From the NCBI GenBank assembly GCA_947632345.1, contig CANROW010000007.1, positions 1-53,912 of the forward strand: a stretch of DNA of 53,912 nt, given 5' to 3'. The notes under the pieces were generated by a model. The model saw only the letters and a program-made list of their open reading frames with translations. It had not been told where the DNA came from and made no database searches. Origin of the DNA: an uncultured Bacilli bacterium (lineage in GTDB: Bacteria > Bacillota_I > Bacilli_A > RF39 > UBA660). Numbering within the stretch: position 1 is the stretch's first letter; each line of letters begins with the position of its first letter. Below, one piece after another: positions 1 through 53,912 of this stretch. The translations under genes were made by a program, and so were the position numbers.

Positions 1-657
1 TTGTTAAAATCGATTGTCGATGATATTAAGAACGATAGTAATCGTGATTTTGTGGAAAACGAGCAAGGTTATATCTTTACGACGGCTGTCAATTATCCTA
101 ATAATCGGAAACTTGTAAAACAAAAAGTTGTCTTAGATAAAGATTTAAATTTTAAAGAGGTTTCGGTTTTGGATGAAGGAGATATTCCTCAAATGGTGAT
201 GACGTTTACTTCGATAGATTTAAATCCAACTTTTAGTGATACGTATTTTGATTTGAACGAGGCCATGAATACTTGTGTTACTTGTAAGGATATCGAAGAA
301 AACAAGGAGACAAGTGCCATCGACGATATTATTTTCCCACTTTATTTACCAAGTGGAACTAAATTGACGGATCAAGATAAAGTCGAGAAAACAAATGGCG
401 AAAGAGTAATTTTAACTTTTGAAGGGGAAAAACCATTCTTGCTAGTTGAGGAAACTGTGGATATTCCGGATGAATTGTCAATTATTCCAACTTATGGTGA
501 ACCTTATTTACTTATCGATACCGTCGGTGCTTTAGCGGATAACTCGGTTAGTTGGACGAGTGGTGGAATCGATTATTACATGGTATCAGATGTTATGAGT
601 CAGGACGAGTTAATCGAGGTTGCTAGAAGTGTTTCGGCAATTCCAACGATGAAATAG
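1..657 (+). CDS. LolA-like / DUF4367-like protein, 5'-truncated by the window edge
   Basis: The open frame reaches the first base of the window, so the true start and any signal peptide or lipobox probably lie upstream. The visible 218 residues have two parts. Residues 1-85 are beta-rich, alternate charged and hydrophobic positions and resemble the back half of a LolA/GerS-like lipid-binding fold. Residues 110-218 resemble DUF4367: a PLYLPSGTKL start, a WTSGGIDYYMVSD strand pair and a final helix with DELIEVARSV. Firmicute proteins of this type are usually exported lipoproteins or anti-sigma-like proteins. The fold call is from motif resemblance only; function unknown. A strong terminator follows directly. 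Confidence 0.5.
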   Translation: MLKSIVDDIKNDSNRDFVENEQGYIFTTAVNYPNNRKLVKQKVVLDKDLNFKEVSVLDEGDIPQMVMTFTSIDLNPTFSDTYFDLNEAMNTCVTCKDIEENKETSAIDDIIFPLYLPSGTKLTDQDKVEKTNGERVILTFEGEKPFLLVEETVDIPDELSIIPTYGEPYLLIDTVGALADNSVSWTSGGIDYYMVSDVMSQDELIEVARSVSAIPTMK

Positions 658-680
658 GTGCTTTCGAGCATCTTTTTTTT
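657..680 (+). terminator. Rho-independent terminator
   Basis: The stem GGTGCT/AGCATC (657-662 and 667-672, one G-U pair) closes on a TTCG tetraloop and is followed by eight T. It begins at the last base of the stop codon of the first gene. Confidence 0.85.
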
Positions 681-792
681 ATTATCTGTTTTTTTTACTA
701 ATTTATAGTTACCAAATATTACCGATAAAAATTTTTGAGTTTTTTTAAGACAATTGGCGCCTTTTCGCGAATGATATATATGGAGGGTGTTT

Positions 793-1059
793 ATGAATCA
801 AGAAAAAATTCATTTAGTAAACAAAATATTTAATAACGAAACAATTAGGACAGTCTGGGATAAGGAACAAGAAAAATATTTTATAAGTGTTGTCGATATA
901 GTTGGTGTTGTTTCAGAAAGTGATAATCCGAGAAATTATTGGAAAGTTTTAAAACATAGACTAAAACAGGAGGGAAATGAGTCGGTGACAAATTGTCACC
1001 AACTGAAATTGAGAACTTCAGATGGCAAATATTATAAAAAGGAGGAATTAAAATGTTAG
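793..1059 (+). pseudogene. Truncated Bro-N / phage antirepressor-like protein
   Basis: I chose the ATG at 793, 6 bases after GGAGG at 782-786; a GTG at 787 is in frame but too close. The 88 residues match the N-terminal Bro-N domain of phage antirepressors and DinD-like proteins: an IRTVWDKEQEKYFISVVDIV strand region, the NPRNYWKVLKHRL helix, then VTNCHQLKLRTSDGKYY. Complete relatives continue for another 100-200 residues after the DGKYY motif; here the frame ends a few codons later. The domain binds DNA in phage and transposon proteins. Most likely a decayed mobile-element relic, possibly still expressed as a single domain. Confidence 0.7.
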
Positions 1060-1202
1060 CAACTGAAGTGAAAGATTTTAAAACCACTAAAAATTGAAGC
1101 AATGCAATTAGCAATATTTCAATAGGTGAAAGTGTAATTACTAGTGATAAATCCTTAAGTTATGAATATGCCAACGAGAAAGAAATTGAAATGAAAAATT
1201 AA
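1053..1202 (+). pseudogene. Short remnant frame interrupted by TGA
   Basis: A good binding site (AGGAGG at 1040-1045) precedes the ATG at 1053, but the frame stops at a TGA after 14 codons (1095-1097). The same frame then stays open for 34 more codons to TAA at 1200-1202. Together they would give about 50 residues ending in SLSYEYANEKEIEMKN. No family is recognisable. It probably belongs to the decayed mobile gene just upstream. The rest of the gap up to 1252 holds only the binding site of the next gene. Confidence 0.3.
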
Positions 1203-1252
1203 TTAGTAACTTTTGTAATAAAGAAATAAGGATAGAGAAAGGAGGAAGAATA

Positions 1253-2599
1253 ATGGCAGAAATGACAAATGAAGAAAGAGAAGTATTAAGACGTACTCTT
1301 CAGATAATTGTTGATGATGTAGAGAAACTTTATTTGGATCGTTCAAAAATTGAAGATCCTTTGCTTGGTGAGGATAATAGGCCTTATGCTGTTTCTGTCC
1401 CTGTATTCTCTATCTCTTTAAAAGATGACAAGTTTGAAATAGTCTATCAAAGACCTTATTATATGCCTTGTAAGGATATGTATTACCCGCCATCATTCAG
1501 ACAAATTTTGCTTCCCAAGAAAGTTTCCATTGATTTGATGCTTGACTTGTATTATATTCATTATATTTATTTTCAATCAAAAAGGGATTTTGATACTAAT
1601 GTGAGTGATGTTATAGCTGATTATATTGAATTTTGTCTCGATTACCCGAGAATAAGAGAGGTATTTAATAATTCCTGTAAAATAAATCCGGAATTATTGG
1701 ATAAACAATTAGAAGAACTCCGTAGCATACTTACAAGGCATGATGAAGATGCTGTCATTAATTTGAACTTAAAGAATGTGGAAGAAGAAAATGATGAAAC
1801 AAATAGAGATGACGAGTGTGTACCTAGATATTACATTAGTTTCTGTGGAGCTGAAAAAAGTGATATCCAATTCTTAAAGAGAAAATACTTGACGAAAGTA
1901 AAGACATTTGCTTTTGATCAAACTGTCCAAATTATTGATAATGGTGATATCAAGTTGCTAGAACAGCCATTAGATAAAGTAATAGAGCCATTTAAAAAGT
2001 ACGAAGATATTAAAAATGATATTGCTAAAAATATGGATTATTTATTTTCAATAGTCATCGCTGATTTACAGGAGATTGTAAAATATTCAAGAGATAAAGG
2101 TAAGAAGAACATCCTCTATAAGAAACCATTATCTATCTTTAATGATTTAGGAAAATTGGATTACTTAGAACTAAATGATAGTGGAATGGTAATGGATTTG
2201 AATGGGCAAAAGAAAATTTATTTGAAGTTTCATGACGATAAAAAATGTTTGTGTTATGAAGATGATACAATTTTAACTGGTGATTTACAATTAGAGTTTT
2301 TAAAAAAATATCTCCTTTTACGCGAAGAATTAATAAAACGAGCTCATATCAAGCGTGTGGCTAGGCAGCAACTCATAAACAAATTTACGCCGAGTTCGCA
2401 GGCTCAAAAAGTAACTTTGGAATTGCCGTCTACTCTAAATCAATATGAAATGATTATTGCAAAACGAGAAGGACAACCAACAAGAGGTATCATCCATTTG
2501 AATGATGTAGTTATTGAGTTATTGGCCAAAGACCAAATCGTCTTATCAAGTGAGATGCCAAAAGAGAGAGAAAAGAATAAAATAAAAAGATTGAAATGA
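1253..2599 (+). CDS. Unknown protein A of a three-gene paralogous array
   Basis: 448 residues, start ATG after GAAAGGAGGAAG. No known family is recognised and no signal peptide or membrane segment is visible, so it is probably cytoplasmic. It is an internal duplication. Each half has a helix of type IIVDDVEKLY (near residue 18) or IVIADLQEIV (near 270), then a helix with a YPRIREVF or YLLLREEL pattern, then a beta module ending in a hydrophobic run plus D-I/Q-I-x-L. The first beta module lies near residues 190-240, the second near 385-435 (VTLELPSTLNQYEM, then GIIHLNDVVIELL and DQIVLSS). The tail is basic (NKIKRLK). It is followed 19 bases later by its paralog. Confidence 0.8.
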   Translation: MAEMTNEEREVLRRTLQIIVDDVEKLYLDRSKIEDPLLGEDNRPYAVSVPVFSISLKDDKFEIVYQRPYYMPCKDMYYPPSFRQILLPKKVSIDLMLDLYYIHYIYFQSKRDFDTNVSDVIADYIEFCLDYPRIREVFNNSCKINPELLDKQLEELRSILTRHDEDAVINLNLKNVEEENDETNRDDECVPRYYISFCGAEKSDIQFLKRKYLTKVKTFAFDQTVQIIDNGDIKLLEQPLDKVIEPFKKYEDIKNDIAKNMDYLFSIVIADLQEIVKYSRDKGKKNILYKKPLSIFNDLGKLDYLELNDSGMVMDLNGQKKIYLKFHDDKKCLCYEDDTILTGDLQLEFLKKYLLLREELIKRAHIKRVARQQLINKFTPSSQAQKVTLELPSTLNQYEMIIAKREGQPTRGIIHLNDVVIELLAKDQIVLSSEMPKEREKNKIKRLK

Positions 2600-2618
2600 T
2601 TTAAAAGGAGGATGGGTT

Positions 2619-4067
2619 ATGAAGACTATGACTTCTGAACAATTGAAAAATCTTGAGATAATAGTTCAAGAAATTGTTGATGATATCCATAATATTTTTA
2701 TTGATCCCATCTTGGAAAATGAAGAAAAAGACTTCGTTATTCCGTGGCGTGAGTTTAATAAAAGTGAAGAATGGTTTCCTCATCGCCTTTTGTGGTCTAG
2801 TGATATGCTTGTTTTATATTTTGATAACTTTACATTAGAAATTCCCAAAAAAGTTTGTATTAGAAAAATACGGTGGGGTTCAACGTTTAGTGCTCATCGT
2901 CTTTTTGATGATGACTTTGATTATTATTATAATCGTGAGTTGTTTATGCAAAATCCTGAATTAGCTACAGATGCTATCATCAATTTTTGTCATAATTACC
3001 CAGCCTTTCGGAAAAAAATGATAAAATACGCTAGAAGGCATAAAGTTAGTTCTATACCACAAAAATTGAGGGTTTCAGATCGTCAATATTTACAACGTGA
3101 TTTAACTGTATCTTTAGATAGGACTCCAACATCAAAGATTGATATCCAACGCCAAGATGGAGTGAATATTGGTAACATTAAAATTGGTAATCAAGCAATC
3201 ACTATCTTCACCCGTGGCAATATTATTACTAAACCTCTAGCTAAACCAAGTGATAATAGATTAAGAATTAAAAAGAATATTGTTATCGAAAATGATACTA
3301 GCAGTTTATTAAATTCATTAGTTAATCGCCATTTAAATAGTGATAATATCATTGATTTTGGTAGCCAAACTATTCGAATTGCTGACTTGGATGATATCAT
3401 TTTGTCGCCCAAAAAACAAAAACAAAATCTATCTCTTCCTTTTATTCCATATTTGTCTTATGATGCTATTTTGAATGGCAGGAGGAAACAAACAGACTTC
3501 CTTTTGTCGATGATTACTGATGATCTTCGCCATATTAAAGAAGCATCTCCTAAAAAAAAAATAAAAGTTGAAGTAACAAGAATGAATACGGAAGTATCAG
3601 AATTTCTCCCTACAAAGGAGCGCATACGTTTTGAACTAAAAGATGATGAATTCACTATTTATAGATATCCTAAATGTAGTCGATTGGGAAGAATTAGTTT
3701 AATCGATGATTTAGAAAACTCCTATATTTCAGAACATCTCAATTTTCATGAATGTTATATACTAGAGTTTCTTCAAAATTATTCAAGAATTAGAAGTCTA
3801 TTAATTGGAGCCAGTAAAGTAAAAAAATCCCAATTAGACGAATTAGAAGAGTCTGAACCGGATTTGAAAAATGATGGTGGCGAAGCCAATGTTGAACTTC
3901 ATTTAACGCCATCTCTAAATTTGCACGAAATCCAAATCAGTCATCAAAATGGTCGAACGATTGGCACTATTTCTTTTGCTGATGAAACTTTACATTTAAT
4001 GACAAGCGCTGATATTGTCTTAGTAAAAAGAAAAGATGAGAAAGCCGAAAAGACCAAAATAAAATGA
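2619..4067 (+). CDS. Unknown protein B of a three-gene paralogous array
   Basis: 482 residues, ATG 7 bases after AAAGGAGG. Same architecture as its two neighbours: helices IIVQEIVDDIHNIF (near residue 10) and MITDDLRHIKEAS (near 295); YPAFRKKM and YSRIRSLL helices; beta modules near residues 165-205 (SKIDIQRQDGVNIGNIKIGN) and 425-475 (LNLHEIQISHQNGRTIGTIS). A further degenerate copy of the beta module sits near 225-268 (IIDFGSQTIRIADLDDIIL), so this member may hold three. Basic tail KTKIK. No catalytic motif, membrane segment or signal peptide is visible. Function unknown. Confidence 0.8.
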   Translation: MKTMTSEQLKNLEIIVQEIVDDIHNIFIDPILENEEKDFVIPWREFNKSEEWFPHRLLWSSDMLVLYFDNFTLEIPKKVCIRKIRWGSTFSAHRLFDDDFDYYYNRELFMQNPELATDAIINFCHNYPAFRKKMIKYARRHKVSSIPQKLRVSDRQYLQRDLTVSLDRTPTSKIDIQRQDGVNIGNIKIGNQAITIFTRGNIITKPLAKPSDNRLRIKKNIVIENDTSSLLNSLVNRHLNSDNIIDFGSQTIRIADLDDIILSPKKQKQNLSLPFIPYLSYDAILNGRRKQTDFLLSMITDDLRHIKEASPKKKIKVEVTRMNTEVSEFLPTKERIRFELKDDEFTIYRYPKCSRLGRISLIDDLENSYISEHLNFHECYILEFLQNYSRIRSLLIGASKVKKSQLDELEESEPDLKNDGGEANVELHLTPSLNLHEIQISHQNGRTIGTISFADETLHLMTSADIVLVKRKDEKAEKTKIK

Positions 4068-4076
4068 GGAGGAAGT

Positions 4077-5402
4077 ATGAAAGAAAAACTATCTACAGAT
4101 CATATCGAAGAAAAGTTACAGCCAATCATTGATGATTTGTTATCTATAATTGGTATTTATTATGAATATCGAACGGATAGAGATCTTTTTTATGATGATG
4201 CTGTTATCATTCCATCAAATAAAATCAGTCGCTTTTCGGAACTTGAGCCATTTTTAACCATCTTTCAGTCGATCCCTTCCGAAGTTCATATTCCTCTAAA
4301 AGCTGATTTGAATACAATTCTCCGTCCAGAAGGGCAACCACTTATTAAAGAAGTTACCTATGATGATGTTGAGAAATATTGTCAAACTTATATTTCAAAG
4401 CGCGATCAGTTCCTAAAAAAATATGATAATTTTGTAGATGCCAAAAATATTCCTTGGTTGGATCAATATTTGAGTAATGATATAACCTTACATTTGGCCA
4501 ATATATCAGATTATGATGCTATGACAGAAACAAAAGACGCAGGGCGAAAAATTACAACGTTAAAAATTGGTAATCAATTGATAAAGATGATAAGCGATGG
4601 TCAAATTTTTTCTTTTTGTGGCGATGATAGAGTATTAGATAGCGGTTTGATTAAACTTAAAGACCAATATGCCACTCATGGCATCATCAATTTAAAAAAT
4701 AAAGATGTCATCATTCAAAATGCTGGTAATATTGCTTTATCAACACAATCGGAAAGTTCTGAAGAACATTCTTTGGTTTTAAAACAAATAAATTTATTTC
4801 ACTATATTTACTATCGTCAAAGCGTTGACTACATTTCGTCTTTAATTGATGAAGATCTTCAAACAATTTTAAATCATATTTATTATTATCGACCAATCGA
4901 TTTTTCAATCAAAATTAAATCAGAGATTTTTAAATCGGGAGCATATGATATTTATTTAACGGACCATAAGTTATCAATGACCCATCGTTGGAATGAGCAA
5001 GTATATAAATTTTATTTTGATTCCTTTTTTACAGATTATAAATTAATAGCCACAAAAAAACAAACCACTACACCAGTTTGGCCTAGAAAGGGAAGTGTCG
5101 ATGAAGAAATGGAGTTCTTTCATCTATATCCACAAATTCGGAAACAATTGCTAAAAGAAATTTTTGGTAAAAAAATTGGTAATGCCTTTAAAGGTGAATT
5201 TCCCCAAAAAGCTAAACCTGTTGAATTAGATTTAGGATATCCTGAATCATTAAATCTAAATGAAATCACAATTACGAAAATAGATGGTAAAAACATTGGT
5301 AAGGTGATGCTTGAAGATAAATGCTTATATCTTGTAACTAGTGGTGAAATAAAGTTGAATACCGATGTTGTCGATTCATTAAAAGTTAAAAGATTAAAAT
5401 AA
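4077..5402 (+). CDS. Unknown protein C of a three-gene paralogous array
   Basis: 441 residues, ATG after GAGGAAGT, 9 bases downstream of B, so co-translated. It repeats the family plan: helices LQPIIDDLLSIIG (near 12) and ISSLIDEDLQTIL (near 255); YPQIRKQLLKEI near 355; beta modules near residues 135-180 and 380-430 (SLNLNEITITKIDGKNIGKV, then YLVTSGEIKLN). A partial extra module lies near 190-220. Tail SLKVKRLK closely matches the tail of protein A. Probably an alpha/beta scaffold or binding protein. The ATG after its stop belongs to an unrelated small gene. Confidence 0.8.
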   Translation: MKEKLSTDHIEEKLQPIIDDLLSIIGIYYEYRTDRDLFYDDAVIIPSNKISRFSELEPFLTIFQSIPSEVHIPLKADLNTILRPEGQPLIKEVTYDDVEKYCQTYISKRDQFLKKYDNFVDAKNIPWLDQYLSNDITLHLANISDYDAMTETKDAGRKITTLKIGNQLIKMISDGQIFSFCGDDRVLDSGLIKLKDQYATHGIINLKNKDVIIQNAGNIALSTQSESSEEHSLVLKQINLFHYIYYRQSVDYISSLIDEDLQTILNHIYYYRPIDFSIKIKSEIFKSGAYDIYLTDHKLSMTHRWNEQVYKFYFDSFFTDYKLIATKKQTTTPVWPRKGSVDEEMEFFHLYPQIRKQLLKEIFGKKIGNAFKGEFPQKAKPVELDLGYPESLNLNEITITKIDGKNIGKVMLEDKCLYLVTSGEIKLNTDVVDSLKVKRLK

Positions 5403-5490
5403 AAATGTCAAAAAATGTCAATTCTGTAATTCTCAAAAAAGCGCCATAATATTAATATGATATAATTTTTTTTAGAATAGGAGTGATTAG

Positions 5491-5766
5491 ATGTTTAATA
5501 ATGGATTAGGTGGATTTAATCCAAATAGTTTTAATACACCATCACATAATTTGCAAACGGGCAATATTGCAGGTCTTAATAAGAATCCAAGTAATGTGGC
5601 TGGCGTTAATAATGGTCATCACAATTTAGCGGGAATGAGTAAAATGCCTAGAAGACAAAATCCTTTTAAAAGTGTTTATCGCGACAATAGTGGACCAGCT
5701 AAGCAAGTAATGAATTCACAAGGACAAAATATTTTTCATAATGATGCACGCGGCATTAAGAATTAA
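5491..5766 (+). CDS. Small Asn/Gly-rich hypothetical protein
   Basis: 91 residues with start ATG 6 bases after AGGAGTG, a TATAAT box at 5461-5466 upstream and a perfect terminator downstream, so a stand-alone transcription unit. The protein is low in hydrophobic residues. Residues 25-50 contain three spaced copies of an N-[IVL]-A-G-[LVM] unit (NIAGLN, NVAGVN, NLAGMS). A basic patch PRRQNPFKSVYR follows. No signal peptide or membrane segment. It looks intrinsically disordered; function unknown. Confidence 0.65.
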   Translation: MFNNGLGGFNPNSFNTPSHNLQTGNIAGLNKNPSNVAGVNNGHHNLAGMSKMPRRQNPFKSVYRDNSGPAKQVMNSQGQNIFHNDARGIKN

Positions 5767-5790
5767 TTACCAGTTATGGTAATTTTTTTT
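5766..5790 (+). terminator. Rho-independent terminator
   Basis: Perfect 7-bp stem ATTACCA/TGGTAAT with a GTTA loop and eight T, starting at the stop codon of the small Asn/Gly-rich gene. Confidence 0.85.
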
Positions 5791-5836
5791 ATGATAAAAA
5801 TAATAATGTAGTTTAATTTTGAAAAGGAGATGAGTT

Positions 5837-6820
5837 ATGAAAATAAAAAATAAACTACTAGTATTTTTAACAATTTTAACATTATTTATACCTAATCTAG
5901 TTTTAGCATATTCAAATAAGGTTATTTTAGGTGGAGAAAATGTTGGTATTGAAATATCTTCTAAAGGAATTATTGTCGTTGGATTTTATCAAGTCGATGG
6001 TCATAATATGAATAATAATGATATCAAAGTTGGAGATCGCATCATTGAAGTAAACAAAAAAGAAGTAGCAACTATTGATGAAATGGTAAAAGAAATCGAT
6101 AAAAATCTCAAAGATAATCAAATTGATCTAACATTGCTTCGAAAAAATAAAAAAATTAATACTACACTAAATATCCAAATGGATGAAAATGGTATCTATA
6201 AGACTGGGCTATATGTCAAAGATAAAGTAACAGGTATTGGGACAATTACTTACGTTGATCCGACAACATCAATATATGGCGCATTAGGACATGAAATCAT
6301 TGAAGGATACTCTGGTACTAAAGTTGAAATAAAGGATGGTACTATTTTTTCATCCAATGTAACTGGTATAACGAAATCGACATCCACTAAAACGGGCGAA
6401 AAAGAAGCTACTTTAAATGAAGAGATCGTTTATGGCGATATTAAAGAGAATACCGAAAGTGGTATATATGGTACATTTTATGGCATATATGATAATGATG
6501 ATTTAATTGAAGTAGCAAATAAAGATGAGGTTAGAGAAGGAGAAGCTTTCATATATACCGTTCTAAATGGAAATGAAAAAGAAAAATTTACAATTAATAT
6601 TGTAAAAATTAATCAAACAACATCCTCTAAAAATATTTTATTTGAAATCACCGACGATGAACTACTAGCTAAAACTAATGGTGTAATCAAGGGAATGAGT
6701 GGTAGTCCCATCGTCCAAAACAATAAAATAGTAGGAGCAGTGACTCATGCAATTCAATCAAAGAATGATATGGGTTATGGTATTTTTATAACTACTATGT
6801 TAGAAGAAGGAGATAATTAA
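5837..6820 (+). CDS. spoIVB: SpoIVB-type S55 serine peptidase
   Basis: 327 residues; ATG after AAAAGGAGATGAG. Residues 1-24 form a signal peptide or signal anchor; 35-115 form a PDZ domain (VGDRIIEVNKKEV); the rest is the S55 peptidase domain. The chymotrypsin-like triad is complete: His152 in GALGHEI, Asp273 in ITDD and Ser288 in GMSGSPI, with the same Asp-Ser spacing (15) as in Bacillus SpoIVB. In Bacillus this exported protease cleaves SpoIVFA to activate pro-sigma-K processing. No spo0A, the usual neighbour, lies downstream. Whether this organism sporulates cannot be judged from this window. Confidence 0.88.
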   Translation: MKIKNKLLVFLTILTLFIPNLVLAYSNKVILGGENVGIEISSKGIIVVGFYQVDGHNMNNNDIKVGDRIIEVNKKEVATIDEMVKEIDKNLKDNQIDLTLLRKNKKINTTLNIQMDENGIYKTGLYVKDKVTGIGTITYVDPTTSIYGALGHEIIEGYSGTKVEIKDGTIFSSNVTGITKSTSTKTGEKEATLNEEIVYGDIKENTESGIYGTFYGIYDNDDLIEVANKDEVREGEAFIYTVLNGNEKEKFTINIVKINQTTSSKNILFEITDDELLAKTNGVIKGMSGSPIVQNNKIVGAVTHAIQSKNDMGYGIFITTMLEEGDN

Positions 6821-6836
6821 TATCTCCTTTTTTTAT
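6807..6836 (+). terminator. Rho-independent terminator overlapping the spoIVB stop
   Basis: 9-bp stem AAGGAGATA/TATCTCCTT with loop ATTAA and a T run; the stop codon TAA lies in the loop. Confidence 0.85.
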
Positions 6837-6916
6837 GATTAAATTTTTATTTGTTTTAACCTTTTCAAACAAATGAGACTATGTTATCATTATAATTAGA
6901 ATAAAGGGTGATTAGG

Positions 6917-7861
6917 ATGGATGAGAATAAAGATTTAAATAATAATGTTGAAGGAGTCAGAACACCACAACCAGCTGTGTCTAATGATAATGTCGTTAAT
7001 GGTGTTCAGGAACCAATCGCGGAAACTGGTGTGCCAGAAGTAGCTGAAGTGGCAATGCCTTCCGTTACAAGTGAAACTGTTATTAATGCTGATGTCAATC
7101 AGGCTGTAGCTGAGGAAAATGCTACGATTGATGCTGGTTCCCCAATTCAAGAAGTTAGTGTCAATGCTGATGTTGAGGCCTTTAACACTTTAAAAGAAAG
7201 TGAAATTTCGGAGAGTAGTGTCTTTAATAAGAAAGATGATGGCGAAGCTGTCGGTACCGGAATGAAAGAAGGACAGGTTTATGACAATCATAAGAGCGGA
7301 ACACCAATATTTATGATTATCATGTTAGTACTAGTAATCATCGTAGCTTTCTTTGTTAATGATATTGTTGCTTTCGTCGATAATTTTTTAAATAAGCCAC
7401 CAGAAGAAGTTTCTTCACCAAAAGATGATCAAGCTAAAACAGTTGATCTAACAAGCATTAGTAAGGCAATGGAAGAGTCAGATTTATTATTCAGTTTTGC
7501 CCAGAAACATAATATCAAAGTTGATGTCCAATTTGATGAAAATCACTTGCTTTTAACAACTAACAATTATTTAAACCCTATTGATGGGCAAAAAACTTTA
7601 CAAGCTCAATACGAATTACAAAATGGTATTTTAAGCGCTAGTTGTGATATAAATAATACTAATTTCTGTCGGGATATGAGTATTATTTTAGTCGAGGAAG
7701 TAGCTGTTTTAAATGGTGTTGCTTCTGAAAATTTAGATAAATTTGTCCAAGATAATTTATATACGATGACCATTGATAAAGGTTTTGCTTTTTCCAATAG
7801 TGAAGATGGCAATAATACTTATCTAATTGCTACAAATGTCAAATTGAATGTGATTGATTAA
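6917..7861 (+). CDS. Single-span membrane protein with disordered acidic N-terminus
   Basis: I chose ATG 6917, about 7 bases after AAAGGGTG; an in-frame GTG at 6908 is inside the binding site. 314 residues: residues 1-125 are acidic, rich in Val, Ala, Asn and Glu and without predicted fold; one membrane helix follows near 131-150 (FMIIMLVLVIIVAFFV); the last 160 residues are an outside alpha/beta domain with two Cys (CDINNTNFC) that could form a disulfide. Topology is N-in. It has its own promoter region (TATAAT near 6890) and terminator. Family not recognised. Confidence 0.7.
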   Translation: MDENKDLNNNVEGVRTPQPAVSNDNVVNGVQEPIAETGVPEVAEVAMPSVTSETVINADVNQAVAEENATIDAGSPIQEVSVNADVEAFNTLKESEISESSVFNKKDDGEAVGTGMKEGQVYDNHKSGTPIFMIIMLVLVIIVAFFVNDIVAFVDNFLNKPPEEVSSPKDDQAKTVDLTSISKAMEESDLLFSFAQKHNIKVDVQFDENHLLLTTNNYLNPIDGQKTLQAQYELQNGILSASCDINNTNFCRDMSIILVEEVAVLNGVASENLDKFVQDNLYTMTIDKGFAFSNSEDGNNTYLIATNVKLNVID

Positions 7862-7864
7862 TAT

Positions 7865-7890
7865 AGAAGGTTTTTCCTTCTTTTTTTCTT
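7865..7890 (+). terminator. Rho-independent terminator
   Basis: AGAAGG/CCTTCT stem around a T5 loop with a long T run, four bases after the preceding stop codon. Confidence 0.85.
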
Positions 7891-7927
7891 TATTATGTTA
7901 TAATTAATATTGTTGTGGAGGAAGTCT

Positions 7928-8449
7928 ATGAATAACGTTAAAAAGAGAAAAGATTATATAAGTTGGGATGAATATTTTATGGGGATAGCTAAACTATCAG
8001 CGATGCGTAGTAAAGATCCTAATACCCAAGTTGGTTCTTGTATTGTGAGTGAGGATAATCGCATTTTATCAATGGGTTATAATGGTGCTCCTAATGGTTT
8101 TAATGATGATGAGTTTCCTTGGGGAAGAGAGGGTGAGCGTCTCAATACCAAATATATGTATGTTTGTCACAGTGAATTAAATGCGATTTTGAACTATCGT
8201 GGTAATGCCAAAGATTTTGTTGGAGGAAAAATATATGTTCATTATTTTCCATGTAATGAATGTGCTAAGGCCATCATCCAATCGGGAATAAAAGAAGTCA
8301 TTTATCTACATGCTTACGATTATGATAACCATTCTGAAGAAATGGAGGCCTCAATTCGGATGTTTGAACGTTGCGGTGTCCGTTATCGGCGATTTGAAAC
8401 CGGTAAGCATGAGCAAATCGTTTTAGATTTAACAGATAAGAGTAGGTGA
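7928..8449 (+). CDS. comEB: dCMP deaminase (ComEB-like)
   Basis: 173 residues from ATG 7928, 4-5 bases after GGAGGAAG; an upstream in-frame TTG start would bury the binding site. Zinc-dependent cytidine/deoxycytidylate deaminase fold: His81 and Glu83 in CHSELNAIL and Cys109/Cys112 in PCNEC are the zinc ligands and proton shuttle; the N-terminal DPNTQVGSCIV strand is typical. It converts dCMP to dUMP, feeding dTMP synthesis. In Bacillus this gene lies in the comE operon; here comEA and comEC are over 6 kb away. TATAAT at 7899-7904 is its likely -10 box. Confidence 0.9.
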   Translation: MNNVKKRKDYISWDEYFMGIAKLSAMRSKDPNTQVGSCIVSEDNRILSMGYNGAPNGFNDDEFPWGREGERLNTKYMYVCHSELNAILNYRGNAKDFVGGKIYVHYFPCNECAKAIIQSGIKEVIYLHAYDYDNHSEEMEASIRMFERCGVRYRRFETGKHEQIVLDLTDKSR

Positions 8450-8453
8450 AAAG

Positions 8454-10561
<2,108 letters not shown>

Positions 10562-10576
10562 TTTGGAGTGAAGATT

Positions 10577-11152
10577 ATGTATTGTGAAAAATGTCATACT
10601 AAAAACAGTAAAAAGGCAAATTACTGTTGTAAATGTAAGCATAAATTTACTGATGAGGAAAAGAAAAAAGCTAGTGAACAGGGTTTCGTTCCTTTTTTGA
10701 AAAAGATGAAAGAATTAGTTGGTTACTTTAAATTGGATTTCATTTTTGAAAGTAAAATATTTCGTGCCTTAGTCATTGTGGCTATTATTGGCTTGGGTCT
10801 ATATAACTATTGGATGATGGGAAGCGATATAAAAATTTTGTACAGTGATTCCTATTTGACACAATATAATGAAGAATTAGATACGTATTACATAATGGTT
10901 GATAAAGACGCTTATCACAATAATGGTGATCAAGTCCAAGTCTATTTCTACATTCCGGGAAGAATGGAAAAACTACAAATGAATCTATATGAAAAAGATG
11001 GTGATATCATCGAAGAAAAAGAAATATCGCGTAAGGATGATATCATTTTAAAAGCTAATACTAATGGAAATAATTATTATTTATTGGCCGATAAAGATGA
11101 TTTAGATGAAAGCTTAAAAATTTATGTTTATCTTTATTCAAAGGAGAAATAA
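10577..11152 (+). CDS. Zinc-ribbon single-span membrane protein
   Basis: 191 residues from ATG 10577, 6 bases after TTGGAGTG. Residues 2-25 form a zinc ribbon (CEKC then CCKC). A membrane helix lies near residues 67-85 (LVIVAIIGLGLYNYWMMG). The C-terminal 100 residues are beta-rich and outside. This zinc-ribbon plus membrane helix plus extracytoplasmic domain layout is common in uncharacterised Firmicute proteins. Its downstream neighbour has the same plan. Function unknown. Confidence 0.75.
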   Translation: MYCEKCHTKNSKKANYCCKCKHKFTDEEKKKASEQGFVPFLKKMKELVGYFKLDFIFESKIFRALVIVAIIGLGLYNYWMMGSDIKILYSDSYLTQYNEELDTYYIMVDKDAYHNNGDQVQVYFYIPGRMEKLQMNLYEKDGDIIEEKEISRKDDIILKANTNGNNYYLLADKDDLDESLKIYVYLYSKEK

Positions 11153-11154
11153 TT

Positions 11155-11880
11155 ATGAGCAAAAAGAAAAAAATTTATTGTATCCATTGCGGTAAGGAAA
11201 ATGTTGAAACGGATAAAAAATGTGTTTCCTGTTCCAAACCTCTCCACGTTAAAGATCATGAATTCTTTGAATATGTCGTCGATGAATGTTGGGATAACTA
11301 CGTTGGTGAAACCTATGAACGCATTAAGACGTTCATAACGAAGTTTGTTCAAAAATACTTCTATGGAATAGTCGTTACAGCTTCAGTTGTCTTTACCGGA
11401 GTTGGTGTATATTTGAATTGGTCTAACAATAATCAAAGCCATATAATTCCTAGTCAGCCCCTTAGCATTTTTAATGACTATGAAATGCTTGAAGGTTGTT
11501 GGCATGGTGAAGAAGTCTTTGATGAAAAATATGATAAGTTTTATCGCGACTGGTATGTGCGTTATGATGATAAAGGTAATGGTGATGTCATAATTACTTC
11601 TGCTACATCTCTTTTACCAGCAACTCAAGAAATTATGCCGCTTAAGTACCGTGTCTTTACAAGCGATGGTGCTAAGTATTTAGAGGTTGGAAGTAAATAT
11701 ACTACATCAGGCGAATTAACTTGGGATGGTGATGATAATTTCTCTGTCTACAAGGATGAAATATATACTTATAAAAGTCAACGCATATCTTGCGATGATA
11801 TGCCTAATGAAGGTTATGTTCCTCAATATCTCATCGATACCTTTGGTGAGAATCCTCAGATAAACGTTTACAAAAATTAA
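11155..11880 (+). CDS. Zinc-ribbon single-span membrane protein, second copy
   Basis: 241 residues, ATG 2 bases after the previous stop with AAGGAG inside that gene. Zinc ribbon at residues 9-25 (CIHCG and CVSCSKP), then an amphipathic linker, a membrane helix near 70-86 (GIVVTASVVFTGVGVYL) and an outside domain rich in Trp and Tyr (LEGCWHGEEVF, GELTWDGDDNF) resembling a small beta-barrel. The two Cys of the outside domain may pair. Similar plan to its upstream neighbour but little direct sequence identity outside the ribbon. Confidence 0.75.
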   Translation: MSKKKKIYCIHCGKENVETDKKCVSCSKPLHVKDHEFFEYVVDECWDNYVGETYERIKTFITKFVQKYFYGIVVTASVVFTGVGVYLNWSNNNQSHIIPSQPLSIFNDYEMLEGCWHGEEVFDEKYDKFYRDWYVRYDDKGNGDVIITSATSLLPATQEIMPLKYRVFTSDGAKYLEVGSKYTTSGELTWDGDDNFSVYKDEIYTYKSQRISCDDMPNEGYVPQYLIDTFGENPQINVYKN

Positions 11881-11906
11881 AAAATAGGTTGATCCTATTT
11901 TTTTTG
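11875..11906. terminator. Bidirectional terminator
   Basis: Stem AAAATAGG/CCTATTTT around TTGAT, A run on one side and T run on the other. It lies between convergent genes and can serve both strands. Confidence 0.85.
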
Positions 11907-12251
11907 ATTGATGCCCAAGATGCTACTAGCGGTAGCAACGACGATGATGAAAAGATAAGTAACAAGTGATATAATGCCAATCTTCTGCGCCGTTAATAAA
12001 CTTAAAATGAGGGAGGCGACGGTTATGATGCCACCTAAAGCTAATCCACTGATATAGGCTTTATTACTACTTTTTAGACCGAGATAAAAGCCCGTTATAA
12101 AAGTAGCTACAGTTAAAGATAAAAATTCGACTATGCTTACTGATTTATAAGTTAAAATGTCTTTGTCATAGAGAATGGTCATAATTAAACTTGCGACTAA
12201 AATAATGCTAGTAAAGATCGCTAGACCTTTTAAAAAGTTTTTATATATCAT
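11895..12251 (-). CDS. TIGR04086 family membrane protein
   Basis: 118 residues on the minus strand, ATG at 12251 preceded on that strand by AGGTGATTAA. Four membrane helices fill most of the protein (near 8-26, 43-60, 68-86 and 92-112). The GFYLGLKSSNKAYISGLALGG stretch between helices 2 and 3 fits the TIGR04086/YrzE family of unknown function. It is the only convincing minus-strand gene in the window and is divergent from the yetF-like gene. Confidence 0.75.
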   Translation of the reverse strand: MIYKNFLKGLAIFTSIILVASLIMTILYDKDILTYKSVSIVEFLSLTVATFITGFYLGLKSSNKAYISGLALGGIITVASLILSLLTAQKIGIISLVTYLFIIVVATASSILGINQKK

Positions 12252-12323
12252 TTAATCACCTAATAAATTTTATTCTTTGTATAAAAATATATGAATTATT
12301 CATAATATATTTGAGATGATTTT

Positions 12324-12971
12324 ATGGAATATATGACTGTTTTATTTCGAACTTTCTTTTTTTATGCTTTTATCACTTTGATTTATCGTTTTATGGGGAA
12401 AAGAGAGATTGGTCAATTGGGCATTGTCGATTTGATCGTGTCGATTTTAATAGCCGAACTAGCTGCGGTTTCTATTGAACAACGTGATGAATCGATATGG
12501 TTATCGATCATTCCCATTTTTTTACTTTTAGTCATTCAAGTAGGAATGAGTTATATATCTCTAAAAAGTGATAAGATTCGGAGTTTATTTGATGGTGATC
12601 CCTCTGTAATCGTTGATCACGGAAAGATCAATGTCAAAGAAATGATCAAGCAGCGTTACAACATGGAGGATCTATTGACACAACTTCGTGAAAAACATAT
12701 TCGCAGTCTTGAAGAAGTCGATTATGCCGTTTTAGAAAATAGCGGTAAACTATCGGTCTTCAAGAAAGATACCAAACTTTTAGGACAATATCCTTTGCCA
12801 GTCATTCTCGATGGCAAAATTGATTATGCGGTTTTAAATCATATTGGAAAGAATGAGGAGTGGATTGTCAAGACGCTTGCCAAAGACCAGTTAGCACTAT
12901 CGGATATTTTCTATGCCTCTTATCATGACAAAAAATTATTTCTGATAAGATATGATGAATTAGAAAAATAA
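12324..12971 (+). CDS. YetF-like DUF421 membrane protein
   Basis: 215 residues; ATG after GAGATGAT. Three membrane helices in the first 85 residues with the family motif RFMGKREIGQLG near residue 22, then the cytoplasmic YetF domain: GKINVKEMIKQRYNMEDLL and LEEVDYAVLENSGKLSVFK. DUF421 proteins are common in spore-formers and include spore-envelope and germination-related members, but the molecular role is not known. A second domain copy follows near residues 155-210. Confidence 0.85.
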   Translation: MEYMTVLFRTFFFYAFITLIYRFMGKREIGQLGIVDLIVSILIAELAAVSIEQRDESIWLSIIPIFLLLVIQVGMSYISLKSDKIRSLFDGDPSVIVDHGKINVKEMIKQRYNMEDLLTQLREKHIRSLEEVDYAVLENSGKLSVFKKDTKLLGQYPLPVILDGKIDYAVLNHIGKNEEWIVKTLAKDQLALSDIFYASYHDKKLFLIRYDELEK

Positions 12972-12993
12972 TGTCAATAGACATTTAAGTTAA

Positions 12994-13022
12994 TTTACAT
13001 ATATTACTTCCCATGTTATAAT
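12994..13022 (+). promoter_or_regulatory. Sigma-A type promoter for the ftsW/rodA gene
   Basis: TTTACA at 12994-12999 and TATAAT at 13017-13022, with a 17-base spacer, 28 bases ahead of the chosen start codon. Confidence 0.65.
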
Positions 13023-13049
13023 GGTTTTAATAATATGGGAGTGATAGAA

Positions 13050-14219
13050 GTGAGATTTTGGAAACATATCGATAAATGGTTACTTTTTATTACAATCTTA
13101 CTTTTTGCCATTGGAACAATTATGATTTTTTCAGCTTCCAATGTCTCTTTTTATATGCGTTATGCATCTAGCCCATATCGTTTCTTATTTCGTCAGATAA
13201 TGATTTTAGGTTTTGGATTTCTGATCAGTTGCGCGATTGTTTTCATCAATATAAAGACGACGAGTAGTGTATCTTCATTGATTACGACGGGACTAATGAT
13301 ATCGCTACCACTTTTATTTTTCTTCGGAGTGGAGAGTAATGGTGCTAAGAGCTGGTTCGATTTGGGATTTTTCAATTTTCAACCGAGTGAATTTTTAAAA
13401 ATATTTATCATCATTTGGTTAGCAAAGTATTATGATAATCGTGATAATTTGACTTCATATGGCAAATCGCTATTTCCCATTTTTATATGTGTCATCGCTT
13501 TTATCGCTATTGTATTACAACCCGATTTAGGAACCGCTATCATTTTTGCATCTATTGTTGGCATAACCTTTTTGCTTTCACCGGTGGACAGAAAAATCAA
13601 AATGCGCATTGTTAAAGTGGTAGGAGGAAGTGCTGTCGTCGGTATTCTAATCTTAGTGGTAGCTGGTAAATCCATTCTTTCACCACGACAAATGGCGCGG
13701 ATTACGAGTGTATTTCATAGTAGTCCTTGTAGTGAGGCTAGTTATTATACTGATGGTAATCAAGTTTGTAATGGGTATATTGCGATCAATAATGGTGGCT
13801 TGATGGGAAGAGGCTTAGGTAACAGTATTCAAAAGTATTTGTATTTACCAGAAGCTCATACCGATTTTATTTTCTGCATTATCATTGAGGAATTAGGGTT
13901 GTGGTTTGGTATTTTTATCATTGTGTTGTATATGGTTTTACTTTATCGCATTATTAAAATAGGGCGCCGAAGTCTCAATAATCGCGATGCTTTAATCTGT
14001 TATGGATGTGCCTTTTATATCTTTGTCCATATCGCCGTCAACTTGCTCGGAATCTTTGGCTTAATTCCAATGACCGGTGTCCCATTACCTTTTATGAGTT
14101 ATGGTGGTAGTTATACTTGGTGTTTGATGTTTGCCTTGGCCATCGTCGAACGCATCAATTATGAAACAAGTGTGGTCAAAGAAAAAGAAATGTTAGGAAA
14201 TCAAAAAAGAAAAAAATAA
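13050..14219 (+). CDS. FtsW/RodA/SpoVE family peptidoglycan polymerase
   Basis: 389 residues from GTG 13050, which has GGGAGTGAT 5 bases upstream; an ATG at 13035 is in frame but covers that site. SEDS glycosyltransferase that polymerises lipid II, normally with a class b PBP. About ten membrane helices; motifs GAKSWFDLGFFNFQPSEFLK (extracellular loop with the catalytic region), LQPDLGTA and PMTGVPLPFMSYGGS. The sequence alone does not separate FtsW, RodA and SpoVE. Own promoter upstream; a hairpin separates it from comEA. Confidence 0.9.
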   Translation: MRFWKHIDKWLLFITILLFAIGTIMIFSASNVSFYMRYASSPYRFLFRQIMILGFGFLISCAIVFINIKTTSSVSSLITTGLMISLPLLFFFGVESNGAKSWFDLGFFNFQPSEFLKIFIIIWLAKYYDNRDNLTSYGKSLFPIFICVIAFIAIVLQPDLGTAIIFASIVGITFLLSPVDRKIKMRIVKVVGGSAVVGILILVVAGKSILSPRQMARITSVFHSSPCSEASYYTDGNQVCNGYIAINNGGLMGRGLGNSIQKYLYLPEAHTDFIFCIIIEELGLWFGIFIIVLYMVLLYRIIKIGRRSLNNRDALICYGCAFYIFVHIAVNLLGIFGLIPMTGVPLPFMSYGGSYTWCLMFALAIVERINYETSVVKEKEMLGNQKRKK

Positions 14220-14221
14220 TA

Positions 14222-14244
14222 ATCTCCTTAGAGGAGGTTTTTTT
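14222..14244 (+). terminator. Terminator-like hairpin whose 3' arm is the comEA binding site
   Basis: ATCTCCT (14222-14228), TAG loop, AGGAGGT (14232-14238), then seven T. It looks like a terminator for the ftsW/rodA gene, but the 3' arm is also the only Shine-Dalgarno sequence for the comEA ATG at 14245. Confidence 0.75.
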
Positions 14245-14961
14245 ATGATCAATAGTATTAGTGAATTCATTTATTTTAATAAGAAAAAAATTTTTATCGT
14301 TTTTTTAGTGCTTCTTGTTGGCATTGGTGGTGGTATTTACTATTTATGTTATGACGATTTAATCGTCAATTCAGAAGAGGAAACCGTTGTTGAAGAAAAT
14401 AAGGATTTAGTCATTGAAAAAAAGGAAGATATTGTAAAAGAAGAGCCAAAAGAGGAAAATGCTTGTTTTTTTGATATTAAAGGACAGGTCAAAAATCCTG
14501 GTGTTTACTCCCTTAGTTGTAGTGGTCGTGTCATTGATGCCATTGCCAAAGCAGGTGGTTTAACCAACGACAGTGACACCAGTGTAATCAATCTCAGCAA
14601 AAAGATTGAGGACGGGATGGTCATCATCATATATAGTAAACAAGAAGTTGAGAAATATTTAGAATCACTCAACCAAGAAGAAGAAAAAAAGACCATTTGT
14701 GAAAACGGAAAAATTATCAATGATGCTTGTGTGAATAACAATAGTGATGCCGACCATAACGCTAATAATTCGTCACTGATCAATATCAATACTGCCAGTT
14801 TAGAACAATTGATGACTTTGACGGGTATTGGTGAGAGTAAAGCTAAACAGATTATCGCGTATCGCGAGAAAACACCATTTACTAAGATTGATGATCTCAT
14901 GTTAGTTGATGGAATAGGGGAAAGTATCTATTCTAAGATTAAGGAAAATATTACTGTGTGA
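14245..14961 (+). CDS. comEA: Competence protein ComEA
   Basis: 238 residues. N-terminal membrane anchor near residues 15-35 (IFIVFLVLLVGIGGGIYYL), an acidic linker, an SLBB domain (FDIKGQVKNPGVYSL to INLSKKIEDG, residues 75-130) and a C-terminal double helix-hairpin-helix domain (ININTASLEQLMTLTGIGES to LMLVDGIGESIYSKI, residues 178-237). Binds incoming double-stranded DNA at the cell surface during transformation. Upstream of comEC as in Bacillus. Expression is probably modulated by the hairpin covering its binding site. Confidence 0.93.
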   Translation: MINSISEFIYFNKKKIFIVFLVLLVGIGGGIYYLCYDDLIVNSEEETVVEENKDLVIEKKEDIVKEEPKEENACFFDIKGQVKNPGVYSLSCSGRVIDAIAKAGGLTNDSDTSVINLSKKIEDGMVIIIYSKQEVEKYLESLNQEEEKKTICENGKIINDACVNNNSDADHNANNSSLININTASLEQLMTLTGIGESKAKQIIAYREKTPFTKIDDLMLVDGIGESIYSKIKENITV

Positions 14962-14977
14962 TTATTGGTATTATGCC

Positions 14978-16981
14978 TTGTTCTTCGTAGCCGTCATCTA
15001 TGTTCTAATAAGAATTAATAATCCCGTTTTGACTAAAGACCTAACAAGTACTAAAACTTTTGAGGGAATCGTAACTGATGTGTACATTGATTCTGAAAAA
15101 ATGGTTATTGATGTTCAAAATGGTGAAAAGATAAGAGGAACGTTCTATTATGAAGAAATGGTAGAGGATATAAGCCTTGGTGATAGAGTTACTATTTCTG
15201 GTGATATATCGCAACCAAAGAAAAATACTAATCCCAATTTGTTCAATTATCAAAATTATTTAAAATCGAATAAAATTAATTGGGTGATGACTATTTCTTC
15301 GATTGCGAAAGAAAAGGAAAATACAAATATTTTATATGGATTGAAGCATTCTATCCGAAAAATAATCGCGACGAATCCTATCGCTTCATATCTATACCTT
15401 TTTATTCTAGGTGATAATCGCTATTTGGATACCAATATCAAAAATAGTTATCAAAATTTAGGCATAAGTCATTTATTTAGTGTCTCTGGTATGCATATTT
15501 CTATTTTAACAACGATTGTGTTGACACTTTTGAAGAAAATTCATTTGAGCGAAAACAAATGTTATTTGGGAACGTGTCTCATAACGGGATTATATATGTT
15601 TTTAGTCAATTTTTGTCCTTCCGTTTTGCGAAGTGGCATCTTTTTTATTGGCTTGACCATTAATAAGATTTATTATTTTTATGTTAAACCGATTAATATA
15701 TTATTATTGACCATTAGTTTCATCCTTTTCCTAAATCCCTTTATCATTTATAACACGGGCTTTTTGTATTCAAGTATCATTACAGCATCACTGATTATTT
15801 TTGGCCATTTGATCAATACTTGTCATCACTATCTTTCAAAATTATTGATGACTTCGACAATAGCTTTTGCTTTCAGCTTTCCCGTCGCTCTTTACAGTTC
15901 CTTTCAAATCAATCTTTTAACCATTTTTTATAATTTATTATTTGTACCATTAATATCGCTAATCGTTTTTCCCATGTCCTTGTTATGCCTTGTTTTTCAA
16001 CCATTATCTTTGGTGTTAAAAGGAATTTTGGCAATCACAGAAAGTTTAGCGATCTTCTGTAGTAGATTTAACACAAATATCATTTTTATGCGTCCAAGCC
16101 TTTTAATGGTTTTCATTTATTATCTTTTCTTATATCTAATCTTTAGATATCGCAAAAAAATAGTTTTATCTATTTTCATAGTAATAATTATTGGCCATTA
16201 CAATTATAATAGTCTATTTCCCAGTGACTATATGCTGACGATCGATATTGGTCAAGGCGATAGTATTTTATTACACAGTGGTAATGTCAATGCCTTAATT
16301 GATACAGGTGGCAAGATAGCTTCCCAACAGAATCTTGCCGAACAAGTGCTGATTCCGCTTTTTAAATCATTGGGCATTCGCCAACTTGACTATCTATTTT
16401 TGACTCATGGCGATTATGATCATTTGGGCGAAGCAAACAACTTGATAGAGCAGTTTAAGGTAAAAAGAGTCTATTTTAATGAGGGAGATCTAAATGATAA
16501 TGAGAAACGAGTCATTGCTACTTTGAAAGAAAAAAAGATTTTTTATGATATCGGTGGCGAAGGGAAGTCTTATAAAGTCGGGAAATACCATCTTTATTCT
16601 CTAAATACTGATTTGCAAGAGGAAAATGACAGCAGTCTCATTCTATATGGGAAGCTTGCTAATTATTCTTTTATCCTAATGGGCGATGCCAGTCGAAAAA
16701 GCGAAGAAGTTCTTTTACAAAAATACGCATTGCAGCCTGTTGACATATTGAAAGTTGGACATCATGGTTCGCGTACTTCCTCAAGCGAAGCATTTATAGA
16801 TGCCTTGAGACCCAAATATGCTCTCATATCTTGTGGTATTGATAATAAATTTAAGCATCCACATCAAGAAACTGTAAAATTATTGGATGAGTATGGCGTC
16901 AAGACTTATGTTACCAGTAGTGATGGTGCAATATGGATAAAATTTCAAAAAAATGTAACATTTTCAACGTTTGGGACATAA
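14978..16981 (+). CDS. comEC: Competence DNA channel ComEC/Rec2
   Basis: 667 residues from a TTG at 14978. That start has no binding site and cuts into a membrane helix, since the frame stays open upstream (codons reading DYWYYALF); a CTG at 14954 with AAGGA 8 bases upstream is an alternative, so the N-terminus is uncertain. Domains: N-terminal DUF4131 OB-like part (30-120), the competence membrane domain (SHLFSVSGMHISIL near 165, many helices to 400) and a C-terminal metallo-beta-lactamase domain (DIGQGDSILL, LTHGDYDHLGE, VGHHGSRTS). Transports single-stranded DNA into the cytoplasm. Confidence 0.92.
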   Translation: MFFVAVIYVLIRINNPVLTKDLTSTKTFEGIVTDVYIDSEKMVIDVQNGEKIRGTFYYEEMVEDISLGDRVTISGDISQPKKNTNPNLFNYQNYLKSNKINWVMTISSIAKEKENTNILYGLKHSIRKIIATNPIASYLYLFILGDNRYLDTNIKNSYQNLGISHLFSVSGMHISILTTIVLTLLKKIHLSENKCYLGTCLITGLYMFLVNFCPSVLRSGIFFIGLTINKIYYFYVKPINILLLTISFILFLNPFIIYNTGFLYSSIITASLIIFGHLINTCHHYLSKLLMTSTIAFAFSFPVALYSSFQINLLTIFYNLLFVPLISLIVFPMSLLCLVFQPLSLVLKGILAITESLAIFCSRFNTNIIFMRPSLLMVFIYYLFLYLIFRYRKKIVLSIFIVIIIGHYNYNSLFPSDYMLTIDIGQGDSILLHSGNVNALIDTGGKIASQQNLAEQVLIPLFKSLGIRQLDYLFLTHGDYDHLGEANNLIEQFKVKRVYFNEGDLNDNEKRVIATLKEKKIFYDIGGEGKSYKVGKYHLYSLNTDLQEENDSSLILYGKLANYSFILMGDASRKSEEVLLQKYALQPVDILKVGHHGSRTSSSEAFIDALRPKYALISCGIDNKFKHPHQETVKLLDEYGVKTYVTSSDGAIWIKFQKNVTFSTFGT

Positions 16982-16989
16982 TATATATT

Positions 16990-17010
16990 AACGTTAATGA
17001 TTTTAACGTT
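16990..17010. repeat. Palindromic inverted repeat
   Basis: AACGTTAA (16990-16997) and TTAACGTT (17003-17010) form a perfect 8-bp inverted repeat with a 5-base gap, and each arm is itself almost palindromic. It lies between the comEC stop and the terminator. Confidence 0.5.
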
Positions 17011-17020
17011 TACATAGATT

Positions 17021-17045
17021 GAGAGCAAAAAAGCTCTCTTTTTCA
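17021..17045 (+). terminator. Rho-independent terminator after comEC
   Basis: Perfect GAGAGC/GCTCTC stem around A6, followed by TTTTTC and more T. Confidence 0.85.
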
Positions 17046-17110
17046 TTTTTTTCTTTATTGTTTTGAATAAATGTGTTAGAATTTAATAGTAGTGAAGTAG
17101 GAGGTATATT

Positions 17111-17635
17111 ATGAAATCAATCAATGTCAGTCTAAATGATGAAGAATTCGTAAATATTATATCTGACATATTGGCTAATAAAGAGTTTCAAAAGTTAGCT
17201 AATTATACCCATCATAATAGTAATAGATTACAACATTCCATTAATGTGTCATATGACGCTTATAAGTTGTGTAAAAAGTTAAATTTAGATTATAGAAGTG
17301 TTTCACGCGCTGCGTTATTACACGATTTCTTTTTAATAGATAATTATGCAATTAATAGACGAAATAGACTTAAAACTTTAATGATGCATCCACGTTATGC
17401 TCTTGAGAATTCCTTGAAGTATTTTGAGTTATCTGATATGGAAAAAAATATCATTGTCACCCATATGTTCCCTTTGGGATTGGATATACCAAGATACAAA
17501 GAAAGTATATTAGTCGATTTAGTAGATGATTATGTTGCGATTAGAGAGTCTTATCAAGCTAAAAAGAACGAGATTGGATCTGCTGTCAGTTTCTTAGCAA
17601 TTTTTATTGTAAATTTTATATCAACATTTAGATAA
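17111..17635 (+). CDS. HD domain phosphohydrolase
   Basis: 174 residues; ATG after TAGGAGGT. HD metal site visible: His42 in RLQHSINVS, His71-Asp72 in LLHDFFL, His93 and His118, and Asp136 or Asp139 in LVDLVDDYV. A hydrophobic C-terminus (SAVSFLAIFIVNFI) could touch the membrane. Similar small HD proteins are common in Clostridia and Bacilli and are presumed metal-dependent phosphatases or nucleotidases; the substrate is not known. It is followed 12 bases later by the VanY gene. Confidence 0.8.
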   Translation: MKSINVSLNDEEFVNIISDILANKEFQKLANYTHHNSNRLQHSINVSYDAYKLCKKLNLDYRSVSRAALLHDFFLIDNYAINRRNRLKTLMMHPRYALENSLKYFELSDMEKNIIVTHMFPLGLDIPRYKESILVDLVDDYVAIRESYQAKKNEIGSAVSFLAIFIVNFISTFR

Positions 17636-17647
17636 TGAGGTGTAAAT

Positions 17648-18745
17648 ATGAAAAAGAAGTTACGATTAAAATTACCATTTCGAATCATTTTAACTGTATT
17701 AGCCATAATTTTAATTGTGACTTTATATTTTCCTAGTCGAAGTATTTATAAATTGATGAAACACGACTATAGTTTATTATCTAGTATTGCGATATATCGC
17801 GCTGATTTATATGATGAATTAATAAAAGAAGACTATAGTAAAACGATTGATAAATTTATCAGAAATAAAGATTTTGATATCGACGATTATGAGACTTATC
17901 TCGATATTGAATATTATGATCGCCCCAATTTTTTAACCAATACGAAAAAGCTTCTCGAAAAAAAATATACGATTGAAGATATAAATAAAATAAATGCTAA
18001 ATTGAGTGATGAATTCTATCAAAAATTATTTGATGAATATATTTATGATATTGGTAAATATTTAGATGTTCAGTATTTTAAAGAAGAAAATTTTGAGCGT
18101 TATAAGGCCTATTTCAATGGTAACTATGAAAAGACGATTTTATATGTCAATATCGATTTGGATAAAGAGGATTATACGGATACAACTATAACGAATGAGT
18201 TCTCAAATACCATTTTGATCAATAAACATCACGGGATTGGGGAAGATTTCAAAGTTCCAGATTTGACCGCTATCGCGAGTGATTGTACAGAGGACGAAAA
18301 CTATATGTCCAAAGAGGCAGCGGAAGCTTTTGAAAAGATGTGTCGTGATGCGCGCAAACAGGGTTACGATATTTTAGCTAATTCTACTTATCGCAGTCTT
18401 GAAGTTCAAGAAGGTACATGGAATTATTATTTGAATCTATATGGGATTAGCTATAACAATAGGTATGTGACAAAACCTGGTTATTCAGAGCATCATACGG
18501 GATTGGCGGTAGATATAAAAAGTGCGCATAGTGCGGTGTTTAAAAACTCAAAGGAATATCCGTGGGTCCTAGAAAATTGTTATAAATACGGATTTATTCA
18601 CCGCTATCCCGAATCAAAAGTCAGTATCACCGGAATATCTTCTGAGACTTGGCATTTCCGTTATGTCGGAGAAGAAATAGCTAAATACATATATGAAAAC
18701 GGTCTCAGTTATGAAGAATACTATGCGATGTTTTTGGACAAATAG
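17648..18745 (+). CDS. D-alanyl-D-alanine carboxypeptidase, VanY family (M15B)
   Basis: 365 residues. N-terminal membrane anchor near 11-28 (FRIILTVLAIILIVTLYF), a helical region of unknown role (40-170) and a C-terminal M15 peptidase domain. The zinc motif SxHxxGxAxD is intact (His282, Asp289) and the third ligand is His336 in TWHFRYVG; STYRSLEVQ and GFIHRYPE are also typical. Trims the terminal D-Ala from peptidoglycan stems outside the membrane. No van resistance genes are nearby, so a housekeeping wall role is likely. Confidence 0.9.
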   Translation: MKKKLRLKLPFRIILTVLAIILIVTLYFPSRSIYKLMKHDYSLLSSIAIYRADLYDELIKEDYSKTIDKFIRNKDFDIDDYETYLDIEYYDRPNFLTNTKKLLEKKYTIEDINKINAKLSDEFYQKLFDEYIYDIGKYLDVQYFKEENFERYKAYFNGNYEKTILYVNIDLDKEDYTDTTITNEFSNTILINKHHGIGEDFKVPDLTAIASDCTEDENYMSKEAAEAFEKMCRDARKQGYDILANSTYRSLEVQEGTWNYYLNLYGISYNNRYVTKPGYSEHHTGLAVDIKSAHSAVFKNSKEYPWVLENCYKYGFIHRYPESKVSITGISSETWHFRYVGEEIAKYIYENGLSYEEYYAMFLDK

Positions 18746-18754
18746 GAGGTTGTT

Positions 18755-19234
18755 ATGGAGTTTTTAGATAATGATAATGATAAAGGAATATATTGGGTTG
18801 TCTTCTTTGTCATTTTATTAATAATGGCTATTGTTGGGTACAAGTTTGTCTTCAGTTATCATAAACCAAAGGATGAAAACAAAACTGATGAAGAATTAGC
18901 TGAGGGATTTAAATTTGATGATTATAAAGGAACTTGGGTGTTGTATGGTGATGAAGACAAAGTCGTTCAAGAATTAAGAATTAATATCGTTGATGGATCA
19001 ACACTAACTTTTGATTATTCTATCGAAGAAATTGTCTCTTTTGAAAGTAAAACTGCGGAATTAGAAGATAATGTGGCTACTTTTGATATTGAAGATAGTG
19101 ATTCAGAAATGAATATTAGTGGACGCTTGATTTTTAGAAATGATAAAATTTTCCTCGTTATCACATCAGCCAATAGTAGTGACATTTCATTGGGAACCAT
19201 TGAGTTCAGTGAAAAAATGGATAATGAAGTTTAG
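18755..19234 (+). CDS. Membrane-anchored protein with small beta domain
   Basis: 159 residues; ATG after AGGAGGTTG, 9 bases after vanY. One membrane helix near 12-31 (IYWVVFFVILLIMAIVGYKF), then an outside beta-rich domain (GTWVLYGDEDKVVQELRINI and onward) resembling short lipocalin-like or DUF-type sensor domains. Probably exported with an N-in anchor. It ends the vanY transcription unit. Function unknown. Confidence 0.65.
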   Translation: MEFLDNDNDKGIYWVVFFVILLIMAIVGYKFVFSYHKPKDENKTDEELAEGFKFDDYKGTWVLYGDEDKVVQELRINIVDGSTLTFDYSIEEIVSFESKTAELEDNVATFDIEDSDSEMNISGRLIFRNDKIFLVITSANSSDISLGTIEFSEKMDNEV

Positions 19235-19257
19235 TTAAATATTATGATGAAAATAAG

Positions 19258-19303
19258 AGATGATTATGTGATTAATATGATATCGTAATCATCTTTTTTC
19301 TTT
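19258..19303 (+). terminator. Rho-independent terminator
   Basis: Perfect 9-bp stem AGATGATTA/TAATCATCT with a 19-base loop followed by TTTTTCTTTTTT. Confidence 0.75.
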
Positions 19304-19332
19304 TTTGTTTTGGATATTTATGATATCTATTG

Positions 19333-19360
19333 TTTGATTTATTCTTTTTTGTGGTATACT
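19333..19360 (+). promoter_or_regulatory. Probable promoter for the glycosyltransferase gene
   Basis: TTTGAT at 19333-19338 and TATACT at 19355-19360 with a 16-base spacer, about 32 bases ahead of the start codon. Confidence 0.45.
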
Positions 19361-19391
19361 TATTTTAGAAAGGCATAAAAGTGTGAGAAGT

Positions 19392-20354
19392 ATGAAAAAA
19401 GAAATTAATAAAATAGTTAAAAAAGAGCTTATTTCTTTAGTCGTTCCTTGTTACAATGAAGAAGAAGCTCTACCATATTATTATGAAGCAATGAATAAAT
19501 TATCTAAAGAATTAGAACAAGAGATAGAGTTTGTCTTTGTCGATGATGGAAGCCGGGATAAGACACTTGACGTCTTAATAAATTTAGCCAAAAAGGACAA
19601 AAGAGTGAAGTATATCTCTTTTTCAAGAAATTTTGGAAAAGAGGCAGCTATGTATGCCGGATTTGAAAACGCTACCGGTGATTATGTGACAACAATGGAC
19701 GCTGATTTACAAGATCCACCAGAATTATTGAAAGAAATGATAAAAGGAATAAAAGAAGAAGGTTATGATTCAGTGGGGGTTAGACGAGTAACTCGTAAAG
19801 GAGAACCACCAATTAGGAGTTTCTTCGCCAGATGTTTTTATCGCTTAATCAATAAAATGAGTTCAACTGAGATGGTTGATGGAGCAAGAGACTATCGTTT
19901 AATGACGCGACAGATGGTTAACGCTTTGTTAGAGTTAAAGGAATACAATCGTTATAGTAAAGGATTATTCAGTTTTGTGGGATTTAAAACCAAATGGTTA
20001 GAATATGAAAATGTTGAAAGGGTAGCAGGAGAGACAAAATGGTCTTTTTGGAAATTGTTTAAATACGCTATTGAAGGAATCGTTGCTTTCTCAACAGTGC
20101 CACTTGTCATCGCATCTTTCTTAGGTGTTGTGTTGTGTTTTGTAGCAATTCTATTTGTAATCATAATCATCGCTCGAACCCTAATTTGGGGTGATCCGGT
20201 TAGCGGTTGGCCAAGTCTTGCATGCATCATTATTTTTATTGGCGGATTACAGCTCCTATGCATTGGAGTCATTGGTGAATATCTATCTAAAACTTACTTA
20301 GAGACGAAGAAAAGACCAATTTACATCGTCAGAGTTGACAATTTACAAAAATAA
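19392..20354 (+). CDS. GT2 family membrane glycosyltransferase (GtrB/DPM-like)
   Basis: 320 residues from ATG 19392 (an in-frame GTG lies at 19383). GT-A fold with VVPCYNEEEALP at the start, VDDGSRDKTL, the metal-binding DADLQDPPEL and the acceptor-side RVAGETKWSFWKL. Two C-terminal membrane helices follow (near 235-265 and 275-300). Such enzymes move a sugar from a nucleotide to undecaprenyl phosphate for later use on wall polymers or lipids. No GtrA flippase or gtrC partner is adjacent, so the end product is unknown. Confidence 0.88.
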   Translation: MKKEINKIVKKELISLVVPCYNEEEALPYYYEAMNKLSKELEQEIEFVFVDDGSRDKTLDVLINLAKKDKRVKYISFSRNFGKEAAMYAGFENATGDYVTTMDADLQDPPELLKEMIKGIKEEGYDSVGVRRVTRKGEPPIRSFFARCFYRLINKMSSTEMVDGARDYRLMTRQMVNALLELKEYNRYSKGLFSFVGFKTKWLEYENVERVAGETKWSFWKLFKYAIEGIVAFSTVPLVIASFLGVVLCFVAILFVIIIIARTLIWGDPVSGWPSLACIIIFIGGLQLLCIGVIGEYLSKTYLETKKRPIYIVRVDNLQK

Positions 20355-20383
20355 TTTCAAATAACTACATATTTTGTTATAAT
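20355..20383 (+). promoter_or_regulatory. Promoter of the tRNA-Arg gene
   Basis: TTTCAA at 20355-20360 and TATAAT at 20378-20383 with a 17-base spacer; the tRNA begins 8 bases after the -10 box. The -35 box touches the stop codon of the glycosyltransferase gene. Confidence 0.6.
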
Positions 20384-20391
20384 GTAGTTAT

Positions 20392-20467
20392 GTCCTCGTA
20401 GCTCAGCAGGATAGAGCAATCGCCTCCTAAGCGGTCGATGCTGGTTCGAGTCCGGCCGGGGACACCA
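20392..20467 (+). tRNA. tRNA-Arg (anticodon CCT)
   Basis: A full cloverleaf can be drawn: acceptor GTCCTCG/CGGGGAC, D stem GCTC/GAGC, anticodon stem ATCGC/GCGGT with loop CTCCTAA (anticodon CCT, reads AGG), T stem GCTGG/CCGGC with loop TTCGAGT, discriminator A and an encoded CCA at 20465-20467. 76 bases including CCA. Confidence 0.96.
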
Positions 20468-20480
20468 GATAGATACCAAG

Positions 20481-20505
20481 CTCGGACTTCTATAGTTCGA
20501 GTTTT
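20481..20505 (+). terminator. Terminator of the tRNA gene
   Basis: CTCGGACT/AGTTCGAG stem (one G-U pair), 5-base loop, then TTTT, 14 bases after the tRNA CCA. The remaining gap up to 20672 is AT-rich; nothing else was recognised in it. Confidence 0.65.
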
Positions 20506-20672
20506 AATATATTTGAAAATATGTTATAATAATTCATAAATTTAAATTGATTGTTTGTCGATTCAGAAAACACACTTGCATATTGACAGGTTAATATGAA
20601 GCTTAATTAGAAATTTTTTTTATAAAAAAATTAAAAAATTGAATGTTACAAAACTATTAAAGGGGAGTTAAT

Positions 20673-21554
20673 ATGAATCAATTAAAACAAATAGAAAATT
20701 TAATTAAAAGAAATCAATCAGAATGCGGTTTTAATACTTTATATCCTTTTACAACAGAAAATATAGATGGATATATAGACTTATTTGATTTAAAAAACAA
20801 ATCACTTTTAACATTAGGTTCATCTTCAGATCAAGCTATTAATGCTGGATTATTAGGATGTAACAATATTACTATATTTGATATTTGTCCATTAACTAAA
20901 TTTTATTATTATTTAAAATTGGCATCTTTATTATCCCTTGATCGAGAAATGTTCTTACGTTTTCTATGTATAACTAATTATAGAAAAAACACGTCTAGTA
21001 ATCCTAATTTATATAAAAAGAATATATTTGATAAATTAAATGAAACATTAAATAGTCTTGATTATGAGTCATATGTGATATGGGATTATTTATTTAACAA
21101 ATATGGAAGTAAGGAAATTAGTAGATTGTTTACTATTGATGTTAATCAAGTGGATAGTATTATTGGATGTAATAGATATTTAGTTGATGATGATATGTAT
21201 CGATTAGCCAGAAAAAAGATGCCAAATGTTGATATAAAATTTATTGAGGGAGATGTTTTATCTCCAAATATTAATGAAAAATATGATAATATTTGGCTTT
21301 CAAATGTTGGAAAGTATCTAACTGAGGAAGAAATTAGTATAATGATAGAAAAAATGGCTAGTTTATTAAAACAAAATGGTAGGATGCTAATGAATTATTT
21401 TTATTCTACTGATATACCTTACAAATGTGAAAGTGCTCTTAATAGTTGCAATTATGAAAAAATAATAATTAGTGGCGAACCATTAAACATTGTTGATAAT
21501 AGTGTGTTGGTATACCAAAAAAGTAAACTAGTTGTTGGTGTTATAATGATATAA
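20673..21554 (+). CDS. DUF3419-like SAM-binding protein
   Basis: 293 residues, ATG after AAAGGGGAG. The first half holds a class I SAM-methyltransferase motif I (SLLTLGSSSDQAINAGL, residues 47-63), an acidic end of strand 2 (ITIFDICP) and a helix of type YYYLKLASLL. This order is typical of DUF3419, whose named member BtaA transfers the aminocarboxypropyl group of SAM to diacylglycerol. The WLSNVGKYLTEEEI and LLKQNGRMLMNYFY segments fit the later strands. Codons are poorer in GTC/ATC than in neighbouring genes, fitting the tRNA-linked AT-rich stretch. The enzymatic role is a guess. Confidence 0.5.
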   Translation: MNQLKQIENLIKRNQSECGFNTLYPFTTENIDGYIDLFDLKNKSLLTLGSSSDQAINAGLLGCNNITIFDICPLTKFYYYLKLASLLSLDREMFLRFLCITNYRKNTSSNPNLYKKNIFDKLNETLNSLDYESYVIWDYLFNKYGSKEISRLFTIDVNQVDSIIGCNRYLVDDDMYRLARKKMPNVDIKFIEGDVLSPNINEKYDNIWLSNVGKYLTEEEISIMIEKMASLLKQNGRMLMNYFYSTDIPYKCESALNSCNYEKIIISGEPLNIVDNSVLVYQKSKLVVGVIMI

Positions 21555-21665
21555 AGTTATTAAACATCAAGAATAGAAAAAATTAGTTTGAAAAGTATTA
21601 GTTGTTATACTCCTTCTCTTAGGACATCATTAGGAAATCTGTTCGAACTATTTGAACTTTAGTGT

Positions 21666-21693
21666 AGAGAACTTGCAAAAAGTTCTCTTTTAT
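21666..21693 (+). terminator. Rho-independent terminator of the DUF3419-like gene
   Basis: Perfect AGAGAACTT/AAGTTCTCT stem around GCAAA, followed by TTT; about 110 bases downstream of the stop codon. Confidence 0.75.
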
Positions 21694-21707
21694 GTTACTA
21701 TGAATTT

Positions 21708-21816
21708 GTCAAGGAAACTTGCATAAAATAAAAAGGGGAGACTTAACTTTGCCGAGTTGAGTACTTGCCCTTAAGTGGTAAGCACTTAATCTATGATAGA
21801 TTGAGTGCTTTTTCTT
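21708..21816 (+). ncRNA. Candidate structured leader or small RNA with alternative hairpins and terminator
   Basis: A TTGTCA box near 21708 precedes a run of hairpins: ACTTAACT/AGTTGAGT (21741-21748 and 21755-21762), CTTGCC/GGTAAG (21764-21769 and 21777-21782) and a 13-bp terminator stem AGCACTTAATCTA/TAGATTGAGTGCT (21781-21793 and 21797-21809) with a TGA loop and T run. TTAAGTG (21771-21777) can instead pair perfectly with CACTTAA (21783-21789), which would break the terminator. That is the layout of an attenuator or riboswitch. No known class was recognised. Confidence 0.45.
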
Positions 21817-22082
21817 TTACATAGAATACTATATTACAAAAATAAAAAGTAAAGCTATTATTAAAAAGATAATAAGAATATGTGATAGGATTAAAAAATC
21901 TTTCTAAACCATATTATCAGCTTTTTTCCTTTTAGAAGTTGGCGAGCACTTAACTATTAAATATTCTAATAAAAAAATATATAAAACATTTATTCTTTAT
22001 AAAATGTATAAAGAAAGTGAAACTTTTTCGCTTTTGAATTAGTTACTATAGTGAAAGGCTTTTCAAAGAAAGGAGATTTATG

Positions 22083-22562
22083 ATGAACGAGGAATACACA
22101 AGAATATTTAATCTCTTTAAAAATGATATTTATCGTCTAGCATTTAGTTACACTAAAAACTATTTGGATTCTGATGACATAGTACAATCTGTATTTATCA
22201 AATTATATAAAAATTTTGATAAATTTGAAGATGACACAAGTATCAAAAAGTGGTTAACGAGAGTAACGATAAACGAATGTAAAACTTTATTTTTATCTGC
22301 ATGGAAAAGAAAAATGTTTCCTATAACTGATAAAGAAGAAAATGTTGTAATGGATCAGCAAAAGGATTCAAGTCTCATAGATGCATTATTTCAACTACCA
22401 AAAAAATATCGTATTGTTTTGTTCTTATTTTACTATGAAGATTATAAAATAAAGGAAATTTCAGAAATATTAAATGTTAAAGAGGCAACAATCAAGACAA
22501 GATTAACTCGTGGTAGATCTCTACTTAAAAATATGCTTAAAGGAGGCATTCAAAATGAATAA
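22083..22562 (+). CDS. ECF-type RNA polymerase sigma factor
   Basis: 159 residues from ATG 22083, 5 bases after AAAGGAGA (an ATG at 22080 is also in frame). Sigma region 2 near residues 10-75 (IFNLFKNDIYRLAFSYTKN, DSDDIVQSVFIKLYKNF and WLTRVTINECK) and region 4 near 105-155 (LPKKYRIVLFLFYYEDYKI, EISEILNVKEATIKTRLTRG). Region 3 is missing, as usual for ECF factors. The stop codon overlaps the start of the next gene, its probable anti-sigma partner. Confidence 0.92.
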   Translation: MNEEYTRIFNLFKNDIYRLAFSYTKNYLDSDDIVQSVFIKLYKNFDKFEDDTSIKKWLTRVTINECKTLFLSAWKRKMFPITDKEENVVMDQQKDSSLIDALFQLPKKYRIVLFLFYYEDYKIKEISEILNVKEATIKTRLTRGRSLLKNMLKGGIQNE

Positions 22563-23307
22563 GAAATTTAAAGATGAATTTGCAAACATCTGTATTTCTA
22601 ATGAATTAGAAAGGAAAATTTTTGATATGATAAGTCAAAATAAATCAAAGAAAAAAGGATGTACAAGGTTAGTGTATGTAAGTTTGAGTGCGATTATAGT
22701 ATGTACTTTATCTTTATCAGTAATATACGCAAAGGAAATAAAGCAATTCTTCGAAAATTGGCCATCCAGTATAGAATTTAAAAACGGAGAAAAAGAAACA
22801 ATAATTGAAAATGGTATTTTTAAAAAGATACCAACCACCGCCAAAATAGTAAAAAACGATAATATGCTTGAAATGACAGAAAATGAAATCGAGGCTATGC
22901 TAGGTTTTAAAATCCTCGGCTATGATAATGTGACAAGTAATAAAATGGCCTATAATACAGAATTAAATGAAGATGGAACAATAGGAAGAATTGATATTTG
23001 GTATCCAAGCTTTATTTATAAAAGTGAAGACCAATTTATATCAGTATCTATTTCGATGTTGAATGAGAATGCTGATAGTGGCTATGTTTATGCTTTTCAA
23101 GAGGGTTTAGATGCAACAAGTGAAAAAGAGTTAGACAATACGTATATTTCTGATAATTTGGGGGTTAAAGTTATTATGTACTCTAATGATTGGAGCGATG
23201 AGAGACTAACCGCAACATTCTGTTATGATAATATTTTATATGAAATGATTGGGAAAAATTCAACCAAACAGGAAATGAAAGACATTATCGAAAACTTACA
23301 CTTATAA
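22555..23307 (+). CDS. Putative membrane anti-sigma factor, DUF4367-like C-terminus
   Basis: 250 residues from ATG 22555, 8 bases after AGGAGG and overlapping the sigma factor by 8 bases, so translationally coupled. A cytoplasmic N-terminal stretch (1-40) holds two Cys; a membrane helix lies near 42-60 (LVYVSLSAIIVCTLSLSVI); the outside part contains an ECF-associated DUF4367-like domain (TENEIEAMLGFKILGY, then a closing YDNILYEMIGKNSTKQEM). No ZAS zinc motif (HxxxCxxC) is seen. The role is inferred from position and layout. Confidence 0.75.
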   Translation: MNKKFKDEFANICISNELERKIFDMISQNKSKKKGCTRLVYVSLSAIIVCTLSLSVIYAKEIKQFFENWPSSIEFKNGEKETIIENGIFKKIPTTAKIVKNDNMLEMTENEIEAMLGFKILGYDNVTSNKMAYNTELNEDGTIGRIDIWYPSFIYKSEDQFISVSISMLNENADSGYVYAFQEGLDATSEKELDNTYISDNLGVKVIMYSNDWSDERLTATFCYDNILYEMIGKNSTKQEMKDIIENLHL

Positions 23308-23564
23308 TTATCTAAAAAGGCTATATATTAAGAAATATTCAAAAATTCGGAGGTTTCATAAAAATAATAAATTGATCAATATTTGTATTAATTCGTTAAG
23401 CAAATAAAAATTTTTAGATATTTAAGCCAATGCCATTTTTATATAGGTAGATTTTAGCAACAACCATTTGTTTCTTTTTAATTGTTTTATTTTTTTTTAT
23501 GATATGTTACAATGAATTTAATAGAGAATAAAAAAGATATATATAGTAGGAGGTAGGAGAAAAA

Positions 23565-24239
23565 ATGGAAACAGGAAGATTAATTGTTGTTGAAGGGGCT
23601 TGTGATGGTGTTGGTAAGACAACACAATACGAATTATTATGTGAGCGTTTTGAAAAAGATAATTATAAAATCGCTCATCATCATTTCCCGTCATATGGAA
23701 CTTATCAAGGAGTACCGGTAGAACGATATTTAAGTGGTGAATTTGGAAATGCAAAAGATTTATCACCATATTATATTAATAGTTTATATGCTGTTGATCG
23801 TGCAATTACTTGGTTAACAAAATTAAAGCCTCTTTATGAAGAGGGGAGAATTGTCTTGCTTGATCGCTATACGACATCGACTCTCATCTATCAGGCGGCA
23901 TTAATTGACGATATTGATGAAAAAAACAAGTTTATCAATTATGTTATTGATTTTGAGTATAATAAACTAGGTATAAAACCTCCAGATGATGTCATTTTCT
24001 TATATGCACCATTTGATTTGGTAAATAAAATACGAATGATGCGTAAACAAAATGACGGTGTTAAGAATGACATTCACGAAAGAGATTTAGATTATATGCA
24101 TAAGGTCTATGAAAACGCTATGTATATAGCCGATTATTTAGAGTGGGATAAAGTGCGATGCGATTATAATGGCCAAATGCGTCCTATTAATGATATCCAT
24201 GAAGAAGTATACAGCAAGGTAAAAAAATTGGAAAAATGA
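23565..24239 (+). CDS. tmk: Thymidylate kinase-like protein
   Basis: 224 residues, ATG after AGGTAGGAGAAA. P-loop at residues 10-20 (EGACDGVGKTT), a second nucleotide/metal motif LLDRYTTSTLIYQ near 105 with the conserved DR, and a lid region with RKQNDGVKNDIHERD near 165. dTMP kinase makes dTDP for DNA synthesis. Compared with usual Tmk (EGxDGxGKTT) there is one extra residue before the DG, and no holB gene follows. It stands alone between an AT-rich gap with nothing recognisable and its terminator. Another deoxynucleoside monophosphate kinase is possible. Confidence 0.78.
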   Translation: METGRLIVVEGACDGVGKTTQYELLCERFEKDNYKIAHHHFPSYGTYQGVPVERYLSGEFGNAKDLSPYYINSLYAVDRAITWLTKLKPLYEEGRIVLLDRYTTSTLIYQAALIDDIDEKNKFINYVIDFEYNKLGIKPPDDVIFLYAPFDLVNKIRMMRKQNDGVKNDIHERDLDYMHKVYENAMYIADYLEWDKVRCDYNGQMRPINDIHEEVYSKVKKLEK

Positions 24240-24257
24240 TAATTGGATCATTTTTTT
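24232..24257 (+). terminator. Terminator overlapping the tmk stop
   Basis: Perfect AAAAATGAT/ATCATTTTT stem with loop AATTGG and T run. Confidence 0.8.
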
Positions 24258-24406
24258 ATTTTTTGGTTTTAAATCCCAGTAGAAAAAATAAGTTGTTAGT
24301 GTATAATAGTGTCAAGTTTTAAACTTAATTAATTGTAAATATAGTTGAAAAGAGAGGATTGTGAAAAATAAGTGAAAAAAATTTGTCGGAATGATGCTTT
24401 AATGCT

Positions 24407-24435
24407 TTGTTTATTTGGGAAAGTTATGCTATAAT
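24407..24435 (+). promoter_or_regulatory. Promoter of the surface-protein operon
   Basis: TTGTTT at 24407-24412 and TATAAT at 24430-24435 with a 17-base spacer, leading into the BIG2 protein gene. Confidence 0.6.
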
Positions 24436-24496
24436 TTAAGTAGATGTATCATATAATAATTGATTGATACTACAAAAAAGATAAAGGGAGAATAAT

Positions 24497-26104
24497 ATGA
24501 CAAAAAATACTTTAAAACTACAAAGTGATAAGACAACAATAATAGGTTTGATTGCTTGCGTTGTTATTGCAATCATAATTGTTTTACTATTGGCGAAAGG
24601 ATGTACAAAAAAGACGAAGTACACCATTACGTTTGATCCGGATAATGGTCAAACGGTTACTTCTGTTACTGTAAATGAAGGAGATAGAGTTGAAAAGCCA
24701 ACTGATCCAATTAAAGATGGACATACCTTCATTGGATGGTATGATGGTGATATGATTTTTGACTTTGAAATAAAAATCAATGATAACTATTCTTTAAAAG
24801 CTAAATGGAATTCAGAAACGGAAACAGATGAGTTAGTTTTGGACGAAACTGAATTAACAATGATGAAAGATGATATGCATAAATTGATGATATCTAAGTT
24901 GCCAGATGGCGTTGAAAAAAGCGATTTGATTTGGGCTTCAAGTGATGAAGACGTTGTAACAGTAGATGAAGAAGGTAATCTAAAGGCCATTAAGGATGGT
25001 AAAGCTACAATTACCATCAAGACAAAAGACGGAAAATATTCTGTTAGCTGTGAAGTAACCGTATCTGCAGATGCAGCTGAAGTTGAAAGTATTTCCATTG
25101 ATGGAAGTACGCAAGTATCAGTTGGTAAGACAATCAAGTTATCAGTTAAATATAATCCAAGTAATGCTATTAATAAAGGTGTGACATGGAAGAGTAGTAA
25201 TACTTCTGTTGCTACAGTTGACGAAAATGGTAATGTTAAAGGTAAAAAAGCCGGTACTGCTCGCATTACCGCAACCAGCAGTAATGGAAAGTCAGCTACA
25301 ATTATCATTACTGTTAAAGGTGAGTCTAGTAGCGAAAAACCAAAGCCTGATGTTGCTGTAACGGGCATCAAGGTTACTGGTGATACAAAAGTAGCAATTG
25401 GTAGTACTATTGAATTAAAAGCGACAATTGAGCCAAGTGATGCCACTAATAAAAATGTGACTTGGAAGAGTGAACAAACAAATATAGCCACCGTTGATGA
25501 AAATGGTAAAGTTAAAGGTGTAGCTGCTGGAAAAGTAAAGATTACCGCAACTAGTAATAATGGTAAATCAGACAGTATTGAAATCGAAGTAGTAACAGTG
25601 CCAGTTGATAGTGTATCTATTTCTGGTCCTACTTCAGTATATGTCGATGAAAGTATTCAATTAAAAGTTAGTATTCAACCAGGTAATGCCACTAATCAAA
25701 AAGTGACTTGGTCAAGTAAAAATACAGAGATTGCTACAGTTGATGCCAATACCGGTAAAGTAACTGGTAAAGCTGAAGGAACAGCTGAGATTGTCGTAAC
25801 GACTGATGATGGTCAAAAAACGGCCACTTACAAAGTAACAGTTGAAGAAAAACCAGCTAAATATGAATTTGTTTTGACTCCAGAAATTATGGCAGCAACT
25901 GGCGGTATTTCACAGTACCATATTTCTGTTACTAAAGATGGCGTTGATTTCAATGGATATACAATGTTTGAATATAAAGGTCAATGGCGCCCAAGACAAA
26001 GTGGTACAATTGAACAAGGACTCATTGATAAATCTGTTACTAAAGTGCAACTAAGATTGAATAATGGTAAAACAGTAGAAGCTACAGTTAGATATGTAGA
26101 ATAA
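24497..26104 (+). CDS. Membrane-anchored surface protein with InlB-type repeat and four BIG2 domains
   Basis: 535 residues; ATG after AAAGGGAG. A membrane helix at 16-35 (IGLIACVVIAIIIVLLLAKG) anchors it; a Cys directly after (AKGC) is a poor lipobox because of Lys at -2. Then one InlB/Listeria-Bacteroides repeat (residues 43-105: ITFDPDNGQ, GHTFIGWYDG, LKAKW) and four BIG2 immunoglobulin-like domains (near 110-195, 198-275, 285-370 and 373-452) with the hallmark VTWKSSNTSVATVDENGNVK and GTARITATS. The last 80 residues are a separate domain. Presumed adhesive or structural surface protein, co-transcribed with the large protein downstream. Confidence 0.88.
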   Translation: MTKNTLKLQSDKTTIIGLIACVVIAIIIVLLLAKGCTKKTKYTITFDPDNGQTVTSVTVNEGDRVEKPTDPIKDGHTFIGWYDGDMIFDFEIKINDNYSLKAKWNSETETDELVLDETELTMMKDDMHKLMISKLPDGVEKSDLIWASSDEDVVTVDEEGNLKAIKDGKATITIKTKDGKYSVSCEVTVSADAAEVESISIDGSTQVSVGKTIKLSVKYNPSNAINKGVTWKSSNTSVATVDENGNVKGKKAGTARITATSSNGKSATIIITVKGESSSEKPKPDVAVTGIKVTGDTKVAIGSTIELKATIEPSDATNKNVTWKSEQTNIATVDENGKVKGVAAGKVKITATSNNGKSDSIEIEVVTVPVDSVSISGPTSVYVDESIQLKVSIQPGNATNQKVTWSSKNTEIATVDANTGKVTGKAEGTAEIVVTTDDGQKTATYKVTVEEKPAKYEFVLTPEIMAATGGISQYHISVTKDGVDFNGYTMFEYKGQWRPRQSGTIEQGLIDKSVTKVQLRLNNGKTVEATVRYVE

Positions 26105-26122
26105 AGAAAGGAAGGAATGTAG

Positions 26123-29100
26123 ATGAAAAAATATGGAAAAGGATTAGCCCTCGCAGCTTTGACATTCTTATTTTCATTAACACCAGCTCTAGCTAAAGAA
26201 ATGACTTTAGACGAGCTAGGAAAAGAAATTCAGCGAGTGAATCCTTATCCTGGTTATGCTTATGTAGTTGGTGAATATGCTTTTACATCAACACATACAT
26301 TGACGACACAGGATTTGATGCTTGCTGCGAAGACAATTAAGACAACAGCGGCTGACAAGTACACTGATCAAGATCCAATCTATGGTAAGATGACCATTCA
26401 TACTTTGATACCAACTTATAGTCCTGATACAGGAGAACTTCAAAATTGGAGCGTTGGAACAAATTATTTAGGTGACACAACCTTAGATTTGAGCGGCTCT
26501 AAAAAGATAAACATCAGTTATATCGATTATCAATTTGTCAAGGAAGATACTAAGATGAGCGTCAGTGTGGATGATGTTGACGATACTTACAAGAACAAAT
26601 TAAATGCGAAATATGGTTTTAATGGTAATGCTGAAAACAGCGAAGAATTAAGTATTGATGCGGAGACAAACAAACTTACTGGTTTATTATTTAAAAATAC
26701 TCAGGTCAAAAATATAGCTGGAAGTGATAAGACAGATTATTACTTTGCGTTTAAAATAAATGTTCCTAATATAAAAAATGAAACAACGATAGTTGTTAAA
26801 CAAGGAACTAAGAATCTTATCGATACAACTTACGAAGAGTTTGAAAGTGAATTAAAAACAACAGATAGTGTCGTTTTATTAGTACCCGTCAAATCCGATG
26901 CAACTGATAAAAAGATAACAGTTACCGTCGATTTAGATGGTGATGCTGAAATTTATCGTGAAGCAAGTTATGAATTGGATTGGAGTGATTTGGAGTTCCA
27001 AGAAGATTCTAAAGCTAAATTTGCTTTAACTATTCCGGAATTAGATAAAACTGATTTGAAAAATTGGGGATATATAGTACCTGCTGACGATTATAAATTT
27101 GCCGATGAAAGCACTGATAAAAATCTTAAATTAACAGGTAAAATAATTCAACAACACACTAATCCTAAAGTATTTAGTGATGAAGGGGAGGATGGTTACT
27201 ATTTTGCTTTCAATATAACTCCTGAAAAAGTGCTTGAGGGACTTAAAGTAACTATTCAAGGTAAATTGACAAAAATCTTTACAGCTACTGATTTTGGATC
27301 TGGTAATATGACTCATCTTTTCAAATTAGATGAAAATTGTAAAAAAGGTGAAGATAAATCGGCTTGTAAATTAGATATTACTGTTGATTTAGATGGTGAT
27401 GGTAAAGAATATATTGCTACTAAATATACAATTGAATATGGTGATGTCATATTCGAGAAAAAGACTAAAGGTATAGTCAAAGGAATTGATGAAACATCTG
27501 AAAGTCAATTAGAAACAAATTATGGTTGGACCAAAGAAGCTGACTATGCTCCCGTATTTGAAGCTACTAATGATAATGTAAAAGTTACTGGTTTCATACC
27601 AATCGTTGATAAATTAACTAAAGATAATGTTTTTGGTAAAGATCATTTGACTGGTTACTATTTAGCCTATGTACTTCAATTTGAAGAAGCAGCTACCGAT
27701 AGTACGACAATTAAATTCATCAAACACGGTAGTGATGAAGAAAAAATTATAACTGGTGCATCTAGTTTTGATAAAGATAAAAAAGAACTATATATATTAA
27801 GACATTTGCATCCAGATGATTCAAATAAGACTTTTGAAATTGAAATTGATATGGATGGTAGTGGGGAAGAATATGCTCCTACAAAGATTACGATTGATTG
27901 GACTGAACTTGTTTTAGAAAAAAATTCTGAATTAGAAAAGGCAAGTCTTGCTACTCAAGATAATATAAGTGACGAGGATTATGGTGATTTTACAAGTTGG
28001 AATTTTGATTTTTCTAAAAATGATTTAACAATTCATCCACTTACGCCAACTGCCGAAAATGATGCTGGTTACAAACTTGCTGGTACAGTTCGTGAACAAA
28101 AGGAAGTTACAGCTTTCTCTGGTGAGACAAAATCTGGATATTATGTACCAATTGCTATTAAAGTACCTGTAGAACATGCTTCTAAGGCAACATTTAAATT
28201 GCTTTCAACTAAGAATGGCGATGCTTGGGTAGATGTTCCTAGTACAGAAATTCATGAAAATACTTTAGCAGTATTATTTGCTGTATATAGTGATGCATTA
28301 AGTAAAAAAATATCATTCCAATTTGATTTAGATGGTGATGGTACAGAATACCGACCAGTAACTTACAATATTGATTATGATGGTTTAACATTTGTTGCAT
28401 CTCATAACGTAATATTTAATTATAATGATGGAGTACATGAAAGCAAAACAGTTTCTATTTATGAAGATGAATCATTGACAAAACCACAAGAAGAACCAAC
28501 AAAGAAATATCATACATTTAAACATTGGTCAGAAGATGGAAAGACAGAATATACTTTTGGAGAAGTTGTTCAAGAGGATCTTACCTTATTACCAAGATGG
28601 GATATTGATACAGATGAATATGTAAATGGTGCTATTACAGCTATCAATGCTAGTGAAGATTTCACAAAAGATATTGTCGTTGAAAAGATAATAGATAATG
28701 CTAATATTACTATTGATGTTCAAAAGCCTAATGTCAATTCTACAGTATTAACAAACACTATTTTACAAGAACTTTTAAAAGATGTATTTGGTAAGAAAGA
28801 AATCACTGAAATTACAGTTAAATATGGTGAAGAAAATACTGTTGAATTAACTAGTGCTAATACTGCGAGTGAACAAATTCAAACACTTTTGAAAAAAATA
28901 ATTACTAATAAAGATATTATTACACTTGATGATATTATCAATAAAAATAATAGCTTAGAAATAAGTATTACGAAAAAAGTAGATGCAGTTGAAATAACTG
29001 ATCAAACATATACGATTAGTTTTAAAGCAGATTATCGTGTAGTAGATGATAATATTGAAAATTTAAGAGCAGCTATTAACAATAAAGATGTTAAAGTTAT

Positions 29101-30802
29101 TTATTTGAGTAAGAGTTTAACTCTAAAAGAAATGCTTGATATATCTATGACGGATACTGTTCACTCTGTAACAATTCAACCATTAAATAGTGAGAGTATA
29201 ACTATTACTGGTTCTAATGATTATGTAATGGCAATTGGTAGCAGTAATATTACATTTAAGAATGTTAAAATTAAAGGTGCTAAAACAGGTATTTTAGTTA
29301 AATCAGGTGCGGTCGTAACTTTGGAAAACGTTGATTTATCGGATAATACTGAAGCTGGTGTTGAAGTTAAAGAAGGAGGATCACTTACTGCTTCAAAGTT
29401 AACTTATAACAATGAGACATATGATCATCCAGCTGTTAAAGCCGATAAGGGAAATGCTAAAGTAGCTCTTACTAATAATAAGGAAGTAGTTGCTAGTAGC
29501 GTTGAAAAAGAAAAAATAATCAAATACGAGGACAATATCAAAGATGCTATCTCTGGTGATACTAAACAAAAAGATACAGAATATCAATACTACAATTATT
29601 ACAACAAAGAAGAAAATTCTAAAATATATATAACCCAACTTTATAATTTAGAAGGTGGATATAGAGTTGAATTCATCAGATATTCACATTATGGAGAACA
29701 ACTTGAGGTACCTTCTAATGATGATGAAAGCAAATTCAAAATTTTCACAAGTTTCAGTTATGATGGACATAACTACACATTATTAGGTTTCTCTGAAAAA
29801 AATAATGCCAGTGTTACGCCTGAAGATGCTACTAGTGAATGTAAGTTGCCTAGTGGTACTAAAGCGGTTCAAGATATAACAGTTACTTCAGATAAAGCTT
29901 ATTTTGCTACATTCTGTATGAAAATGCCAGAAGGTACAGTCGAAGTTAGTACAAAAGAAGCTTTAATTGAAAAGCTTGATGATCCAAAAGTTAATTCAAT
30001 CTATATCAAAAAGGATACGATTATTGATTTAACTGATCAAGAGTCTCTTGATATCGGTCGCAAAGTAACCATTGTCGGAAGAAATAGTGCTTCAACAATT
30101 AAAGCTAAAAAGATTAAAGTTACTGCTGATGAAGTATTTATGCAGAGATTAACTCTTGATATAGCTGCTGAAGCAGGAACTGATTCATTAATCGAAATAA
30201 CTAATAGTGATTCAGACGCTAACAAGGTTAAATTTACTTTATGGCAAAGTACAGTTAAGAATAGTGGTAGTAAACAAGTAGACAATGCTATTAAATATAC
30301 AAATACTACTGAAGTTATAGCAGATGTAAGATGGAGTAAATTTGAGGCAGCTAATATTACTGATAGCTACATCAATATTGATGGCCCATTAGGTGAAGGA
30401 ACGGATATCTATGGTAATGATTTCCCTAAACTTACAACTGGTGCAAAGAAAAAGAGTGCCATTGTCATTAAGAGCTTTAATGAAACAGCTAAAGCCGATG
30501 AAGATGAGGCAAGTGATGTCAGAATGGATGGTAATAGCTTTAATCCAGCTGATTATGCTGTTAAACTATTGAGTAGTGCATCTGCAAGTCAAGCTGATAT
30601 ATCATTCCAATATAGTTCAGTTAAAGTTAATGAAGAGAAGATCGTCAACGTGGTAGTTGAATATACTGCTGATAAAAACAATTTTGAAGGAATAACATTT
30701 AGAACTAAAGGTAATAATGCAGTAAAAGTATACTATCTCGATGGTGATGAAGAAAAAGCTGAAATCTCATCAGGAACCGGTATTAAATTAGAAGCAGTTT
30801 AG
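26123..30802 (+). CDS. Very large secreted repeat protein
   Basis: 1559 residues, 18 bases after the BIG2 gene with AAAGGAAGG as binding site. Cleavable signal peptide at residues 1-24 (ending PALAKE). Four repeats of about 155 residues follow, each containing a GYY-x-A/P hydrophobic strand and ending in a D-x-D-G-D/S-G-type acidic loop with EY (at residues 270, 422, 576 and 735), spaced 152, 154 and 159. After an InlB-like repeat near 770-830 (FKHWSEDGKTEYTF) there are two beta-helix-like regions (near 980-1110 and 1275-1450: FKNVKIKGAKTGILV, LTLDIAAEAGTDSLIEI). No LPXTG motif or C-terminal helix is seen, so anchoring is unclear. Confidence 0.85.
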   Translation: MKKYGKGLALAALTFLFSLTPALAKEMTLDELGKEIQRVNPYPGYAYVVGEYAFTSTHTLTTQDLMLAAKTIKTTAADKYTDQDPIYGKMTIHTLIPTYSPDTGELQNWSVGTNYLGDTTLDLSGSKKINISYIDYQFVKEDTKMSVSVDDVDDTYKNKLNAKYGFNGNAENSEELSIDAETNKLTGLLFKNTQVKNIAGSDKTDYYFAFKINVPNIKNETTIVVKQGTKNLIDTTYEEFESELKTTDSVVLLVPVKSDATDKKITVTVDLDGDAEIYREASYELDWSDLEFQEDSKAKFALTIPELDKTDLKNWGYIVPADDYKFADESTDKNLKLTGKIIQQHTNPKVFSDEGEDGYYFAFNITPEKVLEGLKVTIQGKLTKIFTATDFGSGNMTHLFKLDENCKKGEDKSACKLDITVDLDGDGKEYIATKYTIEYGDVIFEKKTKGIVKGIDETSESQLETNYGWTKEADYAPVFEATNDNVKVTGFIPIVDKLTKDNVFGKDHLTGYYLAYVLQFEEAATDSTTIKFIKHGSDEEKIITGASSFDKDKKELYILRHLHPDDSNKTFEIEIDMDGSGEEYAPTKITIDWTELVLEKNSELEKASLATQDNISDEDYGDFTSWNFDFSKNDLTIHPLTPTAENDAGYKLAGTVREQKEVTAFSGETKSGYYVPIAIKVPVEHASKATFKLLSTKNGDAWVDVPSTEIHENTLAVLFAVYSDALSKKISFQFDLDGDGTEYRPVTYNIDYDGLTFVASHNVIFNYNDGVHESKTVSIYEDESLTKPQEEPTKKYHTFKHWSEDGKTEYTFGEVVQEDLTLLPRWDIDTDEYVNGAITAINASEDFTKDIVVEKIIDNANITIDVQKPNVNSTVLTNTILQELLKDVFGKKEITEITVKYGEENTVELTSANTASEQIQTLLKKIITNKDIITLDDIINKNNSLEISITKKVDAVEITDQTYTISFKADYRVVDDNIENLRAAINNKDVKVIYLSKSLTLKEMLDISMTDTVHSVTIQPLNSESITITGSNDYVMAIGSSNITFKNVKIKGAKTGILVKSGAVVTLENVDLSDNTEAGVEVKEGGSLTASKLTYNNETYDHPAVKADKGNAKVALTNNKEVVASSVEKEKIIKYEDNIKDAISGDTKQKDTEYQYYNYYNKEENSKIYITQLYNLEGGYRVEFIRYSHYGEQLEVPSNDDESKFKIFTSFSYDGHNYTLLGFSEKNNASVTPEDATSECKLPSGTKAVQDITVTSDKAYFATFCMKMPEGTVEVSTKEALIEKLDDPKVNSIYIKKDTIIDLTDQESLDIGRKVTIVGRNSASTIKAKKIKVTADEVFMQRLTLDIAAEAGTDSLIEITNSDSDANKVKFTLWQSTVKNSGSKQVDNAIKYTNTTEVIADVRWSKFEAANITDSYINIDGPLGEGTDIYGNDFPKLTTGAKKKSAIVIKSFNETAKADEDEASDVRMDGNSFNPADYAVKLLSSASASQADISFQYSSVKVNEEKIVNVVVEYTADKNNFEGITFRTKGNNAVKVYYLDGDEEKAEISSGTGIKLEAV

Positions 30803-30828
30803 ATGTTAAAAATATTAAATTTATGAGA

Positions 30829-30858
30829 AAAGGTGCAAATTGTTTTTGCACCTTTATC
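30829..30858 (+). terminator. Rho-independent terminator of the surface operon
   Basis: AAAGGTGCAAA/TTTGCACCTTT stem with a short T-rich loop; 26 bases after the stop codon. Confidence 0.85.
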
Positions 30859-30877
30859 TTAATAAACAGGAGGATTT

Positions 30878-31423
30878 ATGAAAAAATTGATATGGGCAAT
30901 TTCGCTTTTACTATTATTAGTTCCATTTACGTCAGAAGGAGCGGTTACTAATTCATCTAGTTATGGAACTGTCAAAACCTATATATTTTATAAGAGCGAT
31001 TGTGATGAATGTGATGAGTCCATTGCATGGATTAAAGATTATATCAACAAGCATACTTATGTCACATCTGAGTATGTAGATATAGATAAAAATAGTGAAT
31101 TGTTTGACAAAGTAAAAAATCAATTGAAAATAAAAAAGGATGATCTACCTTTAATTGTCATTGGAACAAATTATTTTAATGGCTTTGATGAAAAAGTTGA
31201 AACTAAAGTGATTGAGGTTTTAGAAGCATATCACGATCAAGATTATTGTGATGTCATTTCTAAAATTAATGATAATGCCGATATCAAGGATTGTCTTAAA
31301 CAAAATAGAAAATTCTATAAACAATCAAATAGTTCAGCTATAATTATTTGGATTGTTGTAAGCTGTGTCCTTGTTGTTGGTGCAATAACTGTTTGGATTC
31401 TTATAAAGAGAAAGAAAAATTAG
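30878..31423 (+). CDS. Membrane-anchored thioredoxin-fold protein
   Basis: 181 residues; ATG after AGGAGGATT. Signal peptide 1-23 (LLLLVPFTSEG), a thioredoxin-like domain (30-120) with the redox-type motif CDEC in FYKSDCDECDES and the cis-Pro strand DDLPLIVIG near 90, two further Cys (YCDVIS, KDCLKQ) and a C-terminal membrane helix near 152-175 ending in KRKKN. It would face the outside. Likely a disulfide oxidoreductase for exported proteins; the neighbouring surface proteins have few Cys, so the substrate is not obvious. Confidence 0.75.
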   Translation: MKKLIWAISLLLLLVPFTSEGAVTNSSSYGTVKTYIFYKSDCDECDESIAWIKDYINKHTYVTSEYVDIDKNSELFDKVKNQLKIKKDDLPLIVIGTNYFNGFDEKVETKVIEVLEAYHDQDYCDVISKINDNADIKDCLKQNRKFYKQSNSSAIIIWIVVSCVLVVGAITVWILIKRKKN

Positions 31424-31446
31424 CATAATAAATTTTAATACTAAAG

Positions 31447-31468
31447 TCCGTTTTTAACGGATTTTTTT
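31447..31468 (+). terminator. Rho-independent terminator
   Basis: TCCGTT/AACGGA stem around TTT, followed by seven T. Confidence 0.85.
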
Positions 31469-31568
31469 ATTGTAGAAATTTCATCAGATACACCTTTTAT
31501 TTTTTTAAAAAATATGGTATAATATCGAGCATTAAAGCGATAATTCTTTTATTAAAGGAGGAAAGAAA

Positions 31569-32912
31569 ATGCATGCACTAGACGCACAAAAAGAATACGA
31601 AATAATGTTGGCTATGAAAAATCAACCTAAAGATGATCAAGAATGTATGATTCGATTATTAAAGCATATAGCTAAATATTCAACTAATCCTGGATCATTT
31701 ACTTGGGGCGAAAATAGTTTATTTGAAAACCTATATCAAATAACTATAAAAAATCCGAGCGAAATGAAAAAAATCTTTGTGGCTGTTAAACCTTTTTTTC
31801 AGTTATTGGATAACGGCTTATTACCTGAAGCTATGGGAGAGCCATTTTGTCTATCATTATATGCAATGCTGAGAGCTGGCAATCATTTCTTAGATTCGCC
31901 ACTATTTTATAAAATTATTGAGTGTTGTTCTATTATTACGCAATATACTTCTCATTATGATGAAAAACTTGATGTCATAAAGGAGCTCTTTCAACCTGAA
32001 AGCATTCACTTTTTTCTAGACAATGAAACATTACAGAATATTCTTACTGATACGATACAAAGTTACAGTAGTGTATCACAGCTTAACAATGATAGACTTA
32101 CAATTTACATAACGCGCAACTTATCAAATCATACCTATGGATATGTTCATAATTTCAATTTTTCAAAATTTAGTGAAACAATTAGAAAAGATGTTGAGTT
32201 TTATATGGACTATGTTTTTACGAATGATGATATTTATAATAAGTCAATAGTTCTGCATCTATCGGAATTAGATTTTAGTGATAAAATCAAGGCCGCTTTT
32301 GGTAATGATAACATACCGGGAGAATTAATACCCGATGGTAAGGACTGCGTCGAACGATTGTTGGCGATTGATTACGAATTCTTTGAAAGCATTCATGAAC
32401 CAGGTAGGAAAAACGCTTTCACAGAATGCCTTGATGCCATTCTTGACAGTGATACTTTACCGGAAGTGGATAATCGTTTAAAAGCGTTAGAAAGAGCATA
32501 CGCTGAATATAAAAATGGTAAAGATTATACGCAAGAAGATGTCGTTAAAGATGTTTCTAGTGGGCAATATCGCGAAGTAGTCGATGGTAAATTAATCAGT
32601 TATAGCGCCTTTCAAAATATGCCTGATAGACCTAATAATATTTTGGAAAGAAATGATTATTTAGTTAAACAAATACTAGATTATCCCATTTCGGTTAAGG
32701 ATTTTTATGATAGGCTTTCCGAAGATTTCTCTTTGGGAGAATTAAATTATGAATATGTAGAAGAAATGAAGAAGCTTAGCTCACAAAAAGCAGTAACCGC
32801 TATTGAGGATACTGTTGCCCCTTTAGAACCAGTTGAAAAAGCTAGTGAATTAGATAAACCGGTAAAAGAAGAAAAAATTAAAACAAAAAGATTTTTTGGA
32901 AAAAAACAATAG
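31569..32912 (+). CDS. Unknown protein D of a second three-gene paralogous array
   Basis: 447 residues; ATG after AAAGGAGGAAAG; a TATAAT box lies near 31516. Mostly helical and soluble, with no signal peptide. The C-terminal half carries the family signature: SDTLPEVDNRLKALERAY (from residue 294), an SYSAFQ block near 340, a PNNILERNDYLVKQILDYP block near 358 and a DFYDRLSEDF helix. It ends with an acidic and Pro-rich linker and a basic tail KTKRFFGKKQ. No recognised domain. First gene of the operon. Confidence 0.8.
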   Translation: MHALDAQKEYEIMLAMKNQPKDDQECMIRLLKHIAKYSTNPGSFTWGENSLFENLYQITIKNPSEMKKIFVAVKPFFQLLDNGLLPEAMGEPFCLSLYAMLRAGNHFLDSPLFYKIIECCSIITQYTSHYDEKLDVIKELFQPESIHFFLDNETLQNILTDTIQSYSSVSQLNNDRLTIYITRNLSNHTYGYVHNFNFSKFSETIRKDVEFYMDYVFTNDDIYNKSIVLHLSELDFSDKIKAAFGNDNIPGELIPDGKDCVERLLAIDYEFFESIHEPGRKNAFTECLDAILDSDTLPEVDNRLKALERAYAEYKNGKDYTQEDVVKDVSSGQYREVVDGKLISYSAFQNMPDRPNNILERNDYLVKQILDYPISVKDFYDRLSEDFSLGELNYEYVEEMKKLSSQKAVTAIEDTVAPLEPVEKASELDKPVKEEKIKTKRFFGKKQ

Positions 32913-32926
32913 AGGAGGTAATCACC

Positions 32927-34333
32927 TTGGATGATAAATATAATTATGAACAGTTAGTCTATAATGTATTAGAAGCTCTTAGCCAAAATGAAAAGATGGA
33001 GCCTAAGATCAAAGATACAATTGTTGATTTATTGTGCTTTTTTAAAAAGAATTCGATGGTTGAAGAGGGGTTAGAAATCTTAGAACACGAGGATGGTCTT
33101 TTAAATTATTTATATGAATTAATTGAATACGATTCACATCATCAAGATGAACATCTTTTAAAGTATTTCTGTCAGAAAATTGATCCTTTTTTGTTCATTG
33201 CCAACTGTAAACCACCAATAGAACATAGATTATCGTTAATAAATGAGAATAATTCCGGAAAGTATGTTTTAAATATATATGCCATGCTTAAAATCTTTCA
33301 TACATATAAGGATAGTGGTGAGAATGAATCTTTTCATCCTGAAATAAAAAAATTATGGAATATGTGTTCGGCGGTTTCATCAGAATATGAAATTGGACCA
33401 GATGACTACGATAATATTCGATCTTATATAGATTGGATGTTTGGTACAACCGTTCGTATTGCACATATTAGTGGAATCGAAAATCTTATAAGGTGTATTC
33501 TAACCAATCATTTTGATGTGAAAATTATTCATCAATCAATTTTAGCCTTTAATCTTTTATTAGCAATAGTTAAAAAAGAAGATATTTTGGATGATATTGG
33601 GGATTTAAATATAATGAAAGCGCTTGTCTCTTTAGAAAAATCGCGAAAAATTGAAAGATATGACATTTATTTTCCGACGCTTTTATCTAATGAGCGGTTT
33701 GATTTCTTTCCGGATTTAATGGAAAAAAGATTTTTTAGTGGCAATATTGCAGAAGATGAAACCATTCTTCTACAAGTTCTTGACCGTATTGCCAAGATTG
33801 ATTGTGGCTTTTTCGATATGGGTAAAGAGCTTGAAAGAGATGCTTTCATTGATTGGATGACGATAATCTTTGATAGTGATACTCTTTATGAAATGAATAG
33901 TCGTCTCAAAGCTCTAGGTCAATGTTATGAAAAGTATAAAATGGGTGAGAAGCTATCGTATGATATGGTCACGTCAAATATAAAAGATGAAAAACACAAA
34001 GAAGTTCGCGATGGCATAGTAGTCAGTTATGATTCATTTCAAGCATTAATGGAAAAACCAGATAATATCGTTGAAAGAACTTCTACTTTGTATTCTTATC
34101 TATTCGATTATTCAACTAATTTTACCTATTTTTGTCGGACTTATTATGGAGAAACATCAATAGAAGCCATATATAGTAAGTTTAATGATTTAGTTAAAGA
34201 TAGCCAAGTATTTGCTGATGACGTTGTTCCTGCAATTGATGATGGTCAGAGCGTTGTGGAAGAAAATAATGATTTAGATGTATCACATCAATCATCTAGG
34301 AAGAAAATTAAAAAGTTATTTACTAAAAAATAG
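32927..34333 (+). CDS. Unknown protein E of a second three-gene paralogous array
   Basis: 468 residues from a TTG with GAGGAGGT 8 bases upstream, 14 bases after D. Same layout as its neighbours: helical N-terminal two thirds (LLNYLYELIEYD, LNIYAMLKIFHTY), then SDTLYEMNSRLKALGQCY, SYDSFQ and PDNIVERTSTLYSYLFDY blocks near 320-400, an acidic linker and a basic tail KKIKKLFTKK. The repeated helical pattern could be an alpha-solenoid. Function unknown. Confidence 0.8.
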   Translation: MDDKYNYEQLVYNVLEALSQNEKMEPKIKDTIVDLLCFFKKNSMVEEGLEILEHEDGLLNYLYELIEYDSHHQDEHLLKYFCQKIDPFLFIANCKPPIEHRLSLINENNSGKYVLNIYAMLKIFHTYKDSGENESFHPEIKKLWNMCSAVSSEYEIGPDDYDNIRSYIDWMFGTTVRIAHISGIENLIRCILTNHFDVKIIHQSILAFNLLLAIVKKEDILDDIGDLNIMKALVSLEKSRKIERYDIYFPTLLSNERFDFFPDLMEKRFFSGNIAEDETILLQVLDRIAKIDCGFFDMGKELERDAFIDWMTIIFDSDTLYEMNSRLKALGQCYEKYKMGEKLSYDMVTSNIKDEKHKEVRDGIVVSYDSFQALMEKPDNIVERTSTLYSYLFDYSTNFTYFCRTYYGETSIEAIYSKFNDLVKDSQVFADDVVPAIDDGQSVVEENNDLDVSHQSSRKKIKKLFTKK

Positions 34334-34352
34334 TAAAGAGGGGAAAATATTT

Positions 34353-35798
34353 ATGGATAAAAAAAGAGAGTTTGAACTCCAAATTTTTGATATAGTGAAA
34401 AAAATAGAAAAGCTTGATAAAGATGAAGCAGAAGCTACGTTTTCAATTCTTAAATTTTTAATGGTCGACTTTCCTGAAATCGTTTGTCCTAACGGAATAG
34501 AAGATCTATATGATTTATATATGCGAGATAATGGCATTTTGGAGACATTGTCTACTATTATCGTTGATAATCGTTTTAATAAATTGTGTACTGATTTTGT
34601 AATGAAAAGTTCAATTTTTTTAAAGATAAAAAATAATGATTTATTTAAGCAACTGGATGATCAGAGTACTTACTATAGTGCCTTTTTTAATATATATACT
34701 TTGCTGAGGCTATATAATAGCCATAACAGCTATCTAAGCGAATTATGTATGGTCTTGTTACCACCAGTTTTTAGTTTGGATACTGCTAATAAAGATGAAA
34801 ATAAAAAACTTGTTGAACTCTATACTTCATTAATTGATCAATTATTTCAAAAAGGCATTCCAAATCGTTATTGGAATACTATACCTTTTTTCAAAAAAGT
34901 ATATATAAATATGTTTGATGTCATGCAAAATGGTCCATCAGAATATGATGAACTAGTCAAAAAAATTGATCGCATCATTCAACTATATCCTTTCTTTGAT
35001 GGTAATCACGATTTTTATCATGTTATCGATTATCTATTCTTTAAAGAAGAGAAAGCAATAGATAGTTATAATATCTTTTTTCCAGCCTTGATGCGCCATG
35101 AATGTTTTGATTATTTTGTACAACTAGTTGAAAAACATTTTGGGTATGAAAGTGCCAATCACAGTGGAGTGTTGTCAGTAGCCGATGATGTTCTTTTAAG
35201 GATTTCCCGTATTCATTATGAATTCTTTGGTAATAGGTCTGGTGATTTCTTTAGCACTTATATGGATATTATCTTTAATAGTGATACTATGCGAGAATTT
35301 GATAACCGTTTAAAAGCTCTTGAAGCTTGTTATAATGCATGGCACACGGATCCAACTTTTTCGTCTAATTTGGTTATAAGTATCATTTCTAATGATGAAT
35401 TTAAAGAAAAGTATAATGGTCTTAATATCAGCTATGACAATTTTCAAGTACCTGCAGACAAACCAGATAATCTTTTAGAGAAAACTTCTGTTTTATATGA
35501 GCAATTATTTGATCCAAGTATGTCTTTAAAAGAATATTATGCTTCGCATTCTGAACTTTCTTCAATAAATGAATTAGTCGCATCTTATTGTGACTTTGTC
35601 GGTGGTAAAGTTAAGGATATTACTAGTTCAGTTGACGTAGAAGAAATAGTAAAAAGGCAAATAGCTGAAACTATGGTAGAGGAGAAGTCAATTGAGCAGC
35701 CAATTGAAAAACCAGTATCTGAATCCGTAGGTAAGGTTAAGACGAAAGGCAGTTTCTTTTCGCGAAAGAAAAATTCAAATGAAAATAAAGATAATTAA
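34353..35798 (+). CDS. Unknown protein F of a second three-gene paralogous array
   Basis: 481 residues from ATG 34353, after AGAGGGGAAA and 19 bases downstream of E; an upstream in-frame ATG inside E lacks a binding site. Shares SDTMREFDNRLKALEACY, SYDNFQ and PDNLLEKTSVLYEQLFD with D and E, plus the final acidic linker and basic tail GSFFSRKKNS. The N-terminal part contains helices with EFELQIFDIVKKIEKL. No membrane segment. Last gene of the operon. Confidence 0.8.
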   Translation: MDKKREFELQIFDIVKKIEKLDKDEAEATFSILKFLMVDFPEIVCPNGIEDLYDLYMRDNGILETLSTIIVDNRFNKLCTDFVMKSSIFLKIKNNDLFKQLDDQSTYYSAFFNIYTLLRLYNSHNSYLSELCMVLLPPVFSLDTANKDENKKLVELYTSLIDQLFQKGIPNRYWNTIPFFKKVYINMFDVMQNGPSEYDELVKKIDRIIQLYPFFDGNHDFYHVIDYLFFKEEKAIDSYNIFFPALMRHECFDYFVQLVEKHFGYESANHSGVLSVADDVLLRISRIHYEFFGNRSGDFFSTYMDIIFNSDTMREFDNRLKALEACYNAWHTDPTFSSNLVISIISNDEFKEKYNGLNISYDNFQVPADKPDNLLEKTSVLYEQLFDPSMSLKEYYASHSELSSINELVASYCDFVGGKVKDITSSVDVEEIVKRQIAETMVEEKSIEQPIEKPVSESVGKVKTKGSFFSRKKNSNENKDN

Positions 35799-35929
35799 AA
35801 AGTCTTAATAAGTCGAAATGTGGGATATCTCCAGTCAAATTAAGTAAACTTAATAAAAAATGTAGTAAAATTATTACTATATTTTTTTATTTGTTTTATA
35901 CTGATTATATATGTTAGAAAGGTGATTGC

Positions 35930-36820
35930 ATGAAGAAGACCCTGTTTATTGCGAGTTTTCCAGATTTGAGTATTTTTGATTTCTCTAAAACGGGCATCAG
36001 TGTTTGCATGGTTGATAATAGTGATTATTTTTTCAGTAGACAAAGTGATGGACAGGATTACATTCCTTCATACGTTGCATCCTTAAAAAATAAGGCCGGG
36101 ATGTATGATATTGTCTTTGTCCCCACTAGTGATAAAGTTATTTCATCTCTATTAGAGGCTGGTATTAAATGTATTGTCCTTTATCCTGAACAGAGTAGTA
36201 AAGAAGATTTTATTGCTGATTTGCAAAAAGCTCGGGTCGAAGAAGAATATATTTCAATGGTTGAGAATAGTTGGGATTTTATCATTTCCCGTTTAGACAA
36301 ACATAATTATGATTATAAATTGGTTATGAATAAAGATGATAAAATCTTAGATATTTTAAAGAGTTTACTCAGTAAAAAGAATGGTTTGGGAAGCGATGCC
36401 AATGATTTAGCGTTAGGTATTAATGAAGATCTAGTAAATGAAACCTTTAATTATTGCCTTTTGAATGAAAATGAATTTAAAAATGGAGAGCCAGATGTGG
36501 CCAGTATCTTTTGTGAGGGCATTAAATATGATTATATGTTCAGTGCTGATCGCCTTGCAGAGAAAAGGGACATCATATCGTCGTTGATTGATTCCATTAA
36601 CGCCATTGATGAAGGAATTAGTGTTGGGAGTATGGACAAGACGAAAGATGGTAAGATTTGGACGTCATCGGTTGATACTCTAGAAAAAGTTATGGCTCTA
36701 GGAATAAGTAATGGTGATTTGTTGTTACCTTTCCCGCGGGAATTTGATCATTCCCTAAAGGGGGAGTTGCCATACGTCATAAAAAAGAAAAGAAATTTTG
36801 GTGAAACTCAAGTTGCTTAG
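35930..36820 (+). CDS. Kinase-like protein without a P-loop
   Basis: 296 residues; ATG after GAAAGGTGATTG. Residues 4-140 resemble a family of small nucleotide-kinase-like ATPases: a VDNSDYFFS segment where relatives have VxDSDSSxF, then DYIPSYVASLK, YDIVFVPTSDKVISSLLEAG and CIVLYPEQSSKEDFIADL. Relatives start with a G-x4-GKT loop, but here the matching stretch reads ASFPDLSIFDFSK and lacks GK. The C-terminal half (150-296) has no known match. Likely a catalytically dead or re-purposed relative. Role unknown. Confidence 0.5.
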   Translation: MKKTLFIASFPDLSIFDFSKTGISVCMVDNSDYFFSRQSDGQDYIPSYVASLKNKAGMYDIVFVPTSDKVISSLLEAGIKCIVLYPEQSSKEDFIADLQKARVEEEYISMVENSWDFIISRLDKHNYDYKLVMNKDDKILDILKSLLSKKNGLGSDANDLALGINEDLVNETFNYCLLNENEFKNGEPDVASIFCEGIKYDYMFSADRLAEKRDIISSLIDSINAIDEGISVGSMDKTKDGKIWTSSVDTLEKVMALGISNGDLLLPFPREFDHSLKGELPYVIKKKRNFGETQVA

Positions 36821-36874
36821 AGTTTCTTTCTTTTGTAAAATGTGTTAGTATATTATTGTTTGTAAGGTGATGCT

Positions 36875-38620
36875 ATGATAAAGAAAATGTTAAAATCAGT
36901 AAGAGAATATAAAAAAGCAACATTGTTGACACCTTTTTATGTCAGTTTAGAAGTTGTTTTAGAAGTTTTAATACCAATACTAATGTCTGTCATAATTGAT
37001 AGTGGAATCGAAAAAAAAGATTTATCCGTCGTCTTTATGATTGGAGGTATTTTAGTCGTTGCAGCCATTTTATCGCTAATTTTTGGAGCTTTATCAGGTA
37101 AAAATGCGGCGGTGGCTTCGAGTGGATTTGCTAAAAATTTACGTCACGATATGTACTATAAGATTCAAGATTTCTCCTTTTCAAATATCGAACGCTTTTC
37201 AACATCTAGTCTAGTCACACGGCTTACGACTGATGTCAATAATGTCCAGATGACTTATCAAATGGTGACTAGAATTGCGGTGCGGGCACCAATGATGTTT
37301 TTATTTTCATTGATAATGGTTGGGACGATAAGTTGGAAATTAGCAATTATTTTTGCAGTCATTGCGCCTTTTTTAGGATTTGTTTTAATCTTTATTGCCA
37401 ATCGTGCTCATCCACTATTTGAAGGGGTATTTGATACTTATGACGAGCTAAATAACAGCGTTCAAGAAAATGTTAGGGGTATTAGAGTCGTTAAGGCCTA
37501 TGTGCAAGAAGACTACGAAATTGCCAAGTTCAATCAAACATCTGATAAAATTCATGATGATTTTTTAAAAGCTGAAAAGATAGTGGCGTTTAACAATCCT
37601 GTCATGCGTTTATGCATTTATACTTCAATCATTTTAGTGTCTTGGTTTGGAGCTCATTTCATCGTCAATGGATCCTTGACTAGTGGTCAATTAACTAGTG
37701 TCATCACTTATGCTGGTCAAATCCTCAACAGTTTGATGATGTTTTCGATGATTTATGTCATGTGTATTATTTCTTTACCATCAATGCATCGAATTGTCGA
37801 AGTATTGAATGAAGTACCAGATATCCGCAATCATAAAAAAGTAGTGCGTGATGTCAAAGATGGCTCTATTTCTTTCCAAAATGTCAATTTCTCTTATGTC
37901 AATGATGAAAATAAGTTGAGCTTAAAAAATATTAATATCGATATCAAATCTGGTGAAGTAATTGGTATAATCGGTGGTATTGGATCCAGCAAGAGTACGC
38001 TTGTCAATCTCATTCCGCGTCTTTATGATGTGTTGAGTGGTAGCGTTATGGTCGGTGGTGTCGATGTTCGCGATTATGAATTAAAAGCTTTGAGAGATAG
38101 CGTGGCCGTCGTTCTTCAAAAAAATGTCTTGTTCAGTGGCACCATTGCTGACAATTTGCGTTGGGGTAATAAAGAAGCCACTTTAGAAGACATAAAACAC
38201 GTTTGCGATATCGCTTGTTGTAATGAGTTCATCAATAAATTTCCCGATGGTTATGATACCTATATTGACCAAGGAGGAACCAATGTCAGTGGTGGTCAGA
38301 AACAGCGTCTATGTATTGCGCGAGCTCTTTTGAAGAAGCCAAAAATTCTCATCTTAGACGATTCGACAAGCGCGGTCGATACGAAAACAGATGCTTTAAT
38401 TAGAAAGGCTTTTCGTGACTATATACCAACTGTCACTAAGATCATTATTGCGCAACGAATTGCTAGCGTTGAAGATTGTGATCGTGTCATCGTCATGGAT
38501 AATGGTGAGATTGATGCTTTTGATACGCCAAAAAAATTATTAAAAAATAATAAAATCTATCAAGAAGTATATTATTCTCAAGTTAAAGGAAGTGATTCTG
38601 ATGAGCAAAAAGAAGATTAA
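36875..38620 (+). CDS. ABC exporter subunit with degenerate nucleotide site
   Basis: 581 residues; ATG after AAGGTGATGCT. Six-helix transmembrane domain (1-320) fused to an ATPase domain (330-575). Walker A is GGIGSSKST at 367-375, with Ser372 where Gly is usual; Walker B ends LDDST with Asp496 in place of the catalytic Glu; the signature NVSGGQKQR is intact. This fits the non-catalytic site of heterodimeric exporters, paired with the next gene, which overlaps by 20 bases. Exports lipids, peptides or drugs; substrate unknown. Confidence 0.9.
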   Translation: MIKKMLKSVREYKKATLLTPFYVSLEVVLEVLIPILMSVIIDSGIEKKDLSVVFMIGGILVVAAILSLIFGALSGKNAAVASSGFAKNLRHDMYYKIQDFSFSNIERFSTSSLVTRLTTDVNNVQMTYQMVTRIAVRAPMMFLFSLIMVGTISWKLAIIFAVIAPFLGFVLIFIANRAHPLFEGVFDTYDELNNSVQENVRGIRVVKAYVQEDYEIAKFNQTSDKIHDDFLKAEKIVAFNNPVMRLCIYTSIILVSWFGAHFIVNGSLTSGQLTSVITYAGQILNSLMMFSMIYVMCIISLPSMHRIVEVLNEVPDIRNHKKVVRDVKDGSISFQNVNFSYVNDENKLSLKNINIDIKSGEVIGIIGGIGSSKSTLVNLIPRLYDVLSGSVMVGGVDVRDYELKALRDSVAVVLQKNVLFSGTIADNLRWGNKEATLEDIKHVCDIACCNEFINKFPDGYDTYIDQGGTNVSGGQKQRLCIARALLKKPKILILDDSTSAVDTKTDALIRKAFRDYIPTVTKIIIAQRIASVEDCDRVIVMDNGEIDAFDTPKKLLKNNKIYQEVYYSQVKGSDSDEQKED

Positions 38621-40457
38621 TAAAAATGTTTTACTGCGCGTGTTTAAATACATTACTGCCAATTTTAAATTTGAATTAATTCTCATCGTCATCAGCATTA
38701 TTGTGAGCTCCGTCTGTCACGTCTACGGGCAATTATTTTTACAAAGATTAATAGATGATTATATAACGCCTTTAGTTGGCGAAGTTAATCCCGTTTATAA
38801 GCCCCTTGCTAAGGCCATCCTCTTCATGGCTGGTGTTTATCTAATCGGGGTCATTTTTACTTATCTCTATAGTCGTGTCATCGTCGTCGTAAGTCAAGGT
38901 GTTTTGAAAATCATTCGTGATGACATGTTCAGTCATATGGAGACTTTACCAATTAAATTCTTTGATGATAATAGCCATGGTGACATCATGAGTTATTATA
39001 TTAACGATACTGATACTTTGCGAGAAATGATTTCACAAACGATTCCCAATGCGGTTTCCAGCACGATTATCATCATTGCCGTCTTCGTCTCAATGCTCAC
39101 TTTAAATGTCTTTTTGACGATAACTATTATCATTGGTGTGTTGTTGATGCTTCGCGTCGCGCGAGTAGTAGGGTCTAAGGCCTCAAAATACTTCGTCTTA
39201 CGCCAAAAGTCAGTAGCGAAAGTCAATGGTTATATCGAAGAGATGATTGATGGTCAAAAAGTCATTAAAGTATTTACCCATGAAGCTGAAGCCAAAAAAG
39301 ATTTTGATCGTTTGAATGAGGAATTGTTTGAAAACACTAAAAACGCTAATACTTTTGCTAATATCATGATGCCTATCATGGGAAATATTGGGTATCTTTT
39401 ATATGTCGTAATTGCCATTGTCGGAAGCTTAATAGCTATTAAAACGAATACTTTGTCGATTGGTGCGATTGCGTCGTTCCTCTTATTGACTCGTAATTTT
39501 ACAATGCAAGTCAATCAGTTATCACAACAGTTTAATTCGGTAGCTTTAGCTATGGCTGGAGCTGGTCGTATTTTTGCTCTAATTGACCAAAAGAGTGAAG
39601 AAAATGATGGTAAGATAACACTTGTTCACGTTCGTAAAAATGAAGATGGCAAGATGATTGAATCCAATACATATACTGGAATATGGGCTTGGAAAGATCC
39701 CGTGAATAACACGTTGACCGAATTAAAGGGTGATGTCAGATTAATCGATGTCGATTTTTCTTACGTCGAAGGAAAACAAGTTCTCAAGGATATCAATTTA
39801 TATGCTAAACCAGGTGAAAAAATTGCTTTTGTTGGCGCTACCGGAGCTGGTAAGACGACGATAACTAATCTCATTAATCGCTTTTATGACATTGATGAGG
39901 GAACTATTTTATATGATGGGATTGATATCAAAAAGATTAATAAGAATGATTTGCGGAAGTCTTTAGGTATGGTTTTACAAGAAGCCAATCTCTTCACCGG
40001 TACCATTATGGAAAATATCCGCTATGGTCGAAGTAATGCTACTGATGATGAATGCATTGAAGCTGCCGTTTTAGCTAATGCCGATCGTTTTATCAGAATG
40101 TTACCAAATGGCTATGATACGATCATCACTGGCAATGGTTCAAATCTTTCACAAGGACAACGCCAATTACTTGCCATTGCGCGTTGTGCTGTCAGTAATC
40201 CACCCGTTATGATCTTGGATGAAGCAACTTCAAGTATCGATACTCGAACTGAAAAAATAGTTCAAGATGGTATGGATAAATTGATGGAAGGAAGAACTGT
40301 TTTCGTCATTGCCCATCGCTTATCAACGGTTCGCAATGCTAAGGCCATTATGGTTCTAGAAAATGGAGTCATAATTGAACGTGGTGATCACGACAAATTA
40401 ATTAGTGAAAAAGGAAAATATTATCAGTTATATACTGGTGCTTTTGAATTGGAATAG
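38601..40457 (+). CDS. ABC exporter subunit, partner of the upstream gene
   Basis: 618 residues from ATG 38601, with GGAAGTG upstream inside the preceding gene. Membrane domain 1-330, then an ATPase domain whose Walker A GATGAGKTT (412-420) and catalytic Glu541 in LDEATS are canonical; the signature is NLSQGQRQL. A 40-residue insert between the two domains (near 335-375: GKITLVHVRKNEDG) is usual in this YheH/YfiC-like branch. Forms the active half of the heterodimer. SD and overlap indicate coupled translation. Confidence 0.92.
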   Translation: MSKKKINKNVLLRVFKYITANFKFELILIVISIIVSSVCHVYGQLFLQRLIDDYITPLVGEVNPVYKPLAKAILFMAGVYLIGVIFTYLYSRVIVVVSQGVLKIIRDDMFSHMETLPIKFFDDNSHGDIMSYYINDTDTLREMISQTIPNAVSSTIIIIAVFVSMLTLNVFLTITIIIGVLLMLRVARVVGSKASKYFVLRQKSVAKVNGYIEEMIDGQKVIKVFTHEAEAKKDFDRLNEELFENTKNANTFANIMMPIMGNIGYLLYVVIAIVGSLIAIKTNTLSIGAIASFLLLTRNFTMQVNQLSQQFNSVALAMAGAGRIFALIDQKSEENDGKITLVHVRKNEDGKMIESNTYTGIWAWKDPVNNTLTELKGDVRLIDVDFSYVEGKQVLKDINLYAKPGEKIAFVGATGAGKTTITNLINRFYDIDEGTILYDGIDIKKINKNDLRKSLGMVLQEANLFTGTIMENIRYGRSNATDDECIEAAVLANADRFIRMLPNGYDTIITGNGSNLSQGQRQLLAIARCAVSNPPVMILDEATSSIDTRTEKIVQDGMDKLMEGRTVFVIAHRLSTVRNAKAIMVLENGVIIERGDHDKLISEKGKYYQLYTGAFELE

Positions 40458-40471
40458 GAGGAAAGATAACT

Positions 40472-40870
40472 ATGACTGATTTAACAAATATGGCCAAAGA
40501 GACGTTAAAAGACGTCAAAGGTTTTATGAAAGCCAATAATTATGAAGTTATTAAAGTCGAAGAAAATTATTGTGAATTAGAGGGAAAAATAACGGAGACT
40601 AGTCTCAATCCTTATGGCATAGCTCACGGTGGCTTTATCTTTGGTCTTGCTGATACCGCAGCTGGAATTGCGTGTCGAACGACTGGAAGAAAAGCCGTTA
40701 CAACCAGTTCAACTATCGATTATTTAAAAAGTGGAAAAGGCGACCATCTCAAAGCAGTTGCTAAATGCTTGAAAGATGGTAAGAACTTAGCTTTTTATGA
40801 AGTAGATGTCTATGATAGCACCGATACGTTAATAGCTAAGAGTAATATTAATTACTTCTATTTAGAGTAG
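40472..40870 (+). CDS. PaaI-type hotdog thioesterase
   Basis: 132 residues, ATG after AGGAGGAAAG, 14 bases after the ABC gene. Hotdog fold with NPYGIAHGGFIFGLADTAAG (residues 47-66), where His and the Asp of the following helix match the PaaI active site, and TTSSTIDYLKSGKG. Hydrolyses acyl- or aryl-CoA or ACP thioesters. It lies a few genes ahead of the acyl ligase/PlsC cassette but is in a separate unit. Confidence 0.85.
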   Translation: MTDLTNMAKETLKDVKGFMKANNYEVIKVEENYCELEGKITETSLNPYGIAHGGFIFGLADTAAGIACRTTGRKAVTTSSTIDYLKSGKGDHLKAVAKCLKDGKNLAFYEVDVYDSTDTLIAKSNINYFYLE

Positions 40871-40953
40871 TAGTGAAAACACTGTTCTTTTTTTACACTA
40901 AAATATGATGTTATTCTACTTTTTAAAGTGTTATAATTAAATTGGTGATGATT

Positions 40954-41487
40954 GTGAAACATACAAAGCAAAATAAAGAACACGATGATCAACTTTTGTT
41001 TGAAACCAAAACGGTTATTGATGAAAAAGAATTTAAAAAATTTCAAAAATTTTATTTAAATAAATTTAAGAGTAGTTTATTACCTAAATTGATAATCATA
41101 TTCTTAGCTATTTTGTCATTAATCTTAGCTATTATTAGACGCAGTCCTAGTGCAATTGTGTTAATCATAGCATTTATGATTTTATATCCAACACTATTGA
41201 CGATAACGCTCAACGTCCAAATAAAAAAAATTTATCAGTCAAATATGCGCATTAATATGTTGGAAGAGACTCTTTCTTTTTATGAAGATCATTTTATCAG
41301 TCAGTCAAAATATACACATTACGAGACTAAATATAGTGATATATATAAATTATGTGAGACAAAGGACAATTTTTATATTTTTTTAAGCGATAATCAATCA
41401 TTTATTCTCATCAAAAAAAATATAGATAATCTTGAAAAATTTACTTCTTTTATAAAGCAAAAAGGCCCTTATAAAAAATATAGATAG
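40954..41487 (+). CDS. Membrane protein with YcxB-like domain
   Basis: 177 residues from GTG 40954, after GGTGATGATT; a TTG at 40942 is in frame but sits in the binding site. A TATAAT box at 40931-40936 precedes it. Two membrane helices near 48-68 and 72-92 (LIIIFLAILSLILAIIR, AIVLIIAFMILYPTLL), then a C-terminal beta domain of the YcxB-like type (LEETLSFYEDHFI, YSDIYKLCETKDNFYIFLSD). Function unknown. Confidence 0.65.
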   Translation: MKHTKQNKEHDDQLLFETKTVIDEKEFKKFQKFYLNKFKSSLLPKLIIIFLAILSLILAIIRRSPSAIVLIIAFMILYPTLLTITLNVQIKKIYQSNMRINMLEETLSFYEDHFISQSKYTHYETKYSDIYKLCETKDNFYIFLSDNQSFILIKKNIDNLEKFTSFIKQKGPYKKYR

Positions 41488-41497
41488 GAATGATGAT

Positions 41498-42181
41498 ATG
41501 AAATATTGTACATATAAGATGAAATTAGTTTCTTTAAACGTTCTAGCTGTAGTTCTTATTTTAGTGATGATGCTTATCACTTTTCTGATCCGAGGAGATT
41601 TAGCTTTTATTGACGATTGTAGTTGGAGTTGGTTCATTTTCTTTATGATTTGGTTTGTTCTTCACGAACTTCTCCACGGTGTCGGCTTTTTAATCTTAGG
41701 TAAAGTTAGTCCCAAAAACGTCGTCTTTGGTGCCGAATTAGAAAAAGGTATTTTTTACTGTATGTGCAAAGAAAAAATATCTAAACTAAATATCTTAATC
41801 GCCTTGGTTTTTCCTCTGTTTTTCATTGGAATTTTGACGTATGTGATCAGCTTAGTGACTAATAATAGTCTATTACTCTTTTTGTCACTCATAAATATTG
41901 GAGGATCAATTGGCGATATTGTGATGACTTATGACATTCTAAGAATGCCAAATGATATCATGTATCTAGATCTGGATGACACTACTAGTTTTACGATTGT
42001 CAGTCAAAGCGATTTGCATAAGAAAAAATATTTTGGAATAAAATTATATAAACATGGCACTTATGATGAAACGATTAAAGCGCGCGATTATACTAAATTA
42101 AAGATAAGTAAAGGCTCAATTTGGATTTTTATCATCTTTGTCCTAGCGGTCTTAATTTGGCTAATTGATTTATTCTTTTGA
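41498..42181 (+). CDS. DUF3267 putative membrane zincin
   Basis: 227 residues; ATG after AGGAATGAT, 10 bases downstream of the previous gene. Multi-spanning protein with HELLH (His56, Glu57, His60), the zinc motif seen in DUF3267, at the start of a membrane helix. A region with MYLDLDDTTSFTIVSQ follows, then a C-terminal helix. The family is presumed to be membrane metalloproteases but most members are untested. Confidence 0.8.
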   Translation: MKYCTYKMKLVSLNVLAVVLILVMMLITFLIRGDLAFIDDCSWSWFIFFMIWFVLHELLHGVGFLILGKVSPKNVVFGAELEKGIFYCMCKEKISKLNILIALVFPLFFIGILTYVISLVTNNSLLLFLSLINIGGSIGDIVMTYDILRMPNDIMYLDLDDTTSFTIVSQSDLHKKKYFGIKLYKHGTYDETIKARDYTKLKISKGSIWIFIIFVLAVLIWLIDLFF

Positions 42182-42190
42182 TAGAAATTA

Positions 42191-42219
42191 TTGTTATTAT
42201 TTAAATAATTAGTTATAAT
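42191..42219 (+). promoter_or_regulatory. Promoter of the lipid-synthesis cassette
   Basis: TTGTTA at 42191-42196 and TATAAT at 42214-42219 with a 17-base spacer, 23 bases ahead of the first plsC start. Confidence 0.65.
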
Positions 42220-42242
42220 TAAAATAAACTAGGAGGGAAAAG

Positions 42243-42821
42243 ATGGATGTATGGTTTTATCGTCTAGTAAGGCCTTTAGTAAAAGCTTTTTTCTATGTTG
42301 TCTATCGACCAATAGTCATTGGAAAAGAAAACATTCCTAAAGAGAAGAGAGTTGTTTTAGCGGGAAATCATTCCAATAATATGGATTGCATTTTTCTAAT
42401 CGCAACCAATAAGCGCACTGTGCACTTTTTAGCGAAAGATGAGCTTTTAAAGTCAAAATTTGGCTTCATTTTTAAAGCGATGGGTATCATTCCGGTCAAT
42501 CGTCGAGAAAAGGATCATACTGCTTTACCTATGGCTATAAAAGAATTGAATAAGGATCACGTCATTGGCATCTTTCCAGAAGGAACCTTTAATGACACTG
42601 ATGACGTCATTAGACCTTTTAAAATAGGGGCTGTTAAGATGGCTCACGACACGGGAAGTGCCATTGTTCCTTTCGCGATTACGGGCAAGTATCGTCCCTT
42701 TCGCGAAAGGATGAAAATAATTTACGATAAGCCCTATGAGATGACGTGTGAAACTTTAGATTTAGAAAATGAAAAACTGATGAATAAAGTTAGATATTTA
42801 TTAACGAAAAGAGGTAATTAG
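42243..42821 (+). CDS. plsC: 1-acyl-glycerol-3-phosphate acyltransferase, first copy
   Basis: 192 residues; ATG after TAGGAGGGAA. PlsC block I NHSNNMD gives the catalytic His43 and Asp48; block III FPEGTFND lies near residue 114; block IV (AIVPFAITGKYRPF) near 143. A weak N-terminal membrane segment. Transfers an acyl group to the sn-2 position of lysophosphatidate at the membrane. Directly followed by an acyl ligase gene and a second plsC. Confidence 0.9.
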   Translation: MDVWFYRLVRPLVKAFFYVVYRPIVIGKENIPKEKRVVLAGNHSNNMDCIFLIATNKRTVHFLAKDELLKSKFGFIFKAMGIIPVNRREKDHTALPMAIKELNKDHVIGIFPEGTFNDTDDVIRPFKIGAVKMAHDTGSAIVPFAITGKYRPFRERMKIIYDKPYEMTCETLDLENEKLMNKVRYLLTKRGN

Positions 42822-44573
42822 ATGGATATTATTAATAAGATCAAACAATTAAAAAAACCAAAAGCACCATGGAAGAAGTACTACACCAAGGAGCAGATGA
42901 AAATAGAGGCACCAGAAGAGTCAATATATAGTTATTTTGAAAAATGCGCTAGTCAATATTTAGACAAACCAGCCTATGATTATTTTGGAACGGTTGTGAG
43001 TTACAAACAATTTATCAATGATATTGACAAGTGTGCAAGAGCGTTCCGTTCACAAGGAATTAGACCAGGTGATGTCGTAACTATTTGTATGCCTAATACG
43101 CCAGAGGCTGTTACGTGTTTTTATGCCATTAATAAAATTGGCGCTATTGCTAATATGGTTCATCCTTTATCTGGAGAACAAGAGATCAAAAATTATCTCG
43201 TATCGACTAAAAGCGTCATGTTAGTCATGATTGATATGTGCTATGAAAAAGTAAAAAATATCATCAGCGAAACAGATGTGTACAAGACGATTGTCGTTTC
43301 AGCTAAAGATTCAATGCCTTTTTTGATGAGCTTTGGATATCAGATCACGCGTGGGTATAAAGTTGAAAAACCAAAAGCTAATGCCGAGTACATCTATTGG
43401 AAAGAATTTATTAAAACGAGTAAGAATTATAATGGAAAACATTATTTAAAGACCTCTAAAGATCAACCTGCAGTCATTTTACACAGTGGTGGAACGACTG
43501 GAAATCCTAAAGGAATTCTCTTGAAAAATGGTAATTTTACTGCTTTAGTTGAACAAGCCCGGGTTGTTTTTCGCGATGTTCAATATGGTGATTCCGTTCT
43601 TGCAATTATGCCAATCTTTCACGGCTTTGGTCTTGGTGTTAGCACCTATGGACCTAACTGTTTGGGATGTAAACTAATCCTTTTACCACAGTTTGATTCA
43701 AGGAGTTTTGGAAAATTGTTACAAAAAAATCATCCCAATATTCTATTTGGTGTCCCAACCCTTTATGAAGCTTTATTAAAAGTTGATAATCCTAACCTCG
43801 ATTTGTCTTGTATCAAGTATATGGTTTCTGGTGGGGATAGTCTCAATCTTCCGCTTGAACAAAAATTGAATGCTTTTCTAAAGCAACATGGATGTCGGAC
43901 GGAAGTAGCTCAAGGTTATGGAATGACTGAATCACTTGCAGCAACGGCAGTTTCTTTAAATGAAGGACACAAGTTGGGAAGCATTGGTATTCCTTTCCCA
44001 GGTAACTATTACAAAATTGTTAAACCCGGAACACAAGATGAAGTACCAGTTGGTGAAGATGGTGAAATATGTGTCTGTGGACCAACGGTTATGATGGGAT
44101 ATTTGGATAACGAAAAAGAGACCAATGAAGTTCTTCAAAGACATTCAGATGGTTATATTTGGCTCCATACAGGTGATATTGGATGTATGGATGAAGATGG
44201 TGCTTTCTATTATCGTCAAAGATTAAAACGGATGATCATTTCTAGTGGTTATAATGTATATCCACAACAAATCGAGAGCGTTATTGAGGAACACGAAGCT
44301 GTTTTAAAGTGTACGGTCATTGGTATACCTCATCCATATAAAGTAGAAGTTGCTAAAGCGTATATTGTATTAAAAAATGGTTATAAAAAATCACTTGGAC
44401 TTAAAAAGAGTATTAAAGATCATTGTAAAAAATATTTGGCGCAATATTCAATCCCTTATGAATTTGAATTCAGAGAAAGTCTACCTAAAACGCTATTGGG
44501 AAAAGTTGATGTAATGGCTCTTGCGCGTGAAGAACAAGAAAAAGATAAAAATAAAGATAAGAGCGAAGAATAG
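42822..44573 (+). CDS. Acyl-CoA/acyl-ACP synthetase (AMP-forming)
   Basis: 583 residues, starting at the base after the plsC stop, with AAAGAGGTAATTAG as binding site. Adenylate-forming enzyme: P-loop-like VILHSGGTTGNPKG near residue 217, motif YGMTESLAAT near 365, TGDIGCMDEDGAFYYRQRLK near 448 and the final catalytic Lys region LPKTLLGKVD near 560. Activates fatty acids with ATP to acyl-AMP and then a thioester. Placement between two PlsC genes suggests it feeds exogenous fatty acids into phospholipids. Confidence 0.88.
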   Translation: MDIINKIKQLKKPKAPWKKYYTKEQMKIEAPEESIYSYFEKCASQYLDKPAYDYFGTVVSYKQFINDIDKCARAFRSQGIRPGDVVTICMPNTPEAVTCFYAINKIGAIANMVHPLSGEQEIKNYLVSTKSVMLVMIDMCYEKVKNIISETDVYKTIVVSAKDSMPFLMSFGYQITRGYKVEKPKANAEYIYWKEFIKTSKNYNGKHYLKTSKDQPAVILHSGGTTGNPKGILLKNGNFTALVEQARVVFRDVQYGDSVLAIMPIFHGFGLGVSTYGPNCLGCKLILLPQFDSRSFGKLLQKNHPNILFGVPTLYEALLKVDNPNLDLSCIKYMVSGGDSLNLPLEQKLNAFLKQHGCRTEVAQGYGMTESLAATAVSLNEGHKLGSIGIPFPGNYYKIVKPGTQDEVPVGEDGEICVCGPTVMMGYLDNEKETNEVLQRHSDGYIWLHTGDIGCMDEDGAFYYRQRLKRMIISSGYNVYPQQIESVIEEHEAVLKCTVIGIPHPYKVEVAKAYIVLKNGYKKSLGLKKSIKDHCKKYLAQYSIPYEFEFRESLPKTLLGKVDVMALAREEQEKDKNKDKSEE

Positions 44574-44590
44574 TAGTAGGTGTTTGATGA

Positions 44591-45199
44591 ATGAACAAAA
44601 ATGATGGAAAGATAGCTTATACAATCCTGCGTGCGCTTTTAAAACCGATTTTTATGTTGTATTACCATCCCCAAATAATCAATAGAGAAATGATTCCGAA
44701 AGATGGCAATATCATCATTGCTGGCAATCACAAGCACATCATGGATCAGTGCCTAACTATTGTTGCTACGAGAAGAATGATTCATTGGATGGCCAAACGA
44801 GAATACTTTGATGATTGGAAAACACGATGGTTTTTTAAATTGACTGGTGTCATTCGCGTTGATCGTTCTATCAAAGATGAAGAAGCTAAAAAAGAAGCTA
44901 TTGACGTGTTAAATGATGGGGGAGCAATTGGACTATTCCCTGAGGGGACGCGTAATAAGACCAAAGAATTTTTATTACCTTTCAAATTCGGAGCAGTGTC
45001 AATGGCCGCCAAAACGGATGCGACCATCGTTCCTTTTGGAGTTAGTGGCGATTATAAATTTCGCAGTAAAAATTTATGCATTGTATATGGGCAACCTTTT
45101 AAAGTAGGAGATATGTCTTTAGAAGAAGCTAATGATAAATTGGCAAAAGAAGTAGGACAATTAATGAAAAAAGGTCAAGCCAAAAATAAGAAAGTGTAA
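44591..45199 (+). CDS. 1-acyl-glycerol-3-phosphate acyltransferase, second copy
   Basis: 202 residues; ATG 44591 with AGGTG upstream, 17 bases after the ligase. Catalytic NHKHIMD (His47, Asp52), FPEGTRN near 117 and TIVPFGVSGDYKF near 148. Clearly paralogous to the PlsC two genes upstream but diverged. One may act as the sn-1 acyltransferase if PlsY is missing. Terminator follows immediately. Confidence 0.9.
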   Translation: MNKNDGKIAYTILRALLKPIFMLYYHPQIINREMIPKDGNIIIAGNHKHIMDQCLTIVATRRMIHWMAKREYFDDWKTRWFFKLTGVIRVDRSIKDEEAKKEAIDVLNDGGAIGLFPEGTRNKTKEFLLPFKFGAVSMAAKTDATIVPFGVSGDYKFRSKNLCIVYGQPFKVGDMSLEEANDKLAKEVGQLMKKGQAKNKKV

Positions 45200-45222
45200 A
45201 ATGAAAATTTTTACACTTTTTA
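45191..45222 (+). terminator. Rho-independent terminator of the lipid cassette
   Basis: AAAGTGTAAA/TTTACACTTT stem around an 9-base AT loop, then TTTTAT. It spans the plsC stop codon. Confidence 0.75.
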
Positions 45223-45224
45223 TA

Positions 45225-45254
45225 TTGACAAGTGTAATACAATACGCATATAAT
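45225..45254 (+). promoter_or_regulatory. Strong promoter of the Nudix regulator gene
   Basis: Consensus TTGACA (45225-45230) and TATAAT (45249-45254) with an 18-base spacer. The spacer contains the small palindrome TGTAATACA, whose half sites recur in the operator-like palindrome at 45984-46000. Confidence 0.75.
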
Positions 45255-45281
45255 ATAATTGTCAAGGGAAGAGGTGGTTCA

Positions 45282-45956
45282 ATGGAAGTAAATAATCCGT
45301 TATATAAAAATCAAGGTATTCATGTCGTAAGTTCTATCTTTACGATTGATCGAGGCATTTGTAAAGTTCTTCTCATCCAACGAAGCAATGAACCTTTTAA
45401 AGGAAAGTGGGCTTTAGTTGGCGGAGCTTTATACAACAATGAGGAATTGGAGGAAGGAATGCTTCGAGAAATCAAAGAGAAGACAAATATTACTAATGTG
45501 CAATTGATACCATCGAAAAACTATAGTAAGATTGATCGTTCGCCTCTAATGCGAATGTTAGCCGTTTCCTATATTGGGGTTATGGATATCAAAAAGGCGA
45601 ATCTGGTCACCAGTACACTGAAAACGCAAAATGCGGCGTGGTTTCCTATCACTGATATTCCAGATCTAGCATATGACCACAATGCGATTCTTACTGATGC
45701 AATCGAGCTCTTAAAGACTAAAATAGTCGCTACTGATATTTTGAAAAGTCTCTATCCCGATGGTTTTACATTACCGGAGATTCAAATGGTTTATGAAGCT
45801 ATCTTAGACAAAACTTTTGATCGACGCAATTTCCGTAAGAAGTTCTTGAGTTTAGGACTTATTGAAGATACTAAAAAGACAGCTCGGTTTGGTGGTAATA
45901 AACCAGCTAAGTTATATCGTTTTAAGAAAAATATTGAAAATAAAAATGTATTTTAA
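45282..45956 (+). CDS. NrtR-like Nudix transcription regulator
   Basis: 224 residues from ATG 45282, 5 bases after GAGGTGG; an ATG at 45201 is in frame but lies upstream of the consensus promoter. Nudix domain at residues 1-150 with box G48-x5-E54-x7-R62-E63-x2-E66, where the last Glu of the box is Lys67, so hydrolysis may be lost. A winged-helix domain follows (160-224: LPEIQMVYEAIL, NFRKKFLSLGLIEDT, KPAKLYRFK). This is the NrtR layout, ADP-ribose-responsive repressors of NAD genes. Confidence 0.82.
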   Translation: MEVNNPLYKNQGIHVVSSIFTIDRGICKVLLIQRSNEPFKGKWALVGGALYNNEELEEGMLREIKEKTNITNVQLIPSKNYSKIDRSPLMRMLAVSYIGVMDIKKANLVTSTLKTQNAAWFPITDIPDLAYDHNAILTDAIELLKTKIVATDILKSLYPDGFTLPEIQMVYEAILDKTFDRRNFRKKFLSLGLIEDTKKTARFGGNKPAKLYRFKKNIENKNVF

Positions 45957-45972
45957 ATAAATACATTTTAAA
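45943..45972 (+). terminator. Hairpin terminator after the Nudix gene
   Basis: Perfect 11-bp stem AAAATGTATTT/AAATACATTTT around TAAAT; the stop codon is in the loop. The T run is short. Confidence 0.55.
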
Positions 45973-45978
45973 AAAGAA

Positions 45979-46000
45979 TATAATGTGTAAAATATACACA
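45979..46000 (+). promoter_or_regulatory. -10 box with overlapping operator-like palindrome
   Basis: TATAAT (45979-45984) runs straight into TGTGTA-AAATA-TACACA (45984-46000), a perfect 6-5-6 inverted repeat at the expected transcription start. No clear -35 is seen. A repressor bound here would block the following three genes. Confidence 0.55.
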
Positions 46001-46011
46001 AGGAGGAAGTT

Positions 46012-46707
46012 ATGGGTAAAAAAATATGTGTTTTAAAAAAGAATAAATTATATGTATATGAAGTAAAAACGAATTTAAAGTTTTATAAGATTAAAGAAAA
46101 AATATTAAAAGAATATCGCGAACATATCAATGGTATTTACAATTTTGATTTAAGTAAATTATCTTATTATACCAACAATGAAGAAGTCTTGATGAATGGT
46201 TATTATGCCTTTATTGAAGAAAAGAAAATATTGCGCATTGGCAATTTTATAAGAATGTATTACAGAGGTTTTAAATATCCGAGTATCTTAAATGAAGCCC
46301 TATTGCTTCGCGATGGTCATATCGGCAATTTAGAAAAATTAAATTCTTATCGGGCGCCATATCGCATCAAAAATATGAAACCTAGTCAAAAGAAAGAAAA
46401 ACTACTTAAGGATTATCCTTTTGATCAATACGTTGATGAGATTATAGCTTGTTTTTCCCTAAAGAAGATCGAGTGCTTTGAATATGGTAATATGGAGGAT
46501 TTGATCAAAAAGATTGAAAGAGTGACCAAATATAATAATGAGTTAGATCCTGGTGATGAAGAAATGTATAACCTTGCCAAAAAAGCCGAGGTATCTATGT
46601 TCATTCCTGATGATTATGGTAGAGCTGATAGTGGTATTTATTGTTTCAAAAAAATGCTTAACGAACATGAAAAGCTTTATGAGATGTTGAAAGAAGCAAC
46701 TTTATAG
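46012..46707 (+). CDS. Unknown protein in the Nudix-linked operon
   Basis: 231 residues; ATG after AAGGAGGAAG. Soluble and rich in Lys, Tyr and Glu. No domain recognised: an N-terminal beta-rich part (VLKKNKLYVYEVKTN), a central RNGYYAF-like and FIRMYYRGFKYPS segment, then helices (KIERVTKYNNELDPGDEEMY). It starts the operon controlled by the palindrome and is followed 8 bases later by the histidine phosphatase gene. Confidence 0.7.
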   Translation: MGKKICVLKKNKLYVYEVKTNLKFYKIKEKILKEYREHINGIYNFDLSKLSYYTNNEEVLMNGYYAFIEEKKILRIGNFIRMYYRGFKYPSILNEALLLRDGHIGNLEKLNSYRAPYRIKNMKPSQKKEKLLKDYPFDQYVDEIIACFSLKKIECFEYGNMEDLIKKIERVTKYNNELDPGDEEMYNLAKKAEVSMFIPDDYGRADSGIYCFKKMLNEHEKLYEMLKEATL

Positions 46708-46715
46708 GAGGAAAA

Positions 46716-47300
46716 ATGGTTTACTTAATGCGTCACGGTTTAGATGATGAAAAATATGTCGGTGGTCATAGCGACGTAAGACTATCTGACCAAGGAATTG
46801 TCCAAGCTATAAAAGCTGGCTTATTCATTCGAGATAATCTCGAAATTGAAGATGGGATTATCTCTAGTGATGTGCGTCGTTGTCAAGAGACAGCCCTCGT
46901 TGTCTATGAGATTAATCGCGATAAGTATCAAAATTTATCTCTTTCTCTATCTGAATACTTACGAGAACTGGATAAAGGCGATTTGACAGGAAAAGATAAA
47001 GCCTTATTAACAGTCGAAGAACAAAGCATACTGAACACTAAAGATATCAATTTAGCTTTTCCTAACGGCGAGAGTATGCAAGATCTTTATGATCGAATTA
47101 AAAAACTTGTAGATACGAATTGGTTTACCAAAGGAGAAGATGAAAAGCAATTATATGTCACTCATCGTGGTGTTATCAATATGCTTTACTTCATGTTTAA
47201 TGATGAACCATTATCGATGAATAAGAAAAAATTTGGTGTGGAACACGGTTCCATCCACGAAGTAGATTTTGTGAAAAAGAAAATAAAAAGAATTTATTAA
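46716..47300 (+). CDS. Histidine phosphatase family protein (PGAM-like)
   Basis: 194 residues; ATG after AGGAGGAAAA. Catalytic LMRHG at residues 4-8 (His7 phosphorylated), SSDVRRCQETA near 50 with the second Arg, ELDKGDLTGKD, and the second catalytic His in YVTHRGV near 149. Acts on a phosphorylated small metabolite; not a true glycolytic mutase by length. Position next to a kinase-like gene suggests a shared substrate class, such as nucleotides. Confidence 0.85.
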   Translation: MVYLMRHGLDDEKYVGGHSDVRLSDQGIVQAIKAGLFIRDNLEIEDGIISSDVRRCQETALVVYEINRDKYQNLSLSLSEYLRELDKGDLTGKDKALLTVEEQSILNTKDINLAFPNGESMQDLYDRIKKLVDTNWFTKGEDEKQLYVTHRGVINMLYFMFNDEPLSMNKKKFGVEHGSIHEVDFVKKKIKRIY

Positions 47301-47314
47301 TAGGAGGATTTAAT

Positions 47315-48430
47315 ATGTATAAGCACAAAAAGATAGCTATTACAGGAGGACCTTGTGCAGGCAAGACAACCGCTATGCAGCGACTCGTTGATGAATTTAC
47401 GGAAAAGGGATATCACGTCTTTGTCATATCAGAAACAGCAACTACCTTGATGGAAGGAGGAATTAAGCCCTTCGGTGATGATGCCTGTGACATGCTTGAT
47501 TTTCAACGCTATGTCTTAGATTTACAGCTAGCCAAAGAAAAACTTTTTGAAAAATACGCTAATAGTTGTCACAAGGATACAATCATCTTGTGTGATCGTG
47601 GCATAATGGATAATCGCGCTTACGTCAGTGATGAAGATTTCGCAATGCTTTTAAATGAACGCCATCTCAGTGAAATGGATATCATGGCTTCTTATGATGC
47701 TGTCATTCATCTAGTAACCGCTGCTTTAGGTGCCAGCAACTTCTATACTACGCAAAATAATCACGTAAGAACGGAATCAAAAGAAGAAGCCATTGTCAAA
47801 GACCGGAAAACGCTCAATTCGTGGTTAGGACACAAAAACATTCACATCATCGGCAATGAAACGACTTTTGACGAAAAAATAAATAAAGTTATTCAAACGA
47901 TTTATGATGAGCTAGGCGATCCATATCCTCTTCAAAAACAGCGCAAATTTTTAGTTGATGATATTGATTTTGACAAGATGCGAAATCAAAAATTAGTCAA
48001 GTTAGAGATTGAACAATTCTTTATTGATGAAGATGAGAAACAAAATACGATGATTCGTAAAACGAGTAAGAATGATGAAAGTACCTATAGTTATACTATT
48101 AAAAAAGATACGAAATTACCTCATACTAGAATTACAACTTCCCAAATCATTGATGAACAGACATATCAGAATTGGTGTTCCCGTACTGATTGTGAACCCA
48201 TTAAAAAGATTCGTTACTGTTTTGCGGATAATGGGCAATATTATCGCCTCGACGTTTTTGAAAAACCTGAGCAATTGATCATTCTAGAGACTGATTTAAC
48301 AACTATGAATGAAGAACTCATTCTTCCCGACTTCTTAAAAATAGATTGTGAAATAACGGATGATATATCGTATCGCAATATAAATTTGTATCACGAATTA
48401 AATTGTCATCAAAAAAGTAAAAAACTCTAA
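47315..48430 (+). CDS. NadR-like P-loop kinase fused to a CYTH domain
   Basis: 371 residues; ATG after AGGAGGATTTA. N-terminal AAA_28/NadR-kinase-like domain: Walker A GGPCAGKTT at 11-19, ETATTLMEGG near 41, LCDRGIMDNRAY near 90. The C-terminal 190 residues fit a CYTH domain with LVKLEIEQFFI, a Lys/Arg-rich strand set and YRLDVFEKPEQLIILETDL. The same two-domain order is known from the Ttd14 family. NadR-type domains phosphorylate nicotinamide riboside; CYTH domains bind phosphate chains. Substrate unproven. Confidence 0.78.
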   Translation: MYKHKKIAITGGPCAGKTTAMQRLVDEFTEKGYHVFVISETATTLMEGGIKPFGDDACDMLDFQRYVLDLQLAKEKLFEKYANSCHKDTIILCDRGIMDNRAYVSDEDFAMLLNERHLSEMDIMASYDAVIHLVTAALGASNFYTTQNNHVRTESKEEAIVKDRKTLNSWLGHKNIHIIGNETTFDEKINKVIQTIYDELGDPYPLQKQRKFLVDDIDFDKMRNQKLVKLEIEQFFIDEDEKQNTMIRKTSKNDESTYSYTIKKDTKLPHTRITTSQIIDEQTYQNWCSRTDCEPIKKIRYCFADNGQYYRLDVFEKPEQLIILETDLTTMNEELILPDFLKIDCEITDDISYRNINLYHELNCHQKSKKL

Positions 48431-48484
48431 AAAAATAGTTAATAATTAGCTGTTCCTTTGATATAATTGCTCTAGGTGATTTAA

Positions 48485-49417
48485 ATGTTAAAGATGACAA
48501 AAGATGTATATGAAGCTAATTTAATTACCCATAGTGGTAAATTTCACGCTGATGATGTTTTTGCGACAGCTTTTTTGTCGACGCTCATGGATGATCCTGT
48601 TGTTTGCCGAGTCAATACTGCTCCTAATGATCTTGATGCTGATACGATTGTCTATGATATCGGTTATGGTAAGTATGATCATCATATGAAAGATTTCGAT
48701 ATGCGTCACGCGAGTGGTGTCAAATATGCCGCTTTTGGTCTTTTGTTTAAAGATCGGGGTATGGAATATTTGAATTTGGTCGATTCCCAATATGCGTCTA
48801 TGGTTTTTCCGATGATTGAAAAAGAACTCGTTGAGAGTATCGATGCGATTGATAATGGCGAATTTCCAGAAATAAATACTGATTACACATATAAGAGTAT
48901 TGATTCTATCATTGGTGACTTCAATGCCACTTGGGATGATGAAACGGATAACGACATCTATTTTAAACAGGCTGTTGATGTCGCTTTAATGATTTTTTCG
49001 GCGGTGGTCAAAAAATGTTTAGCAAAAGCCAAAGCCAAAGAAATAGTTGACGAAGCCATCGAAAATAGTGAAGAACACATCATGTTCTTAGATAGATATG
49101 TCCCTTTTAAAGACTTTGTCATAAGTTCCGAAAATCCAAAGGCCAAAGACATTTTATTTGTCATCACGCCATCTAATCGCAATGGCTATGCTGTTCATAC
49201 CATCCCTAAAGATAAAAATGCTCATACGACCCGTTGTGACTTCCCCAAAGAGTGGGGCGGTTTAGTCGATGAAGAATTGCAACAAGTATCACAAGTAGAA
49301 TCAGCAACTTTTTGTCATACAACGCTTTTCCTTGCCTCTTGTCGCGATTTAGACGATGCCTATTTGCTCGCTAAAAAGGCAATTGCTAAGCAAAATAATG
49401 ACAATGATAAGTGTTAA
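48485..49417 (+). CDS. MYG1 family (UPF0160) DHH-type hydrolase
   Basis: 310 residues; ATG 5 bases after AGGTGA (an ATG at 48494 is also possible). The family hallmark THSGKFHADDVFATAFL is at residues 15-31 (His16, His21, Asp23, Asp24), DIGYGKYDHH near 62 and FCHTTLFLASC near the end. Eukaryotic MYG1 is a 3'-5' RNA exonuclease; bacterial members keep the metal site but are little studied. A TATAAT box at 48462-48467 precedes the gene, so it is likely its own unit. Confidence 0.88.
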   Translation: MLKMTKDVYEANLITHSGKFHADDVFATAFLSTLMDDPVVCRVNTAPNDLDADTIVYDIGYGKYDHHMKDFDMRHASGVKYAAFGLLFKDRGMEYLNLVDSQYASMVFPMIEKELVESIDAIDNGEFPEINTDYTYKSIDSIIGDFNATWDDETDNDIYFKQAVDVALMIFSAVVKKCLAKAKAKEIVDEAIENSEEHIMFLDRYVPFKDFVISSENPKAKDILFVITPSNRNGYAVHTIPKDKNAHTTRCDFPKEWGGLVDEELQQVSQVESATFCHTTLFLASCRDLDDAYLLAKKAIAKQNNDNDKC

Positions 49418-49418
49418 G

Positions 49419-49455
49419 AAAGGCAAAAATCTTTAAAATATTGTCTTTTTCCCTT
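49419..49455 (+). terminator. Terminator after the MYG1 gene
   Basis: AAAGGCAA/TTGTCTTT stem (one G-U pair) with a 14-base loop, followed by TT and more T-rich sequence. Confidence 0.5.
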
Positions 49456-49501
49456 TATTTTTAGCACTTTTATGTTATCATTATAAGTGAGGTGTGTTAA
49501 T

Positions 49502-49954
49502 ATGAAAAAAAATAAGAACAATGATATCGGGAATATAGTCTTTTTTGTAGGTGTTGTAATTTTTGTAGTAGCATTATGCGTAGGTTATTTTCTTGAAGCA
49601 ATCAATGCCATTTATATCGATTTAACAATGGGATTAGGACTATTAATTGAATTTGTCGGTTTATGTATTACATATAGAACATCTAATCGTGATGATAAAG
49701 ATGAAAATAAATCATTAGAAGATAAAACTATTAATGAAATAAAAGAAAAAGAAAAGAAAAATGATCGAGAAGAAGTTATCGAAGTCGAAGAAAAAATCGT
49801 TGATAAAGATGACTATGAGGAATTGTTAAAAGAAGAGGCAGTAGAAAAGAAGACAAAAGCGAAAACTACTTCTAAAACCAATAAAACTAATTCTAAAACT
49901 TCTAGTACTAAAAAGAAAAATAATAATAAGAAAAAGAACAAATCTAAAAAATAA
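49502..49954 (+). CDS. Small membrane protein with Lys/Thr-rich tail
   Basis: 150 residues from ATG 49502, 6 bases after GAGGTGTG. Two membrane helices near 9-30 (IVFFVGVVIFVVALCVGYF) and 38-58 (LTMGLGLLIEFVGLCITY), then a highly charged region (65-110) and a Lys/Thr/Ser/Asn-rich tail ending in repeats of NNKKK. The tail is low-complexity and cationic and could bind nucleic acid or anionic polymers. A terminator follows. Confidence 0.65.
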   Translation: MKKNKNNDIGNIVFFVGVVIFVVALCVGYFLEAINAIYIDLTMGLGLLIEFVGLCITYRTSNRDDKDENKSLEDKTINEIKEKEKKNDREEVIEVEEKIVDKDDYEELLKEEAVEKKTKAKTTSKTNKTNSKTSSTKKKNNNKKKNKSKK

Positions 49955-49960
49955 TAAAAT

Positions 49961-49985
49961 TGTAGACATAGGTCTACTTTTTTAA
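49961..49985 (+). terminator. Rho-independent terminator
   Basis: GTAGAC/GTCTAC stem around ATAG, followed by six T. Confidence 0.85.
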
Positions 49986-50002
49986 TATTAGGTGGCGAAA
50001 AC

Positions 50003-50455
50003 ATGAGAAAGAAGAAAATCTTAATAAGTTGGGCTATTGTCATTGGAATAATGATAACTATTTTTATTTTTTCAAATCAAGCTAGTGAAACATCTAGTAA
50101 TACTAGTACACAATTTATCAATTGTGTTTTTCAGACTAATTTTAGTGAGGAAATCGGCAGTTTTATCTACATTCATAAAATGATTAGAAAGTTAGCTCAT
50201 TTTACGATTTACGCACTATTGGGACTAGCTACTTATAATGCTTTATTCGTCAGTTTCAAAAAAGATTTTTGGAAGATTTTGTTAGGCTGTATCCTCATTT
50301 CTTTTTTATATGCGATTAGCGATGAGTTTCATCAATTATTTATTGCTGGCCGTAGTGCCGAAGTATTGGATGTTCTACTTGATACTACAGGAGCTGCCGT
50401 TGGTGGATTAATAATTTATTTATTTACAAAAATTAGAACTAAATTTATTGATTAG
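50003..50455 (+). CDS. VanZ-like family membrane protein
   Basis: 150 residues; ATG after AGGTGGCGAAA. Four membrane helices; hallmark residues FSNQAS near 23, KLAHFTIYALLG near 63 and SDEFHQLFIAGRSAEVLDVLLDTTGA near 106. VanZ-like proteins are widespread in Firmicutes; VanZ itself gives low-level teicoplanin resistance, the general function is unknown. The stop lies 44 bases before the frr start. Confidence 0.88.
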   Translation: MRKKKILISWAIVIGIMITIFIFSNQASETSSNTSTQFINCVFQTNFSEEIGSFIYIHKMIRKLAHFTIYALLGLATYNALFVSFKKDFWKILLGCILISFLYAISDEFHQLFIAGRSAEVLDVLLDTTGAAVGGLIIYLFTKIRTKFID

Positions 50456-50498
50456 AATTATTTTTTTTAGTAAAATTATTATGAGGAGAGATGAGTTA

Positions 50499-51044
50499 AT
50501 GGACTTTGATATTATAAAAGATACAGAAGAAAAAATGAAAAAAGCTATTGAAGCAATGGAGAAAAGATTTCAAACAGTAAGAGCTGGAAGAGCTAATCCA
50601 AGCAGTTTAGATGGTGTGATGGTCAATTATTATGGCGTTATGACCCCTCTTAAGCAGCTCGCAACAATTGCTGTACCAGAAGCAAGACAATTATTGATCA
50701 AACCTTTCGATCGCAGTTGCCTTGGCGCTATCGAAAAGGCAATTTTTGAATCAAATTTAGGGTATACCCCTGGTAATGATGGTGAAACGATTCGTATCGT
50801 TATTCCGATGCTAACAGAAGATCGAAGAAAAGAGCTTGTCAAACAAGTAAAAGCTATCAGTGAAGAGGGAAAAGTAGCCATCAGAAATATTCGTCACGAT
50901 GCTATTGAAAAAATTGAAAAAGCTGAATTGCCAGAAGACGAAGAGAAAAATAAGAATAATGCTATTCAAAACTTGGTAAATGAATACAATAAAATAATTG
51001 ATGACAAATTAAAAGAGAAAGATGAAGAACTATTAACTGTATAG
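50499..51044 (+). CDS. frr: Ribosome recycling factor
   Basis: 181 residues from ATG 50499, about 7 bases after GAGGAGAG. Matches RRF over its full usual length: MKKAIEAMEKRFQTVRAGRA with the invariant RAGRA, YYGVMTPLKQLA, LLIKPFDRS, PMLTEDRRKELVKQVK and IRNIRHDAIEKIEK. Releases ribosomes from mRNA with EF-G. The usual partners rpsB, tsf and pyrH are not adjacent; it lies instead behind a vanZ-like gene. Confidence 0.96.
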   Translation: MDFDIIKDTEEKMKKAIEAMEKRFQTVRAGRANPSSLDGVMVNYYGVMTPLKQLATIAVPEARQLLIKPFDRSCLGAIEKAIFESNLGYTPGNDGETIRIVIPMLTEDRRKELVKQVKAISEEGKVAIRNIRHDAIEKIEKAELPEDEEKNKNNAIQNLVNEYNKIIDDKLKEKDEELLTV

Positions 51045-51053
51045 TTCTTTTTT
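51025..51053 (+). terminator. Terminator spanning the frr stop
   Basis: Perfect 9-bp AAGAACTAT/ATAGTTCTT stem, 7-base loop and six T. Confidence 0.85.
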
Positions 51054-51073
51054 CAAATAGAGGAGTGACTAGG

Positions 51074-51949
51074 GTGAATTTTGATTTATTTAAGGAATAT
51101 GAACCACTATATGTAATTGGACATAAAAATCCTGATGTTGACAGTATTGTTGCGACGATTTTAATCACTAATATCTTTAACAGTAAAGGAATTAAGTGTC
51201 TTCCCTGTTTCCTAAAAGATGATTATGAGATTGATGAGTATAATCAAAAGATCATCGATACTTGTGTAACCATTGATATGACGCTTATTGAACCAGATAA
51301 TAACTATAATTTTATTTTAGTAGATCACAATGACCCAACCCAATCTATTGGCTTTGGTAAGAGAATAGTCTGGGGAATTGATCATCATAACAGTGCTAAT
51401 ATCTTATCAAATGTTCTCATCGGTAAAACTTGTTCATGCAGTCTATTCATATATGATTATTTTAAAAATATATATGACTTTTCGACGGAAGAAAAATTTA
51501 TGATATATATGGCTTCACTTGCTGATAGCTTATTCTTTAAAGGCAGTCGCTGTAAGGATTCTGACAAAGAATTAATTGCGGAACTAGGATTTAATATGGA
51601 TGTAGATAAATTGTTTCATAAATATTTCATACCGACTGATTTATCACAAGGCTTAGCAAATGTCATCGATAATCATTCTAAAGCCTATAACTATCGGGGC
51701 ATCAAATTTAATAGTGTAGTTGTCAAGACGTATAATGAATATTCCCATCTTCGGGAAGAATTTATTGATATCATCAATCAAAAAGATACTTTTTTAGGAG
51801 TGTGGATTGATCTTGATAAAGAGATTAGTTATGCCTATTTCCGCTATAATGGGAAGACCAAAGAATTTATCTATGATTTCATCGCGAGTCGTGGTGCAAC
51901 AATAATTCCCGATATTTATAGATATATCGATAAATTATTAAAAGTTTAA
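51074..51949 (+). CDS. DHH phosphoesterase related to manganese inorganic pyrophosphatase
   Basis: 291 residues from GTG 51074, 8 bases after AGGAG; another GTG at 51065 overlaps that site. Family II pyrophosphatase-like motifs: GHKNPDVDSI (His17, Asp21, Asp23), LVDHND near 76, GIDHHNSA near 100 and SLADSLFF near 140, all metal ligands. The C-terminal DHHA2-like part ends SRGATIIPD; in true PPases this motif is SRKKQ, whose Lys bind pyrophosphate. A different phosphate substrate is therefore likely. Ends just ahead of the pheST leader. Confidence 0.8.
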   Translation: MNFDLFKEYEPLYVIGHKNPDVDSIVATILITNIFNSKGIKCLPCFLKDDYEIDEYNQKIIDTCVTIDMTLIEPDNNYNFILVDHNDPTQSIGFGKRIVWGIDHHNSANILSNVLIGKTCSCSLFIYDYFKNIYDFSTEEKFMIYMASLADSLFFKGSRCKDSDKELIAELGFNMDVDKLFHKYFIPTDLSQGLANVIDNHSKAYNYRGIKFNSVVVKTYNEYSHLREEFIDIINQKDTFLGVWIDLDKEISYAYFRYNGKTKEFIYDFIASRGATIIPDIYRYIDKLLKV

Positions 51950-51973
51950 CGGATTAATGTTCTAAATTAGGAC

Positions 51974-52003
51974 TTGCCTTTTAGGACTATTTTGATGTAT
52001 AAT
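51974..52003 (+). promoter_or_regulatory. Promoter of the pheST operon
   Basis: TTGCCT (51974-51979) and TATAAT (51998-52003) with an 18-base spacer; transcription should start near 52010. Confidence 0.6.
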
Positions 52004-52008
52004 TGGTT

Positions 52009-52235
52009 TGTTGTCAAAAGCAATGAACAGGAAGTAGTAATAGATCAATATTCATTGTTAGAGAGTTGTCATAATGGTGAAAGACAATCTTTGAATACCT
52101 ATGAATTCGTCCTGCAAGCTTTTAGTTAAAAGCTAAACGTCTAGTTCGCGTTAAGAATATTAAGTGCATAGTTTAACTATGAATTAAGGTGGTAACACGG
52201 TTATAATCGTCCTTTGATTTTAATCGTGTTTTTAA
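52009..52235 (+). promoter_or_regulatory. T-box leader, specificity Phe
   Basis: The stretch between the DHH gene and pheS is a T-box riboswitch. The specifier region reads TATGAATTCGTCC with a TTC (Phe) codon at 52106-52108; the GGTGAAAG AG-box lies near 52075; the T-box AAGGTGGTAACACGG is at 52186-52200. A terminator CACGGTTATAATC/GATTTTAATCGTG (52196-52228) with T run competes with the T-box antiterminator. Uncharged tRNA-Phe would switch the operon on. Confidence 0.92.
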
Positions 52236-52255
52236 TTTATAAAGGAGATGATTTT

Positions 52256-53305
52256 ATGTTAGAAAAACAAGAAGAGATTCGTAAAGAGTTTGAAAAAGAT
52301 ATATCTAGTATTAAGAACTCTAATGATTTAAATGAATTGAAAGTCAAATATTTAGGTAAAAAGGGTATTATCACGGAACTTACAAAGAATATGCAAGAAT
52401 TGTCAGTCGAAGAGAGAAAAGAGCTAGGAAGAGTATCTAATGAACTAAAGACAACTCTAGCTGAAGAGATTAGTAAATTAGAAAATGAATTAAAAGATAA
52501 GGAATTGAATGAAAAACTAGCTAGTGAAAAAATCGATATAACGATGCCTAGTACTAAAATAAATGTTGGTGGGCTCCATCCCCTAACAAAAATTACGGAT
52601 GAATTAGAAGAGTTATTTATTTCTATGGGATATGATGTCGTCAGTGGTCCAGAAGTTGAAATAGATAAATATAACTTTGAGATGTTAAATTTACCTAAGG
52701 ACCATCCAGCTAGAGATGCGCAAGATTCTTTCTATATAACTGATGAAGAATTGTTGCGTACTCAAACAAGTGCTGTTCAAGTCAGAAGTATGTTGAAGAA
52801 TCAAGAAAAGAAGCCATTTAAGATTGTTTGTCCTGGTAAAACTTATCGTAGGGATGCTGATGATGCTACTCATTCACATCAATTCATGCAAATGGAGGGA
52901 CTAGTCGTTGGTGAAAATATTACTCTAGCTGATTTAAAGGGAACCCTAGAAGAAATGGCAAGAAAGATGTTTGGTCAAGAGCGCAATGTTCGTTTTAGAC
53001 CTAGTTTCTTCCCATTTACTGAACCAAGTTATGAGGTCGATGTCTCATGTATGAAATGTGGTGGCAGTGGTTGTAATGTTTGTAAAGGAACTGGATGGAT
53101 TGAAATCTTGGGTAGCGGTATGGTTCATCCCAACGTTCTTGAAGGTTGTGGATTCGATACTAATAAATATACCGGATTTGCTTTTGGAGTTGGAATTGAA
53201 CGAATTGCGATGCTTAAATATGGCATAACTGATATTCGTGATTTCTATACTAATGATTTACGTTTCTTAAAGAATTACAATAGAGTTGAAGGAGGGGACA
53301 AATAA
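52256..53305 (+). CDS. pheS: Phenylalanyl-tRNA synthetase alpha subunit
   Basis: 349 residues from ATG 52256, 8 bases after AAAGGAG. N-terminal coiled coil (1-85), then the class II catalytic core: [19 protein letters not shown], motif 2 around [19 protein letters not shown], and motif 3 [17 protein letters not shown] near the end. [13 protein letters not shown] cysteine cluster near residue 267 may bind zinc. Charges tRNA-Phe together with PheT, whose start overlaps the stop by one base. Controlled by the Phe T-box upstream. Confidence 0.97.
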
Positions 53306-53912
53306 TGAAATTGAGTCGCAAATTTTTAGCTGATTACATTGATACCTCTTCATATTCGGATCACGATCTTGCTGAAGCAATGACGATGATTGGTAATGAA
53401 TATGAATCGATTGAAAAACTTAGTAGTGCTACTAATATTGTCATTGGTTATGTCAAAGATATTAAAGACCATCCCGATAGTGATCACTTACACGTTTGTC
53501 AAGTGGAGATTAAACCAGGTGAAGTAGTTCAGATTGTTTGTGGAGCTCCTAATGTTGATAAAGGACAAAAAGTTTTAGTCTCTCTTCCTGGTGCTATCTT
53601 ACCAGGCGGTATTGAGATAAAAAAAGGTGTTATTCGTGGCGAAGAGTCCAATGGTATGATTTGTAGTTTATCCGAAATAGGAATTGAATCAAAATATCAA
53701 AGTGAAGAGGATAAGAACGGAATTCATGTTTTAGATAGTGCAGCACCAGTTGGTGAAGATGGACTCCAGTATTTAGGCTTTGATGATTCAACCATTGATT
53801 TTGAATTGACTGCTAACCGTGGCGATCTATTAAGTGTGATTGGAATGGCTTATGAAATTGGAGCGATTTATGACCGTCCAGTTACATTACCAAAAATCCA
53901 GGTACAAGAACA
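53305..53912 (+). CDS. pheT: Phenylalanyl-tRNA synthetase beta subunit, 3'-truncated by the window
   Basis: Start ATG 53305 shares its A with the pheS TAA; GGAGGGGACA is the binding site. The visible 202 codons stay open to the window end. They contain the N-terminal tRNA-binding (EMAP-II-like) domain: DIKDHPDSDHLHVCQVEI, IVCGAPNV, GAILPGG and the SNGMICS loop, then the start of the B1 domain (FELTANRGDLLSVIGMAYEI). The rest lies beyond the window. Confidence 0.96.
   Translation, partial: MKLSRKFLADYIDTSSYSDHDLAEAMTMIGNEYESIEKLSSATNIVIGYVKDIKDHPDSDHLHVCQVEIKPGEVVQIVCGAPNVDKGQKVLVSLPGAILPGGIEIKKGVIRGEESNGMICSLSEIGIESKYQSEEDKNGIHVLDSAAPVGEDGLQYLGFDDSTIDFELTANRGDLLSVIGMAYEIGAIYDRPVTLPKIQVQE

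Follow-up and report, generated by a model that had tools for sequence, protein, structure and literature searches.

What are the three adjacent genes at positions 1253 to 5402 of a contig from an uncultured Bacilli bacterium, and what might such genes do? The window analyzed here is this contig in full (C7, 53,912 nucleotides), part of a draft genome (G000) of 1.19 Mb that is 78% complete. An earlier note on the same DNA had described the genes as an array of diverged, co-translated and internally duplicated paralogs of no recognized family, suggested a hetero-oligomer or a set of binding proteins under diversifying pressure and allowed for a defence or mobile-element role, proposing structure prediction, profile searches with single repeat units and a survey of homolog neighborhoods as checks.

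Three doubled proteins in the window

Genes A (1253..2599), B (2619..4067) and C (4077..5402) are intact open reading frames on the forward strand, encoding the 448, 482 and 441 residues that had been read from them. With gaps of 19 bp between A and B and 9 bp between B and C, and a GGAGG-type ribosome-binding site ahead of each gene, they probably form one operon, in line with the co-translation that had been proposed. Pairwise, the proteins are paralogs of 22-24% identity, matching one another at E values of 1e-9 to 1e-13, so the description as diverged copies holds.

Each protein is made of two copies of a unit of about 200 residues, in which a head is followed by a small beta module. Both halves are matched by profiles built without A, B and C, one from eight single-unit relatives and one from 55 members. 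Every one of the six halves outscores the best of 1000 shuffles when the 55-member profile is used (A1 27.6 vs 10.9 bits, A2 46.9 vs 16.0; B1 55.7 vs 10.7, B2 89.1 vs 10.7; C1 23.0 vs 14.0, C2 62.0 vs 11.8), bearing out the doubled plan of the earlier note. A and C have weak, strongly degenerate first halves, and C1 does not rise above chance with the eight-member profile.

B is the clearest two-unit member of the three, running from head 1 through a first C-terminal module (CTM 1; 3102..3233, matched by profile), an extra beta copy with the sequence IIDFGSQTIRIADLDDIILS (3339..3431, residues 244-269; 10-11 bits by profile) and head 2 to CTM 2 with its Lys-rich tail (3894..4064; CTM profile, E 1e-21). 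A, likewise matched by profile, comprises head 1 (residues 1 to ~175), a degenerate beta copy between the units (residues ~215-239), head 2 (~256-382) and a CTM with a basic tail (2399..2596, residues ~383-448; CTM profile, E 2e-15). C has a reduced head 1, CTM 1 (4443..4610, matched by profile), a weak extra beta copy (residues 202-227, also a profile match), head 2 and CTM 2 with a basic tail (5217..5399; CTM profile, E 5e-18). The third beta copy noted for B, and more hesitantly for C, is therefore real in B and weak in C, with a degenerate equivalent in A. As all three proteins share the order unit, beta copy, unit, a single fusion followed by triplication is the simplest history, and their ancestor probably fused two units before triplication, giving rise to bivalent versions. 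The tree cannot prove this sequence of events because its branches are too long: the window units find no firm placement, and the second halves group together at only 93/74.

The model of a single-unit member (pLDDT 81) predicts a helix, four strands, a helix and a 44-residue helix, after which come a module of three strands and a basic tail that is disordered. Full-length B gave a poor model (pLDDT 49), too poor for fold comparison, so the shared fold of its halves is supported only by profile matches and the predicted order of elements.

A single-unit family in one genus and its chromosomal slots

Weak matches to A within the genus proved to be single-unit genes of about 200 residues, and profile searches with the single unit revealed 55 further family genes. 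Carriers are five of the nine species of the genus, with 9-15 matches each, so that copy number ranges from none (four species) to 15, in tandem arrays of 5-10 genes plus singletons slotted between housekeeping genes. Family-bearing relatives include "Lapin" (rabbit) assemblies (CANQWJ010000002, CANPXE010000003) and an assembly from goat rectum (JAFSDH010000004). The three-gene array is thus not the whole story it was first taken for: A, B and C are an offshoot, the most divergent members, doubled in plan, of a genus-wide single-unit family.

Outside the genus, no convincing member was found among 385 genomes sampled evenly from the taxonomic family and 395 sampled likewise from the class; only the top candidates per genome were scored in these samples, so that very divergent relatives could be missed. 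G189 gave a match at 5.5e-4, and a match in G018 is a VanY peptidase, a chance similarity. A search of 116 relatives with the CTM alone gave no convincing member outside the genus either. Pfam, NCBIfam, PHROGs and PADLOC provide no consistent family for A, B and C or for all members, in agreement with the earlier note, which had recognized none. Paper searches turned up no described family of this kind, and none of the libraries searched describes these sequences as a family. FlgD_ig was matched by 9 of the 55 members (best 0.0013) and phosphatidylserine decarboxylase by two to three, both being weak, apparently chance beta-hairpin similarities; the best PDB profile matches (E 0.14 for the whole family, 0.043 for the module) were rejected.

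The survey of homolog neighborhoods placed the family in several housekeeping slots. Slot 1, bounded by lysS on one side and a DcuC-type transporter on the other, ahead of clpC and prfB, holds seven genes in G000, at least seven in G002 (at a contig edge) and five in G008, and is empty in G003, G004, G005, G006 and G007. At the end of this array in G008 lies a 235-aa gene of no assigned family on the opposite strand (L045:4771-5478, G008:C3). Slot 2, which lies between rplS/lepB and the gene that follows trmD, carries arrays of seven genes in G002, ten in G003 (one of them short) and nine in G007, as well as four and three genes on two contig ends in G008; it is empty in G006. In G005, a species without the family, the same position is taken by a different, coiled-coil-like gene of 625 residues with no Pfam match (L124:4451-6328, G005:C3). 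Singletons occur at several places, among them the vicinity of rplU and a site next to an ABC-F-type gene; the rplU singleton is adjoined by a SirA-type sporulation inhibitor of replication (PF10747, E 1e-12; L039:5682-6116, G000:C26).

Slot 3, ahead of a small gene and spoIVB, holds A, B and C and is occupied in G000 only; in G008, G004, G003 and G007, xseA, the small gene and spoIVB are found without A, B and C between them. The xseA side in G000 lies on a separate contig, C26, at whose end stands a copy of the same phage-type gene that is found upstream of A, so the two sides are presumably adjacent across the gap. The small gene (window 5491-5766), which precedes spoIVB in the same four species, encodes a 91-aa Asn/Gly-rich protein with no Pfam match. 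At the other end of the window, an open frame at the contig edge (1-657) has weak DUF4367 similarity (E 0.008) and is followed by a terminator-like hairpin.

Fast heads, conserved modules and a J-domain fusion

Within arrays, heads share about 16-33% identity and CTMs with their Lys tail about 31-61%; between orthologs of two species, the module is 90% identical and the head sheet 68%. Over their last 168 nt, the third and fourth genes of the G000 lysS array are 97.6% identical, vs 51.7% upstream of that, a split indicative of segmental gene conversion, and their heads are each closest to a different gene. Repeats in this array span the 3' end of one gene into the 5' end of the next (8831-9105 vs 9486-9760, 91%), and a leader with a promoter-like site is present twice. 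The 3' ends of neighbors are homogenized while the heads evolve faster, and the conservation of the module may stem partly from gene conversion rather than function.

Most family genes of G002 have one-to-one orthologs in the sister species G008, with array order kept. Between these two species, the family evolves at dN/dS 0.11-0.46 vs 0.04-0.20 for five neighboring genes, meaning that the genes are under constraint yet fast-evolving. The diversifying pressure suggested earlier is borne out only in part: the genes evolve faster than their neighbors, under selection that is purifying overall.

That the module is separable from the head is evident from one gene in G000 (L038; G000:C2:7011-7586), in which a J-domain (residues 1-65; PF00226, E 8e-26, HPD present) is followed by the family CTM with no head. 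This fusion is the single occupant of the trmD-rplS slot in G000, where four other species hold arrays. Common ground with J-domain proteins is confined to this one slot gene, a J-domain with HPD being absent from A, B, C and the other members.

The near-invariant residues of the family are one Tyr in the head, Gly, Ile and Thr in the module and Lys in the tail, which do not resemble a catalytic set, and the family shows no hydrophobic stretch of the kind seen in membrane or signal anchors. Foldseek found no match at E 0.001 against PDB and viral models; low-scoring rows for dsRNA-binding domains and polo boxes were set aside. The top structural alignments, covering the head and long helix, are to the Leptospira flagellar coiling proteins FcpA and FcpB (PDB 6pwb, 6nqz; Z 5.9/5.4 over 99/116 residues, rmsd 3.9/8.7), where Z below 8 may reflect a mere common arrangement. 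The likeness lies in the head and long helix; unlike FcpA and FcpB, the family bears no sign of export, and no sequence relation to them is seen.

A proposed binding repertoire and its alternatives

Conservation, the one J-domain fusion, the predicted structure and the non-catalytic residues together point to a variable binding head joined to a constant docking module. We tentatively favor the reading, held at somewhat less than an even chance, that A, B and C are two-unit fusions and belong to a family of soluble cytoplasmic proteins peculiar to this genus, whose fast-diverging heads sit on a conserved docking module. The proteins would best be read as soluble, non-enzymatic binders, diversified in the manner of the esaG, tipC and lpl arrays. 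The heads would recognize different partners, and the common module would dock every member onto one shared partner or assembly, a role suggested by its conservation and the J-domain fusion. In one species, the module would also dock a J-domain, and hence DnaK, onto this shared partner. Unequal recombination between the similar 3' ends could enlarge the repertoire. An extended version, in which variable heads, a constant docking module and gene conversion make up a repertoire system that passes its targets to Hsp70 through the J-domain partner carrying the same module, strikes us as improbable.

The esaG and tipC genes and the lpl genes of S. aureus form tandem, non-identical paralogs with conserved blocks, their copy number altered by recombination through these blocks (PMC9484751). 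By mode of evolution, the family is a variant of such recombining arrays, sharing variable tandem paralogs, conserved blocks and recombination through them. By analogy, it could be an orphan immunity repertoire, each head neutralizing a different toxin of competing gut bacteria as EsaG or TipC does, and the matching evolutionary signature, together with soluble, fast-evolving members whose copy number differs among species, lends this idea some credit. We nevertheless consider it doubtful: the LXG toxin domain (PF04740) was found in none of the nine genomes, some of them incomplete, with a positive B. subtilis control; no obvious toxin gene lies beside any array; A, B and C match no immunity family in Pfam or NCBIfam, and among the 55 members a single one weakly matches Imm44 (E 0.0075). 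Most genes are one-to-one orthologs between two sister species, and in one slot the gene encodes a J-domain fusion. Unlike EsaG, TipC and lpl, moreover, the family occupies several separate housekeeping slots per genome, includes two-unit fusions, has its C-terminal module on a J-domain as well, and shows no linked toxin and no profile-level sequence match to them. Rather unlikely, in our judgment, is a structural hetero-assembly, in which the members would be subunits of a cytoplasmic fiber or particle joined by their beta modules and specialized through duplication. The long helix, the common tail, a beta module present up to three times in B and the array order kept by sister species would fit such a structure, yet a range from none to 15 copies in one genus is unusual for a fixed composition, and four species do without the family altogether.

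Two further explanations draw on the surroundings of A, B and C. The phage-type gene directly upstream (787..1199, forward strand), which does not belong to the family, is decayed as the earlier note had seen. Its remnants at window 793-1032 and 1098-1196 correspond to the two ends of a 284-aa gene that is intact in the genus and assigned to PHROG 15286 (function not annotated); the middle is deleted, and stops are present. This neighbor, the second copy beside xseA at a contig end of the same genome and the family slots that are empty in relatives would suit phage defence or mobile-element cargo, a role we regard as very unlikely since PADLOC gives only seven scattered single-member matches (best 1e-5), neither one IMG/VR scan nor tblastn of phage and plasmid records with individual members as queries yielded a homolog, three carrier species are devoid of the phage-type gene, and A, B and C have a base composition inside the range seen in the remaining window. 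The defence or mobile-element role raised by the earlier note is thus not supported. Equally prompted by location, as the array adjoins spoIVB, is a role as spore coat or forespore proteins, which are often lineage-specific in the case of coats. SpoIVA and SpoIVB occur in all five carriers and both are missing at the family threshold from three of the four non-carriers, an association that is, however, confounded with kinship; G004 has both proteins and no family member, and array leaders, judged by eye, carry sites resembling those of sigma-A, with an extended -10 (TTGCTA-17-TGTTATAAT), instead of sporulation boxes, the promoter consensus scan as a whole not being enriched over shuffles. We deem a spore role very improbable. 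As a separate observation, the absence of SpoIVA and SpoIVB at that threshold from G001, G005 and G006 suggests that sporulation was lost within the genus.

These gut bacteria, with small genomes of about 1.0-1.7 Mb, devote up to about 15 genes to a one-genus family that the libraries leave unnamed. The family offers a compact case of a variable protein repertoire, with birth, duplication, homogenization and dispersal among chromosomal slots. Should the heads bind toxins of competitors or host or phage factors, this would reveal a mode of recognition in bacteria that have so far been seen solely in metagenome assemblies.
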